From Planctomycetota bacterium (GTDB lineage: Bacteria > Planctomycetota > UBA1135), in assembly GCA_003696625.1 (NCBI GenBank), contig RFGR01000051.1:1-55063 (forward strand): a DNA stretch of 55,063 bases, given 5' to 3'. The notes under the pieces were generated by a model that was not told the origin of the DNA, made no database searches, and saw only the letters and a list, made by a program, of their open reading frames with translations. The position numbers and the translations under genes are program-made. Shown here piece by piece: positions 1-55,063 of this stretch; position 1 is the first letter of the stretch, and every line of letters starts with the position of its first letter.

Positions 1-1
1 G

Positions 2-2602
2 CGCCGCCAGCGCCGCGCCCGGCCCCACCCGCTGGCCGGCCTGACCACTCCGCTGCCGCCGCAGCGGCGCGAGATCCTGCTCGAGGTCTCCTTGCGCCTG
101 CAGGTCGTCGGCCTGCCGGTGGCCGGATTCTTCCTGATCGTGGGGCAGGTCTGGGCCGGCGTGGCGGTGCTGGCCGGCCTGGCCCTGAACCTGGTCACGA
201 TGATGGCGCTGCGCCGGCGGGAGGATCCCGGCCACTGGACCTGGATCACGATCGCCGACCTGCTGCTGGTGGCCACGGCGGTGCTGGTGCCCTCGGGCGG
301 GATCCTCTCCCCGGCGGCGCCGTGGATGTTGGCGGCGCCGCTGTTCGCGGCCTACCTGTTCGGCTTCCGCGGCGGCCTGATCACCGGGATCTCGGCCGGT
401 CTGACCATGGCCGGCCTCTGGGCGCGGCACGAATTCATCGGGCCCCTGCCCGACGGCCTCCCGGCGTCGGTCGGCCCGACCTTCCACCTCTTCCTGGCCC
501 TCGGCGCGATCGCGATGGTGCTCTGGATCGCCGACTCCTGGCGCCAGTCGATCCAGCACCAGATCCAGTCGCGGGCCGAGACCGAAGGGCAGCTCCGCGG
601 CGGCCTCGAACACCTGAGCGATCCGGTCATCCTGCTCGAACCGGACGAGACCGACGTCATCGGCTGCCGGGTGGGCTACGCCAATGCGGCCGCCCGGGCG
701 GTGCTGGCTCCGCTCGAGGAGGCCGGCCTGCGGCTCCGCGACCTGCTGGCCGAGCCGGACCTGCGGGAGGTGCGCCGGCGGATGCTCCAGGTCGGCGCCG
801 ACGCCGAGCCGCTGGTCCGGCGCGGCCTACGCCACCCGCTCAACGGCCGCACCTACGACTACAAGGTGGCGAACTGGGGCGACGGCGGGGTGCTCGTCCT
901 GCACGACGTCACCGAGCGGGCCGAGGTCGAGGAACGGCTGCGCGCCGCCACCGCCGAGGCCGAATCGGCCAACCGGGCCAAGTCCGAGTTCCTGGCCAAC
1001 ATGAGCCACGAGATCCGGACGCCGATGAACGGCATCCTCGGCATGGCCACGCTGCTGCTGGACGGCGACCTGGACGACGAGGAGCGCGACGCGCTCGAGA
1101 CGATCCGGACCTGCGCCGAGTCCATGTGCGAGCTGCTGAACGACATCCTCGACCTGTCCAAGATCGAGGCCGGCCGGCTCGAGTTCGAGGAGGTCGAGTT
1201 CGACCTCGACCAGGTGCTCGAAGAGGTCCTCGACAGCCTGGCGGTGAAGGCGGCGGCCGAGGGGCTGGAGTGGAACGTCTTCCACGACCCGGAAGTGCCG
1301 ACCGACCTGATCGGCGACCCGACCCGGTTGCGGCAGGTCCTGATCAACCTGGCCGGCAACGCGGTCAAGTTCACCGAGCAGGGCGAGGTCGTGGTCGAGG
1401 TCCGGCTGGCCGGCCGCGGCGAGCGCCACGCCGACCTCACCTTCGAGGTCCGCGACACCGGCGTCGGCATTCCGCCGGAGAAGATTCCGCTGTTGTTCGA
1501 GAAGTTCACCCAGGCCGACGCCTCCACCACCCGGAACTACGGCGGCACCGGCCTCGGCCTGGCCATCTCCAAGCAGTTGGTCGAGAGCATGGGCGGATCG
1601 ATCGAGGTCGAGTCTCAGGTCGGCCGCAGCTCGGTCTTCCGCTTCACCCTCCGCTTGCCGTTGGCGCCCCGCGCGCCGCACCGTCAGGCCCCTCCGGACG
1701 CCTTGGTCGGCCGGCGGGTGCTGGTCGTCGACGACCTGGAGACGAACCGGCGGGTCCTGGCCGGGATGCTGCGCGGGCTCGGCTGCCGCTACACCTGCGC
1801 CGCCGACGGCGAGGAGGCCCTGCGCCGGCTGACCGAGGCACGGGCGGAGGGGGATCCCTACTCCTTCCTGATCAGTGACCGGCGGATGCCGGGCATGGAC
1901 GGTCTGGCCCTGGCGGAACGGGTGCGGAGCCTGCCCGAGCACGACGACTGCCATCTGATCCTGCTCGGCTCGACGCCGCGCGAAGACCTGACCCTGGAAC
2001 GCACGGCCGGCTTCGAGGCCTGCCTGTGGAAGCCGGTCAAGTCGGCTCAGCTCGCCCGGGAGATGCTGGCGGTGCTCGGCGCCTCCGGCGAAGCCACCGG
2101 TCCGGCCGGTCCGCCGCCCGGACGACCGGCGGCGGCGGCCGAATCCCGGCCGGCCGCGCCGGCCGCTCCGGCCGAGCCGCGGCGGCCGGATCCCCGCTGG
2201 AAGGGGCCGGTGTTGCTGGCCGAGGACAACCAGGTCAACCGCAAAGTGGCGGTCCGGCTGCTCGAGAAGTACGGGATCGAGGTGGTGGCGGTCGAAAACG
2301 GCGCCGAGGCCGTCGAGGAGGTCCAGAAGCGCGACTACGCCATGGTCTTCATGGACTGCCAGATGCCGGTCCTCGACGGTTACGCCGCCACCGGTCGCAT
2401 CCGCGAACTCGGCGGCCGCTACGCCGACCTTCCGATCGTGGCCATGACCGCGCACGCGATGATCGGCGACCGCGAGAAGTGCCTGGCCGCGGGCATGACC
2501 GAGTACCTGACCAAGCCGGTCCACGTGCCGCGTCTCGAGGCGGTGCTCGAGCGCTTCCTGGCCCGGGGCCCGGCCCCGGCCGGCGGCGGCGGGCGCCCCT
2601 GA
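2..2602 (+). CDS. Hybrid sensor histidine kinase with two receiver domains (5' partial)
   Basis: A membrane sensor kinase that would autophosphorylate on histidine and pass the phosphate to its own receivers. The frame is open to the left window edge, so the N-terminus is missing; the track start at 92 is only an internal TTG. Numbering from 92: hydrophobic segments at about 3-40, 48-72, 75-110 and 128-149 form a membrane input domain, then a PAS-like region (about 170-280). The HisKA box is ANMSHEIRTPMNG with the phospho-acceptor H306. The ATPase has the N box (NLAGNAVKF), DTGVGIP and GGTGLGLAIS. Receiver 1 (about 555-675) has VVDD, acceptor D596 in ISDRRMP and WKPVK. Receiver 2 (about 705-825) has AEDNQVN, D755 in FMDCQMP and LTKPV. 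No Hpt domain follows, so a separate phosphotransfer protein or response regulator is expected elsewhere. Family certain; signal unknown. Confidence 0.93.
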   Translation, partial: RRQRRARPHPLAGLTTPLPPQRREILLEVSLRLQVVGLPVAGFFLIVGQVWAGVAVLAGLALNLVTMMALRRREDPGHWTWITIADLLLVATAVLVPSGGILSPAAPWMLAAPLFAAYLFGFRGGLITGISAGLTMAGLWARHEFIGPLPDGLPASVGPTFHLFLALGAIAMVLWIADSWRQSIQHQIQSRAETEGQLRGGLEHLSDPVILLEPDETDVIGCRVGYANAAARAVLAPLEEAGLRLRDLLAEPDLREVRRRMLQVGADAEPLVRRGLRHPLNGRTYDYKVANWGDGGVLVLHDVTERAEVEERLRAATAEAESANRAKSEFLANMSHEIRTPMNGILGMATLLLDGDLDDEERDALETIRTCAESMCELLNDILDLSKIEAGRLEFEEVEFDLDQVLEEVLDSLAVKAAAEGLEWNVFHDPEVPTDLIGDPTRLRQVLINLAGNAVKFTEQGEVVVEVRLAGRGERHADLTFEVRDTGVGIPPEKIPLLFEKFTQADASTTRNYGGTGLGLAISKQLVESMGGSIEVESQVGRSSVFRFTLRLPLAPRAPHRQAPPDALVGRRVLVVDDLETNRRVLAGMLRGLGCRYTCAADGEEALRRLTEARAEGDPYSFLISDRRMPGMDGLALAERVRSLPEHDDCHLILLGSTPREDLTLERTAGFEACLWKPVKSAQLAREMLAVLGASGEATGPAGPPPGRPAAAAESRPAAPAAPAEPRRPDPRWKGPVLLAEDNQVNRKVAVRLLEKYGIEVVAVENGAEAVEEVQKRDYAMVFMDCQMPVLDGYAATGRIRELGGRYADLPIVAMTAHAMIGDREKCLAAGMTEYLTKPVHVPRLEAVLERFLARGPAPAGGGGRP

Positions 2603-2633
2603 GCGCGGGCGCGGCCGGCGGCCCGGATTCCGC

Positions 2634-2639
2634 TAGGAT
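2634..2639 (+). promoter_or_regulatory. -10-like element 6 nt before the 2646 start codon
   Basis: TAGGAT lies six bases before the ATG of the secreted protein, and no Shine-Dalgarno sequence is present between them. Normal -10 to start-site spacing would put transcription initiation at the A of the ATG. No -35 consensus is visible. Same arrangement as at 4834, 41823 and 54894. Confidence 0.5.
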
Positions 2640-2645
2640 CCGGCC

Positions 2646-3353
2646 ATGCTCCGGGTGGTGCTCGCGGGCCTCGCCGTCTTGGCGCTGTCCTTCCTCCTCG
2701 CCCGCCGCCTGACCGAGGGCCTCCGCCCGGCCGCGGCCGCGGCCGGCGCCGCGGCTTGGGAACTCCCGGTGCAGCTGCTCGACGCCGACGGCCGGCCGGC
2801 CGCCGGCGTCCCGGTGGTCCTGACGGCCCGACCGCCCGACCCGGCCGGCCGCGCTCCCGCCCTGGCCCGGGCGGTCACCGGCCCCGACGGCCGGGCCCGC
2901 CTGACGGTTCCGCCAGGCCGGGCCCGCCGCCTCCGCTCCGGGCCCGGGGTCCGCGCCTTCCTGGTCGCCCGCTTCCCCGCCCGGACGGCACCGTGGCGGG
3001 CGATCGACCCCGCCGCGCCGGCGCCGGAGGAGGGTTGGATCCTGCGTCTGCCGCCGGCGGGGATCCTAGCCCTCGTCCTGACCGGTCCAGACGGCGAGCC
3101 GCTTCCGGATCCGCCGCCGGCCCGGCTCTACCTGCGCTGGCGCGCCTCCTCCTCCTCGCCGCCGAGCCCGGAGCTCGTCCGCTCGGTGCCGGACGGCCGC
3201 TGCGAGATCCCCTGCGGACCCGGCCTGCGCTTCGACCTCGAGGTGGCGCGGGCGGACGGCCGCCGCCGCAGTCGGCTGGCCGCCGCCGACGGCCCGGCCG
3301 CGCCCGGCGAGCGGGTCGAGGCGGCCCGGCCGCTGCCGGTCCGATTCGACTAG
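2646..3353 (+). CDS. Secreted or membrane-anchored beta-sandwich-like protein, unknown function
   Basis: A 235-residue protein I cannot assign to a named family. The N-terminus (VVLAGLAVLALSFLLARRL) is a hydrophobic signal or anchor segment, followed by an Ala-rich linker. The segment LLDADGRPAAGVPVVLTARP and the later GPDGRARLTVPPG resemble the repeated strand-turn pattern of carboxypeptidase-regulatory or Ig-like domains found in envelope proteins. A second similar unit begins near residue 135 (GILALVLTGPDGEPLPDPPP). The start is supported by the close upstream -10-like element. It converges with selA, and the two stop codons share CTAG. Likely exported; function not inferable. Confidence 0.72.
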   Translation: MLRVVLAGLAVLALSFLLARRLTEGLRPAAAAAGAAAWELPVQLLDADGRPAAGVPVVLTARPPDPAGRAPALARAVTGPDGRARLTVPPGRARRLRSGPGVRAFLVARFPARTAPWRAIDPAAPAPEEGWILRLPPAGILALVLTGPDGEPLPDPPPARLYLRWRASSSSPPSPELVRSVPDGRCEIPCGPGLRFDLEVARADGRRRSRLAAADGPAAPGERVEAARPLPVRFD

Positions 3354-4735
3354 GTCGCCCCGAGGGCGTCCAGGCAGACGCGGACGAGGGTCTCCTCCTC
3401 CCCCGGCGCGACCGTGCGCAGGTCGAGGAGGACGGCCTCGTCCTGGACCCGCGGGATCACCGGCGGCTCGGACCGCCGCAGGCGGGCGGCCAGTTCGACC
3501 GGGGCGAGGCGCTCCACCCGGAGCCGGAGGCCGGCGCTCGGCACCAGGACGGTCGGTGCCGCGCCGGAACCGACCCGGGATTCGCAGGCGACCGCTTCGC
3601 AGCTCCGGCCGGGCCCGGCCAGGCGTGCCGCCAGGGCGGCGGCACGGCGGTGGAGTTCGGCCGGGTCGGCCGCCAGGGCGCGCAGCGCCGGCAGGCGCCG
3701 ACGGACCGCCGCCGGACCGAGGGCGTGCAGACCGAGGGTGGCCTCGAGGGCGGCGAGGATGCTCTTGTCGAGCCGGAGGCAGCGGGCCAGAACGTCCCGA
3801 CGCAGGCGCCGGACCAGCGGCGCCGCGCCGGCGACCAGGCCGGCCTGGGGCCCCCCGAGCAGCTTGTCGCCGGAGAAGGTGACCAGGTCGCAGCCGGCCG
3901 CCAAGGCGGCACGGACGTTCGGCTCGCCGGCCGTGCCCGGCAGGTCGTCGCCGCCCAGGACCCCCGAGCCGAGATCGAAGACCAGGGGCACGGCGTGCGC
4001 GCGACAGAGCTCGGCCAGCTCGGCCGGCTCGACTGCGGCCGTGAACCCTTCGAGGCGGAAGTTGCTCGGGTGGACCTTGAGCACGCAGGCGACCTCCGGA
4101 TCCTCCAGCGCGGCGGCGAAGTCGCGCAGATGGACCCGGTTCGTGGTTCCGCACTCGACTGTTCGGGCGCCGGCGGCGGCCACGACCTCCGGCATCCGGT
4201 AGCTGCCGCCGATCTCGACCAGCTCCGAGCGGGCGACCGCCACCTTGCGGCCGCGGGCCAGGGCGGACAGGGCCAGGAGCACCGCAGCCGCGTTGTTGTT
4301 CACCGCCAGGGCGTCCTCGGCTCCGGTCAGCCGGCGGAGCTGGGCGGCGACGCCCGGCGCCCGCTCGCCGCGGCCGCCGCCAGCGAGGTCGATCTCGACC
4401 ACCGCGTAGCCGCCGGCGGCGGCTGCGGCGGCCCGCACCGCCTCCGGCGCCCAGGGGGCGCGACCGAGGTTGGTGTGGAGCACGACTCCAGTGGCGTTGA
4501 TCACCGGCCGCACGCCCACCGCCGGCGCCACCGCCAGCAGCTCGCCGACCCGCGACCAGAAGGAATCGTCCAGCTCCCGCGGCCGGCCGCGGCGGCAGTC
4601 CCGGCGGAGTTCGTCCAGGGCGGCGGCCAGCGCCCGGCGGAGGGCCTCGCGGCCGGAATCGCCGAGACCGCGTTCCTCGCCGGCCGCGAGGAGGTCGTTC
4701 ATGGCGGGGATGCGCGGAAGAGGGGAGCGATCCAT
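3350..4735 (-). CDS. selA: L-seryl-tRNA(Sec) selenium transferase
   Basis: PLP enzyme that converts seryl-tRNA(Sec) to selenocysteyl-tRNA(Sec) using selenophosphate. The 461-residue protein shows the bacterial SelA pattern: an N-terminal helical domain opening with LPRIPAMNDLL, the strongly conserved VRPVINATGVVLHTNLGRAP, and the PLP lysine in FSGDKLLGGPQAG (K291). The track extends to 4819, but the ATG at 4735 matches the usual SelA N-terminus and the extra 28 residues look non-native, so I use 4735. It is a single-gene minus-strand unit: selB, selC and selD are not in the window, and no in-frame TGA selenoprotein is evident here. Its presence implies that the organism decodes selenocysteine. 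The stop TAG overlaps the stop of the convergent gene upstream. Confidence 0.95.
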   Translation of the reverse strand: MDRSPLPRIPAMNDLLAAGEERGLGDSGREALRRALAAALDELRRDCRRGRPRELDDSFWSRVGELLAVAPAVGVRPVINATGVVLHTNLGRAPWAPEAVRAAAAAAGGYAVVEIDLAGGGRGERAPGVAAQLRRLTGAEDALAVNNNAAAVLLALSALARGRKVAVARSELVEIGGSYRMPEVVAAAGARTVECGTTNRVHLRDFAAALEDPEVACVLKVHPSNFRLEGFTAAVEPAELAELCRAHAVPLVFDLGSGVLGGDDLPGTAGEPNVRAALAAGCDLVTFSGDKLLGGPQAGLVAGAAPLVRRLRRDVLARCLRLDKSILAALEATLGLHALGPAAVRRRLPALRALAADPAELHRRAAALAARLAGPGRSCEAVACESRVGSGAAPTVLVPSAGLRLRVERLAPVELAARLRRSEPPVIPRVQDEAVLLDLRTVAPGEEETLVRVCLDALGAT

Positions 4736-4783
4736 GGCGGACGAGACGCCGGCCCGGCGGCTCGAGCGGGTCGGAGGCGGGCC

Positions 4784-4789
4784 ATCGTA
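4784..4789 (-). promoter_or_regulatory. Possible -10 element for selA
   Basis: On the minus strand this reads TACGAT, about 48 bases before the chosen selA ATG. It sits in the loop of a 6-bp inverted repeat (gcgggc/gcccgc, 4777-4795). Weak evidence; no -35 seen. Confidence 0.25.
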
Positions 4790-4833
4790 GCCCGCGGCCC
4801 GGCTGCCCCTGGGATCCACCCTCCGCTCGCCCC

Positions 4834-4839
4834 TAGAAT
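4834..4839 (+). promoter_or_regulatory. -10-like element 6 nt before recJ
   Basis: TAGAAT (5/6 match to TATAAT) ends six bases before the recJ ATG, with no Shine-Dalgarno between. This predicts a leaderless transcript starting at the ATG. It is one of the clearest cases of the pattern in this window. Confidence 0.55.
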
Positions 4840-4845
4840 CGCCGC

Positions 4846-6579
4846 ATGATCCGGACCGGACCGGCTCCGCGGTGCCGCTGGCGGCTCCTGCCCGAGGATC
4901 CGGGCCGGCGTGACGCCCTGCGCCGTGCCCTCGACCTTCATCCTTTGGTGGCCCAGGTTCTGGTCAACCGGGGCTGCGCCGATCCGGCCGCCGCTCGGTC
5001 GATGCTCTCCCCCAGCCTCGGCGAGCTGCCCGACCCCGAACTCCTGCCGGACTTCGAACGGGCCGTGGCCGCCTGCGCCGCCGCCCTGGACGGCAACCGG
5101 CCGATCCTGATCCACGGCGACTACGACGTCGACGGCATCGCCGGCAGCGCTCTCCTCGCCCGGTTGTGCCGGCTGCTCGGCCGCCCGGCCGAGGTCTTCC
5201 TGCCGGACCGGGTCGAGGACGGTTACTCCTTCTCCGAGCGCAGCCTCGATCGGATCCGCCGCCTCGGCGCCGGGCTGGTCGTGGCCGTGGACAACGGCAC
5301 CGGCGCCGTGGACTTCATCGGCCGAATCCGCGCCCTCGGCGCCGAGGTCGTGGTCCTCGACCACCATCCGCCCGGCCCGGCGGTGCCGGACGCCGCGGTG
5401 GTGAATCCCTGGCGGGCCCCGGCCGAGGCCGGTCTCTTCCCTCACTTCTGCGGCACCGCGGTCGCCTACCTCTTCGTTTGGGGGTTGCTGCGGCGGCGGG
5501 CGGCCGGTGCGCTCCCGGAGTCCTGGCGACGCTTCCTGATCGACGCCCTCGGCCTCGCGGCGCTGGCGACGGTGGCCGACGTGATGCCGCTGCGGGGGCC
5601 GAACCGGGCCCTGGTCGCCGAGGGCCTGCGGACGCTCGGCAACAGCGGCTTTCCGGGCCTGGCCGCCCTGGCCCGGGTCGCCGGCGTCCGCGCCGAGCCG
5701 TCCGCCGCCGACGCCGCCTTCCGACTCGCGCCCCGCCTGAACGCGGCCGGCCGCCTCGGCCGGCCCGACCTGGCCTTCGAGCTGCTGGCCTGCGGCGAGG
5801 CCAGGCGGGCGGAGCTCCTGGCCGTGGAGCTGGACGAACTGAATTGCCGCCGGCGCGAGATCGAGCAGGAGGAGATGCGACGGCTCGAGCCGCAGGTGGA
5901 GGAACAGCTCCAGCGGGGCGATCCGGTCCTGTTCTGCGGTCGGCCGGAGGGGCGCTTCGGGGTCCTTGGCATCGTCGCCGCCCGCCTGGTCGAGGCCACC
6001 GGCCGCCCGGCCCTGGTCTGGGCCGGCTGCGGCGACGGCCTCGCCCGCGGCAGCGGCCGGGCGCCGGAGGGATTCGACCTGGCAGAGCTGCTCGCCGCCG
6101 CCGATCCCTGGCTCGACGGCCACGGCGGCCACGCCCGGGCCGCCGGCTTCCACTTCCAGCCCGACCGGGCCGGGCAAGTCGGCGCGGCTCTGCGGAGGGC
6201 CGCAGCCGAGCTGCCGCCACCGGCGCCGCCGGAACTCCTGGTCGACGCCGAGGTCGGCGTCGCCGAGCTGAGCCCGGGACTGGTCGAGCGGCTCGGCTCC
6301 CTGGCTCCGTTCGGGGAGGGCAACCCCGAGCCGCTGTTCCTGGCCAGCGGCCTCGAGCTGGCCGCGCTGCGGCCGATCGGCGACGGCTCCCACCTCGAAC
6401 TGCGGCTCCAGCGCAACGGGCACGCCGTCCGCGCCCTGGGCTGGCGACGGGCCGAGGACTGGTCCGGTCTCGAGCCGGGCGATCGACTCGACGTCCTCTT
6501 CCACCCGACCCTGAACCGCTTCCGCGGCCGGGCCAGCGTCGAGTGGACCCTCCGCGACCTAAGGCCGGTCCAGGGATGA
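4846..6579 (+). CDS. recJ: Single-stranded-DNA-specific exonuclease RecJ
   Basis: 5'-3' single-strand DNA exonuclease of the DHH phosphoesterase family, acting in recombination and in mismatch and base-excision repair. The 577 residues match the usual RecJ length. Metal-binding motifs are intact: DYDVDG (D92, D94, D96), VDNG at 148-151 and LDHHPPG with DHH at 172-174. The DHHA1 region carries GRLGRPDLAFELL and, near residue 424, the GGHARAAGF loop; an OB-like domain follows at the C-terminus. It leads the plus-strand operon recJ-yqaA-polA-antiporter and overlaps the next gene by ATGA. Co-transcription with polA fits a shared role in excision and resynthesis. Confidence 0.96.
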   Translation: MIRTGPAPRCRWRLLPEDPGRRDALRRALDLHPLVAQVLVNRGCADPAAARSMLSPSLGELPDPELLPDFERAVAACAAALDGNRPILIHGDYDVDGIAGSALLARLCRLLGRPAEVFLPDRVEDGYSFSERSLDRIRRLGAGLVVAVDNGTGAVDFIGRIRALGAEVVVLDHHPPGPAVPDAAVVNPWRAPAEAGLFPHFCGTAVAYLFVWGLLRRRAAGALPESWRRFLIDALGLAALATVADVMPLRGPNRALVAEGLRTLGNSGFPGLAALARVAGVRAEPSAADAAFRLAPRLNAAGRLGRPDLAFELLACGEARRAELLAVELDELNCRRREIEQEEMRRLEPQVEEQLQRGDPVLFCGRPEGRFGVLGIVAARLVEATGRPALVWAGCGDGLARGSGRAPEGFDLAELLAAADPWLDGHGGHARAAGFHFQPDRAGQVGAALRRAAAELPPPAPPELLVDAEVGVAELSPGLVERLGSLAPFGEGNPEPLFLASGLELAALRPIGDGSHLELRLQRNGHAVRALGWRRAEDWSGLEPGDRLDVLFHPTLNRFRGRASVEWTLRDLRPVQG

Positions 6580-7189
6580 GGCTTCCGCTCCTCCACCCCC
6601 TTTCGCGGCTGCTGAAACGGGGCTACGACTGGATGCTGCGTTTGGCCAAGCACCCCTGGGCCAGCGGCGCCCTTTTCGCCTTGAGTTTCGCCGAGGCCTC
6701 GTTCTTCCCGCTGCCGCCTGACCCCTTGTTGCTGGCGATGGGGGCAAGCAAGCCCGAACGAGCGCCACGCTACGCTCTCCTTACCGTCCTCGGTTCCGTT
6801 CTGGGGGCCTTTCTCGGCTACGCCATCGGTGTCTTCCTGATGGACAGCGTCGGCCGCTGGCTTCTCGACTTCTATGATCCGGATCGTGGATTCTGGCACC
6901 GTGTCGAAGTCTGGTACGCCGCCCGGGGCTTCTTCGGCCTGCTGATCGCAGCGATCACTCCGATTCCCTTCAAGGTTTTCACCATCGCCAGCGGCGCTCT
7001 GGCTTTCCCCCTACCAGCCTTCGCCACCGCCTCCCTGATCGGGCGCGGCCTCCGCTTCGGTGCCGAAGGCCTCCTACTTCGTTGGTACGGTCCACCGATC
7101 CTGGTCTGGGTGGAACGCTGGTTCAACTGGGTGGCGATCGGGTTCACCGTTCTCCTGGTCGGCGGCTTCCTGCTCTTCCGCTACATCTG

Positions 7190-7190
<1 letters not shown>
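6576..7190 (+). CDS. YqaA/DedA-type (VTT domain) membrane protein
   Basis: A 204-residue integral membrane protein of the SNARE-associated/VTT superfamily, whose DedA members are linked to lipid scrambling and transport. The sequence shows LSFAEASFFPLPPDPLLLAMG, a second membrane segment (VLGSVLGAFLGYAIGVFLM) and the signature-like GLLIAAITPIPFKVFTIASG, typical of the YqaA subgroup. The ATG at 6576 shares ATGA with the recJ stop, and its TGA overlaps the polA ATG by one base, so both ends are fixed. The track hides this gene inside the longer 5166-7190 frame. Base composition is odd: about 64% GC by counting lines 6661-7140, against over 70% in neighbours, with many T-ending codons. Exact function unknown. 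Confidence 0.85.
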
Positions 7191-9916
<2,726 letters not shown>

Positions 9917-9917
9917 G

Positions 9918-11603
9918 ATGGAGCCGCCGCTCCTCCTCACGGGAGCCCTGATCCTGGCCGGCGGCATCCTCGGCGGCGCCCTGGCCCGCTGGCTGCGGCT
10001 GCCCAGTCTCACCGGCTATCTCGCCGCCGGCATCCTCCTCGGTCACCACGGGCTCGACCGGCTGCCGGCCGAACACGTCGAGTTGTTCGGCGGCCCGGTC
10101 AACGACCTGGCGATGGCCCTGGTCCTGTTCGCCCTCGGCGGCGAGTTCCGCTTCGACCGGATCCGGCCGCTCCTCGGCCGGGTCCTGGCCCTGAGCCTGG
10201 TCGAGGGTCTGGCCTGCTTCCTGCTCGTGGCCGTCGCCGCCTGGTTCGTCCTCGGCTCGCTGCCGGGGGCGGTTCTGCTCGGGGTGATGGCGATCGCGGT
10301 GGCGCCGGCGACCACCCTGCTCGTGCTGCGGGAGTACGACGCGTCGGGGCCGGTGACGGATCTGCTGCGACTGCTCACCGCCCTGTCCAACGTCTGGGCG
10401 GTGTTCCTGTTCGAGATCGCCCTGCTCGTTCTGGTCTGGGCCGGCGGCGGCGGGGCCGGGCCGGGCGAGGTCGCCTGGGACCTGGTCGGCTCGCTGCTCT
10501 TCGGGCTGATCGCCGGCCACCTGCTGATCCTGCTCCAGGAGCGGTTCGGCCACGGCAGCTACTCGCTGCCGCTGCTGGCGGTGCTGTTGGCGACGATCGG
10601 CGCCTGCCAGCTCACCGGGGTCCCGCACATGCTGGCCTTCCTGGCCACCGGCGCCGTGGTCGTCAATCGCTCCCGTTGGTTCGAGCCGATTACGCGCGAG
10701 ATGGACCTGTTCGCCCAGCCGGCCTACGTCGCCTTCTTCGTGCTCGGCGGCGTCCATCTCGACTTCTCGCTCGTCGCCGCCAACGCCGGCGCGGTCGCGC
10801 TCTACGTCCTGGCCCGCTCGCTCGGCAAGGTCGGCGGCGCCCGCCTCGGCCTGGCTCTAGGCCGCCCACCCGGCGGCGGCCGCAGCCGCAACCTGGGCAT
10901 GGGGCTGCTCTGCCAGGCCGGCGCCGCGATCGCGCTCGCCCAGCTCGCCCGCGCCTACGACCCGGCGCTGGGCGAGCGGCTGCTGAACATCATCCTCGGC
11001 GCGGTCGTCGTCTTCGAGCTGGCCGGACCGGTGCTGGTCCGCCGCACCGCCGTCGCCGCCGGCGAGGTGAGCATCGGCCACCTGCTCGTCCACAGCGCCG
11101 ACGAGCGGGAGCGGACCGGCGCCTTCGCCCTGCTGTCCCGGGTCGTGCGCGGCCGCCGCCGGCGGCCGGACGAGCTGGCGGCGCTTACCGTCGGTCGGAT
11201 CATGCGGGTCGGCATTCCGGGGCTGGCGGAGCAGGCCGGCCTGGCCGAGATCCTCCGCTACGCCAACCACGTGCCCCTCAACCAGTTCCCGGTGGTCGCC
11301 GGCGACGGCCGTCTGATCGGCATGATCCGCCTGCGCGATCTCGACGAGCTGGTCTACGACCCGGCCGCCGCCTCCCTGGTCATCGCCGGCGACCTGACCT
11401 CCCTGACCGCGGCCGAGGCCTCGATCCCGGCCACCGCCGGCCTGGCCGAGGCGGCCGCGGCCTTCGCCGGCTTCCCGGCCAACCACTTGGCCGTGGTCGA
11501 CGGCGACGACGGCCGCTACCTCGGCATCGTCGACCGCTCCGAGGTCATGCGCTTGATGGCCGCCCTCAGTCGCCGGCGGGAGGGCGGACCAGGAGCCGGG
11601 TGA
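9918..11603 (+). CDS. Cation:proton antiporter (CPA2/KefB-like) with C-terminal CBS pair
   Basis: A membrane exchanger of the monovalent cation:proton antiporter-2 family, 561 residues. About twelve hydrophobic segments occupy residues 1-385, starting with GALILAGGILGGALARWL and including the family-like PSLTGYLAAGILLGHHGL and LVLFALGGEFRFD stretches. The cytoplasmic tail has no clear TrkA-N Rossmann fold; instead, residues about 420-555 look like two CBS repeats (VGRIMRVGIP..., FPVVAGDGRLIGMI..., LAVVDGDDGRYLGIV). CBS pairs often bind adenosine nucleotides, so nucleotide gating is possible. It ends the recJ operon and converges with miaA. Whether it moves K+ or Na+ cannot be told. Confidence 0.88.
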   Translation: MEPPLLLTGALILAGGILGGALARWLRLPSLTGYLAAGILLGHHGLDRLPAEHVELFGGPVNDLAMALVLFALGGEFRFDRIRPLLGRVLALSLVEGLACFLLVAVAAWFVLGSLPGAVLLGVMAIAVAPATTLLVLREYDASGPVTDLLRLLTALSNVWAVFLFEIALLVLVWAGGGGAGPGEVAWDLVGSLLFGLIAGHLLILLQERFGHGSYSLPLLAVLLATIGACQLTGVPHMLAFLATGAVVVNRSRWFEPITREMDLFAQPAYVAFFVLGGVHLDFSLVAANAGAVALYVLARSLGKVGGARLGLALGRPPGGGRSRNLGMGLLCQAGAAIALAQLARAYDPALGERLLNIILGAVVVFELAGPVLVRRTAVAAGEVSIGHLLVHSADERERTGAFALLSRVVRGRRRRPDELAALTVGRIMRVGIPGLAEQAGLAEILRYANHVPLNQFPVVAGDGRLIGMIRLRDLDELVYDPAAASLVIAGDLTSLTAAEASIPATAGLAEAAAAFAGFPANHLAVVDGDDGRYLGIVDRSEVMRLMAALSRRREGGPGAG

Positions 11604-11614
11604 GGGCCGGGCCG

Positions 11615-11648
11615 CGGGCCGAAGCCGGTTGCGCAGCGCCTCGGCCCG
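11615..11648. terminator. Possible bidirectional terminator between convergent genes
   Basis: An 8-bp perfect inverted repeat (cgggccga / tcggcccg) with an 18-base loop lies in the 63-base gap between the convergent antiporter and miaA genes. No U-tract follows on either side, so the call rests only on position and symmetry. Confidence 0.3.
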
Positions 11649-11666
11649 GGCCTCATGGCGGCCGGC

Positions 11667-12605
11667 CTATTCTCCGTTCCCGCCCGATCCGGGCCAGGGC
11701 CGCAGGGCGGCCGCCAGCCGCCGGGCCAGGTCCTCGGCCGATTCGGCGGGACCGGCCTCCACCCAGACCAGGTCGGGGAAGCTGCGCAGCCAGGTCGTCT
11801 GCCGCCGGACCAAGCGGCGGGTGAGGGCGATCGCCCGACGCCGGGCCTCCTCCAGGCTGCATCGGCCCTCGAGGTGGTCGAGGAGCTGGCGGTAGCCCAG
11901 GGCCATCCGAGCCGAGCGGGAGAAGCCAGGGCCGCGGCGGATCCGGTCCACCTCCTCCAGCAGGCCGGCGGCGAGCATGGCGTCGAACCGCTCCTCGATC
12001 CGTCGGTGGACCTCGGCCCGCGGCCGAACCAAGGCCACCGCCGGCTCGCCGATCCGGGACCGGCGCCGCCACTGCCGCTGCCAGGAGGAGAGCGGCCGAC
12101 CGGTGTGACGGAGGACCTCGATCCCGCGCAGCAGCCGCTTGTCGTCGTGCGGGTGCAGCCGCGCGTGCAGCACCGGGTCCCCCGCCGCCAGCTCCCGGCG
12201 CAGGGCCTCGCGGCCGCCGGCCGCGAGTTCCGCCTCGACCCGGCGGCGCAGCTCGGCCGGCACGCTCGGCCCGTCGAAGAGGCCGGCGACGGCGGCTTTG
12301 AAGTAGAGCCCGGTGCCGCCGACGTAGAGCACCGGCGCGCCGCGCCGTCGGACCTCGGCCTCGGCCGCCCGCGCCGCCGCCAGCCAGCGGCTGACCGAGA
12401 ACTCCTCGTCCGGGCCGACCAGGTCGATCAGGTGGTGGCGAACGCCGCCGCGCTCTTCCGGTCCCGGCTTGGCCGTCCCGATGTCCAGGCCCCGATAGAC
12501 CAACATCGAGTCCATGGACAGGATCTCGGCCCGGGTCCGACGGGCCAGGGCCACCGCCGCCGCGGTCTTGCCGGCCGCGGTCGGACCGAGCAGAAAGGCC
12601 CTCAT
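11667..12605 (-). CDS. miaA: tRNA dimethylallyltransferase
   Basis: Transfers a dimethylallyl group to A37 of tRNAs that read UNN codons, giving i6A. The 312-residue protein has the P-loop GPTAAGKT (7-14), the substrate loop DSMLVYRGLDIGTAKP, then HHLIDL, the VGGTGLYFKA segment and the DKLLRGIEVL-like DDKRLLRGIEVLRHTG. The C-terminal part has ALGYRQLLDHLEG and RRLVRRQTTWLR. The ATG at 12605 shares ATGA with the stop of the upstream peptidase; the longer track frame to 13316 is a shadow. It is the last gene of the ymfF-ymfH-miaA unit, whose members all concern translation factors or tRNA modification if the peptidase assignment is right. Confidence 0.96.
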   Translation of the reverse strand: MRAFLLGPTAAGKTAAAVALARRTRAEILSMDSMLVYRGLDIGTAKPGPEERGGVRHHLIDLVGPDEEFSVSRWLAAARAAEAEVRRRGAPVLYVGGTGLYFKAAVAGLFDGPSVPAELRRRVEAELAAGGREALRRELAAGDPVLHARLHPHDDKRLLRGIEVLRHTGRPLSSWQRQWRRRSRIGEPAVALVRPRAEVHRRIEERFDAMLAAGLLEEVDRIRRGPGFSRSARMALGYRQLLDHLEGRCSLEEARRRAIALTRRLVRRQTTWLRSFPDLVWVEAGPAESAEDLARRLAAALRPWPGSGGNGE

Positions 12606-13885
12606 TCGGCCGGCGGCCGCAGCACCGCCATCGCCTCCTGGCCGGGGTCGAAGAGCTCGGCCGCCCGCTCGCGCAGGGCCGCGACGTCGGCCCGCTCGAG
12701 CACGGCGAGCACTCCGAACGGTTCCTGATCGAGAAGCAGCGAGTGCAGGACCGAGCCGGCGACGGCGCCGGGCGCCTGCAGGCCGCTGACCAGAGAACCC
12801 CAGGCGGCGCGCCGCACCCGCTCCAGTTCGGCCTCGTCTGGGCCGCGGGCGACGAACCGGCGGATCGCGGTACGGAGGCCGTCGGCCCAGGCGTCCGGAT
12901 CCTCGCACTGGCCGCTGAGGACGGCGTAGCCGTAGTCCGTGTCGCAGCTGTAGCCGCAGGCGAAGGTCTCGTCGACCGTGCCGGCCTGGTAGAGTTCCTG
13001 ATGGAGTTCGCTCGAGTCGCCGAGCGCCAGTTCGAGCAGCAGCGAACTCAGCACCCGGCGCTCGAGCAGGGCCGCCCCCGGGCCGGTGCCGCCCCGTTCC
13101 CGCCAGGCCAGCCAGGCGTGGGGCCGGCTGACCGGGAATTCCTCCTCCAGCCGGGTCGCCGCCGGCCGCTCCGGCTCGGCCGGGTAGAGGCGCTCGACCG
13201 CCAGCTCCGGGCGCGGTTCGACCTGGTCGGCGACCCTGGCCAGAACCCGCTCGGCATCGAGGTCGCCGGCCACGACCAGGACCAGGTTGGCCGGTCGGTA
13301 GAACGAGTCGAAGCAAGCCTGAAGGTCGGCGGCGGTGGTCGCCCGCACCGAGGCGACCGTGCCGCCGGGCGGGATCCGGATCGGATGGGCGGCGTAGAGG
13401 GCGCGGTGGAGCAGGAACAGGCCGCGGTACTGCGGCAAGTCCTCGTACATCCGCACCTCCTGCTCGATGATCCCCTTCTCCTTCTCGACCCGCTCCTCGG
13501 TGATCAGCGGCCGTTGGACGAAGTCGAGCAGGACCTCGAGGGCCGCCTCGAAGCGGCCGGCGCTGACGAAGTAGTAGCTGGTCGAGCGGAAGCCGGTGCC
13601 GCCGTTGAAGTCGGCGCCGAGCCGACCGAAGCGGTCGAAGACCTTCTCCTCCCGGCCTTCGAACAGCTTGTGCTCGAGAAAGTGGGCGGCCCCGTCCGGG
13701 ACCTCGATCACCTCGCCGCCGGCCGGCCGGAAGCGGGTGTCGGTGCTCCCGAAGCGCAGCCCGAAGTAGCCGGCGGCGGTGGCGAAGCCGGGCCGCTCGA
13801 CCACCGCCAGACGCAGACCGGCGGCGCGGCCCAAGTGAAGGGTCTCGTCGAGCCGCTCAGAGCGGATCCGGCGCAGCCCGCTCAC
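12602..13885 (-). CDS. M16-family zinc peptidase, YmfH-like (EF-P modification type)
   Basis: Catalytic-type member of a two-subunit pitrilysin-family pair. The 427-residue protein carries the inverted zinc motif HFLEH (H68, E71, H72) in AAHFLEHKLFEG, and downstream glutamates in KEKGIIEQEVRMYED supply the likely third ligand. The architecture is close to Bacillus YmfH, which with YmfF is required for aminopentanol modification of elongation factor P; other M16 proteins process peptides. The GTG start at 13885 is fixed by a GTGA overlap with ymfF, and its stop overlaps miaA by ATGA. Zinc peptidase family is well supported; the EF-P role is inferred from pairing and similarity. Confidence 0.87.
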   Translation of the reverse strand: MSGLRRIRSERLDETLHLGRAAGLRLAVVERPGFATAAGYFGLRFGSTDTRFRPAGGEVIEVPDGAAHFLEHKLFEGREEKVFDRFGRLGADFNGGTGFRSTSYYFVSAGRFEAALEVLLDFVQRPLITEERVEKEKGIIEQEVRMYEDLPQYRGLFLLHRALYAAHPIRIPPGGTVASVRATTAADLQACFDSFYRPANLVLVVAGDLDAERVLARVADQVEPRPELAVERLYPAEPERPAATRLEEEFPVSRPHAWLAWRERGGTGPGAALLERRVLSSLLLELALGDSSELHQELYQAGTVDETFACGYSCDTDYGYAVLSGQCEDPDAWADGLRTAIRRFVARGPDEAELERVRRAAWGSLVSGLQAPGAVAGSVLHSLLLDQEPFGVLAVLERADVAALRERAAELFDPGQEAMAVLRPPAE

Positions 13886-15192
13886 GCCGCCTCCTCCCCG
13901 GCCGCCACCGGCGCCAATAGGTAGACGAGCGCGGGCTCCCACGCGGCCGCGGCCGCGGCGATCCGCTCCCGGGTCACCGCGGCGACGTCGCGCACCCGCT
14001 CGGACGGGGTCCGGCGGAAGCCGAGAAGCCGCTCCCGATCGTGGAAGCGGGCCAGGCCGGAGGGCGAATCGGCCAGGGAATCGAGCTGGTCCCGCAGACC
14101 GGCGCGGGCGGCGGCCTCCTCCTCCTCGCTCCAGTCGCCGGCCGCGACCACCGCGGCCTGGGCCAGGATCTCGTCCCGGACCTCGCGGTAGGAGGCGGCG
14201 TCGATGCCGGCCCCGACCGCCAGGATCCCCTTGCGGGCACGGAGCGAGGAGGAGATCCCGTAGCAGAGGGAGCGCTGTTCGCGGACGATCCGGAACAGCC
14301 GCCCCTGCGCGCCGCCGCCGAGGATGGCGTTGGCCAGGGTCAGAGCCTCGAAATCCTCCGGCGTCGCCGGCGGCGGGAACCGGAAGCCGAAGTGGAGCCG
14401 GGCCTGGTCGAGCGGCAGAGCCTCGCGGTCCTCCCGGAGTCGATCCGGGCGGTCGAGACGAACCGGCGGCAGCGGCGGCCGCACCGCGTCGGCGTGCGGG
14501 CCGCCGGCGCCGAACCAGTCGGCCAGGAAGGCGGCGACTTCCTCCGGATCGGCCGGGCCGACCAGGACGGCCGAGATCCGCGCCTGCTCGAGCAAGCCGT
14601 GGCGGGCGGCCTCGAGGTCCTCCTCCTTCAGGGCGGCGACCTCCTCCTCGCCCCCCCACAGCGGCCGCCCGAAGGGGTCGTCGCCGCAGAGGAGCTGAAG
14701 GAAACGCTGGCGGGAATAGGCGGCCCGGTCGTCGCTCAGGGACCGGATCCGCCGCAGGAGCTGGCGCCGTTCGCGCTCCAGGGTGGCGGCCGGAATCTGG
14801 CCGGCGGCGTCCCGGGCCGGTTCCTCGAGCAGTTCCCGGGCCAGCGCGCAGACTCCGGCCTGGACCGCGGCGCCGGCCGGCAGGAAGCGCTCCCCCACCC
14901 AGGAGACCGCCAAGGTGACCCGATGGCCGTCGGCCAGGCGGCGGCCGTCGAGCCCGACCGAGGCGCCGTAGAGGGACTCCTCCGCTCGGGTCAGGTGCAT
15001 CTGGCTGGGATGGCTCCGGGTGCCCTGTTCGAGGATCTGAGCGGCGAGCACCCGGGCCGGCGACCGACCGTCGGTGAACGGGGAGTCGAAGTGGACCTGG
15101 AGCAGGGCCCGTTTGAAGCGGGCGTCGGGCAGGACGAGGAGCTCCAGGCCGGGGGCCGGAAGGAGTCGGAGGGGCGGGCGATCGGCTCGCAT
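13882..15192 (-). CDS. M16-like peptidase partner, YmfF-like (non-catalytic)
   Basis: A 436-residue M16-fold protein without the HxxEH zinc motif: the matching N-terminal helix reads PARVLAAQILEQGT. Inactive partners are normal in two-chain M16 enzymes, where one subunit gives zinc and the other an R/Y pair; here FRIVREQRSLCYGISS supplies the typical R...Y motif. It opens the minus-strand operon and overlaps the catalytic subunit by GTGA. Upstream on the minus strand, TAGCAT (15211-15216) lies 18 bases before the ATG. The order partner-catalytic subunit matches the Bacillus ymfF-ymfH pair. No signal peptide, so cytoplasmic. Confidence 0.86.
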   Translation of the reverse strand: MRADRPPLRLLPAPGLELLVLPDARFKRALLQVHFDSPFTDGRSPARVLAAQILEQGTRSHPSQMHLTRAEESLYGASVGLDGRRLADGHRVTLAVSWVGERFLPAGAAVQAGVCALARELLEEPARDAAGQIPAATLERERRQLLRRIRSLSDDRAAYSRQRFLQLLCGDDPFGRPLWGGEEEVAALKEEDLEAARHGLLEQARISAVLVGPADPEEVAAFLADWFGAGGPHADAVRPPLPPVRLDRPDRLREDREALPLDQARLHFGFRFPPPATPEDFEALTLANAILGGGAQGRLFRIVREQRSLCYGISSSLRARKGILAVGAGIDAASYREVRDEILAQAAVVAAGDWSEEEEAAARAGLRDQLDSLADSPSGLARFHDRERLLGFRRTPSERVRDVAAVTRERIAAAAAAWEPALVYLLAPVAAGEEAA

Positions 15193-15239
15193 CGGGACCA
15201 GGAACCGCTCATGCTAGCGGGCGAGGGCGCCGGGACCTC

Positions 15240-15245
15240 TAGAAT
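15240..15245 (+). promoter_or_regulatory. -10-like element 8 nt before the glycosyltransferase operon
   Basis: TAGAAT ends eight bases before the ATG at 15254, with no ribosome binding site in between. This suggests a leaderless or nearly leaderless operon transcript. The divergent ymfF candidate -10 (TAGCAT, minus) lies 24 bases away. Confidence 0.5.
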
Positions 15246-15253
15246 CGCCGTCG

Positions 15254-16456
15254 ATGCTGGCCTGGATCCTCCACCCGCACGACCCTTGCGTCGATTACGC
15301 CTCCGGGGTCGGGACGATGATCAACACCTTCATCGCCCACGCCCCGGCGGACCTCGAGGTCCGCTTGGCCGGGATCACGGTCGAGCCCGAGCGGCGGCCG
15401 GTCGGACGCTGGTCCGAGGTCGAGGTCGGCGGCCGCCGGATCCGTCAGCTGCCCCTCCTGGCCGCCCATCCCTCGATCCGCTCCCGGATCCCGGTCAGCC
15501 TCCGTTACACCCTCCGCCTGCGCCGCTTCCTCCGTCGCACCGATCTCGAGGGAGGCAGCCTGCTCTTCCACCGCCTGGAACCGGCCTGGCCGGCCTTGCG
15601 CCGGCCCGAGCAGAAGCTGATGTTCCTCCACTACCACCCGGAGGACCAGATCCTCGGCTCCGGCACCGAGGTGACCTGGCGCCGCTTCCCGGGCCTCTAC
15701 TTCCGGCTCGAACGTCGGATCCTGCCCCGGGTCGACCGCCTCTGGAGCGAACGCTCCGACGCGATCGAGTGGTGGCTGCAGCGCCATCCCGCCCTGGCCG
15801 GCAAGGCCGAGTTCCTGCCGACCTGGGCCGACGACACCGTCTTCCACCCGCTGCCGGAGGAGGAGCGCGCCGAACTCCGCCGGCGCCTCTGCACCGCCGC
15901 CGGCCTGGATCCGGCCCTGCCGCTGGCTTTCTTCGCCGGCCGCTTCGAGGCCCAGAAGGACCCGATGTTGCTGCTCCGGGCCTGGCGGGCGCTGCCGGCG
16001 TCGGCGGCCCGGGCCCAACTCGTCCTGGCCGGCGAGGGCAGCTTCGGCGACGAGATGCGTGCCTTCGTCGCCGCCGAGGGCCTGGCCGACCGGGTCCACT
16101 TCGCCGGCGCCCTCGGCCAGCGGGAGGTCGCCCGCTGGCTGAACGCGGCCGATGCCTTCGTGATGTCGAGCGCCTTCGAAGGCATGCCGCTGGCGATGAT
16201 CGAGGCCCTGGCCTGCGGGACGCCGGTCGCCTCGACCCGGATCGGCGAGGCGCCGCGGCTGGTCCGGCGGCCGGAGCAGGGCCGGCTGGTGGCCGAGCGC
16301 GATCCAGCCGCCCTGGCCGGCGCGATCGCCGAGGTCCTGGCCGCGCCCCGGGACCGGGCCGCTTGCCTCGAGGCGGCCCGGCCGTTCACTCCCCGGGCGG
16401 TGCTCGAGCCGGTCTATCGAGCCATCCGCGAGCGGGCGGCAGGAGCCGACCGGTGA
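15254..16456 (+). CDS. Glycosyltransferase family 4 (GT-B fold)
   Basis: A 400-residue retaining-type sugar transferase. The C-terminal donor domain has AFFAGRFEAQKDPMLLLRAW, LVLAGEGSFGDEM, VHFAGALGQREVARWLNAAD and the nucleotide-sugar motif FEGMPLAMIEALACGTPV, with the two E residues of EX7E. The N-terminal acceptor domain contains LHPHDP, a possible VGTMINTFI glycine loop and HYHPEDQ. No membrane segment. It leads a four-gene operon joined by 4-base overlaps with PssD/PssE-like genes, which implies assembly of an exopolysaccharide or lipid-linked oligosaccharide on the cytoplasmic face of the membrane. Sugar specificity unknown. Confidence 0.9.
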   Translation: MLAWILHPHDPCVDYASGVGTMINTFIAHAPADLEVRLAGITVEPERRPVGRWSEVEVGGRRIRQLPLLAAHPSIRSRIPVSLRYTLRLRRFLRRTDLEGGSLLFHRLEPAWPALRRPEQKLMFLHYHPEDQILGSGTEVTWRRFPGLYFRLERRILPRVDRLWSERSDAIEWWLQRHPALAGKAEFLPTWADDTVFHPLPEEERAELRRRLCTAAGLDPALPLAFFAGRFEAQKDPMLLLRAWRALPASAARAQLVLAGEGSFGDEMRAFVAAEGLADRVHFAGALGQREVARWLNAADAFVMSSAFEGMPLAMIEALACGTPVASTRIGEAPRLVRRPEQGRLVAERDPAALAGAIAEVLAAPRDRAACLEAARPFTPRAVLEPVYRAIRERAAGADR

Positions 16457-16902
16457 AGCTGGCCCTCGTCACCTCGACCGGTGGCCACCTGCTCGAGATG
16501 GTCAACCTGCGGCCGGCCTGGGAGAAGCACGAACGCTTCTGGGTCACCTTCCCGCTCGAGGACGCCCGGACCCTGCTCCAGGACGAGCGCGTGATCTGGG
16601 CCCACCACCCGACCAACCGCAGCATCAAGAACCTGATCCGCAACCTCTTCCTGGCCTGGCGGGTGCTGCGGCGGGAGCGGCCGGACGTCGTGATCTCGAC
16701 CGGGGCCGGAGTGGCGGTGCCGTTCCTCTGGATCGGCAAACTGCTCGGGATGAAGACGGTCTATCTCGAGTGCATCACCCGGATCCAAAGCATCTCCCTG
16801 GCCGGCCGCCTGATCCTGCCGGTGGTCGACAAGTTCTACGGCCAGTGGGAGGAGATCGCCGCCCTGCATCCCAAGATCGACTACGAGGGCCGGAACGTAT
16901 GA
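16453..16902 (+). CDS. PssD/Alg14-like glycosyltransferase membrane subunit
   Basis: A 149-residue protein matching the PssD/Cps14F/EpsF family, the bacterial counterpart of Alg14. It starts with LALVTSTGGHLLEMVNLRPA (GGH loop) and has RPDVVISTGAGVAVPFLWIG and TVYLECITRIQSISLAGRL. Alg14-type proteins anchor the catalytic Alg13-type partner to the membrane and help to bind the lipid acceptor; the partner is the next gene. The GTG start overlaps the family 4 stop as GTGA, and the end overlaps the next gene as ATGA, so both ends are certain. Confidence 0.9.
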   Translation: MKLALVTSTGGHLLEMVNLRPAWEKHERFWVTFPLEDARTLLQDERVIWAHHPTNRSIKNLIRNLFLAWRVLRRERPDVVISTGAGVAVPFLWIGKLLGMKTVYLECITRIQSISLAGRLILPVVDKFYGQWEEIAALHPKIDYEGRNV

Positions 16903-17396
16903 TCTTCGTCACCCTCGGGACCGAGCGGTTCCCCTTCCAGCGCCTGGTCGACGCCGCCGACCGGGTCGCCGAGGCTCGGCCGGACGAGGAGGTCTTCGTC
17001 CAGATCGGCAACCACCCCGAGCCGCCGCGCTTGGCCCGCTGGCAGCGGTGGCTGGCCTACGCCGATTTCGCCGCTCGGATCCGCGAGGCCCGGGTGGTCG
17101 TCACCCACGCCGGCGCCGGCTCGCTGCTGTCCTGCGCCTGGATCGGCAAGGTCGCCGTCACCGCTCCCCGCCTGCATCGCTTCGGCGAGCACGTCGACGA
17201 CCACCAGACCGAACTGGCGGCCCGGATGGCCGAACTCGGCCACGCCCTGATCGGGGAGACGCCGGAGGAATTGGCCCGGCTGGTCCTCGACTACGACGTA
17301 GAGGTGGAGAGGCTGCGGGGCCGCGGCGTCTCCCGCCCGACCCTGCCGGCCGCCCTCGACGCCTGGCTCAGCCGCCTCGAAGCCGACTCGCGATGA
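16899..17396 (+). CDS. PssE/Alg13-like glycosyltransferase catalytic subunit
   Basis: A 165-residue GT28 C-terminal-domain protein (PssE/EpsE/Alg13 type) that binds the nucleotide sugar and acts with the PssD-like protein before it. Visible motifs are MIFVTLGTERFPFQRLV, VFVQIGN and the donor-binding VVVTHAGAGSLLSC, then GEHVDDHQTELA (the H-x-D-x-H-Q-like donor loop). Length is typical for the single-domain subunit. The start shares ATGA with the previous gene, and the stop shares ATGA with the following secreted protein. The pair usually adds the second sugar to a membrane-bound repeat unit. Confidence 0.91.
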   Translation: MIFVTLGTERFPFQRLVDAADRVAEARPDEEVFVQIGNHPEPPRLARWQRWLAYADFAARIREARVVVTHAGAGSLLSCAWIGKVAVTAPRLHRFGEHVDDHQTELAARMAELGHALIGETPEELARLVLDYDVEVERLRGRGVSRPTLPAALDAWLSRLEADSR

Positions 17397-18277
17397 TCCT
17401 CGCCGCCGCCGCCCTCGCCCTCGCCGCCCAGCTCCCGCCCGCCGAGGAGATCCTGGCCCGGGCGGTCTCGGCCCAGGTCACCGACGACGCCGACCACCGG
17501 GTCGAGTTCTTCCGGCTGGCCTTGAACCTGCGTGAGCGTGGCGAGACCCCGCGCGAGGTGGACGTCAGCGTGGCCTACGACGGCCGCCGCGGCGGCCGGG
17601 TCCACCTCGTCCTCGACGACTCCGCCCGCGGCGGCGTCCGGGTCGAGAAGGGCTTCGACGGCCCCCACTACTGGGCCCGCGAGCAGGACGGCGAGCCGAT
17701 CGAACTCGTCGGCCGCGACTTCGCCCAGGATCGCGAGGCGATCGACGAAACCCTCGACCTCTGCGAACAACTGCTCGTCTTGTTCGATCTCGAGCGGCTG
17801 CGGGCCCGGGTCAAGGACCTGAGCGCCGAGGAAGGCACCCTCACCCGCCGCGGGGTCGAGGTGCCGCACTGGATCCTGCGCGGCCGGGTGCTGCTCGCCG
17901 ACCGGCCGCGCCGCTTCGCCCTCTGGGTGGACCCGGTCACCGGCCTTCCCTCCCGCCTCGCCCTGAGTCTGCCCCCGACCGAGGCCCCGGCCGCCGGCGA
18001 CGAGGAACCGCCTCCGACGCCGCCGGAGGGAACGGACGGTGCCTGGCAGGAGTTCGACCTCTCCGCCTACCACGACTTCCCCTTCCTCGGCACCGAAGAG
18101 CCCCAGGGCCGCCTGCTGCCGCGGCTGGTCCGGGAGTACCGGCGCGATCCCGACGGGCGCCGGAGCGAGGTCCGGATCCTCGAGCTGCACGAGGTCCAGT
18201 GGCGGCTGCCGCCGCGCCTTCGAAGCTTCTCCGCCGGACCCGGCCGCGGCGGCGAGGACCCGGCCGCCGGCGGCTGA
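17393..18277 (+). CDS. Exported protein of unknown function, possibly LolA/MucB-like
   Basis: A 294-residue protein starting with a signal peptide-like ILAAAALALAAQLPPAEE. The body is rich in beta-strand patterns: VEFFRLALNLRERGETP, VDVSVAYDGRRGGRVHLVLDD, HWILRGRVLLADRPRRFALWVDPVTGLPSRL. The repeated strand layout and the phrase WVDPVTGLPSRL resemble outer-membrane lipoprotein-sorting or sigma-E regulator folds (LolA/LolB/MucB), where such sentences recur. I cannot place it firmly. Its ATG shares ATGA with the Alg13-like gene, so it is co-translated with polysaccharide enzymes. It ends 11 bases before the convergent mutL stop. Confidence 0.7.
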   Translation: MILAAAALALAAQLPPAEEILARAVSAQVTDDADHRVEFFRLALNLRERGETPREVDVSVAYDGRRGGRVHLVLDDSARGGVRVEKGFDGPHYWAREQDGEPIELVGRDFAQDREAIDETLDLCEQLLVLFDLERLRARVKDLSAEEGTLTRRGVEVPHWILRGRVLLADRPRRFALWVDPVTGLPSRLALSLPPTEAPAAGDEEPPPTPPEGTDGAWQEFDLSAYHDFPFLGTEEPQGRLLPRLVREYRRDPDGRRSEVRILELHEVQWRLPPRLRSFSAGPGRGGEDPAAGG

Positions 18278-18288
18278 AGCGCACCGCC

Positions 18289-20045
<1,757 letters not shown>

Positions 20046-20049
<4 letters not shown>

Positions 20050-21197
20050 CGCCGCCGGCCTCCCTGGTGGGCGTGGAGGACGAGTTCCTCCAGGGTGTGC
20101 AGGGAGACCGGCAGGCCCTCCACCTTGAGGCGCCGCTCGGCCCGACGGATCCCGCCCAGGACCCGATCGAGGCGGTCCCGGTCGCAACTCCGCAGCCGCT
20201 CCTCCATCCGGCGGGCGATCGGTCCACCGGCGGCCAGGCCCGCCTCCTTCAAGGCCGCCGGCAGGTCGGCGCCGCGGTCGAGCGCCGCGCGGACGGCGGC
20301 GGTCCGCCGTCGCTCGCCGGCCAGGATCGAAATCAGCAAGGAGAAGGCCTCCTGCGGCCCGAGCCGCTTGCCGCTCCAGCTCTGCAGACCGCGGTCGCGG
20401 ATCCGGGTGAGCAGCTGCAAGGCGGCGCGGCCGTCGCCGGCCAGGACGGCCGAGGCGAAGGCGAAGGCGTTGCCTTCGGCACTGTGGGCGACCACCCGCC
20501 GGACCTCCTCCTCGGCGATCGCCTGGTCGCCGAGCAGGGCGAAGTGGTCGAGGGCCTGGATCAGGTCGGCCGGGCGCGAACCGGCCACCTCGACCAGGGC
20601 CCCGGCCGCCCCCGGCTGGAGGGTCAGGCCCCGGGCCCGAGCCTCGGCCGCGGCGAACCCGGCCGCCTCGGAAGCGTCCGGATCGTGCGGCCGCCAGGGC
20701 GGCGGATCGCCGTAGAGGCGGCGGAAGCGGACCACCTCGGCCGAGTCGCCGGCGGCGGCCAGGGCGCCGACCACCGCCTCTGAACCGCGACCGCCGAGCT
20801 GGATCGCCATCCAGTCCGGACCGCCCGGATCGGCTGCGGCCTGGACCAGCGCCGGCACGAGGCGCGGGCGCCGGGAGAGGAGGCGCCCCGCCCGGGCCAG
20901 GATCAGCGCGCGACGGCCGGAGGAGAAGAGCGAGGCGGTCTGGAGGAAGGCCTCCAGGGCGTCGATCGACGGTTCGTCGCCGCCGCCGTCGAGGTCGAGC
21001 AGGTCGAAATCGGGCTCCGCCCGGGCCGCCTCGCGGGCCGCACGCAGGACTCGCTCGCCGAACCAAGGTTCGTCCTCGCCGCGGGTCGGCGGCGCCAGCA
21101 CGAGCAGCCTCGGCAGCCGCCCGGCGGCGGCCCGTTCGACCAGCTCCCGACAGACCGTGCCCGGGTCGGACGCTTTCCGGCGGCGGGCGGCGCTCAT
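20046..21197 (-). CDS. holA: DNA polymerase III delta subunit
   Basis: Clamp-loader subunit that opens the beta sliding clamp. The 383-residue protein has the HolA layout: an N-terminal domain (PRLLVLAPPTRGEDEPWFGERVL), the middle FDLLDLDGGG...LFSSGRRALILARAGRLL pattern around residues 65-110, and a helical C-terminal domain (RLGPQEAFSLLISILAGERRR...). The usual YLIYGxE opening is replaced by LLVLAPPTRGED, so the ATPase-like fold is degenerate, as in all delta subunits. The ATG shares ATGA with the ubiA stop and the TGA shares ATGA with mutL. Confidence 0.83.
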
Positions 21198-22072
21198 CCC
21201 GCCAGCTTAGGGCCGCCGAGGTGGATGCCGGCCAGGACCCCGGTGAAGAAGGCGGGGCCGACCCAGGCGTTGATCCGGAAGAAGGCCAGCGGCACCCGGT
21301 CGATCCGGCCGCCGCGCAGGACGAGGTGTTCGGCCGCCAGCAGCAGCGCCACCAGGAGCAGGCCGGCCGCGTAGCCCGGGCCGAGCCCGGCCAGGACGCC
21401 GGCCCGGATCCAGAGCGCCACGGCAAGCAGATGGAGGCCGGCGGCGAGCCGCCGCGATCGGCGCTGACCGAACCGGGCCGGGATGGAATGCAGGCCCTCG
21501 CGGCGGTCGTGGTCGATGTCCTGGATCGCGTAGAGCAGATCGAAGCCGGCTACCCAGGCCACCACCCCGGCGCCGATCCAGAGCGGCACGGGCCAGCCGG
21601 GGCGAAACGCCTTGGCGACCGCCAGCCAAGCGCCGCAGGGGGCGCAGGCCAGGGCCAGACCGAGCCCGAAGTGGCAGAGCAGGGTGAAGCGCTTGAGCAG
21701 CGAGTAGCCGAGCAGCAGCGCCAGCACCGGCAGCGACAGCCAGCCGCAGATCGGCGCCAACCAGAACGAGGTGACGACGAACAGGAGCGAGCAAACGAGG
21801 GTGAAGCCGGAAGTCCAGCCGACCTCGAGACTGCCGGTGACGAGTTCGCGGTCGGCGGTGCGCGGATTGCTGGCGTCGAAGCGGCGATCGGCCAGGCGGT
21901 TGAAGGCCATCGCGGCCGAGCGGCCGGCCACCGCGGCGACGGCGGTCCCGGCCAGGTCGCGGATCGGCGGCAGGCCGCCGGCGGCGAGCCAGGCCCCGGC
22001 CAGCGCGAACGGCAGCGCGAAGACGCTGTGCTCGAAGCGGATCATCCGCAGCACCCGGGCCAGGCGGCTCAT
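21194..22072 (-). CDS. UbiA-family polyprenyltransferase (MqnP-like)
   Basis: Membrane prenyltransferase of 292 residues with about eight hydrophobic segments. The first Asp-rich motif lies in NRLADRRFDASNPRT and the second in LLYAIQDIDHDRREGLHSIP, the signature of UbiA and MqnP. In organisms with the futalosine route, MqnP prenylates 1,4-dihydroxy-6-naphthoate. With ubiX and ubiE homologues in the same operon, no ubiquinone-specific gene nearby, and a polyprenyl diphosphate synthase at 45512, a menaquinone role is the best reading, but 4-hydroxybenzoate specificity cannot be excluded. Both ends are ATGA overlaps. The long track frame to 23251 is a shadow. Confidence 0.88.
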   Translation of the reverse strand: MSRLARVLRMIRFEHSVFALPFALAGAWLAAGGLPPIRDLAGTAVAAVAGRSAAMAFNRLADRRFDASNPRTADRELVTGSLEVGWTSGFTLVCSLLFVVTSFWLAPICGWLSLPVLALLLGYSLLKRFTLLCHFGLGLALACAPCGAWLAVAKAFRPGWPVPLWIGAGVVAWVAGFDLLYAIQDIDHDRREGLHSIPARFGQRRSRRLAAGLHLLAVALWIRAGVLAGLGPGYAAGLLLVALLLAAEHLVLRGGRIDRVPLAFFRINAWVGPAFFTGVLAGIHLGGPKLAG

Positions 22073-22680
22073 CCTCCCCCCCCACCGTCCCAGGGCGGCA
22101 CCCGGTCCTGGGGCAGGCCGAGCACGGCCAGGATCTTGGCGCAGACGTGGTCGACCAGATCGAGGACCGTCTGCGGCCGGTGGTAGAAGCCCGGACAGGC
22201 CGGCAGGACGGTCGCGCCGGCCCAGGCCAGTCGCGAGAGGAGGTCGAGGTGGGTCCGGCCGAGCGGGGTCTCGCGCGGCGCCACTACCAGCGGCAGGCCC
22301 TCCTTGAGCGCGACCTGGGCCGCCCGGGCGACCAATCGGTCGGCCCGGCCGCCGGCGATCGCGGCCAGGGTGTCGAGGGAACAGGGCACGATCAGGGCGG
22401 CGTCGCCCAGCGCCGTCCCCGAGGCGGGCGGCGCGCCGATGTCCGTCTCCGGGAACAGCCGCACCCGGGCCCGGTCTTGGCCCGGCGCCAACAGAGGCTC
22501 CGGGGAGTCGCCGAGGACCAGGTCGCACTCCTCGCGCAGCACCCGGCGGGCCGCGGCCGAGTAGCAGAGATCCACCTCCACCCCGGCGGCGACCAGGAGC
22601 TGGAGGGTGCGCAGGCCGTAGAGGGCCCCGCTGGCGCCGGTGACGCCGAGGAAGACCTTGCGCGGGACGGGGGCGGTCAT
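22069..22680 (-). CDS. ubiX: UbiX-like flavin prenyltransferase
   Basis: Makes prenylated FMN, the cofactor of UbiD-type decarboxylases. The 203 residues match family length. Seen: KVFLGVTGASGALYGLRTL (flavin-binding GASG), IVPCSLDTLAAIAGGRADRL, PLVVAPRETPLGRTHLDLL (conserved PRETPL) and PACPGFYHRPQTVLDLVDHV (the PAFY-like segment, here PGFYHRP). The ATG at 22680 shares ATGA with the CPBP gene, and its stop shares ATGA with ubiA. Beside a UbiA homologue this may act in late menaquinone synthesis (MqnM-type) together with a UbiD homologue not in this window. Confidence 0.93.
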   Translation of the reverse strand: MTAPVPRKVFLGVTGASGALYGLRTLQLLVAAGVEVDLCYSAAARRVLREECDLVLGDSPEPLLAPGQDRARVRLFPETDIGAPPASGTALGDAALIVPCSLDTLAAIAGGRADRLVARAAQVALKEGLPLVVAPRETPLGRTHLDLLSRLAWAGATVLPACPGFYHRPQTVLDLVDHVCAKILAVLGLPQDRVPPWDGGGGG

Positions 22681-23399
22681 CCGAGGAGCAGGATGGCATC
22701 GTAGGCGGCGTGGGCGTAGGCCACCACGGCCAGCCCCCGAAGCCGCCAGAGAACGCCGAGCAGGACCCCGGCCAGGAACAGGAAGGTGAGATCGGCCGCG
22801 CCGACCGTTCCTTCCCGCCCCCAGGCGTGGGCCAGGGCGAAGGCGAGGGAGGACAGGAACAGAGCCAGCGGGAAGGACAGGACCGGCTCCGCGCCCTGCC
22901 AGCCGAGACCGCGGAAGAACCCGCGCAGGAGCAGGCGCAGGCCGGCCAGCAGTCCGGCCCGAAAGAGGAGTTCCTCGTAGAGGCCGGCACCGGCGGCGAG
23001 CGCCAGTCGACCGTGCCAGTCGGCGGGAGTTCCGGCCCAGGCCAGCGGCGGCGAGCCGACCGGCGCCAGCGAGGTGAGCAAGCGCAGCGCCGGCCCGAGC
23101 AGGAAGCCCCAGGCCACGCCCTCCCCGAGGCGGAAGAGGGCGCCGGTCCGCCAGGGCAGGCCGAGAAGGCGAATCCGGCCGACCGCCCACAGCACCCCGA
23201 TCGCCAGCCCGGCCGCCAGCAGCCAAGAGCCGGCCGAACCCAGCCGTTCAAGGAGCTGGAGGACGAAACCGAAGGCGGCGCTGCCGGCCCGGCGCCAGCC
23301 GCTGAGGTGAATCAACCCGAGCGGCAGCAGCAGGAGCAGGGTCAGGGCGGGGTCCGCGGCCGCGGTGATCGGGTCGACCGGACGGCGCGGTCCGCTCAC
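22677..23399 (-). CDS. CPBP-family intramembrane glutamic endopeptidase
   Basis: A 240-residue membrane protein of the CAAX prenyl protease 2/bacteriocin-processing (Abi) family. The three motifs are present: EELLFRAGLL (EExxxR), SSLAFALAHAW (FxxxH) and VVAYAHAAYDAI (HxxxD). At least six hydrophobic segments are visible. The GTG start at 23399 forms GTGA with the ubiE stop, so the longer track frame is a shadow. The gene sits inside a quinone-synthesis operon; substrate unknown. The family includes real CAAX-type proteases and immunity or processing proteins, and nothing here separates them. Confidence 0.88.
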   Translation of the reverse strand: MSGPRRPVDPITAAADPALTLLLLLPLGLIHLSGWRRAGSAAFGFVLQLLERLGSAGSWLLAAGLAIGVLWAVGRIRLLGLPWRTGALFRLGEGVAWGFLLGPALRLLTSLAPVGSPPLAWAGTPADWHGRLALAAGAGLYEELLFRAGLLAGLRLLLRGFFRGLGWQGAEPVLSFPLALFLSSLAFALAHAWGREGTVGAADLTFLFLAGVLLGVLWRLRGLAVVAYAHAAYDAILLLG

Positions 23400-24103
23400 G
23401 GGGCCCCGGCCGGGCGCCGACCGGTGACGAGACGGGCCACCCCGCCGCTCAGCGGCCGGTGGCGGAGATCCTGGAAACCGGCCGCCTCGGCCCAGGCCAG
23501 GAATTCCTCCGGCCGGGCGAAGCCGTCCACCGAGGCGGGCAGGTAGTCGTAGGCGCCGGTCCGGCCGGCCCGGGTCAGGCGGGCGAGCCGGGGCAGGAGG
23601 TGGTGGAAGTAGCAGCCGAACAGGCCCCGCCAGAGCGGGTTCGGGATCCGGAAGAACTCGAGAACGGCCAGGCGGCCGCCGGGCGCGAGGACACGGGCGC
23701 ACTCCCGCAGCGCCCGAACCGGATCCTCGACGTTGCGGATGCCGAAGGCGATGCTCAGGGCGTCGAAGGAAGCGTCCGCGAACGGGAGCCGCTGGGCGTC
23801 GGCCTGGACCAGGCGCAGGGGCCGGCGGCGCCGCTCGGCCTTGGCCCGCGCGAGCGGCAGCATCGGCCCGGTGAAGTCGGCGCCGGTGGTGACCGCCCCG
23901 GCCGCGGCCAGTTCGAGAGCGAGGTCGCCGGTGCCGCAGCAGAGGTCGAGGGCCCGGTCGCCGGGCCGGAGGGCGAGGCTGCGGACGGCCCGCCGCCGCC
24001 AGCGGCGATCGATGCCGAGCGAGAGGGTCCGGTTGAGGAGGTCGTACTGCGGAGCGATCTCCCCGAACATCCGCTGGATCTCGGCGCCGGGCGGGGCAGG
24101 CAT
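23396..24103 (-). CDS. ubiE: Demethylmenaquinone methyltransferase (UbiE/MenG family)
   Basis: SAM-dependent C-methyltransferase for the last step of menaquinone synthesis. The 235 residues show the UbiE opening MFGEIAPQYDLLNRTLSLGID, SAM motif I ALDLCCGTGDLALEL, DALSIAFGIRNVED and LEFFRIPNP, all close to UbiE/MenG. It leads the minus-strand operon ubiE-CPBP-ubiX-ubiA-holA-mutL. A GATAAT -10-like element lies eight bases upstream of the ATG. It follows a strong hairpin that probably ends the lipoprotein transcript. Confidence 0.95.
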   Translation of the reverse strand: MPAPPGAEIQRMFGEIAPQYDLLNRTLSLGIDRRWRRRAVRSLALRPGDRALDLCCGTGDLALELAAAGAVTTGADFTGPMLPLARAKAERRRRPLRLVQADAQRLPFADASFDALSIAFGIRNVEDPVRALRECARVLAPGGRLAVLEFFRIPNPLWRGLFGCYFHHLLPRLARLTRAGRTGAYDYLPASVDGFARPEEFLAWAEAAGFQDLRHRPLSGGVARLVTGRRPAGAP

Positions 24104-24111
24104 GGCCCGGC

Positions 24112-24117
24112 ATTATC
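24112..24117 (-). promoter_or_regulatory. -10-like element 8 nt before ubiE
   Basis: On the minus strand this reads GATAAT (5/6 match), ending eight bases before the ubiE ATG, with no Shine-Dalgarno sequence. It fits the leaderless pattern seen at other operon heads here. Confidence 0.5.
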
Positions 24118-24146
24118 CCGGCCGCGGCGGCCGCGGCCAAGGACGT

Positions 24147-24176
24147 CGGGCCGGAGCGCGGCGGCGCTCCGGCCCG
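24147..24176 (-). terminator. 13-bp perfect GC-rich hairpin after the lipoprotein gene
   Basis: A perfect 13-bp inverted repeat (cgggccggagcgc / gcgctccggcccg) with a 4-base loop (ggcg) begins 20 bases past the lipoprotein stop and upstream of ubiE. No U-tract follows on the minus strand (ACGTCCTTGG), so it is either a non-canonical terminator or an RNA 3'-end stabiliser. It is the strongest hairpin noticed in the window. Confidence 0.6.
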
Positions 24177-24195
24177 TCACGGCCGAGATCGGCGC

Positions 24196-27100
24196 TTACT
24201 GGCGCCAGTAGTCGCACAGGACCTGCAGGCCCGGCACGCTGATCGAGGGCACGAAGAGGGTCCCGGAGGAGATGTCCACCACGTCCAGGATGCCGTTCGA
24301 GTTCGCCACGAACAGGAACTGCGGCTCGGCGACCGTCAGCAGGCCGGCGGTGGTCCGGACCAGGGACTTGGACGAGTGGTTGATGAACTTGTTGCTGGCG
24401 TACTGAGAGGTGATGACCGACATGCCGCCCCAGTTCGAGAGGTTGTCGAGGGCGATGTCGACGACCGACGAAGAGGAGAGGATGTTGGTGTACTCCCGCC
24501 GGACCGCGAATTCCTTGGACCGGAAGTTCGGGTCGGGTACGAAACCATTCAGCGCCAGGTTCCGGGTGCCGAACGGGGCGTCCTTGAGGTGGAGGTTGGA
24601 GACGGCGCCGAGACCGTTCTTGCGGTGGGCGATGAAAGTGCCGTGGAAGAAGCTGTTGGTGTCGGGTTGGATGGCCGTCGGGCTGTCGAAGCCGGACTGG
24701 CCCTGCAGGGCCGGGATGCCGATGAAGTCGTCGAAGCCGATGCCCTGGACGCCGTCCGGCCCGGACTCGAAGATCGTCGCCGAGCCGTCCTGGGCCAGGA
24801 CGACGGCGTAGTAGAGGCCGGTCTGGAAGCCGAAGTTCTGGTCGCGGTTGGTCACCGCGATCAGCCGCGGCTGGGCCACGCCCGGAATGATCTTGCGCAC
24901 CTCGAGGTCGCCGGAGGAGATGATCGCCATCGAGTTGGAATCCTCGCAGACGACCAGGATGTCCTCGTCATCCGGCTGCCAGACGATTTCCGACGGCGCC
25001 AGGCCGACTCGGTTGTTGATCGTGTCGACCAGGGAGGTGACCTTGACCACCTGGTGGAAGGTCGGCGAGTTCGGGTTGGTGTCGATGAAGGTGACCGTGT
25101 TCGTGCCCTTGTTGCTGACCGCCAGCAGGTTGAGGTCGGGCGCGATGGCGAGGTCGCGCGGGTCGGCGACCGGGATCCGGTCGATCACCGTCATCCGGTT
25201 GCTGTTCAGGACCACGACCTGGTTCGAGTCGGAGTCCAGGACGTAGAGCAGGTGGCCGACCTGCTGCCGCAGGGTGAAGGTCGGGCAGACGACGTTGGCC
25301 GGGGCCGGGCCGTAGAAGCCGGCGTAGTGCTGGACGGTGGTCAGCAGCCCGCTGGGGCCTTGCCCGCCGAGTTGACCGAAGGCGTCGCCCGGACCGAGCA
25401 GGTTGACCACGCTCGGGTTGAGCGGCGTCGTCGGCTCCTCGGTCATGATCAGCGGCGCGAAGCAGGACGGCGCGAGCTGGATCCGCGGCGGGTTCGGGTG
25501 CGGCGCGTGGCTGATCGAGTTGCCCGGGTAGATCGCGCCCTGGTTGAGCGGGTGGGACTGGAAGGAGGCGCTGGCGCACAGGTTCTGGCCGCCGCTCAGG
25601 CACTCGAAGTTGTTGAACAGCAGGTCGAGCGGGTGGCCGAGCATCATGTCGGCGACGGTGCCGACCGTCTCGCTGGTGACCAACTGGGTGCTCAGGGAGC
25701 TGTCCTTGGCCAGGGTGAAGACCCCCGCCGAGCCGCCGGCGATCGTGCTGGGATCGGCGGCCAGCGGCGGGAACATGTTCTGCGCCTGCGGACTGGTCAG
25801 ATTCAGGTTGAACGGGAACTTCGAGATGTCGCCGACGTCGTAGAGCGGGTCGGCGTAGTTGTGGGTCGGGTCGCCGGTGCCCTGGCCGAAGCCGTCGAGG
25901 TCGAGGACCCGGATGCCGCCGGCGGTGCCGCCGCCGTTCGAGGCCAGATAGATCGCGCCGGGCGCGACCGGGGCGTTGACCAGTCCCGGGCACTCGCCGC
26001 TGACCTCGAAGGTGATCTGGTGCGACTCGAGGGTGTTCGGGTCGCCGTTCAAGAACAGGTCGACGGCGGCGTTGAAGAAGTAGGTGATGAAGGCCTGCGC
26101 GGCCGACCCGTTCGGGTCGGAGCCGGGGAACGGCACCACCGGCCGGACCAGGAACTGGGTGAAGTCGTAGGGGCTGACCGGCATCACCGTATAGGGCAGC
26201 GAGACGGTCTGGCCGGGCGGCGGGAAGCCCTCCGGCACCCCGGGCAGGAACTCGACCGTGAACTCGTTCGACAGCGCCGGCGGCACCGAGCTCGGCAGCG
26301 GGCCGACCGAGTACGGCTGGCAGGACTCGTCGAACCAGAAGTGGATCTCCTGGTCGCAGGGGACGTTGATCGCCAGGTTGATCGGCTCGGTGACGTAGGT
26401 GCCGGCGACCCCGTCGAGCAGCGGTCGCGGCGAGCCGGTGTCGCCGCCGACGGTGGAGGTGGCCACCCCCGGATCGGTCAGGATCCGGCCCTCCTTGGAG
26501 CGGATCGAGTCGTCGATGACGATCCGGATGATCCGATTCTCGGGGAAGGTCTCGAAGGTCGAGAGGTCGCCGTCGGAATCGACCACGAAGACGAAGGTCG
26601 TGCGGTCGATGTTGTTGCCGGCGTTCTGGAAGGAGCCGTCCTGAAGGCCGATGTCGGTGCCGGGGAAGCCGACCCCCGGCGTCAGGCTGACGCCGTTGCG
26701 CTTGACCGTGACCGGCAGGACGTGGTTGCGGCCGTCCTTCTTGACCCAGCGCTCGAGTCGCGGCGGGTTGCCGTAGTAGGTCAGGCCGTTGATGAAGCCG
26801 CGGCCCTTGACCTGCTCGGAGTAGCCGGTGGCCGGGTCGTAGGCGACGACCTGGAGAGCGCCGGTGAGGCCGTTGTTGGACAAGCCGCCGGCGGTCCGGT
26901 CGAGGATCGAGTCGATGTCCAGCGAGCGCGAGAAGCGGACGACGACGAAGTGGTTGCCGGGCGCCTGGCTGATCGAGGGGACGATGGCGTCGGTCGGCCA
27001 GGTCGCCGGCGGCAGCACCGGGTTCTCCTCCGAGGGCCGGTTGGCCAAAAGGTCGTCGAGGGTCCGGATCTCGACCAGCTGGTCCGGCGAGACCTCCCCG

Positions 27101-27285
27101 GTGACCGGGTCGACCCGGTGGACGACGTGCGGCAGCAGGCGGCCGAAGCCGTTGTTCACCTCCTCGATGAAGAAGGAGGAGGAGGTCGCGTTCGAATCCA
27201 GCAGGCCGCCGCTGCTGGACCCGCAGCCGGCAAGGCCGAACAGGGGCAGCGTGGACGCGGCGAGAGCGAGGAGGCGTCGATTCAT
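24196..27285 (-). CDS. Large lipoprotein with YVTN/YncE-like beta-propeller region
   Basis: A 1029-residue exported lipoprotein. The ATG at 27285 gives a clean signal with lipobox LFGLAGC (C21) followed by a Gly/Ser linker; the track start at 27423 would bury it. The N-terminal half (about 40-450) has Ig/Big-like strands such as NHFVVVRFSRSLDIDSIL and is rich in Asn, Asp, Thr and Pro. The C-terminal half has repeated blades: HLLYVLDSDSNQVVVLNSNR, LNLLAVSNKGTNTVTFIDTN, ILVVCEDSNSMAIISSGDLE and LFVANSNGILDVVDISSG, a propeller of the surface-protein type. About ten cysteines suggest an oxidised, surface location. Transcribed alone with a leader of about 130 bases. Ligand unknown. Confidence 0.87.
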   Translation of the reverse strand: MNRRLLALAASTLPLFGLAGCGSSSGGLLDSNATSSSFFIEEVNNGFGRLLPHVVHRVDPVTGEVSPDQLVEIRTLDDLLANRPSEENPVLPPATWPTDAIVPSISQAPGNHFVVVRFSRSLDIDSILDRTAGGLSNNGLTGALQVVAYDPATGYSEQVKGRGFINGLTYYGNPPRLERWVKKDGRNHVLPVTVKRNGVSLTPGVGFPGTDIGLQDGSFQNAGNNIDRTTFVFVVDSDGDLSTFETFPENRIIRIVIDDSIRSKEGRILTDPGVATSTVGGDTGSPRPLLDGVAGTYVTEPINLAINVPCDQEIHFWFDESCQPYSVGPLPSSVPPALSNEFTVEFLPGVPEGFPPPGQTVSLPYTVMPVSPYDFTQFLVRPVVPFPGSDPNGSAAQAFITYFFNAAVDLFLNGDPNTLESHQITFEVSGECPGLVNAPVAPGAIYLASNGGGTAGGIRVLDLDGFGQGTGDPTHNYADPLYDVGDISKFPFNLNLTSPQAQNMFPPLAADPSTIAGGSAGVFTLAKDSSLSTQLVTSETVGTVADMMLGHPLDLLFNNFECLSGGQNLCASASFQSHPLNQGAIYPGNSISHAPHPNPPRIQLAPSCFAPLIMTEEPTTPLNPSVVNLLGPGDAFGQLGGQGPSGLLTTVQHYAGFYGPAPANVVCPTFTLRQQVGHLLYVLDSDSNQVVVLNSNRMTVIDRIPVADPRDLAIAPDLNLLAVSNKGTNTVTFIDTNPNSPTFHQVVKVTSLVDTINNRVGLAPSEIVWQPDDEDILVVCEDSNSMAIISSGDLEVRKIIPGVAQPRLIAVTNRDQNFGFQTGLYYAVVLAQDGSATIFESGPDGVQGIGFDDFIGIPALQGQSGFDSPTAIQPDTNSFFHGTFIAHRKNGLGAVSNLHLKDAPFGTRNLALNGFVPDPNFRSKEFAVRREYTNILSSSSVVDIALDNLSNWGGMSVITSQYASNKFINHSSKSLVRTTAGLLTVAEPQFLFVANSNGILDVVDISSGTLFVPSISVPGLQVLCDYWRQ

Positions 27286-27379
27286 CGATTCCGGGATCTG
27301 GACCGGGGGGGTTCCTTCCAGGCAGCAACGATCATGCCAGCTCCCGGGACCGGGGAAGGGGGAATCCGGGAGGCGACAG

Positions 27380-27407
27380 CGCACGGCCGCCGTGCGTGGC
27401 CGCACGG
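27380..27407 (-). repeat. Three alternating inverted-repeat arms in the lipoprotein leader
   Basis: Three 7-base arms read cgcacgg (27380-27386), ccgtgcg (27390-27396) and cgcacgg (27401-27407). The middle arm can pair with either side, giving two mutually exclusive hairpins with 3- and 4-base loops. On the minus strand they lie close behind a TAGAAT -10-like element, near the predicted 5' end of the lipoprotein mRNA. They could form an attenuator or RNA switch, or be a protein operator. Confidence 0.45.
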
Positions 27408-27421
27408 CACCAGGGCCGGCC

Positions 27422-27427
27422 ATTCTA
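27422..27427 (-). promoter_or_regulatory. -10-like element of the lipoprotein gene
   Basis: On the minus strand this reads TAGAAT. Initiation about seven bases downstream would give a leader of about 130 bases before the ATG at 27285, including the alternating hairpin arms. The ATG at 27423 overlaps the element and so is unlikely to be used. Confidence 0.4.
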
Positions 27428-27491
27428 GGGCCGGGCGCCCCCCAGGCTACCGAATCCGGGCCGAGGAATGGAATCGGCTGCCGTCAGGCGG

Positions 27492-27497
27492 CAAAAT
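27492..27497 (+). promoter_or_regulatory. Weak -10-like element 6 nt before ruvB
   Basis: CAAAAT (4/6 match) ends six bases before the ruvB ATG, the same spacing as TAGAAT-type elements at other genes. No Shine-Dalgarno sequence is seen. Weak on sequence; kept because of the spacing. Confidence 0.3.
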
Positions 27498-27503
27498 CCG
27501 GGC

Positions 27504-28520
27504 ATGGACCGCCCCTCCTCGTTCCAGGCCCGGGCCCGATCCCGCCGCGAGGAGGAGGACGAGCGCAGCCTCCGCCCGGCCCGATTCCGGGACTTCCTGG
27601 GCCAGGAGCGGCTGCTCGGCCCCCTCCAGGTCATGATCCGGGCCGCCGAGGAGCGGGGCGAGACCCTCGAGCACCTCCTCTTCTCGGGCCTGCCCGGCCT
27701 CGGCAAGACCAGCCTGGCCCTGGCCCTCGCCGCCGAGTTGGGGGCCCCTCTCAAGGTCACCAGCGGCCCGGCCCTGGAGCGAGCCCGGGATCTCGTCGGC
27801 ATCCTCTCCAGCCTCGAGGCCGGAACCGTCCTGTTCGTGGACGAGATCCACCGCCTGCCCAAGGTGGTCGAGGAGTACCTCTACGGGGCCATGGAGCGGT
27901 TCCGAATCGAGTTCACCCTCGATCAGGGGGTCCACGCCCGGCTCCTCAAGCTCGACGTCCAACCGTTCACCTTGGTCGGGGCGACCACCCGCGAGGCGCT
28001 GCTGTCGGCGCCGTTCCGGTCCCGCTTCGGCCAGGTCTTCCGCTTCGAGCCCTACAGCGAGGAGGCCCTGGGACGGATCCTGACCCGGTCGGCCGGGATT
28101 CTCGGGGTCGAGGCCGAGCCCGAGGCGCTGGCGATCCTGGCCCGGCACGCCCGCGGCAGCCCCCGGATCGCCAACCGCCTGCTCCGCCGGGCCCGGGACG
28201 TGGCCCAGGTCGAGGGCTCCGGCCGGATCGACCGGGAGTCCGTCCGCCGGACCTTCGCGATGCTGGGCATCGATCAGCACGGTCTCGAGCGCGCCGACCG
28301 CAAGGTGCTCGAGGCGCTCGCCGCCGCCGGGGGCCGCCCGCTCGGTCTGAAGAACCTAGCCGTGGCCGTGGACGAGGAGGAGGACACGCTGGCCGACGTC
28401 TACGAACCCTGGTTGATCCGTCGGGGCCTGATCGCCCGCACGCCCCAGGGTCGGGTGCTGCAGGAGGCCGGCTGGACCCTGCTCGGCCTCGAGCCGCCGC
28501 GGGCGACGGACGACGGCTGA
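27504..28520 (+). CDS. ruvB: Holliday junction branch migration helicase RuvB
   Basis: AAA+ motor that drives branch migration with RuvA. The 338 residues carry ARFRDFLGQERLLGPLQVMI, Walker A GLPGLGKTSLALAL, Walker B LFVDEIHRLPKVVEEYLY, the hairpin region FTLVGATTREALLSAPFRSRFG with sensor and Arg-finger residues, and the C-terminal winged helix ending in YEPWLIRRGLIARTPQGRVL. The ATG at 27504 matches the usual N-terminus better than the track start at 27468. ruvA and ruvC are not adjacent. The next gene begins two bases after the stop, forming ruvB-spoIID-tgt. Confidence 0.97.
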   Translation: MDRPSSFQARARSRREEEDERSLRPARFRDFLGQERLLGPLQVMIRAAEERGETLEHLLFSGLPGLGKTSLALALAAELGAPLKVTSGPALERARDLVGILSSLEAGTVLFVDEIHRLPKVVEEYLYGAMERFRIEFTLDQGVHARLLKLDVQPFTLVGATTREALLSAPFRSRFGQVFRFEPYSEEALGRILTRSAGILGVEAEPEALAILARHARGSPRIANRLLRRARDVAQVEGSGRIDRESVRRTFAMLGIDQHGLERADRKVLEALAAAGGRPLGLKNLAVAVDEEEDTLADVYEPWLIRRGLIARTPQGRVLQEAGWTLLGLEPPRATDDG

Positions 28521-28521
28521 G

Positions 28522-29748
28522 ATGGGCCGGACTTCCGCCGGCCCTTCGCGGCTGTTCGCCTTCCTGGCCCTCCTCGGCGCAATCTGGGGCGGCAGCCTGC
28601 TGCTCGACCGGAGCCGCCGACCGCAGCCGCCGCGGCCGGGTGGACCGGCCGACCCCCGGCCGCCGGTCCTGCTCGCGCTCGATCGCTTCACCGGCGTTCG
28701 CTCGGCCGGCCTGGGCGTCCGCGGCCGCTACCGCCTGCTCGACGACGACGGCATCGAGCTGTTCACCGGCGACGATTTCCGCGGCGAGCTGGAACTGGAC
28801 GAGGCCGGCCTGCGGCTCGGGTCCTGGCGGATCCGGCGCGATCGCTGCTGGATCGTACCGGACGGGGACCAGGCCCTCGAACTCGAGGGCTCCCGCTACG
28901 CCGGCCGGCTTCGCTGCGAGGTGGACCGGACCGACCGTGGCCTGGCCGACTCCTTCTCCCTCCTCCTCGAGCTGCCGCTCGAGGACTACGTCCTCGGGGT
29001 CGTCTGCGGCGAGCTGCCGACCCGCGCCGCCGGCGCCGGGGAGGCCCTCCGGGCCCAGGCGGTGGCGGCCCGAACCTTCGCCCTCTGGAACCTGCGGCGG
29101 GGGCGGCGGACCCTCCGGGACACGGCCTCCGACCAGCGTTTCCGCGGTCTGGACTGGGTCACGGACGAGGCCCGGCGTGCGGTCGAGGACACCCGCGGCC
29201 TGGTCCTGGTCTGGGAAGGCGATCTCCTGCCGGCCTGGTTCCACGCCGACTGCGGCGGCGGCACCTCCGACGCCGCGGCGGTCGGCTTCGCCCGCAAGAA
29301 ACTGCCCCCCCTGGCCGGCGTGCCGGACCCGGAGTGCGCTGCGACTCCTCCCTGGCGGCGGATCGTTCCGGCCGACGTCCTCGACCGGCTGGCGGTCCAC
29401 GACGGCCTCGGTCGAAGCTTGGAGAAGATCGTCCCGCAGCGCCGCGATCCGGCCTCGGGGCGGCTGCTCGAGGCGGTCCTGGTCGGCGAGGAGGCCAGCC
29501 TCCCCTACCGCGGCGAGGATCTGCGCCGGGCCCTGTCGCTGCCCAGTATGGTCCTGCTCTCCCTCCAGCCCCGCCCCGACGGCTCGCTGGTCGTCACCGG
29601 CCGCGGCCGCGGCCACGGGGTCGGCCTCTGCCAGGAGGGCGCCCTCCGCCGGAGCCGGGCCGGGGTCGGCTGGGCCGAGATCCTCGCCCACGACTACCCC
29701 GGCGCCCGGATCGTCTCCCTGGCCGAGTTGGACCGGGGACACCCATGA
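28522..29748 (+). CDS. SpoIID/LytB-domain cell-wall protein
   Basis: A 408-residue membrane-anchored protein with an N-terminal hydrophobic segment (LFAFLALLGAIWGGSLLL), a Pro-rich linker and a SpoIID domain. Diagnostic parts are LEDYVLGVVCGELP, ALRAQAVAARTFALWNL, WFHADCGGGTSDAA and the C-terminal GRGRGHGVGLCQEGALRR. SpoIID is a peptidoglycan lytic transglycosylase of sporulation, while LytB is an amidase enhancer; in non-sporing bacteria these homologues are wall-remodelling proteins. It lies between ruvB and tgt, where many bacteria keep queA. It overlaps tgt by ATGA. The general family is clear, the activity is not. Confidence 0.9.
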   Translation: MGRTSAGPSRLFAFLALLGAIWGGSLLLDRSRRPQPPRPGGPADPRPPVLLALDRFTGVRSAGLGVRGRYRLLDDDGIELFTGDDFRGELELDEAGLRLGSWRIRRDRCWIVPDGDQALELEGSRYAGRLRCEVDRTDRGLADSFSLLLELPLEDYVLGVVCGELPTRAAGAGEALRAQAVAARTFALWNLRRGRRTLRDTASDQRFRGLDWVTDEARRAVEDTRGLVLVWEGDLLPAWFHADCGGGTSDAAAVGFARKKLPPLAGVPDPECAATPPWRRIVPADVLDRLAVHDGLGRSLEKIVPQRRDPASGRLLEAVLVGEEASLPYRGEDLRRALSLPSMVLLSLQPRPDGSLVVTGRGRGHGVGLCQEGALRRSRAGVGWAEILAHDYPGARIVSLAELDRGHP

Positions 29749-30881
29749 GCCTGCGCTTCGAACTCCTCTCCGGGACCGCCGTCGGACCGCGCCGGGGGGT
29801 GCTGCACACCGCCCGCGGAGCGGTACCGACTCCGGCCTTCATGCCGGTCGCCACCCGCGGCATGATGCGGGGCGTTCCGCATGATCGGCTGCGGCCGATG
29901 GGCGTGGACATGGTCCTTTGCAACGCCTTCCACCTCGCCACCCGGCCCGGGGTCGAGACCGTGGCGGCCCTCGGCGGGGTGCACGGGATGCTGGCCTGGG
30001 ACGGCCCGGTCCTGACCGACTCCGGCGGTTTCCAGGTCTTCAGCCTGGCCGAGACCTGCCGGATCGGCGAGGACGGGGTCCGGGTCGAGGATCCGGTCCA
30101 CGGCGGCTGGATCGACTGGACCCCCGAACACGCCTTCGCCGTCCAGGCCGGCCTCGGCCCGGACGTGGCCATGGTCCTCGACCACTGCCCGGCGCGGCCG
30201 CTGGAGCGGGCCGAGGTGGAGCCGGCGGTGGCGCGGACGCTGCGCTGGGCCCGGATCCAGCGCGAGCTGCACCAGGCGCGGGGCGGCGCCGCCTCCGGCC
30301 AGGCCCTGTTCGGGATCGTCCAGGGCGGAGTGTTCGCCGACCTCCGCCGGCGGTGCGCCGAGGAGCTGGTGGCCCTGGACTTCGACGGCTACGCGGTCGG
30401 CGGGGTGAGCGTCGGCGAGGATCACCCTGCGATGATGCGGGCGGTGGAGGCCTCCTGCGCCCACTTGCCGGTCGACCGCGTCCGCTACCTGATGGGGGTC
30501 GGGGCGCCGCCGGACTTGGTCGAGGCGGTGGCCCGCGGCATCGACCTGTTCGACTGCGTCTACCCGACCCGCTGCGGCCGGTTCGGCACCGCCCTCACCC
30601 GCCGCGGCCGCCTCCACCTGCTGAACGCCCGCTTCCGGGCGGACCGGCGGCCGATCGATCCCGACTGCCCCTGCCCCGCCTGCCGCTCCGGCGTCCCTCG
30701 CGGGGCGCTGCGGGCCGGGTTCAAGGCCCGGGAACTGAATCCGCCGATCCTGCTCGCGATGCACAACCTCCACTTCACGGTCCAGCTCGCCCGCGCCTGC
30801 CGGGAGGCGATCGCGGCCGGCCGCTTCGAGGAACTGCGCCGGGAGGTCGCCGCCGCCTACCCGGCCCGCGGCGCCTCCTGA
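29745..30881 (+). CDS. tgt: tRNA-guanine transglycosylase
   Basis: Exchanges G34 for preQ1 in GUN-anticodon tRNAs, a step of queuosine synthesis. The 378 residues match family length. Conserved parts: VPTPAFMPVATRGMMRG, LTDSGGFQVFSL (catalytic Asp), FGIVQGGV, GGVSVGE, MGVGAPPDLVEAV, GIDLFDCVYPTR (nucleophile Asp) and the zinc site CPCPACR with H in AMHNLHF. The ATG at 29745 shares ATGA with the SpoIID gene. The 3' end overlaps the convergent cstA gene by 25 bases. queA and preQ1 synthesis genes are not in this window. Confidence 0.97.
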   Translation: MSLRFELLSGTAVGPRRGVLHTARGAVPTPAFMPVATRGMMRGVPHDRLRPMGVDMVLCNAFHLATRPGVETVAALGGVHGMLAWDGPVLTDSGGFQVFSLAETCRIGEDGVRVEDPVHGGWIDWTPEHAFAVQAGLGPDVAMVLDHCPARPLERAEVEPAVARTLRWARIQRELHQARGGAASGQALFGIVQGGVFADLRRRCAEELVALDFDGYAVGGVSVGEDHPAMMRAVEASCAHLPVDRVRYLMGVGAPPDLVEAVARGIDLFDCVYPTRCGRFGTALTRRGRLHLLNARFRADRRPIDPDCPCPACRSGVPRGALRAGFKARELNPPILLAMHNLHFTVQLARACREAIAAGRFEELRREVAAAYPARGAS

Positions 30882-32617
30882 GCCGGCCGCCGCCAGCGCC
30901 GGGCGGCGGTGAGACTGACCCCGATCCCGATCGCGGCCAGGATCGAGGCCAGGACCAGGAGCAGGACGGTCCCCTGGGCGGCGAAGTCGCGGATCTTCAG
31001 AGCCAGGGCGGTCAGGGTCATGCCGGTCATCGCGATCGCCGGCAGTGCCAGCGGCCAGCTGGTGCGGCCGGATCGGCGCAGGTAGACCGCGCCGGTCAGG
31101 AGAGCCAGGCCGGCGATCAACTGGTTCGTGCTGCCGAAGAGGGTCCAGAGGGCGAGACCGGCCGGCTTGCGGACCCCGTCCACCTCGATCTCGTAGAAGG
31201 CGAGGAAGGTGATCGCGGCGCAGGCGACGGTGGTGGCGAGGAAGCGGTTGGCGAGCAGCCGACCGAGCCGACCGAGCCCGGGCCGGCGTCCGAGGGCGGC
31301 GCCGATCTCCTCGACGTTGAAGCGGAGCAGCCGGGTGGCGGAGTCGAGGGTGGTCAGGGCGAAGGAGACGACCACCATCGCGACCAGGGTCACGGCCAGG
31401 TCCTCGGGGATCCCGAGCCGCTGGAGGAAGGAGGCCGAACCACGGATGAAGACGCCGAGCTTGGCGCCGAGGTCCTGGACCGCGTTCCAGTCGACGTAGA
31501 CCCGGGCCCACTGGGCGCGACCGCCGAGGGTGGCCGTACAAGCGAGCACCGCCAGCAGGGCGAGCAGCGATTCGGCGATCATGCCGCCGTAGCCGATCGG
31601 CCGGGCGTGGGTCTCGCGGTCGAGCTGGCGGGCGGTGGTGCCGCTCGAGACCAGTGAGTGGAAGCCGCTGGCGGCGCCGCAGGCGATCGTGATGAACACG
31701 AAGGGCAGGATCGGCGGCGCGCCGGTCGGAGCCGGATTGAAGGCCGGCGCGTCGAAGGTCGGCGCGGTCAGAAAGAAGCCCAGATACATCAGCCCGAGCC
31801 CGCCGACCAGGAGCAGGGAGTTCAGGAAGTCCCGCGCCTGGAGGAGCAGCCAGACCGGCAGCACGCTGGCCAGCCAGGCGTAGGCCATGAGCAGCAGGAT
31901 CCAGGAGTCCGGCGAAGGCCAGGCGGAGCGATCGGTGACCCCCAGGGTCGGGTAGCGGTGACCGAGCCAGATCAGGACCAAGAGCAGGGCGAAGCCGCCG
32001 GCGGCCACCGGCAGCAACGGCTTCCGGCGGACGTAGAGCAGCCAACCCGCCCCGAGGGCGACGATCATCAGGCCGCCGGAGGGGAGCGCCACCTCGGGGA
32101 AGGAGGTCTTGGCGGCGGCCAGCGCCGCCGGGTCGAAGTCGGCCCCCCAGGAGAAGAGGATCGAGATCACAAAGACGAAGACCCCCATCGCCAGGGCGAT
32201 GCCGAAGAAGATCAGGGCCAGGAACAGGCCCTTGGCCAGCGGCCCGAGGATGTCCTCGCAGAGGGCGCCGATGCTCTGCCCGCCGTGCCGGGCACTCAGG
32301 ACCAGGGCCGAGAAGTCATGGACGCAGCCGACGAAGACCGCGCCGAGGACCACCCAGACCAGCGCCGGCAGCCAACCCCAGAACACCGCCACCGCCGGGC
32401 CAAGCATCGGCGCCAGGCCGGAGATCGAGGCGTAGTGGTGGCCGAAGAGCACGACCGGCCGGGTCGGTACGAAGTCGACGCCGTCGGCCCGGGAATGGGC
32501 CGGCGTGACCGCCGCCGGGTCGAGCCGGAAGACCCGGCGCGCCAGCCAGCCGCTGTAGAACCGGTAGCCGGCGGCGTAGGCCAGGAAGGCGAGGGTGGCG
32601 GCGAGGACCGGCGACAC
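30857..32617 (-). CDS. cstA: Carbon starvation protein CstA (peptide/pyruvate transporter family)
   Basis: A 586-residue polytopic transporter of the CstA family, whose E. coli members CstA and BtsT take up peptides and pyruvate. It starts LAATLAFLAYAAGYRFYSGWLARRVF and has FVPTRPVVLFGHHYASISGLAPMLGPAVAVFWGWLPAL and LGAVFVGCVHDFSALVLSARHGGQSIG, the most conserved CstA blocks, then about fourteen further hydrophobic helices including GFHSLVSSGTTARQLDRE. It is shorter than E. coli CstA (701), like many BtsT-type forms. The start is GTG. The gene sits at the end of the minus-strand block and overlaps tgt by 25 bases. Confidence 0.95.
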   Translation of the reverse strand: MSPVLAATLAFLAYAAGYRFYSGWLARRVFRLDPAAVTPAHSRADGVDFVPTRPVVLFGHHYASISGLAPMLGPAVAVFWGWLPALVWVVLGAVFVGCVHDFSALVLSARHGGQSIGALCEDILGPLAKGLFLALIFFGIALAMGVFVFVISILFSWGADFDPAALAAAKTSFPEVALPSGGLMIVALGAGWLLYVRRKPLLPVAAGGFALLLVLIWLGHRYPTLGVTDRSAWPSPDSWILLLMAYAWLASVLPVWLLLQARDFLNSLLLVGGLGLMYLGFFLTAPTFDAPAFNPAPTGAPPILPFVFITIACGAASGFHSLVSSGTTARQLDRETHARPIGYGGMIAESLLALLAVLACTATLGGRAQWARVYVDWNAVQDLGAKLGVFIRGSASFLQRLGIPEDLAVTLVAMVVVSFALTTLDSATRLLRFNVEEIGAALGRRPGLGRLGRLLANRFLATTVACAAITFLAFYEIEVDGVRKPAGLALWTLFGSTNQLIAGLALLTGAVYLRRSGRTSWPLALPAIAMTGMTLTALALKIRDFAAQGTVLLLVLASILAAIGIGVSLTAARRWRRPAQEAPRAG

Positions 32618-32627
32618 CGCGGCCGGG

Positions 32628-33719
32628 TCAGCGCGGGCGCTGCGGCAGGACCCGCAGCCGCTCGATCTCGAGCACCTTCAGGCCCGGTCGGGACGAGGGC
32701 CGGTAGCGGCCGCGGACGGCCACCTCGCGGTCGGCGAACTCCTGGAGCCGGTAGCGCCCCTCGAGCGCCAGCACCGGCTGCTCACGCCCACCGGCGACGA
32801 TGACCCAGGGGGCCGCCGAGTAGACCCGCGGCCGGTACTCCAGCCAGCCGATCAGGGTGAAGCGATCGGCCGGAGCCTTCGGCTGGGCGGGACCGCTCTC
32901 CAGGCGCGCGGCGGCCGCCTCGGCCGCCACCGCCTCGCGGGCGTGCTTCATCTTCTCCGCCTCGACCTTCTCGGCCAGGGCCGCGGCCGCCCGGAGGGTC
33001 TCGAGCCGGTCCAGCCCGATCCGGGCCCGATCGACCCGGACGACGTCGTCGCTGGACCAGAGAACCGCGCCGAGGACCGCTTCGACCTCGTCCGCCAGCG
33101 CGGAGTCCCAGGGACCGGCGGCGAGCCGGGCCAGCTTCGCCTCGGCCTGGTCGAGGGCGGCGGCGTCCGGTTCCGGGGCCGGAGCCGCGGCCTCGGCGGC
33201 GACCGGTGCCAGCAGGGTGCGGCGGGCGGCGGCCCACTGGTCGGCCCAGCCGCTCGGTTCCGCGCCCAAGACCTCGAGGTCGGCCAAGCGGATCCAGCCG
33301 CCGAGGCGCTCCGGCGCCCGAACCTGGAGCCAGTCCCCCTTCTCGCCCAGGATGGCCACCTCATCCCCCTTCGCGAACTGGCCGACCGGGTAGCTCTCCG
33401 GGCCGGTCGAGGGTAACGGCCGCGCCCGGACGTGATCCGTGGTCAAGACGCCGCGGGCGCCCCGCCGTTCGACGTAGGTGCCGTACACCCAGACGACCAG
33501 CCCCCCGGGCACCTGGACCCGCGCCCAGGGTTCCCGCCGGGCGGTGATCCGGACCGGGGTTCCGGCCGGAAGCTCGGCCACCACCGGCATGCTCGGGTGG
33601 TGGAAGGAGCGGATGACCCCCTTTTCGGCGGCGATCCGGGCTGCCTCGACCGGCGGCGCGGCGGCGGGCTCCTGGGCCGGGAGGAGGGCGGGGAGACTCA
33701 GAGCGAGGAGGGTGAACAT
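32628..33719 (-). CDS. Exported protein with two SH3-like domains and an OB-like tail
   Basis: A 363-residue protein with a signal peptide (FTLLALSLPALLPAQEPA). Two bacterial SH3-like units follow: about 38-85 (PVRITARREPWARVQVPGGLVVWVYGTYV) and about 95-140 (GQFAKGDEVAILGEKGDWLQVRAPERLGGWIRLADLEVL). A charged, Ala-rich, probably helical middle (150-275) precedes a C-terminal beta domain (FTLIGWLEYRPRVYSAAPWVIV... EVAVRGRYRPSSRPGLKVLEIERL) that looks like an OB fold. SH3b domains usually bind peptidoglycan or glycans. The track frame to 34970 is a shadow; the ATG is at 33719. It ends 10 bases before the cstA start, in a run of minus-strand exported proteins. Confidence 0.82.
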   Translation of the reverse strand: MFTLLALSLPALLPAQEPAAAPPVEAARIAAEKGVIRSFHHPSMPVVAELPAGTPVRITARREPWARVQVPGGLVVWVYGTYVERRGARGVLTTDHVRARPLPSTGPESYPVGQFAKGDEVAILGEKGDWLQVRAPERLGGWIRLADLEVLGAEPSGWADQWAAARRTLLAPVAAEAAAPAPEPDAAALDQAEAKLARLAAGPWDSALADEVEAVLGAVLWSSDDVVRVDRARIGLDRLETLRAAAALAEKVEAEKMKHAREAVAAEAAAARLESGPAQPKAPADRFTLIGWLEYRPRVYSAAPWVIVAGGREQPVLALEGRYRLQEFADREVAVRGRYRPSSRPGLKVLEIERLRVLPQRPR

Positions 33720-33772
33720 GACGGACGGGCCCGCACCGGGCACCTCTAGTCTGCCGCTCCGGTCGCGGCGGA

Positions 33773-35131
33773 TCAACGGGGAGCCCTTGTCTCGTCCTGC
33801 GTCGGCCAACGAAGCTGCCGCAGCCGCACGACCACCTCGGGGTGGAGGGGCTGTCCGCTCACGCCGTAAGCGGCGTAGCGGAGGCGCGGACCGCCCTCGA
33901 CCCCGAACTCGAAGCGGAGCAGGCCGAAATTCTCCTGCTGGACCAGGGTGCCCGGGACGCGGGCCGGCAGCTCGGCCGGGGGCGGGGTGCCGATCCCGGC
34001 CGCCAGCGGGCTGGAGCAGAACTCGTACAGCGGGTAACCGAGATCGCGGCCGACCAGCACCTCGCCGATGTGCCGGTCGCCGCTCAACAGGACCAGGCCG
34101 TCGATCCGCTGCCGCCGGACCAGGTCGAAGAGCCGCCGGCGGTCGCCCGGATAGGCCCACCAGCCCTCGAAGGAGTGATAGTCGGCCAGCACCTGGACCG
34201 GCGAGCAGAGCACCTTGAAGTCGGCGTCGCTCGCGGCCAGCACCTCCTCCAGCCAACGCCACTGGACCTCCCCGAACTGGGTCTTGAACCGGTCCGGCTC
34301 CTGTGCGGCCGGGTCGCGGTGGGAGCGCGAGTCGAGCAGGAAGAACTCGACCCGGCCGCGCCGGAAGCGGAACCAGACTCCGGGCTCGCCGCCGGTGCCG
34401 TAGCCGGGGTTGGCCCAGTAGCGGGTGAAGAGGCCGAGCGCGACGTCGCGGCCGCGCCAGGTCTTGTCGGCGTCGTTCGGGCCGTAGTCGTGGTCGTCCC
34501 AGACCGCGTAGTGCGCGGTGTGAGCGAGCAGCGGCTGCAGCGCGGGCAGCGCCCGCTGCAGCCGCCAACGGCGGGCCATCGCGGCCGGATCGAGCCACTC
34601 CTTCTCCGCCAGGGAGAAGTAGACGTCGTCGCCCAACCAGAGGAAGAGGTCCGGCCGCAAGCCATCCACCGCCTTCCAAATCGGCTGCGACGGATCCTCG
34701 CCCCAGTCGCCGGCGCAGGACCCGAAGGCCACCACCAGATCCTCGGCCCGGCCCGGCGGCGGCGGGGTCCGGAAGGCCTGTTCGTGAACGACCGGCACCG
34801 GGCCCTCGGGGCGGACGATCCGGTACTCGTACCGCCGCCCCGGCGCCAGGCCGGGGACCTCGAGCACCCCGGCCAGGTCCTCCTCCGGCACCAGGACCGT
34901 GCGAGCCGGCCGCCCGTCGTGCCAGCGGGCCCGCACCCACTCGCCGCCTTCTTCCCGCACCTCGACCCATGCCCAGCCCGGAGTCCGGGCCTGAACCCAG
35001 ATCCGGGCCCGGTCCGGGCCGACGTGGCCGACCATCGGGCCGGCCGCCAGCGGCGCGACCGGGGCCGCCGCCGGCTGCTGGACCGGAGACGACCAGAAGA
35101 GCGGAAGGAGGAGGACGGGGAGGGGCGCCAC
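33773..35131 (-). CDS. PhoD-like alkaline phosphatase/phosphodiesterase, exported
   Basis: A 452-residue secreted metallophosphoesterase of the PhoD family. After a signal-like N-terminus (PLPVLLLPLFWSSPVQQPAAAP) comes a Fn3-like PhoD N-terminal domain (VGHVGPDRARIWVQARTPG). The metal-site motifs follow: VVAFGSCAGDWG, LFLWLGDDVYFS, AVWDDHDYGPNDADKTW and LLSGDRHIGE. PhoD enzymes need Ca2+ and Fe3+ and are usually Tat-exported, but no twin-Arg motif is seen in this signal, so Sec export is likelier. The start is GTG. It is 12 bases after the peptidase-like gene and part of the sigma-factor block. Confidence 0.91.
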   Translation of the reverse strand: MAPLPVLLLPLFWSSPVQQPAAAPVAPLAAGPMVGHVGPDRARIWVQARTPGWAWVEVREEGGEWVRARWHDGRPARTVLVPEEDLAGVLEVPGLAPGRRYEYRIVRPEGPVPVVHEQAFRTPPPPGRAEDLVVAFGSCAGDWGEDPSQPIWKAVDGLRPDLFLWLGDDVYFSLAEKEWLDPAAMARRWRLQRALPALQPLLAHTAHYAVWDDHDYGPNDADKTWRGRDVALGLFTRYWANPGYGTGGEPGVWFRFRRGRVEFFLLDSRSHRDPAAQEPDRFKTQFGEVQWRWLEEVLAASDADFKVLCSPVQVLADYHSFEGWWAYPGDRRRLFDLVRRQRIDGLVLLSGDRHIGEVLVGRDLGYPLYEFCSSPLAAGIGTPPPAELPARVPGTLVQQENFGLLRFEFGVEGGPRLRYAAYGVSGQPLHPEVVVRLRQLRWPTQDETRAPR

Positions 35132-35143
35132 CCCTCTATTCTT

Positions 35144-36106
35144 TCAGCGCGCCCGGCCGCCGCTCTGCCGCCACCAGGTCGCCAGCCGGTCAGGCCAGCC
35201 CGCGCCGAGGGCGGCGGCGGCGATCTCGGCGGTCCGTTCCGGCGAGGGCGCGTAGCGGCCGCCCAGGCCCTGGCGGGCCCGGGCGGAATCCGCCGCCAGG
35301 GCCTCGAGCAGGGCCCGGAAGGCGGCTGGCTCGGCCACCAGCCCCCAGCGGGCGAAGGCGAAGGCGTCCAGGGCCGGCCCGTCCTGCCAGGGCCGGGCGG
35401 AATAGGCGAAGAGGGGCTCCGGGTCGGCCGCCAGGGCGGCGACCCGAGCCGCCGCCGCCGGCCGCCAGGCGGCGTGGGAGGCCGAGGCGACGAAACCCTC
35501 CCGATACCAGGGCGCCCAGACCTCGCCCCGGACTTCGTCCTCGACCGCGCAGGCGATGCCTTCGGCCAGCCAGAGCGGGAGCTGGTCGTAGCGGCGGGCG
35601 AGTTCGAGGTGGGACAGGTTGTGGAGCAGGGCGTGGTCGGCCCGGGCCTCCTTCTGGATCCGGCGGTCGTGGCGATAGACGGTAAGGAGCGGCCGGTAGA
35701 GGGTGAACCCGGTCCCGGGGCGGATCCCTTCGATCCAATCGGCCCGTGCGGGATCGGCGGCGGCGACCCGGTCGCAGAGTCTTTCCCAGTTTCGGTCCTT
35801 GCGCAGGAGGACGGCCGGCAGGACGGCCGTCGTCGGCTCGACCGGCGGACCCAGGACGCGGTCGAGCAGGGCCAAGCCCTTCTCCGCCGCCGCCAGGGCC
35901 TTGCCCGCCTCCCGGCTCGAAAAGTCGGTGTAGAGCACGATCCGTCCGTGGGCTCCCTCCCGGCGCTTGAGCCGGGACGGTCCGTCGAGCCAAGCGGTCA
36001 GCTCGGCCTCGAGGCGGGCGGCCGCCGCCGCCACCGCTTCGTCCACGGTCGGCGCGGCCGGTTCCTGGACCGGAGCCGGGAGGAGCAGGGGCAGGAGGAG
36101 GAGCAT
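35144..36106 (-). CDS. Exported gluzincin-like protein with a degenerate HExxH site
   Basis: A 320-residue protein with a signal peptide (LLLLPLLLPAPVQEPAAP). The middle resembles DUF1570-type and other gluzincin-fold peptidases: LLHNLSHLELARRYDQLPLWLAEGIACAVED. The zinc-peptidase motif HExxH is HNLSH here (H162, N163, H166), so the catalytic Glu is Asn; the third ligand Glu in LAEGIA (E182) is kept. Zinc binding may persist without peptidase activity. The flanking pattern (CDRVAAADPARADWIEGI..., LTVYRHDRRI) is typical for this fold. It lies between the VWA protein and the PhoD-like phosphatase on the same strand. Confidence 0.72.
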   Translation of the reverse strand: MLLLLPLLLPAPVQEPAAPTVDEAVAAAAARLEAELTAWLDGPSRLKRREGAHGRIVLYTDFSSREAGKALAAAEKGLALLDRVLGPPVEPTTAVLPAVLLRKDRNWERLCDRVAAADPARADWIEGIRPGTGFTLYRPLLTVYRHDRRIQKEARADHALLHNLSHLELARRYDQLPLWLAEGIACAVEDEVRGEVWAPWYREGFVASASHAAWRPAAAARVAALAADPEPLFAYSARPWQDGPALDAFAFARWGLVAEPAAFRALLEALAADSARARQGLGGRYAPSPERTAEIAAAALGAGWPDRLATWWRQSGGRAR

Positions 36107-36162
36107 GGCGGCGCCCGAGAAATACCCGGACCGCCGGCCGGCGTTGCCCGAAATCCGCGCCG

Positions 36163-38454
36163 CTAGCCCCCCATCGCCTCGCGGAGGCGGGCCTCGATCT
36201 CGGCGGAGCGGCGGTGGATCTCCTCCAGGTCGGCCTCCGCTTCGGCGCCGGCGCCGGCCGCCGCCTCGGCCTCGAGCAGCCGCAACCGGCGCGCCTCCTC
36301 GAGCAGGTTCGAGATCGGGTCCTCCGCCTCCCGGGTCGGGATCAGCGCCCGGGTCCGCTCGATCAGGTCGCGCAGCTCCAGCACCTGCGGATCAGCCGGC
36401 AGCTCCCGCGCCAGCCGGGCGGCCTCCTCCCGCAGTCGGTCGAAGGAATCCCCGCGCGCCCAGAAGCTCCGGCGCAGGACCTCGGCGAACTGGGCCGCGA
36501 CCAGGGCCAGGCGCAGCCGCGGCGGCGCCATCTCGAAGCGGCTCCAGCCCTGGGACCGCCGCAGTTCCCCCGCCAGCTCGACCGCTCGGTCGCTCCCGTC
36601 CGGAAGCCAGCGCAGCCGGACCCGGGCCAGCCAGGGGTCGCCGGCCGCCTCGGACCGGGCCTCGATCTCGTACAGCGCGACCACCTCCTGGCCGGCGCCG
36701 ATCTCGCCGGCGTCGGCGGCGTCGTTGCGGAAGTCGGTCCCGGCCGGGGCGCGGTTCTCGTAGCCGAGCTGGCGCCAGGTGCGGACCGCTTCCGGGTTGA
36801 ACTCGACCTGCACCTTCACCTCGCGGGCGATCGTCGGCAGGACTCCGGTGAAGCCCTCGACCAGGACGCGCTCGGCCTCGGCGAAGTCGTCGACGTAGTG
36901 GCAGGAACCGTCCCCTTCGTCGGCCAGGCGCTCGAGGAAGACGTCGTTGTGGTCGCCGACGCCGACGGCGATGGCGGTCAGGTCGATGTCCCGCGCGGCA
37001 CCGGTACGGATCCGGGCCAGGATCCGGCTCTGGTCGGTCCCGCCGGTGTTGGCGACCCCGTCCGAGCAGAGGACGACCCGGTTCACCGCGCCCGCCCGAT
37101 AGGCGCGCTCGGCCAGCTCGTAGCCGAGCAGCAGGCCGGCTTCGGCGAGGGTCGAGCCGCCGGTCTCCAGGCTCCGGAGCGCCTCGCGGATCCGCCGGCG
37201 CTCGGAGCCGGGGGTCGGCTCGAGGACGAGAGGGGCGCGCTCCTCGAAGGCGACCACGCCGACGGTGTCGTCGTCGCGGAGCTGGTCGACGAGCCGTTCG
37301 AGAGCGCGGCGGACCAGCTCGATCCGGCCGCCGTCGGCCATCGGGCCCCTGCGGTCGATCACGAACACCAGGTTGAGCGGCCTGCGGGCCGGCGGCGAAA
37401 CCTCGCGCGCCTTGAGGCCGACCCGGAGCATCGTCCGATCGCCGCCGCTGAAGGGCGACGGGGTCAGGGCCAGGTCCAGCGCGAAATCCCCCTCGCTCGG
37501 GGGCGCCAGGCCGTGACGGAAGGAGTTGACGAACTCTTCGGTCCGCACCGCCTCCTTCGGCGGCAGGAAGCCGTCGAGCAGGTAGCCTCGACAGAGGCCG
37601 TAGCCGGCGGTGTCGACGTCGGCGGCGAAGCTGCTGACCGGTTCCTCGGCCGCGGCCACGGCCGGGTTGTCGCCATAGAAGCGGAAGAACAGGTCGCGCG
37701 GCCGCTCGTCCGGCAGCCGCCGGAGGTAGTGGCGGAAGACCGCCTCGCCGGTCCAGCGGCGGCCATAGCCGTCGACCACGCTCAACCGGCCGAGGCGGTC
37801 GGCGGCCGTTCCGGCCGCCGCCGGGCGGAGCGCTTCCGGCTGGGCCGCGGCCGCCGCCTCGGCGCCGCCGCCGGAGGCGAAGGACCGCGGTCGGGCGGCA
37901 GCCTGCCGGTGGCTCTTCCGGTCGGCGACGACCGCCTCCCGACGTCCGCGCCGGGTCTCGGCCGGCGGCGGCGGCGGCACCGAGTCGCCGGGCCGCAGGA
38001 ACCGGGCGCCGGCCGCCGGGGAGCGATCCCGATCCGGCGTCGGCGCCGCCGGCGCCGCGACCGCAGCCTCTTCGCCGGACGCGGCCGCCGGCCCACGGAG
38101 GGCCCGGTCGCCCGCCCACCAGGAGGCGCCGGCCACCGCGGCCAGCGCCGCCGCCCACTTCAGGGCCGCCGGCAACCGGAGGAGGCCGCCGCGCCGGCGG
38201 CCGCCGACGGCCGCCGCCCGGCGGAGTTCAGCCCGGCGCTCGGCGCCCAGCCGGGGAGCGCCCGAGGTGGAGGCGCGGAGGGCCGTGATCACGGCCTCGA
38301 GTTCGGCCCGACGGTTCTGCAGAGCCGGGTCGGCCGCCACCGCGCGGTCGATCTCCGCCGCCTCGTCCGGGGTCAGCTCGCCGAGCAGGCGGGCGGTCAG
38401 GCGGGCCTCGAGCCCGGTCGGCGGCAGGCGGTGCGGATCTTCGGATCGGGTCAT
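36163..38454 (-). CDS. Membrane VWA-domain protein (YfbK-like) with anti-sigma-like N-terminus
   Basis: A 763-residue protein. The N-terminus (RLTARLLGELTPDEAAEIDRAVAADPAL) resembles anti-sigma zinc-finger-like domains that hold ECF sigma factors, but without visible Cys/His zinc ligands. A transmembrane segment (LKWAAALAAVAGASWW, 98-113) and a long Pro/Ala linker follow. The YfbK-type N-terminal block is PVSSFAADVDTAGYGLCRGYLLDG. The VWA domain (about 358-535) has a poor MIDAS: LVFVIDRRGPMADG instead of DxSGSM, while T435 (GGSTLAEAG) and D465 (LCSDGVANTGG) remain. The C-terminal part matches the DUF3520-type block (YENRAPAGTDFRND, LYEIE). It starts three bases after the sigma gene, so it is probably its regulator. 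Confidence 0.86.
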   Translation of the reverse strand: MTRSEDPHRLPPTGLEARLTARLLGELTPDEAAEIDRAVAADPALQNRRAELEAVITALRASTSGAPRLGAERRAELRRAAAVGGRRRGGLLRLPAALKWAAALAAVAGASWWAGDRALRGPAAASGEEAAVAAPAAPTPDRDRSPAAGARFLRPGDSVPPPPPAETRRGRREAVVADRKSHRQAAARPRSFASGGGAEAAAAAQPEALRPAAAGTAADRLGRLSVVDGYGRRWTGEAVFRHYLRRLPDERPRDLFFRFYGDNPAVAAAEEPVSSFAADVDTAGYGLCRGYLLDGFLPPKEAVRTEEFVNSFRHGLAPPSEGDFALDLALTPSPFSGGDRTMLRVGLKAREVSPPARRPLNLVFVIDRRGPMADGGRIELVRRALERLVDQLRDDDTVGVVAFEERAPLVLEPTPGSERRRIREALRSLETGGSTLAEAGLLLGYELAERAYRAGAVNRVVLCSDGVANTGGTDQSRILARIRTGAARDIDLTAIAVGVGDHNDVFLERLADEGDGSCHYVDDFAEAERVLVEGFTGVLPTIAREVKVQVEFNPEAVRTWRQLGYENRAPAGTDFRNDAADAGEIGAGQEVVALYEIEARSEAAGDPWLARVRLRWLPDGSDRAVELAGELRRSQGWSRFEMAPPRLRLALVAAQFAEVLRRSFWARGDSFDRLREEAARLARELPADPQVLELRDLIERTRALIPTREAEDPISNLLEEARRLRLLEAEAAAGAGAEAEADLEEIHRRSAEIEARLREAMGG

Positions 38455-38457
38455 CGT

Positions 38458-39027
38458 TCAGCCCTCCAGGGCCTCCGCCGCCCGCAGACGGTCGCAGAGC
38501 CGTCCGAGCGCCTGATGGATCAACCAGCCGACGGTGCCGGCGGCGAGTCCGGTGACCTCGGCGATCTGTCGGTAACTCAGGCCCTCGCCCACCTTGAGGA
38601 GCAGGATCTCGCGCTCGCGCAGCGGCAGGCGTCCGAGTTCGCGGTCGACCAGGTCCGCCAGCTCGCCGGCTTCGACCCGGTCCGCCGGGCCGGGAGCCGC
38701 CGCCGGAGGGCTCAGCCTCTCCCGCCGCCGATTCTCGCGTGCGTCCGTCTTCATCGCGTCGAGACAGAGGTTGCGGCAGACTCGGAACAACCAGGGGCCG
38801 AGGTCCCCGTCGCTGCCGATCTCCGGGGGCCGCCGGATGAGACGCAGGAAGCACTCCTGGACCACGTCCTCGGCCGCCACCGCGGACCGCAGCAGCGACC
38901 CGGAGAAGCGGAGCAGGGGTCCCTGCCAGCGCTCGACCAGGTCCGCGAAGGCCGCCGCTTCGCCGCCTTGGAACCGGGCCAGCAGGCGGCCGTCCGGGTC
39001 GGCGGAAGCGCCGGTCCTGCCTCTCAT
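38458..39027 (-). CDS. ECF-type RNA polymerase sigma factor
   Basis: A 189-residue group 4 sigma factor. Region 2 is seen in LLARFQGGEAAAFADLVERWQGPLLRFSGSLL and AEDVVQECFLRLIRRPPE with PWLFRVCRNLCLDAMK; region 4 is LPLREREILLLKVGEGLSYRQIAEVTGLAAGTVGWLIHQALGRL. The next gene, three bases downstream, has an anti-sigma-like N-terminus and a membrane anchor, the usual ECF regulatory arrangement. The add gene ends 40 bases upstream on the same strand. The signal and regulon cannot be told; a candidate autoregulatory promoter was not convincing. Confidence 0.94.
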   Translation of the reverse strand: MRGRTGASADPDGRLLARFQGGEAAAFADLVERWQGPLLRFSGSLLRSAVAAEDVVQECFLRLIRRPPEIGSDGDLGPWLFRVCRNLCLDAMKTDARENRRRERLSPPAAAPGPADRVEAGELADLVDRELGRLPLREREILLLKVGEGLSYRQIAEVTGLAAGTVGWLIHQALGRLCDRLRAAEALEG

Positions 39028-39067
39028 GTCCGGAAGACGACGCCGGGCGGCCGTTCTTGGCGGAAGA

Positions 39068-40309
39068 TCACCGCCGCCGGCGGGACGCCTTCCCCGGCGA
39101 CAGTCCGTGGCGGGCGTAGACCGCGTCCCGGTAGTCCAGGATCCGCCGGACGTAGGCGCGCTTCTCCAGGTACGGGCCGGGGAAAAAGCTGCGCTTGAAA
39201 CCGTAGACCAGCAGGTCGGCGAGCTGGTGCGGGTCGAGCCGGAAGGCCGCCACCGCCTTGGCGATCTCGGCGCTGACGGTGGTCCGGCTGACCAGTCGGT
39301 TGTCGGTGCAAATGGTCGCCGACAGCCGGTTGCGGACCATCTCCCGGAAGGGGTGGCGGCGCAGCTCGCCGAGCCGGGGGATCGTCTGCTGGTTCGAGGT
39401 CAGGCAGACCTCGATCGTGATCCGGCGCTCGGCGATGTACTGGACCAGCCGCTCGACGTAGGCGGCCCGGTCGCGGATCGAGCGGTCCTGGATCCGGCCG
39501 CGCGAGAACAGCCAGGTGCCGTGGCCGATCCGGTCGGCGTGGCAGTCGGTGATCGCCTGGAAGATCGATTCCGGCCCGTAGTCCTCGCCGGCGTGGACGG
39601 TCTTGCCGAGGAAGGCCTGGTGGGCGAGTTGATAGGCGCGGCGGTGGTCCTCGGCCGGGTAGCCGCGCTCCTGGCCGGCCAGGTCGACGCCGACCACCGG
39701 CACCCCGTGCTCGTCCCGGGCGCGCAGGCTGGCGCGGACGAGCGCCTCCGAGGCGATCCCGAACACCTGCTCGCGCGGCAGGTCCGACAGGGCCTCGAGC
39801 AGGTCGGAGTAGGTCCGGGAGAAGCCGGCGGCGAAGAAGCGCAGGGCGCAGACGACGATGCCGGCGCGGAACGACGGCTCGTCGCCGGTGCGGACCTCGC
39901 GCCGCCGGTTGAACTCGCGCTCGCCGCGCTCGAGGCCGCGCGCCACCGCCTTGAGTACCTCGACCAGCCCGAAACCGGGCCGCGAGTGCAGCTGGGGCGC
40001 GAAGCGAACCTCGATGTAGCGCACCCCTTCGGCCTGGTTGTCCAGGCACAGCTCGTAGGCCGCCCGCTCCAGGCTCTCGCCGTCCTGGAGCACGGCGCAG
40101 GTCAGGGCGAAGCCGCGCAGGTACTCGGGCAGGTCGGCGTAGCGTTCCTTGAAGACCGTCCGCATCAGGCCGCGCTCGCTCCGGGCCGGCAGGCGGACAC
40201 CCCGCTCGGCCGCCAGTTCGAGCAGGGTGGCGGGCCGCAGCGAGCCGTCCAGGTGCAGGTGGAGGTCGGACTTGGGCAGTTCGCGCAGCAGGTCGGGAGT
40301 GAGCCACAT
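39068..40309 (-). CDS. add: Adenosine deaminase family protein
   Basis: Zinc-dependent purine deaminase of the amidohydrolase fold, 413 residues. Ligands and active-site motifs: SDLHLHLDGSLRP (HxH), VGVDLAGQERGYP, HAGEDYGPESI, RIGHGTWLF, EVCLTSNQQT and ICTDNRLVS. The last motif has Asn where the classical form has TDDP, a variant I recognise from actinobacterial adenosine deaminases, so it need not be inactive. Because quinone genes here look futalosine-type, aminodeoxyfutalosine deamination is an alternative substrate; both belong to this family. A TAGAGT -10-like element lies eight bases before the ATG and overlaps one for the divergent HAD gene. Confidence 0.9.
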   Translation of the reverse strand: MWLTPDLLRELPKSDLHLHLDGSLRPATLLELAAERGVRLPARSERGLMRTVFKERYADLPEYLRGFALTCAVLQDGESLERAAYELCLDNQAEGVRYIEVRFAPQLHSRPGFGLVEVLKAVARGLERGEREFNRRREVRTGDEPSFRAGIVVCALRFFAAGFSRTYSDLLEALSDLPREQVFGIASEALVRASLRARDEHGVPVVGVDLAGQERGYPAEDHRRAYQLAHQAFLGKTVHAGEDYGPESIFQAITDCHADRIGHGTWLFSRGRIQDRSIRDRAAYVERLVQYIAERRITIEVCLTSNQQTIPRLGELRRHPFREMVRNRLSATICTDNRLVSRTTVSAEIAKAVAAFRLDPHQLADLLVYGFKRSFFPGPYLEKRAYVRRILDYRDAVYARHGLSPGKASRRRR

Positions 40310-40317
40310 GCGCCACC

Positions 40318-40323
40318 ACTCTA
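40318..40323 (-). promoter_or_regulatory. -10-like element 8 nt before add
   Basis: The minus strand reads TAGAGT, ending eight bases before the add ATG. It overlaps the plus-strand TAGACT of the divergent HAD gene by two bases in the near-palindrome actctagact, suggesting one bidirectional promoter core. Confidence 0.5.
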
Positions 40324-40327
40324 GACT
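40322..40327 (+). promoter_or_regulatory. -10-like element for the HAD gene
   Basis: TAGACT, 17 bases before the ATG at 40345, would start transcription about 10 bases before the gene. It shares its first two bases with the minus-strand -10 of add. Confidence 0.42.
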
Positions 40328-40344
40328 GGCCGCCCCCAGCGAGG

Positions 40345-41388
40345 ATGGCCGCCGACCTCCACCGCCGCGTCGAGGAGCTCCAGGATCCCTGGCTGCTCCC
40401 GTTCCGCTTCGTCGATCTCACTCCGGAACTGTCGCGGGCGCACTGGGCTGTGGTCGAGGAGGACGGCACCCTGAGCCGCCCGAGCGGCGCCTACGGCGCG
40501 GCCGAACGGGAGGTCGCGGCCGCCGGACCGCCGCCGGGCCGGCGGTTCGCCTGGGCGGTCGCGGCCCGGGTGCGCGGCCGCGAGCACCTGCTGGCCACCG
40601 ACTCCTTCGCCGAGGAGCCGGCCCGCCGTTGGCTGGCCGGCGCCGCCGGGGACGACGCCGGCTGGCTGCTGCGGATCGAGCGGCGTTCGGATACGGTCGA
40701 GGTCCGGCTCCGGCGCGGCCCCGAGCCCGTCCTGCCCCGCCCGCCGATGCCGGCGGCGGTCGACCTGCTCTGCGATCTCGGGATGGTCCTCTGCCGCTTC
40801 GAGCGCGCCGCCTTCGCCCGCCACTTCCGGGTCGTCTACGGCCGGGAGCTGCCCGCCGCCGCCGCGGCCTGGATCGCCGAGCGGCGCCCCGCCTTCGAGG
40901 CCGGCGATCTGGACGAGGACGCCTTCGCCGCCGGGCTCCTGCCCCGCCTCGGCCTGGCGCCGCCCGACCGACCGGCGATCGAGCGCCTCTGGGGCTCGAT
41001 CTTCAGCCCCAAGCGCTCCACCGTGGCCTTCCTTCGCGCCCTCGCCGCCCACCCCGGGGTGGAACTCGTCGTGGTCAGCAACACCGACCCGTGGGCGCTG
41101 CGCGGCTGCCGGGAACTCCTCGGCCTTGAGGACCTACTCGAGGGAGCGGCCGCCTCCTTCCAGCCCGGGGTGCGGCCGAAAGGCGAGGGCGACTCCCTCT
41201 GGCGCCGCGCCCGGGCGGTGGCCGCCGCCCGCCGGGGCGCCGCGGCCGACCTGGTGGTGGCGGTCGACGACGTCCGCAGCTACCTGCACCAAGCCCGCCG
41301 GGGCGGCGCCGCCGACGCCGTCGTCCACTACCGCGGCTACCCGCAGCTCCGCTTCGAGCTGGAACGGCTCGGCCTCCGGACCGGCTAG
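40345..41388 (+). CDS. HAD-superfamily hydrolase with an unassigned N-terminal domain
   Basis: A 347-residue two-part protein. Residues about 1-135 form an unrecognised domain (LLPFRFVDLTPELSRAHWAVVEEDGTL... DAGWLLRIERRSDTVEVRLRRGPEP) with a strand-rich tail. Residues about 138-345 form a HAD hydrolase: LLCDLGMVLCRFE (nucleophile D144, with Gly at the second Asp position as in DLG-type sugar phosphatases such as YihX), VVVSNTDPWALR (motif II), VRPKGEGD (motif III Lys) and LVVAVDDVRSYLHQAR (motif IV). No signal peptide. It is a lone plus-strand gene sharing a promoter core with add and ending on CTAG with the next gene. Substrate unknown. Confidence 0.8.
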   Translation: MAADLHRRVEELQDPWLLPFRFVDLTPELSRAHWAVVEEDGTLSRPSGAYGAAEREVAAAGPPPGRRFAWAVAARVRGREHLLATDSFAEEPARRWLAGAAGDDAGWLLRIERRSDTVEVRLRRGPEPVLPRPPMPAAVDLLCDLGMVLCRFERAAFARHFRVVYGRELPAAAAAWIAERRPAFEAGDLDEDAFAAGLLPRLGLAPPDRPAIERLWGSIFSPKRSTVAFLRALAAHPGVELVVVSNTDPWALRGCRELLGLEDLLEGAAASFQPGVRPKGEGDSLWRRARAVAAARRGAAADLVVAVDDVRSYLHQARRGGAADAVVHYRGYPQLRFELERLGLRTG

Positions 41389-41816
41389 GCGGAGCCGGCG
41401 CCGCCGGCCGCCTGCCCCTCCGCCGCCGGCATCTCGAAGTGGTCGATCGTGTGGCAGGGGTATTCCTGCGGCTGGCCGTCGATCCGGAGCCGGAAGACGT
41501 AGCGGCCGAACTCCTCGAACGGCATGCCGGTGAGCCGGACCACCGCCCGCTGCTTGGCGCGCCGATCAGGCAGATGGAGCGGCGGCAGATCCATGTCGAT
41601 CACCTTGCCGGACGGGGTGACGACCTGAAGGCCGACCTGGTACTCGCCTTCGCCGTCGGTGATGCCGAGAGCGGCGGCCATCGTCGGCAGCCGGCCGGGC
41701 AGCTGACGGGAATGGAGGGCGTCGAACAAGCCGATCAGGCACAGCTTGCCGCTCTCGTCTCGGAAGGCGTGGTCACACACGTGAATCCACTCGACGGTGG
41801 GGATGGGCTTGCCCAT
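41385..41816 (-). CDS. DUF6941-like conserved protein of unknown function
   Basis: A 143-residue soluble protein. The opening (PIPTVEWIHVCDHAFRDESGKLCLIGLFDAL) matches small conserved proteins annotated as DUF6941, which begin with a cytosolic VCD-type strand and a beta-sandwich-like body: AALGITDGEGEYQVGLQVVTPSGKVI, AVVRLTGMPFEEFGRYVFRLRIDGQ. No catalytic motif, signal or membrane segment. The start is supported by a TAGAGT -10-like element six bases upstream. Its stop TAG overlaps the stop of the convergent HAD gene in CTAG. Function unknown. Confidence 0.78.
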   Translation of the reverse strand: MGKPIPTVEWIHVCDHAFRDESGKLCLIGLFDALHSRQLPGRLPTMAAALGITDGEGEYQVGLQVVTPSGKVIDMDLPPLHLPDRRAKQRAVVRLTGMPFEEFGRYVFRLRIDGQPQEYPCHTIDHFEMPAAEGQAAGGAGSA

Positions 41817-41822
41817 GCCTGC

Positions 41823-41828
41823 ACTCTA
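41823..41828 (-). promoter_or_regulatory. -10-like element 6 nt before the DUF6941-like gene
   Basis: The minus strand reads TAGAGT with exactly six bases to the ATG and no Shine-Dalgarno sequence, as before recJ and the HEAT gene. It lies in the short gap after the ccsA stop. Confidence 0.5.
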
Positions 41829-41840
41829 GCGCCGCGGCGG

Positions 41841-42995
41841 TCAGCGGCCGCCGCCCATCATGCCCTCGGCCGGCACCGAGTCCATGTCGGTGTAGCGGTG
41901 GAGACTGCTCTGCGAGGCCGGCAGGTGGCCGAAGAGCTGGAACGTGATGTAGATCGAGAGACCGCCGAAGAGCAGGATCCACATCCCCTTCTCGCCCCGC
42001 CAGCCGGCGACGTAGCGGAGGTGGAGATAGACGACGTAGAAGACCCAGGAGATCAGGGCCGACACTTCTTTCGAGTCCCAGCCCCAGTAGAGCGCCCAGG
42101 CTTCCTGGGCCCAAAGCGCGCCCTGGATCAGGCCGGCGGTCAGGAACGGGAAGCCGACCGCGAAGATCAGGAAGGTGAACCGGTCGGAGCCGGCCTCCCA
42201 GCCGTCGAACCAGCTCATGCCTCCCGGCAGCCGTCGGCTGACCGCCGCGATCAGGCCGGTCAGGGCGAGGACGCCCGGCCCCATCAACAAGCCCTGGGTG
42301 CCGAACGGCACCACGATCAGCGCCGCCAGCGCCGTCATCGCCAGGGTGCCGCGGCCGAGAGGATGCTCGGCCGGCTCGAGGATGCCCCGCCAGAAACGGA
42401 AACAGAAGTGCAGCCAGGCCCCCAGGGTGGCGATGAACAGGGTGAAGTACCCGAACATGTACGCCGAGATGTGGGTGCTGAACCAGTACGACTGGAGCGC
42501 CGGCGGCAGCGCCCGGCCGGTCGGGTCGAGGCCGAGCACGTAGTTCAGGGTGAGGGCCGCGCCGAGGAAGAGGAGGCCGACGAAGAGGTCGCCGAAACCG
42601 CGCGCGACCCCGCGCCGCCGGTGCAGACCGAGGACGAAATAGAGGATCAGGACCGACAGGAAGCCGGAGGTGGTTCCGAGCGGAATGACCTCGTACATCG
42701 TCTGGGCCGGCCAGTGCTGGACCTCGACGTAGCGGGCGAACTGGGCGCCCAGGTTGACCGCGAAACTGGCCGCGCACAGCACCGGCAGCAGCCAGGAGGC
42801 GAAGCGAAGCACCGCCGGCGGCCCGGTCGGGGCGGCGGCCACCTCGACCTCGCCGGCGCCGGCCAGCGCCGCCCGGCGGCGACCGAACAGCGGGGCCAGG
42901 AACCAACCGAGGGCGGTGCACAGACCGAGGACCGCCCCGCTCCAGGCGAGGTAGGAGGTCAGGTAGAGCAGGGAGCGGTAGCTGAAGGTTTCCAT
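41841..42995 (-). CDS. ccsA: Cytochrome c assembly protein CcsA/ResC-like
   Basis: Membrane heme-handling half of system II cytochrome c synthetase, 384 residues and about eight or more hydrophobic helices. The heme-binding WWD-type motif is ALYWGWDSKEVSALISW, and flanking histidines for heme ligation appear in WFSTHISAYMFGYFTLF and LHLRYVAGWRG. It follows resB with no gap (start codon 42995-42993, resB stop from 42998), so they are translated as a pair, as in other system II bacteria. It ends the eight-gene sucC operon. Presence implies c-type cytochromes and a periplasm-like space. Confidence 0.93.
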   Translation of the reverse strand: METFSYRSLLYLTSYLAWSGAVLGLCTALGWFLAPLFGRRRAALAGAGEVEVAAAPTGPPAVLRFASWLLPVLCAASFAVNLGAQFARYVEVQHWPAQTMYEVIPLGTTSGFLSVLILYFVLGLHRRRGVARGFGDLFVGLLFLGAALTLNYVLGLDPTGRALPPALQSYWFSTHISAYMFGYFTLFIATLGAWLHFCFRFWRGILEPAEHPLGRGTLAMTALAALIVVPFGTQGLLMGPGVLALTGLIAAVSRRLPGGMSWFDGWEAGSDRFTFLIFAVGFPFLTAGLIQGALWAQEAWALYWGWDSKEVSALISWVFYVVYLHLRYVAGWRGEKGMWILLFGGLSIYITFQLFGHLPASQSSLHRYTDMDSVPAEGMMGGGR

Positions 42996-45515
42996 CTAGA
43001 TCCCGCGGTGGCGCTTCGTGACCAGTGGATTGACGATGAACACGATGAAGGTGCCGACGGCGACCAAGTAGAGGCCGAGCAGCACCGTCTCGATCCCGGG
43101 GTCGTAGACGACCCCGATCCCGGAGTAGGTCGGATCCTCCTTCTTCCAGTTGGTCTGGAAGAAGCGGTAGCCCCGGTAGTACTCGTAGTCGTTGACCCGG
43201 ATGTGCCCGGTCCGCTCCGGCTCCGACGGGTAGTGGATGCGGCCGTCGGCGCCGTACTCGCCGGGGAAGAAAGACAGTCGCGACTGCCATTCGAGGGGCA
43301 TGTCGTTCGTATCCTCGGCGAAGACCAGGCGGACCAGGCGCGGCGCTCCGCCCGGCCCCGGGTACTCGACCCACTCGCCGTCCAGGGCGGTGCTCATGAC
43401 CGCCTCGCGGCTGCCGGCCGGGGTGGTGATCCGAACCCGGATCGCGCCCGGCGCGGGGTGGAAGAAGTCGGCGCCGGCGACCGGTTCGATCTCGGTCCGC
43501 AGGCGGCCGCGGGGCCGGTACTCGGCCACGACCAGGGCGTGACCGGCCGCGAGCGGCAGTTCGTCGCCGGGGCCGAGGCGGCGCAGCGAGCCGGGATCGC
43601 CGGGGCTGCCGCCGTAGAGGGCCGGCCCGGCTTCCTCCGGCACGAGCAGGAGGAGCAGGCGGCGGGCGGCCGGCGCCCGCCAGGCGTCCCACTCGAAATC
43701 GAGGTCGAGGTCGGTGAAGCGGACGCCGAAGGCGTGGAAGTCGCTCTGGAAGACCCAGCGCTCCTCGCTCTCGCCGTCCGGGGCGGTGATCCGGAGCAGG
43801 ACCGCGGGATTGAGCGGCTCCTGGTACTCGACCGGGACCTCGGCCGGCACGTGGACCCAGCGACCGTCGTCGTCCTGGCGGAGGCGGGGCAGCGGCAGCG
43901 CCTCGAGCACCTCGACCCGGTAGGTGCGACCGGCCGCCTCGAGCCGGAACTCGGAGCCGGGCGTGACCTCCTCGCGGGCGAGCACACCGCGGCCGCCGGC
44001 GTCCCGCTGGACCACGGTGCCGTAGACCGGATCGACCGCTCGGGCCAGGAGTTCGCGGGCGGCCGCGACCGAGTCCACCTGGCGGAGCAGGATGCGGCTG
44101 CCGGTGCCGGCGTGGGCGAGCGGGCCGGCCTCGGGGCCGGACAGGATCTCGTCGAGGTCCGTCCCCCCTTCCGGGTTGCGGATCCGCAGGCGGAGCTGCG
44201 GCCGGGCGCCGGCCTCGTCCGGCCCGGCCGCCTCGATCACCGGCCGGATCAGGGCCTGCGGCAGGTACTCGAGCACCTCTAGGCGGAGATGCGGGACCTC
44301 GTCCGGATCGCGCGACTCGCCGAGGAAGGATGGATCGCCGGGACCGTAGTCGAAGTACAGCTTCTGGCCGGCGTAGACCCGGAACTTGGGGGGCTGTAGA
44401 TCCGGGAACTCGAGGTCGAGCCGGCCGGCCTCGTCGCGCCGGGCGTAGACCACGTGCAGGACATCGTGGTAGTCGGCTCGGAAGGCGTCGAGCCGGACCT
44501 TGAACGGCGGGCCAACGTCCTGCCCGAACAGGTTCTTCGGCGTGAAGGGCGTCACCTCGCCCGAATAGCGGACGAAGCGGTCGCTGGACCGACCGATGTT
44601 CAGCTCGAGGAGGCCGCGGACCTCGAGGTGGCTCCAGAAGCCGCCGAGGACGACGACCACCACCCCGGTGTGGGTCATCAGGAACCCCCACTTGCGCGGC
44701 CGCAACAGCCGCCGCCAGCCGCCGCGGAAGGTGTTCGAGACCACACCGAGGAGGAGGATGCCCCACAGCGCCGCGAACCAGTCCGACTTGTAGACGCGGA
44801 GGAAGTCGAGTTCGTCGGCGTAGTGGAAGAGGGTCCACCAGCAGTCGTCCCAGGCCCGTTCGAAAGCGGCGATCTCGGCCTTCTCGGCCTGGACCCGAAG
44901 CCCGGTCTCGCTCTGCGCCTCGAGAGCGACCGTGAACTCCTCCCCGAACCGTTCCCGGACTCCCTGCTCGGTCAGGTTCTGCTCGAGGGTGGCCAACTTG
45001 CGCCGGTTGTCCTCGGCCCGGGCCGCGAGCAGGCAGTCGCCGTCCACCCCCGGCAGCCGGTGGAAGAGCCAGCCGGAGGTGCCGTGCAGCAGCTTGTAGG
45101 TGAAATAGGCGTGGGCCTGGCGGAACTTCTGGTAGTGCTGGTAGCGCTGCGGCGTCACCTCGACCAGGTCGCCGGCCTCGGTCTGCGGCGCGATCGGGAA
45201 GTTGGGGTCCTCCTGGTAGAACAGGACCCCGGCGATCGAGGCCAGGCCGATGAAGATCAGGTTGACCACCCCGACCTTGACCGAGCGGAAGAAGCCGAAG
45301 CAGGAGCGCCAGCCGTAGATCACCCAGGCCGCCACCGGCAGCAGGGCAAGAAAGAAGCCGATCCGGGCGGCGAGGCCGCCGTCGCCGCGGGCCGCCTCGG
45401 CCAGGGCGAGGACCAGCTCCAGCCACAGGGCCAGGGCCAGGACGACGACGGCGCCGGACCGGAAGCCCCAGCGGAAACCCGAGCGGGCGCCGGCGGAGGG
45501 CGGCGAGGCGCTCAC
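42996..45515 (-). CDS. resB: Cytochrome c biogenesis protein ResB/Ccs1-like, large form
   Basis: Apocytochrome-handling subunit of system II, 839 residues, larger than Bacillus ResB. N-terminal membrane helices are at about 18-42, 48-66 and 78-98 (FFRSVKVGVVNLIFIGLASIAGVLFYQ), with another after a loop (WFAALWGILLLGVVSNTF, then WGFLMTHTGVVVVVLGGFWSHLEVRG), a long extracytoplasmic region, and a last helix (LLGLYLVAVGTFIVFIVNPLV). The conserved WGFLMTHTGV block and the terminal GIGVVYDPGIETVLLGLY are typical ResB elements. The ATG at 45515 shares ATGA with the polyprenyl synthase stop. Works with the adjacent ccsA. The 1217-residue track frame opposite in phase is a shadow. Confidence 0.92.
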   Translation of the reverse strand: MSASPPSAGARSGFRWGFRSGAVVVLALALWLELVLALAEAARGDGGLAARIGFFLALLPVAAWVIYGWRSCFGFFRSVKVGVVNLIFIGLASIAGVLFYQEDPNFPIAPQTEAGDLVEVTPQRYQHYQKFRQAHAYFTYKLLHGTSGWLFHRLPGVDGDCLLAARAEDNRRKLATLEQNLTEQGVRERFGEEFTVALEAQSETGLRVQAEKAEIAAFERAWDDCWWTLFHYADELDFLRVYKSDWFAALWGILLLGVVSNTFRGGWRRLLRPRKWGFLMTHTGVVVVVLGGFWSHLEVRGLLELNIGRSSDRFVRYSGEVTPFTPKNLFGQDVGPPFKVRLDAFRADYHDVLHVVYARRDEAGRLDLEFPDLQPPKFRVYAGQKLYFDYGPGDPSFLGESRDPDEVPHLRLEVLEYLPQALIRPVIEAAGPDEAGARPQLRLRIRNPEGGTDLDEILSGPEAGPLAHAGTGSRILLRQVDSVAAARELLARAVDPVYGTVVQRDAGGRGVLAREEVTPGSEFRLEAAGRTYRVEVLEALPLPRLRQDDDGRWVHVPAEVPVEYQEPLNPAVLLRITAPDGESEERWVFQSDFHAFGVRFTDLDLDFEWDAWRAPAARRLLLLLVPEEAGPALYGGSPGDPGSLRRLGPGDELPLAAGHALVVAEYRPRGRLRTEIEPVAGADFFHPAPGAIRVRITTPAGSREAVMSTALDGEWVEYPGPGGAPRLVRLVFAEDTNDMPLEWQSRLSFFPGEYGADGRIHYPSEPERTGHIRVNDYEYYRGYRFFQTNWKKEDPTYSGIGVVYDPGIETVLLGLYLVAVGTFIVFIVNPLVTKRHRGI

Positions 45516-46501
45516 CGCCGGCGGGTGCCGAGGAAGCGGGTCAGCTCGAGGAGGGCCTCCCGAGCTGGGTGGGCGGGCAGCGGCGCCAGGGCGCCGGCGG
45601 CTTCGTCAAGGAGACGCATGGCTTCGCTCTTGGTGGCTTCGATCTCTTCCCGGAGAGGATCGGCGAACTCGCCGCGGAACAGGACGGAACGGTCGGCACC
45701 GGAACCGAAGGCCTGCCCGAGGCGCCGCCGTTCCGGACCCGTAAGACGGTCCCGCAGCCGGATCAAGGGCAGGGTCATCTTCCCCCGCGCCCAATCCGTG
45801 CCGAGCGACTTCCCGGTCCGCTCCTCGTCGCCCTCGAGATCGAGGACGTCGTCGATGATCTGAAAGGCCCGGCCGGCGAGGAGACCGTGCCGGCCGGCGG
45901 CGGCCGCGAGGTCGCCGCCGGCGCCGGCGTAGTGGGCCGCGAGGAAGCCGCCGGCCTGGTAGAGGGCGGCGGTCTTGCCGTCGATCTGGGCCAGGTAGTC
46001 CTCCTCGGTCAGCTCGAAGTCGCCGCGGGTGAGGTTCTGGTGGATCTCGCCGCGGCAGACCCGCCCGGTGGCCCGGGCCAGGACCCGGGAGCAGGTCGGG
46101 TCGTCCAGCTCGGTGCTGCGCTGGAAGGCCCGGGCGTAGATCCAATCCCCGAGCAGGACGGCGGTGTGGCTCCCCCACTCCAGGTGGACGCAGGCCAGGC
46201 CGCGACGCTGCTCGGCCTCGTCCAGGAGGTCGTCGTGGACCAGGGTGGCGGCGTGGATCATCTCGATGATCCCGGCCACGGCGATGTGGGCCTCGGTCAG
46301 GCCGCCGCAGGCGCTGCCGACCAGAAGAACCTGGGCGGCGCGGATCCGCTTGCCGCGGAAGCGGGCGGCGTGGGCCAGCAGCGGGGCGAGGGCCGGGTGG
46401 TCCGGCTCGAACTGGCGGTCGAGCCATCGATCCACCCGGGCCAGCTCAGGCCGGATCCTGCTCAGGATGGACTCCAGGGTCGGGCTGGGGGTCTCGGGCA
46501 A
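45512..46501 (-). CDS. ispB: Polyprenyl diphosphate synthase (IspB/HepT type)
   Basis: trans-Isoprenyl diphosphate synthase that makes the side chain of menaquinone or carrier lipid. The 329 residues carry FRGKRIRAAQVLL, the first Asp-rich motif in LVHDDLLDEAEQRRG, QIDGKTAALYQAGG, the second motif QIIDDVLDLEGD, then TGKSLGTDWARGKMTLPLIRL. The start in the track is a TTG (46501); a GTG at 46435 is possible, but the TTG preserves the helical N-terminus usual in the family. It overlaps the mobA 3' end by 56 bases. Together with ubiA, ubiX and ubiE at 21194-24103, it suits menaquinone synthesis. Confidence 0.92.
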   Translation of the reverse strand: MPETPSPTLESILSRIRPELARVDRWLDRQFEPDHPALAPLLAHAARFRGKRIRAAQVLLVGSACGGLTEAHIAVAGIIEMIHAATLVHDDLLDEAEQRRGLACVHLEWGSHTAVLLGDWIYARAFQRSTELDDPTCSRVLARATGRVCRGEIHQNLTRGDFELTEEDYLAQIDGKTAALYQAGGFLAAHYAGAGGDLAAAAGRHGLLAGRAFQIIDDVLDLEGDEERTGKSLGTDWARGKMTLPLIRLRDRLTGPERRRLGQAFGSGADRSVLFRGEFADPLREEIEATKSEAMRLLDEAAGALAPLPAHPAREALLELTRFLGTRRR

Positions 46502-47117
46502 GGTCGGGGTCGTCCGGGCCGGGAAGGGGCGAGCCGGTCAGACCGCGCCAGTCCGCCGGTTCGTTCAGGTTGCGCAGCGCCGCGCGCATCTTAGCCTCGT
46601 CCGGCAGCGGCCAGGCCCGGTGCGGGATCTCGGCCAGGATCCGCTGCAGAGCCCGCTGGCCGGAGCGCAGCCGAGCGGCCAACTCCTCGGCCAGGGCCGC
46701 CGGCCAGACCGCAGCCAGCGGCTCCAGGCCGCGCGGACCGCGCGGGACGCAGGGACGGTCCGGATCGACCAGGGCGGCCCGCTGGAGCCAGCGGATGAAG
46801 GCCTCGTCCATGCCGGGCAGGTCCCCGGCCAGGACGACGACCGGGCCCTCGCCGGCCGCGGCCAGCGCCGCCGCCAGGCCGGCCAGCGGCCCGGCCCCGG
46901 GCATCAGGTCGGCGATGACCTGGAAGCCGGGCAGCCCGAGATCCGGGCCGGCGCAGAGCAAGCGGTCGCAGGTCGCCGCCAGGGCCGCCGCCGGCGCGTC
47001 CACCACCCGCCGTCCGCGCCAGGGCAGGAGCAGCTTGTTCCGGCCCATCCGGCGGGAGGCGCCGCCGGCGATCAGGGCGCCGCACCAGCGCCGGACGCCG
47101 GCGTCCGGCGGCCTCAC
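46446..47117 (-). CDS. mobA: Molybdenum cofactor guanylyltransferase
   Basis: Attaches GMP to molybdopterin. The 223-residue protein has the nucleotide loop [42 protein letters not shown] and [16 protein letters not shown] (metal Asp), then [13 protein letters not shown], the usual C-terminal block. The GTG start at 47117 is fixed by GTGA with tatA; the track frame to 48023 is a shadow. About 25 extra C-terminal residues, rich in Pro and Asp, overlap the polyprenyl synthase start. Pairing with tatA is sensible because Mo-enzymes are common Tat substrates. Confidence 0.9.
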
Positions 47118-47377
47118 TCGTCGCCGCCGGCGGGAATCTCCTTCTTCTTCGCCGCCTCCTCCTCGTCGTCCTTCTCGCCTTCGCGCAGCCCTTTCTTGAA
47201 CTCGCTGATTCCCGAACCCATGCCGCGCATGAGCTCGGGCAGCTTGCGGCCTCCGAACAGCAGCAGCAGGACGGCGGCGATGATCAGGATCTCCGGCCCG
47301 CCGAACCCGCCGGTGACGCAGGCAGGCAGGAGGAGCGCGACGAGCAGAGCGATCAGGAGCGGGGAACGGGGCGACAT
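47114..47377 (-). CDS. tatA: Tat translocase subunit TatA/E-like with N-terminal extension
   Basis: Pore-forming-type subunit of twin-arginine export. The TatA core is clear: [38 protein letters not shown], followed by a charged tail ([13 protein letters not shown]). Unlike usual TatA, which opens right at this helix, the only ATG gives 28 more residues, [20 protein letters not shown], a second hydrophobic stretch ending in a lipobox-like LLPAC. No in-frame ATG, GTG or TTG lies nearer the core, so the extension is real unless CTG is used. It overlaps mobA by GTGA. tatC is not in the window. Confidence 0.9.
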
Positions 47378-47395
47378 GGCGGATCCAGGACGGCA

Positions 47396-48067
47396 TTATG
47401 CCGTGGCGGCGGCCGGGGACGGCGGTGGAAGCGGAGGCGGCCCGGCGAGGACCGCCCGCAGGTGGTCCTTCCGCCCGGCTCGCCGGCGACGTTCGACCCG
47501 CCAGCCGGCTTCGGCCAGCCGGTCGCGGACGACGCGGGCGCAGGTGTAGGTGGTCAACACCGCCCCCGGAGCGGCCGCCCGGGCCAGGGCCGGCGCGAGG
47601 CCCGGCCGCCAGTCCTCGGGGTGGGCGCCGGGGGAGAAGAGATCGAGGAAGATCCAGTCGGCGCCGAAGCCCGGCGGCAGCCCCTCCGGGGCCGCCGCCG
47701 GCCGCACCTCGCCGCTCCAGGGCCGGTCGGGCAGCCGCCAGGGCCCGGGCGGCCGCCCCCACCAGGGCGCCGGCAGCTCCGCCGGCCGTTCCGGCCAAGG
47801 GACGAGCAGGCCGGGGTTCGGCTCGAGGCCGAGGGCCTGGACCTCGCCGGCGAAGCCGGCGCGGGCGAGCTCGGCCAGGGCGCAGGCGGTGTTCAAGCCG
47901 CGGCCGAAGCCGACCTCCAGGATGCGCAGCCGCTCCCGGCCGGCGGCCGGACGGGCCTCGGCGGCCGGCCGCACGAACACCTCCCGGGCCTCCGCCAGCG
48001 GATCGCGGACGTCGTGCGCCCACTCCCCGCTCCGCGGGTGCCGGTAGCTGAGCGGATGGCCGGTCAG
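47396..48067 (-). CDS. MnmD/MnmC-type tRNA methyltransferase domain protein
   Basis: SAM-dependent methyltransferase of the MnmC N-domain family, which methylates the 5-aminomethyl group of wobble uridine. About 223 residues; the C-terminal oxidase domain of fused MnmC is absent, as in single-domain MnmD. Conserved parts: [13 protein letters not shown], the SAM loop [35 protein letters not shown] and [15 protein letters not shown] with GRKDHLRAV. No ATG, GTG or TTG exists before the conserved [15 protein letters not shown], so I place the start at a CTG (48067) that shares CTGA with the sucD stop. The track frame to 49003 is a shadow of sucD. Confidence 0.8.
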
Positions 48068-48957
48068 AGGCCGCGTTCGGCCCGCAGCTCGACCAGGGTC
48101 CGGCCGAGGGCGGAGGGGTTGGGGGCGATGCGGACCCCGGCTTCCTCGAGCGCGGCGATCTTGGCGTCGGCCGTGCCGCTGCCGCCGGAGATGATCGCGC
48201 CGGCGTGCCCCATGCGCTTGCCGGGCGGGGCGGTGCGGCCGGCGATGAAGCCGACCACCGGCTTGCGGACGTGTTCCTTGATGAAAGCCGCCGCCTGCTC
48301 CTCGGCCGAGCCGCCGATCTCGCCGATCATCACGATCGAGTCGGTCTCCGGATCCTCCTCGAAGGCGCGCAGGACGTCGAGGAAGTTCGTGCCCGGCAAC
48401 GGGTCGCCGCCGATCCCGACGCAGGTGGACTGGCCGAGGCCCTCGTTCGTGACCTGCCAGACCGCCTCGTAGGTGAGCGTGCCCGAGCGGCTGACGATGC
48501 CGACGCTGCCCTTCCGATGGATGTAGGCCGGCATGATGCCGATCTTGCAGCCCTTGCCGTCGGCGCCCGGGGTGATCACCCCCGGACAGTTCGGCCCGAC
48601 CACCCGGGTCCCGGTGCCGCGCAGGGCTTGATGGACCCGGGCCATGTCCAGGACCGGGATGCCCTCGGTGATGCAGACGACCGTGCGCAGACCGGCGTCG
48701 GCCGCTTCGAGGATGCCGTCGGCGGCGAAGGGGGCCGGCACGTAGATCACCGAGGCCTCGGCCCCGGTCGCCTCGACCGCCTCGGCGACGGTGTCGAAGA
48801 CCGGCAGGCCGAGGTGGGTGGTGCCGCCCTTGCCGGGAGTGACGCCGCCGACGATCCGAGTGCCGTAGGCCAGGGCCTGCTCGCTGTGGAAGGTGCCGTT
48901 GCGGCCGGTGAAGCCCTGGACCAGGACCTTGGTGTCCTCGTGGATGAAGATGGCCAT
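48064..48957 (-). CDS. sucD: Succinyl-CoA ligase alpha subunit
   Basis: TCA-cycle subunit with the phosphohistidine and CoA site. The 297 residues show [49 protein letters not shown], the CoA site [27 protein letters not shown] and the phosphohistidine loop [16 protein letters not shown]. It follows sucC with a 20-base gap containing AGGAG about nine bases before the ATG, one of the few clear Shine-Dalgarno sequences here. Its stop overlaps the mnmD-like gene by CTGA. Confidence 0.98.
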
Positions 48958-48977
48958 CTCTCGATTCTCCTCGCGCT

Positions 48978-50147
<1,170 letters not shown>

Positions 50148-50176
50148 CGGTTCTGCCGGCCGCGGCCGGATCCCCC

Positions 50177-50182
50177 AGGATA
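50177..50182 (-). promoter_or_regulatory. Candidate -10 element for the sucC operon
   Basis: The minus strand reads TATCCT (4/6 match) 29 bases before the sucC ATG. It gives a leader of roughly 20 bases; no obvious Shine-Dalgarno sequence is present. Confidence 0.35.
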
Positions 50183-50211
50183 GATTCCTCCCCAGGCCGC
50201 GGAAAGGGTGG

Positions 50212-50217
50212 CATACT
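50212..50217 (+). promoter_or_regulatory. Candidate extended -10 for the 50277 gene
   Basis: CATACT is preceded by TGG, so TGGCATACT resembles an extended -10. It predicts a leader of about 50 bases containing AGGAAG, a ribosome binding site eight bases before the ATG at 50277. Confidence 0.4.
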
Positions 50218-50276
50218 GGAGATTCCTGGGAACCCCTCCGGTCCGCCGGCCGTCATCCCCCTCAGGAAGCATCCCC

Positions 50277-51110
50277 ATGGAGTTCGCCTCCGCCCCCGTC
50301 CGACCCGGTTTCGTCCTCCTCTGGATCGCAGCCGTCACCGGCTCCTCTTTCTTCGTCCTCGACTGGATGTGCCCGGACCGACCCGCCCGGGAGGCGAACG
50401 CGGTGCCGGGCCGCGAGGCGGGCGCGGCCCCGACTTCGACCCTGCGACCGGCCGACGCCTCGCCGGTGCTCGGCACCGTCGCGCCACTGACCTCCGGCGA
50501 TCCGCTCGCGGACGTCGCCCGCGCCGCCCCGGCGGCCGAGGAGGTCGAGGCCGACCCGGTTTCCGCCGAGCCGCCGCCGGCCGAGCCGACCGGAACGGCG
50601 GCCGAGCCCGTACCGGCGCCGTTCCTCCACTCCTTCCGCGCCGGCGGCGACCTCTTCCTGCTTCCCTCCGCCACGCCGATCCGGACCGGCGCGCCGATTC
50701 TCAGTGCCTCGGTCGGCGACGAGGACGCCGACGAGGACGAACTCAGCCGGCTCGAGGTCTCGCGGCTCGAACGCGGCCGTTACCTGCTCCGCCTTCTCTT
50801 GGCCCGCCTCGGCTCCCTGGCACCGGGCGAGGTGCCGGCCGAGCTGGCCGACCTGCTGCCGGAGTCGGTCAAACACCGCCTGGCTCGGGCCGGCCACACC
50901 CATTCGTTCGGCGGCGGCGAACCCGGCACCGGCGAGAGCCTGAGCGGCGGCGCCGGCCGCGGTCTCCGCCAACACCTGCGGCGGCGCGGCGACCGGAGCG
51001 ACCTCGTCGGGCGGGGTCGCCGGAAGCTGGAGGTTCTGCTCGACGAAGAGGAGTTCCACCAGCTCCGGGCCCGGCTCTTGCGTGCGGCCCGGAACCGCAG
51101 CCGCGGCTGA
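50277..51110 (+). CDS. Single-pass membrane protein of unknown function
   Basis: A 277-residue protein. One transmembrane or signal-anchor segment (GFVLLWIAAVTGSSFFVLDWM, about 11-31) precedes an acidic Pro/Ala-rich linker (about 35-115) and a C-terminal part with mixed charge: LSRLEVSRLERGRYLLRLLLARLG, then a Gly-rich loop (FGGGEPGTGESLSGGAGRG) and a basic helix (KLEVLLDEEEFHQLRARLLRAARNR). The ATG at 50277 is preceded by AGGAAG and gives a better N-terminus than the track start at 50208. It is divergent from sucC and converges with rpmH. I recognise no family; an envelope role is only a guess. Confidence 0.68.
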   Translation: MEFASAPVRPGFVLLWIAAVTGSSFFVLDWMCPDRPAREANAVPGREAGAAPTSTLRPADASPVLGTVAPLTSGDPLADVARAAPAAEEVEADPVSAEPPPAEPTGTAAEPVPAPFLHSFRAGGDLFLLPSATPIRTGAPILSASVGDEDADEDELSRLEVSRLERGRYLLRLLLARLGSLAPGEVPAELADLLPESVKHRLARAGHTHSFGGGEPGTGESLSGGAGRGLRQHLRRRGDRSDLVGRGRRKLEVLLDEEEFHQLRARLLRAARNRSRG

Positions 51111-51161
51111 TTCGCTCGGGGCCTCCGCCCTCGCGGCCGAGGCCGGGTGCTTCCGCGCCGC

Positions 51162-51302
51162 TCAGCCGACCACGAACTTGCCGTGCTTCCGCCGCTTGTT
51201 GCGGATGATGCGGCGGCCGGCCGCCGTCTTGGAGCGGGTGCGGAAGCCGCTCAGGCGGACCTTGCGGTTCGAGTTGCGGATCTTCTTCTTGCGGCCTTTC
51301 AC
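51162..51302 (-). CDS. rpmH: 50S ribosomal protein bL34 (not in the ORF track)
   Basis: A 46-residue, very basic protein read directly from the minus strand. The stretch RLSGFRTRSKTAAGRRII fits the bL34 signature (HGFRxRMxTxxGRxVL), and the lysine/arginine-rich N-terminus fits too; the usual C-terminal RRRAKGRxRL is RNKRRKHGKFVV here. Length equals that of bL34 (44-46). The GTG start shares GTGA with the pyk stop, so it is translated from the mdh-pyk transcript. bL34 normally sits beside rnpA near dnaA; neither is here. Another short basic protein cannot be fully excluded. Confidence 0.78.
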   Translation of the reverse strand: MKGRKKKIRNSNRKVRLSGFRTRSKTAAGRRIIRNKRRKHGKFVVG

Positions 51303-52771
51303 GGTTCTCTGCGCTGGCCGCCGCCGGCCCCGGCGAGTTCGTCGAGGCGCAGCAGGCGGAGGGTGTTCGTGGCGCCGGTGCGGCTGAAGGCGCCGGTGAG
51401 CGCGGCCACCAGGTCGCCCGGACGGAGCCAGGAGGCGCGCGCGAGGGCTTCCGCCGCGTGCCGGTGCATCTGCCGGACGGTTCGGAAGCGGCGGATCAGG
51501 GCCGGACGGACCCCCCAGTAGAGGGCCATCCGGTGGAAGGAGCGTTCGTCCGCGGTGAGGCCGACCAGGGGCCGGCCGCTGCGGAAGGAACTGGCCAGTC
51601 TAGCGGTGCGCCCGGTCTCGGTAAAGGCGAGGATCGCCCGCGCCCCGGCCTCGCGGGCGGCGGCGATGGCAGCGTGGACCGTCGCCGCCTCGATCGGACT
51701 GGAGGACAGGGCCGCCCGGCCGGGCCGCGGCGGCGGCTCCCGGCGGCCTCGGAACAGCCGGGCCTCCGTCCGCCGAACGATCCGGTCCATGGTCCGCGCC
51801 GCCCGCACCGGGTCGACCCCGACCGCGGTCTCGCCGCTGAGCATGACCGCGTCGGCGCCGTCGAGCACCGCGTTGGCGACGTCGGAGACCTCGGCCCGGG
51901 TCGGCTGCAGGGAATCGACCATGCTCTCGAGCATCTGGGTGGCGATGACCACCGGCACGGCGTGGTCCCGGCAGATCCGGATCAGATCCTTCTGGACCAG
52001 CGGCACCGCCTCGTGCCCGAGTTCGACCGCCAGGTCTCCCCGCGCCACCATGACCGCGTCGGCGGCGGCGACGATCGCCTCCGGGTGGCGCAGCGCTTCC
52101 GGAGTCTCGATCTTGGCCATCACCGGCGCCTCGAGGCCGGCCCGAGCCGCAGCCCGACGCAGCAGGTCGAGGTCGGCGGCGCGGCGGACGAAGCTGAGCG
52201 CCAGCCAGTCCACCCCGGCCGCGGCCGCCCAGGCCAGGTCCCGCCGGTCCCGGGCCGACAGGACCGGGGCTCGGATCTCGCTGTCCGGCAGATTGACGCC
52301 CTGGTGGGAGTCGATCGTGTCGCCGCGGACGACCCGACAGCGGAGGGCGCGGTCGCCCCGCTCCAGCACCTTCAGTTCGACCCGCCCGTCGCGCAGCAGC
52401 ACCCGCTGGCCCGGGCACAGATCCCGAAGCAGGCCGCGGTAGTCCACCGGCAGCGCGCCGCCGGCCGCGGCTCGGCCCGGCCGCAGCTCGACCCGTTCCC
52501 CCCGCCGGAGCCGCCGCGGTTCCGGCAGCCGGCCGAGCCGGATCCGCGGGCCGCGCAGATCGGCGAGGATCGCCACCGGCCGCTCCAGCCGACGGCGGAC
52601 GCGCCGGATCCGCCGGACCCAGCGGCTCCGCTCGGCCGGATCGCCGTGGCTCAGGTTGAGCCGGAAGGCGTCCACCCCGGCCCGGACCAGTTCCTCGATC
52701 CGGCGCTCGGACCCGCTGGCCGGGCCGAGGGTGGCGAGGATCCGGGTCCGGGCGGGGTGGCGTTCGAGCAT
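51299..52771 (-). CDS. pyk: Pyruvate kinase
   Basis: Last enzyme of glycolysis, making pyruvate and ATP from phosphoenolpyruvate, 490 residues. Seen: RTRILATLGPASGS, GVDAFRLNLSHGDPAER, AILADLRGPRIRLG (usually DTKGPEIR), the catalytic Lys in VMAKIETPEALRH, MVARGDLAVELG and VVIATQMLESMVDSLQPTRAEVSDVANAVLDGADAVMLSGE, split here across the barrel. The C-terminal domain (about 350-480) keeps AILAFTETGRTARLAS. It follows mdh by 19 bases that are mostly an inverted repeat, and overlaps rpmH by GTGA. Confidence 0.97.
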   Translation of the reverse strand: MLERHPARTRILATLGPASGSERRIEELVRAGVDAFRLNLSHGDPAERSRWVRRIRRVRRRLERPVAILADLRGPRIRLGRLPEPRRLRRGERVELRPGRAAAGGALPVDYRGLLRDLCPGQRVLLRDGRVELKVLERGDRALRCRVVRGDTIDSHQGVNLPDSEIRAPVLSARDRRDLAWAAAAGVDWLALSFVRRAADLDLLRRAAARAGLEAPVMAKIETPEALRHPEAIVAAADAVMVARGDLAVELGHEAVPLVQKDLIRICRDHAVPVVIATQMLESMVDSLQPTRAEVSDVANAVLDGADAVMLSGETAVGVDPVRAARTMDRIVRRTEARLFRGRREPPPRPGRAALSSSPIEAATVHAAIAAAREAGARAILAFTETGRTARLASSFRSGRPLVGLTADERSFHRMALYWGVRPALIRRFRTVRQMHRHAAEALARASWLRPGDLVAALTGAFSRTGATNTLRLLRLDELAGAGGGQRREP

Positions 52772-52786
52772 CGGCCCGGCGGGCCG
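52772..52786. repeat. Short hairpin filling the mdh-pyk gap
   Basis: A 6-bp inverted repeat (cggccc / gggccg) with a 3-base loop lies directly before the pyk start codon, within the 19-base gap after mdh. It could affect pyk translation or mRNA processing. Short GC-rich repeats arise easily here, so weight is low. Confidence 0.3.
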
Positions 52787-52790
52787 GAGG

Positions 52791-53729
52791 TCAGAGCAGG
52801 CCCTTCTCGCGCAGGGTCTCGAGGTCCTTGCGGACCGCGGCCGCCGAGCGCTGGAGGGACGCGGAGTCGGCCTCGGACAGCTCGAGCTCGACGACCCGCT
52901 CGACCCCGTTGGCGCCGAGCACGCAGGGCACGCCCATGAAGATGTCCTCGAGCCCGTACTGGCCCTGCAGGTAGGCGGCGCAAGGGATCAGCCGCTTCTC
53001 GTCGCGCAGGATCGCCTTGGCCATCGCCACGGCGCCGGCCGACGGCGCGTAGAAGGCGGAGCCGGTCTTGAGCAGAGCGACGATCTCGCCGCCGCCCTTC
53101 TTGGTGCGCTCGTTGATCGCGGTGATCTTCTCTTCCGACAGCAGCGCGGTGACCGAGACCCCGTTCAGGGTCGAGAAGGCCGGCATCGGCACCATCGAGT
53201 CGCCGTGGCCGCCGAGCACCATGCAGCGGGCGTCGGCGACGCCGCCGCCGAGCTGTTCGCTGATGAAGAAGCTCATCCGGGCCGAGTCGAGCGCGCCGGC
53301 CATCCCGACGACCCGGTTCTTCGCGAAGCCGAGCCGGGCCGCCATCAGGTAGACCATCGTGTCGAGCGGGTTGGAGACCACGATCACCCGCGCCTCGGGC
53401 GAGCCTTCGGCGACGTAGCCGGCGACCGCGTTGACGATCTTGCCGTTCACCTCGAGCAGATCGCTCCGGTCCATGCCCGGCTTGCGCGGCATGCCCGCGG
53501 TCATGATCACGAGGTCCGAGCCGTGGGTGTCGGCGGGATCGTTGGTGCCGACCACCCGGGCCTGGTAGCCCTCGATGGCGGCGGCCTCGTTCAGGTCGAG
53601 GGCGAGGCCCTGCGGCCGACCCTCGATGACGTCGATCAGGACGATCTCCTCGGCCAGTTCCTTCTCGGCGAGGCGCTGGGCGCAGGTCATGCCGACGAAT
53701 CCGGCGCCGACCACGGTGACTCGTGTCAT
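52791..53729 (-). CDS. mdh: Malate dehydrogenase (LDH-like type)
   Basis: NAD-dependent oxidation of malate to oxaloacetate, 312 residues. NAD fold: TRVTVVGAGFVGMTCAQRLA with acidic IVLIDVIEG; substrate loop TAGMPRKPGMDRSDLL (Arg that separates malate from lactate enzymes); VVSNPLDTMVYLM; catalytic His in MVLGGHGDSMVPM. The length and the GMPRKPG loop fit type 3 MDH of many bacteria. A good ribosome binding site (GGAGAGAG) lies about eight bases before the ATG, and TAGGAT lies further upstream. First gene of mdh-pyk-rpmH; sucCD are close by, so three TCA/glycolysis steps cluster here. Confidence 0.97.
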   Translation of the reverse strand: MTRVTVVGAGFVGMTCAQRLAEKELAEEIVLIDVIEGRPQGLALDLNEAAAIEGYQARVVGTNDPADTHGSDLVIMTAGMPRKPGMDRSDLLEVNGKIVNAVAGYVAEGSPEARVIVVSNPLDTMVYLMAARLGFAKNRVVGMAGALDSARMSFFISEQLGGGVADARCMVLGGHGDSMVPMPAFSTLNGVSVTALLSEEKITAINERTKKGGGEIVALLKTGSAFYAPSAGAVAMAKAILRDEKRLIPCAAYLQGQYGLEDIFMGVPCVLGANGVERVVELELSEADSASLQRSAAAVRKDLETLREKGLL

Positions 53730-53800
53730 GGTTCTCTCTCCAGGCGGGTTCAGATCGGGGAGACCGGCCGTTCCTGGGCCGCAGGACGGGGCCGGAAGCT

Positions 53801-53835
53801 GCGGCGGGGCGGCAGATCCTAGCCCCTCCCGCCGC
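53801..53835 (-). terminator. Possible terminator of the HEAT gene around the mdh promoter
   Basis: An 8-bp perfect inverted repeat (gcggcggg / cccgccgc) lies 15 bases past the HEAT-protein stop. The minus-strand TAGGAT -10-like element of mdh is inside the loop, so a hairpin here could end one transcript where the next begins. No U-tract. Confidence 0.35.
53816..53821 (-). promoter_or_regulatory. Candidate -10 for mdh-pyk-rpmH
   Basis: The minus strand reads TAGGAT about 86 bases before the mdh ATG, giving a leader with a GGAGAGAG ribosome binding site. Unlike the leaderless-type elements elsewhere in the window. Confidence 0.38.
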
Positions 53836-53849
53836 CCGCGGCCAGGGTT

Positions 53850-54887
53850 TCAGCCGGCCAGGAAGGCGGCGCCGTTGGCCTCCCACCAGCTCTTCCACTG
53901 GCGATAGGCGGCCTCGCGGGCGGCCCGGGCCTGCTCCCCCTCCCCGTCGTGCTGGTAGCCGAAGTTCTGGCCGGTGATCCTGCGCAGGGAACGCACGGCC
54001 GCCTCCCGGACGAAGGCCACCTCGTCGAGCAGGGCCTCGATCAGGTGCGGCACGGCCGGCCGGGCGTCCCATTCGCCGAAGGTGTGGGCGGCGAGGAAGC
54101 GGGTGAACTCGTAGGGGTCGGCCAACAGCGGATAGAGATGAGGCAGCAGTCGCTCGTCCGGGATCGACGACAACTTTTCCAGAGCGCCGTAGCGGACCTC
54201 GGGATCCTCGTCCTGGAGCTTGCGGAGCAGGGCGGAGACCTCGCCGGAGAAGGTCTCCTCCTCGGCCGGGGGCGCGGCCGCGGCGAGGGCGGCGGTGGCG
54301 GCCTCGAGGGCCTGGATCCGGTCGCGCAGGCCGTCCAGGTTGGCGCGGTTGGAGCGCTGACGGTCCTCGACCACGGACAAGGTGGCCTCGACCCGACCGA
54401 AGCGCTGGGCCAGCTCGTCTTGGGCCGCAGCCAGGGGCGCCAAGGCCTCGAGGCCGGACTGGAGCCGGGCGAAGCCGCCCTCGACCGTTGCCGCCAGGTC
54501 CTCCTGCGCCCGGCGCAAGGTCAGGACCTCCTCCCGGACCAGGGACAGATCTTCGGCCAGCGCGGCGTCTCCGGCCGCGGCCCGCTCGCCGGCCTCGGCC
54601 ACCGCCCGGTCGAGCTCGCCGCGGGCCAAGTTCAAGCTCCCCTCCAGCTCGTCGCCGCTGACCTGGAGCTGCCACCACAGGAGCGCCGCCGCCGCCCAGC
54701 CGAGCAGCGCGGCGACCAGGGCGGCCCAGGCCAGGCCGCCGCCGGCGCGGCCGAGGCCGGCGCGGCCCAAGAGTTCCAGACAGTCCGGGCAGAGCAGCCG
54801 TTCCCCGGAGCGGGCGCAGGAGCCGTCCTGGACTTCCGCCAGGGGCACGGAGCGGTCGCAGAGGTTGCAGAAATGGACTTCGGCCAT
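53850..54887 (-). CDS. Membrane protein with Cys-rich zinc-ribbon-like head, coiled coil and HEAT repeats
   Basis: A 345-residue protein of mixed architecture. The head has Cys at 7, 10, 24, 33 and 36 (HFCNLCDRS..., LLCPDCLELL), a likely metal-binding ribbon on the cytoplasmic side. A membrane helix (LAWAALVAALLGWAAAALLWW, about 52-72) is followed by a long coiled coil (about 75-205). The C-terminal 130 residues have HEAT-type repeats (EVSALLRKLQDEDPEVRYGALEKL, VPHLIEALLDEVAFVREAAVRSL), then GQNFGYQHDGEGE and QWKSWWEANG, an ending I know from planctomycete HEAT proteins. Starts six bases after TATTCT. Probably an envelope scaffold; partner unknown. Confidence 0.82.
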   Translation of the reverse strand: MAEVHFCNLCDRSVPLAEVQDGSCARSGERLLCPDCLELLGRAGLGRAGGGLAWAALVAALLGWAAAALLWWQLQVSGDELEGSLNLARGELDRAVAEAGERAAAGDAALAEDLSLVREEVLTLRRAQEDLAATVEGGFARLQSGLEALAPLAAAQDELAQRFGRVEATLSVVEDRQRSNRANLDGLRDRIQALEAATAALAAAAPPAEEETFSGEVSALLRKLQDEDPEVRYGALEKLSSIPDERLLPHLYPLLADPYEFTRFLAAHTFGEWDARPAVPHLIEALLDEVAFVREAAVRSLRRITGQNFGYQHDGEGEQARAAREAAYRQWKSWWEANGAAFLAG

Positions 54888-54893
54888 CGCCGG

Positions 54894-54899
54894 AGAATA
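54894..54899 (-). promoter_or_regulatory. -10-like element 6 nt before the HEAT gene
   Basis: The minus strand reads TATTCT (4/6 match) with exactly six bases to the ATG and no Shine-Dalgarno sequence, the same spacing as at recJ and the DUF6941-like gene. Confidence 0.45.
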
Positions 54900-54933
54900 G
54901 CGGGCCCCGAGCGGTCGGACACGGACTCCGGGA

Positions 54934-55062
54934 TCAGGAATCCCCGATCCGCCGGAGGCCGCGACCGAGGGCCAGGACGGCGGCGAGGAGGGCGGCCGCC
55001 AGCGCCGGCCGCCGGATCGGCCGGGGCCGCGGCAGCCGGGCCTGGGCCGCCAGCCAGCGGCG
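54934..55062 (-). CDS. C-terminal fragment of an unknown protein (cut by window edge)
   Basis: An open minus-strand frame enters from the right edge and stops at TGA (54936-54934). The visible 42 residues are basic and then hydrophobic (ALAAALLAAVLALGRGL) with an RRIGDS tail, which would suit a membrane-spanning C-terminus. The frame is too short to name a family, and another frame is also open, so this is only a probable gene end. Confidence 0.4.
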   Translation of the reverse strand, partial: RRWLAAQARLPRPRPIRRPALAAALLAAVLALGRGLRRIGDS

Positions 55063-55063
55063 C

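Follow-up and report, generated by a model that had tools for sequence, protein, structure and literature searches.

A probable ECF sigma factor and VWA anti-sigma factor pair of Planctomycetota with a conserved promoter-like motif upstream

The DNA analysed here very likely encodes, as its core, an autoregulated ECF sigma/anti-sigma pair, in which a VWA module is the likely sensor and the sigma factor would be released when this module is engaged. The window, i.e. the whole stretch of 55,063 nt that was analysed, belongs to a Planctomycetota genome of 3.04 Mb in 186 contigs (about 90 % complete). Domain identities, the pairing, the motif, the fold and the neighbourhood were computed in this study. 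The order of genes on the minus strand is adenosine deaminase (ADA), ECF sigma factor, VWA protein, gluzincin-like protein, PhoD-like phosphatase, SH3 protein and CstA (Table 1), and the gaps from the ECF sigma gene through to cstA are 3, 56, 12, 53 and 10 nt. Six of these genes, from the ECF gene to cstA, had been placed in one closely spaced run by the initial annotation, which the open reading frame positions and Pfam matches bear out. The ADA gene, located 40 nt upstream of the ECF gene, is an addition to that run and is part of the conserved neighbourhood. The gluzincin-like, PhoD-like and SH3 proteins are predicted, from their hydrophobic N-termini, to be exported. Beyond cstA, on the plus strand at about 28522-30881, a SpoIID/LytB-like protein (28522-29748) and a queuine tRNA-ribosyltransferase (to 30881) were recognised by eye.

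Table 1 Features of the locus in window coordinates
Feature	Position	Strand	Remarks
Adenosine deaminase (ADA)	39068..40309	-	PF00962 E=2.7e-65; conserved upstream neighbour
Promoter-like motif CCAAG-N13-CGTCGT	39037..39060	-	9 nt before ECF start codon
ECF sigma factor, 189 aa	38458..39027	-	Sigma70_r2 E=1e-13, r4_2 E=6e-13, both above cut-off
Putative VWA anti-sigma factor, 763 aa	36163..38454	-	PF12450 4e-17, VWA 5e-14, YfbK_C 1e-27
Putative secreted pseudo-gluzincin, 320 aa, HNLSH...LAEG	35144..36106	-	No Pfam family; fold from AF2 and Foldseek
PhoD-like phosphatase, GTG start	33773..35131	-	PF09423 1.5e-19
Predicted exported SH3b-domain protein	32628..33719	-	PF08239 E=6e-14
CstA transporter	30857..32617	-	PF02554 E=8e-124

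The sigma factor has the composition of an ECF protein, with Sigma70 regions 2 and 4 only and a putative anti-sigma gene adjoining. The VWA protein consists of an anti-sigma region (residues 15-83), a TM helix (96-118), a disordered linker (about 119-222) and a YfbK/ArnB-like VWA module (223-763). The AlphaFold (AF2) model gives the same picture, with four helices at 15-83 and a helix at 96-118 followed by disorder to residue 221 and then the VWA module; the helix at 96-118 coincides with the hydrophobic segment from hydropathy. The first 95 residues of the protein match NCBIfam anti-sigma models, and among 50 N-termini from the phylum these models match 47, and zf-HC2 matches 38. When a profile of the 50 N-termini was compared with the PDB, RslA (E=4e-9), ChrR (2e-8), RskA and RsiW ranked first. 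With a predicted three-helix bundle plus a fourth helix and a profile match to solved members, residues 15-83 are, on profile and modelled fold, a class I anti-sigma domain. The zinc motif HxxxCxxC is absent from the N-terminus of the window protein and is kept in distant members (L134, L137, L143, L151, L152 and L153). Class I anti-sigma domains are known both with and without zinc, and the motif occurs in about half of them and is not required (PMC7406223).

The pairing of the two genes is not restricted to this gene cluster but is found throughout Planctomycetota, in many cases with a 4-nt overlap of the ECF and VWA genes. The association was counted in 66 YfbK/VWA loci of the phylum, selected solely by PF12450; the HMM for the anti-sigma domain was trained on loci other than these. 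An adjacent upstream ECF gene was present in 38 of the 39 loci with the anti-sigma domain, compared to 6 of the 27 loci without it (Fisher p=6e-11). YfbK proteins which stand alone, without an ECF gene, do occur in Nostoc and Bacteroides, as would be expected if the VWA protein were an ordinary YfbK-type protein lying next to the ECF gene by chance. However, the link between the N-terminal domain and an adjacent ECF gene and the match to class I anti-sigma profiles make this explanation hardly credible, and chance adjacency was rejected on the domain association. The membrane VWA protein thus very probably holds the ECF sigma factor inactive, judging from the sequence comparisons. One genome contains a second ECF-VWA pair (L046, G007:C6) without the cluster genes, followed by what by eye are ABC-transporter-like genes. 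In L131, L133, L135, L136, L142 and L155, two YfbK-type genes occur in tandem; the first follows an ECF gene and has a short N-terminus unlike class I, Rhizobium-like by eye.

A further feature of the pair is a promoter-like motif, CCAAG-N13/14-YGKCGT, which in the loci of the family of the window's genome lies between the ADA and ECF genes, only some nucleotides ahead of the probable start codon. The motif occurs in 16 of 16 family loci, while dinucleotide-preserving shuffles gave a mean of 0.04 (max 1); the count is descriptive, because the pattern was first noticed in those same sequences. As an independent test, a weight matrix was applied to 50 ECF-VWA pairs outside the family, and 11 of these, mainly from the same order, scored at p<=0.05 (binomial 3e-5), from which it follows that the motif is not invariant at the phylum scale. 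The conserved position before the ECF gene makes autoregulation of the pair likely, and the short distance from motif to start codon suggests a leaderless ECF transcript. We also considered the motif as a sign of a wider regulon. In the window's genome, the strict motif was not enriched (6 matches compared to 10 for the reversed control), and the scan revealed no second copy that was evidently placed as a promoter, the one before the ECF gene alone clearly preceding a gene start; the wider regulon was therefore rejected.

The VWA module has the domain order of YfbK-type proteins (PF12450, VWA and PF12034 in Pfam), and its best PDB matches include ArnB, the ArnB paralogue VWA2 and a bacterial VWA protein. 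The window protein lacks the MIDAS motif DxSxS, having DRRGP in place of DxSGS, which is intact in those relatives for which the motif could be located, a genome of the same genus among them. Positions 37339-37356 encode DRRGPM, compared to DRSGSM in the same-genus genome, the two differing by two point differences. This may be a real lineage-specific loss of the MIDAS, or it may be an error of the MAG or assembly. As the MIDAS serines are missing from the window VWA, this species may no longer sense in a metal-dependent way.

The AF2 model of the gluzincin-like protein has a pLDDT of 93, and Foldseek aligned it with M9 collagenase peptidase domains, followed by M1 and M4 enzymes. The protein thus has the gluzincin fold, but the catalytic motif HExxH is replaced by HNLSH. 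In all 11 locus-linked domains the position of the catalytic Glu is occupied by N, S or D, whereas both His residues and the Glu at the third-ligand position are mostly kept. HE is present in only one of the 49 matched gluzincin-like domains, in a protein away from the ECF-VWA pair. The change of the catalytic residue from HExxH to HNxxH, already pointed out in the initial annotation, is real, and it is a conserved feature of the family and not a local mutation. With another residue in place of the catalytic Glu, the protein is not expected to be an active peptidase, and it is best read as a conserved, probably secreted pseudo-peptidase; the envelope remodelling proposed earlier loses its support here. 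A two-domain pseudo-gluzincin paralogue, also without HExxH, is encoded elsewhere in the window's genome (G000:C112, L202).

It is conceivable, though unlikely, that the secreted pseudo-gluzincin works not as an enzyme but, comparable to RseB for RseA, as a co-regulatory partner dedicated to the VWA sensor domain. In 10 of the 13 family loci with downstream sequence the gluzincin-like gene comes right after the VWA gene, and the fold has remained intact in spite of the replaced catalytic Glu, both of which would suit such a role. However, gluzincin-like paralogues exist away from the pair, and one of them is in the window's own genome. We regard as rather improbable the proposal of a phylum-wide ECF class which senses by an ArnB/Sec23-like VWA module and in this family has a dead secreted gluzincin as its ligand or co-regulator.

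The wider cluster of ADA, the gluzincin-like gene, SH3-CstA and sometimes PhoD is conserved within the family, so the neighbourhood, whose absence in relatives had been set beforehand as grounds for refutation, does recur. In 13 family loci ADA is the gene immediately upstream of the ECF gene, and in 7 loci the SH3 and CstA genes are adjacent. The PhoD-like phosphatase contains the intact motifs GDDVY, WDDHDYGPND and SGDRH of the PhoD metal site. PhoD is nevertheless the least conserved member of the cluster, found in 4 of the 10 family loci with enough downstream sequence. The suggestion that the VWA protein senses a phosphate state was rejected, since PhoD is too irregular a presence in the cluster. 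ADA and CstA are steadier neighbours and give a hint of nutrient status more than of phosphate.

An alternative, corresponding to the module of the initial annotation, is that the sigma factor drives the whole downstream set (pseudo-gluzincin, PhoD, SH3 and CstA) as one operon. The gaps of 3-56 nt in the window, the gene order conserved in the family and the single motif at the head of the run are consistent with one operon, and a search of the minus strand from the VWA gene to the SH3 gene revealed no terminator-like site, which also agrees with it. The window itself has no strong hairpin between the VWA and gluzincin genes (z -0.7), whereas 6 of the 7 relatives tested have strong ones there (z -2.9 to -5.4), and for this reason the exported genes may not share the ECF-VWA transcript. 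In L047, L051, L053, L054, L056 and L010 the hairpins begin right behind the stop codon of the VWA gene, and most of them have no T run. In several relatives the gluzincin gene, PhoD or both are also missing from the locus, and the second pair of one genome (L046) has no cluster genes nearby. A single operon is a reasonable possibility, for which we would put the chances somewhat short of even. Control of the exported set by the sigma factor gained no support, as no second copy of the motif was found before those genes and the hairpins separate them from the pair in most relatives. It is also possible, if doubtful, that the neighbourhood is a family-level cluster without functional linkage and that only the ECF-VWA pair is a unit. 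The pair is phylum-wide, while the cluster neighbours were absent outside the family in the order-level loci examined, and neither the presence nor the order of ADA, SH3-CstA, gluzincin and PhoD is constant. What speaks against an absence of linkage is that, across many genera, ADA adjoins the ECF gene on its upstream side in 13 family loci and SH3-CstA lie downstream in 7.

Returning to the autoregulated pair with a VWA sensor, which we prefer, we infer the binding, membrane topology, release, signal and regulon as follows. The cytoplasmic N-terminus of the VWA protein (class I, without the zinc motif) would bind the sigma factor and sequester it at the membrane, and the single TM helix and disordered linker would place the YfbK/ArnB-type VWA module, the likely sensor, outside the membrane. 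Engagement of this module by a ligand or partner would free the sigma factor, by proteolysis or conformational change. The freed sigma factor would then start transcription at CCAAG-N13-CGTCGT just upstream of its own gene, resulting in more sigma and anti-sigma factor, and read-through into the exported genes and cstA would be possible in the window, where the gaps are short. Of the module envisaged initially, the sigma/anti-sigma pair, now strongly supported by the class I profile, the co-occurrence of domain and ECF gene and the motif conserved ahead of the ECF gene, and the conserved neighbourhood have been retained, but phosphate, remodelling and control of the exported set have not.

YfbK proteins occur widely, and we found no account of their function. 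In Planctomycetota a considerable part of them seem to be anti-sigma factors; this provides a testable role for the family, and many planctomycete ECF factors thereby gain a candidate sensor. Reporter assays could make direct use of the motif conserved upstream.

The core of PF12450, VWA and PF12034 is common to the window protein and E. coli YfbK, to which the window protein adds the anti-sigma N-terminus, the TM helix and an ECF partner. The E. coli protein is a lipoprotein and is not known to have any of these three. The gluzincin-like protein shares with the M9 collagenase peptidase domain and other gluzincins the fold, both His and the position of the downstream Glu ligand, but differs from them in the replaced catalytic Glu. 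ECF genes also overlap YfbK-type VWA genes on Rhizobium etli p42c and an Azotobacter chroococcum plasmid (by 4 and 8 nt, respectively), but there the N-terminus is short and unlike the class I domain and no cluster genes are nearby. In the literature searched we found no description of ECF-VWA pairs; the 2021 ECF reclassification (NAR), Jogler 2012 and Wiegand 2020 lay outside the search, and the pairs may belong to an existing ECF group. The main text of the class I study (PMC7406223) does not mention VWA. Compared to the class I ECF anti-sigma factors RslA, ChrR, RskA and RsiW described there, the window protein is similar in its helical N-terminus, its profile match to solved structures, its ECF gene adjacency and its single TM helix. 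It differs from them in the YfbK/ArnB-type VWA module, which would lie outside the membrane, and in having no HxxxCxxC, which some distant members keep. Predicted YfbK has been likened to ArnB of Sulfolobus, which is described as acting with ArnA in phosphorylation-dependent control of motility (PMC12852372), where no sigma factor is involved; the window protein and ArnB have a related architecture of VWA, beta-sandwich and helical parts.
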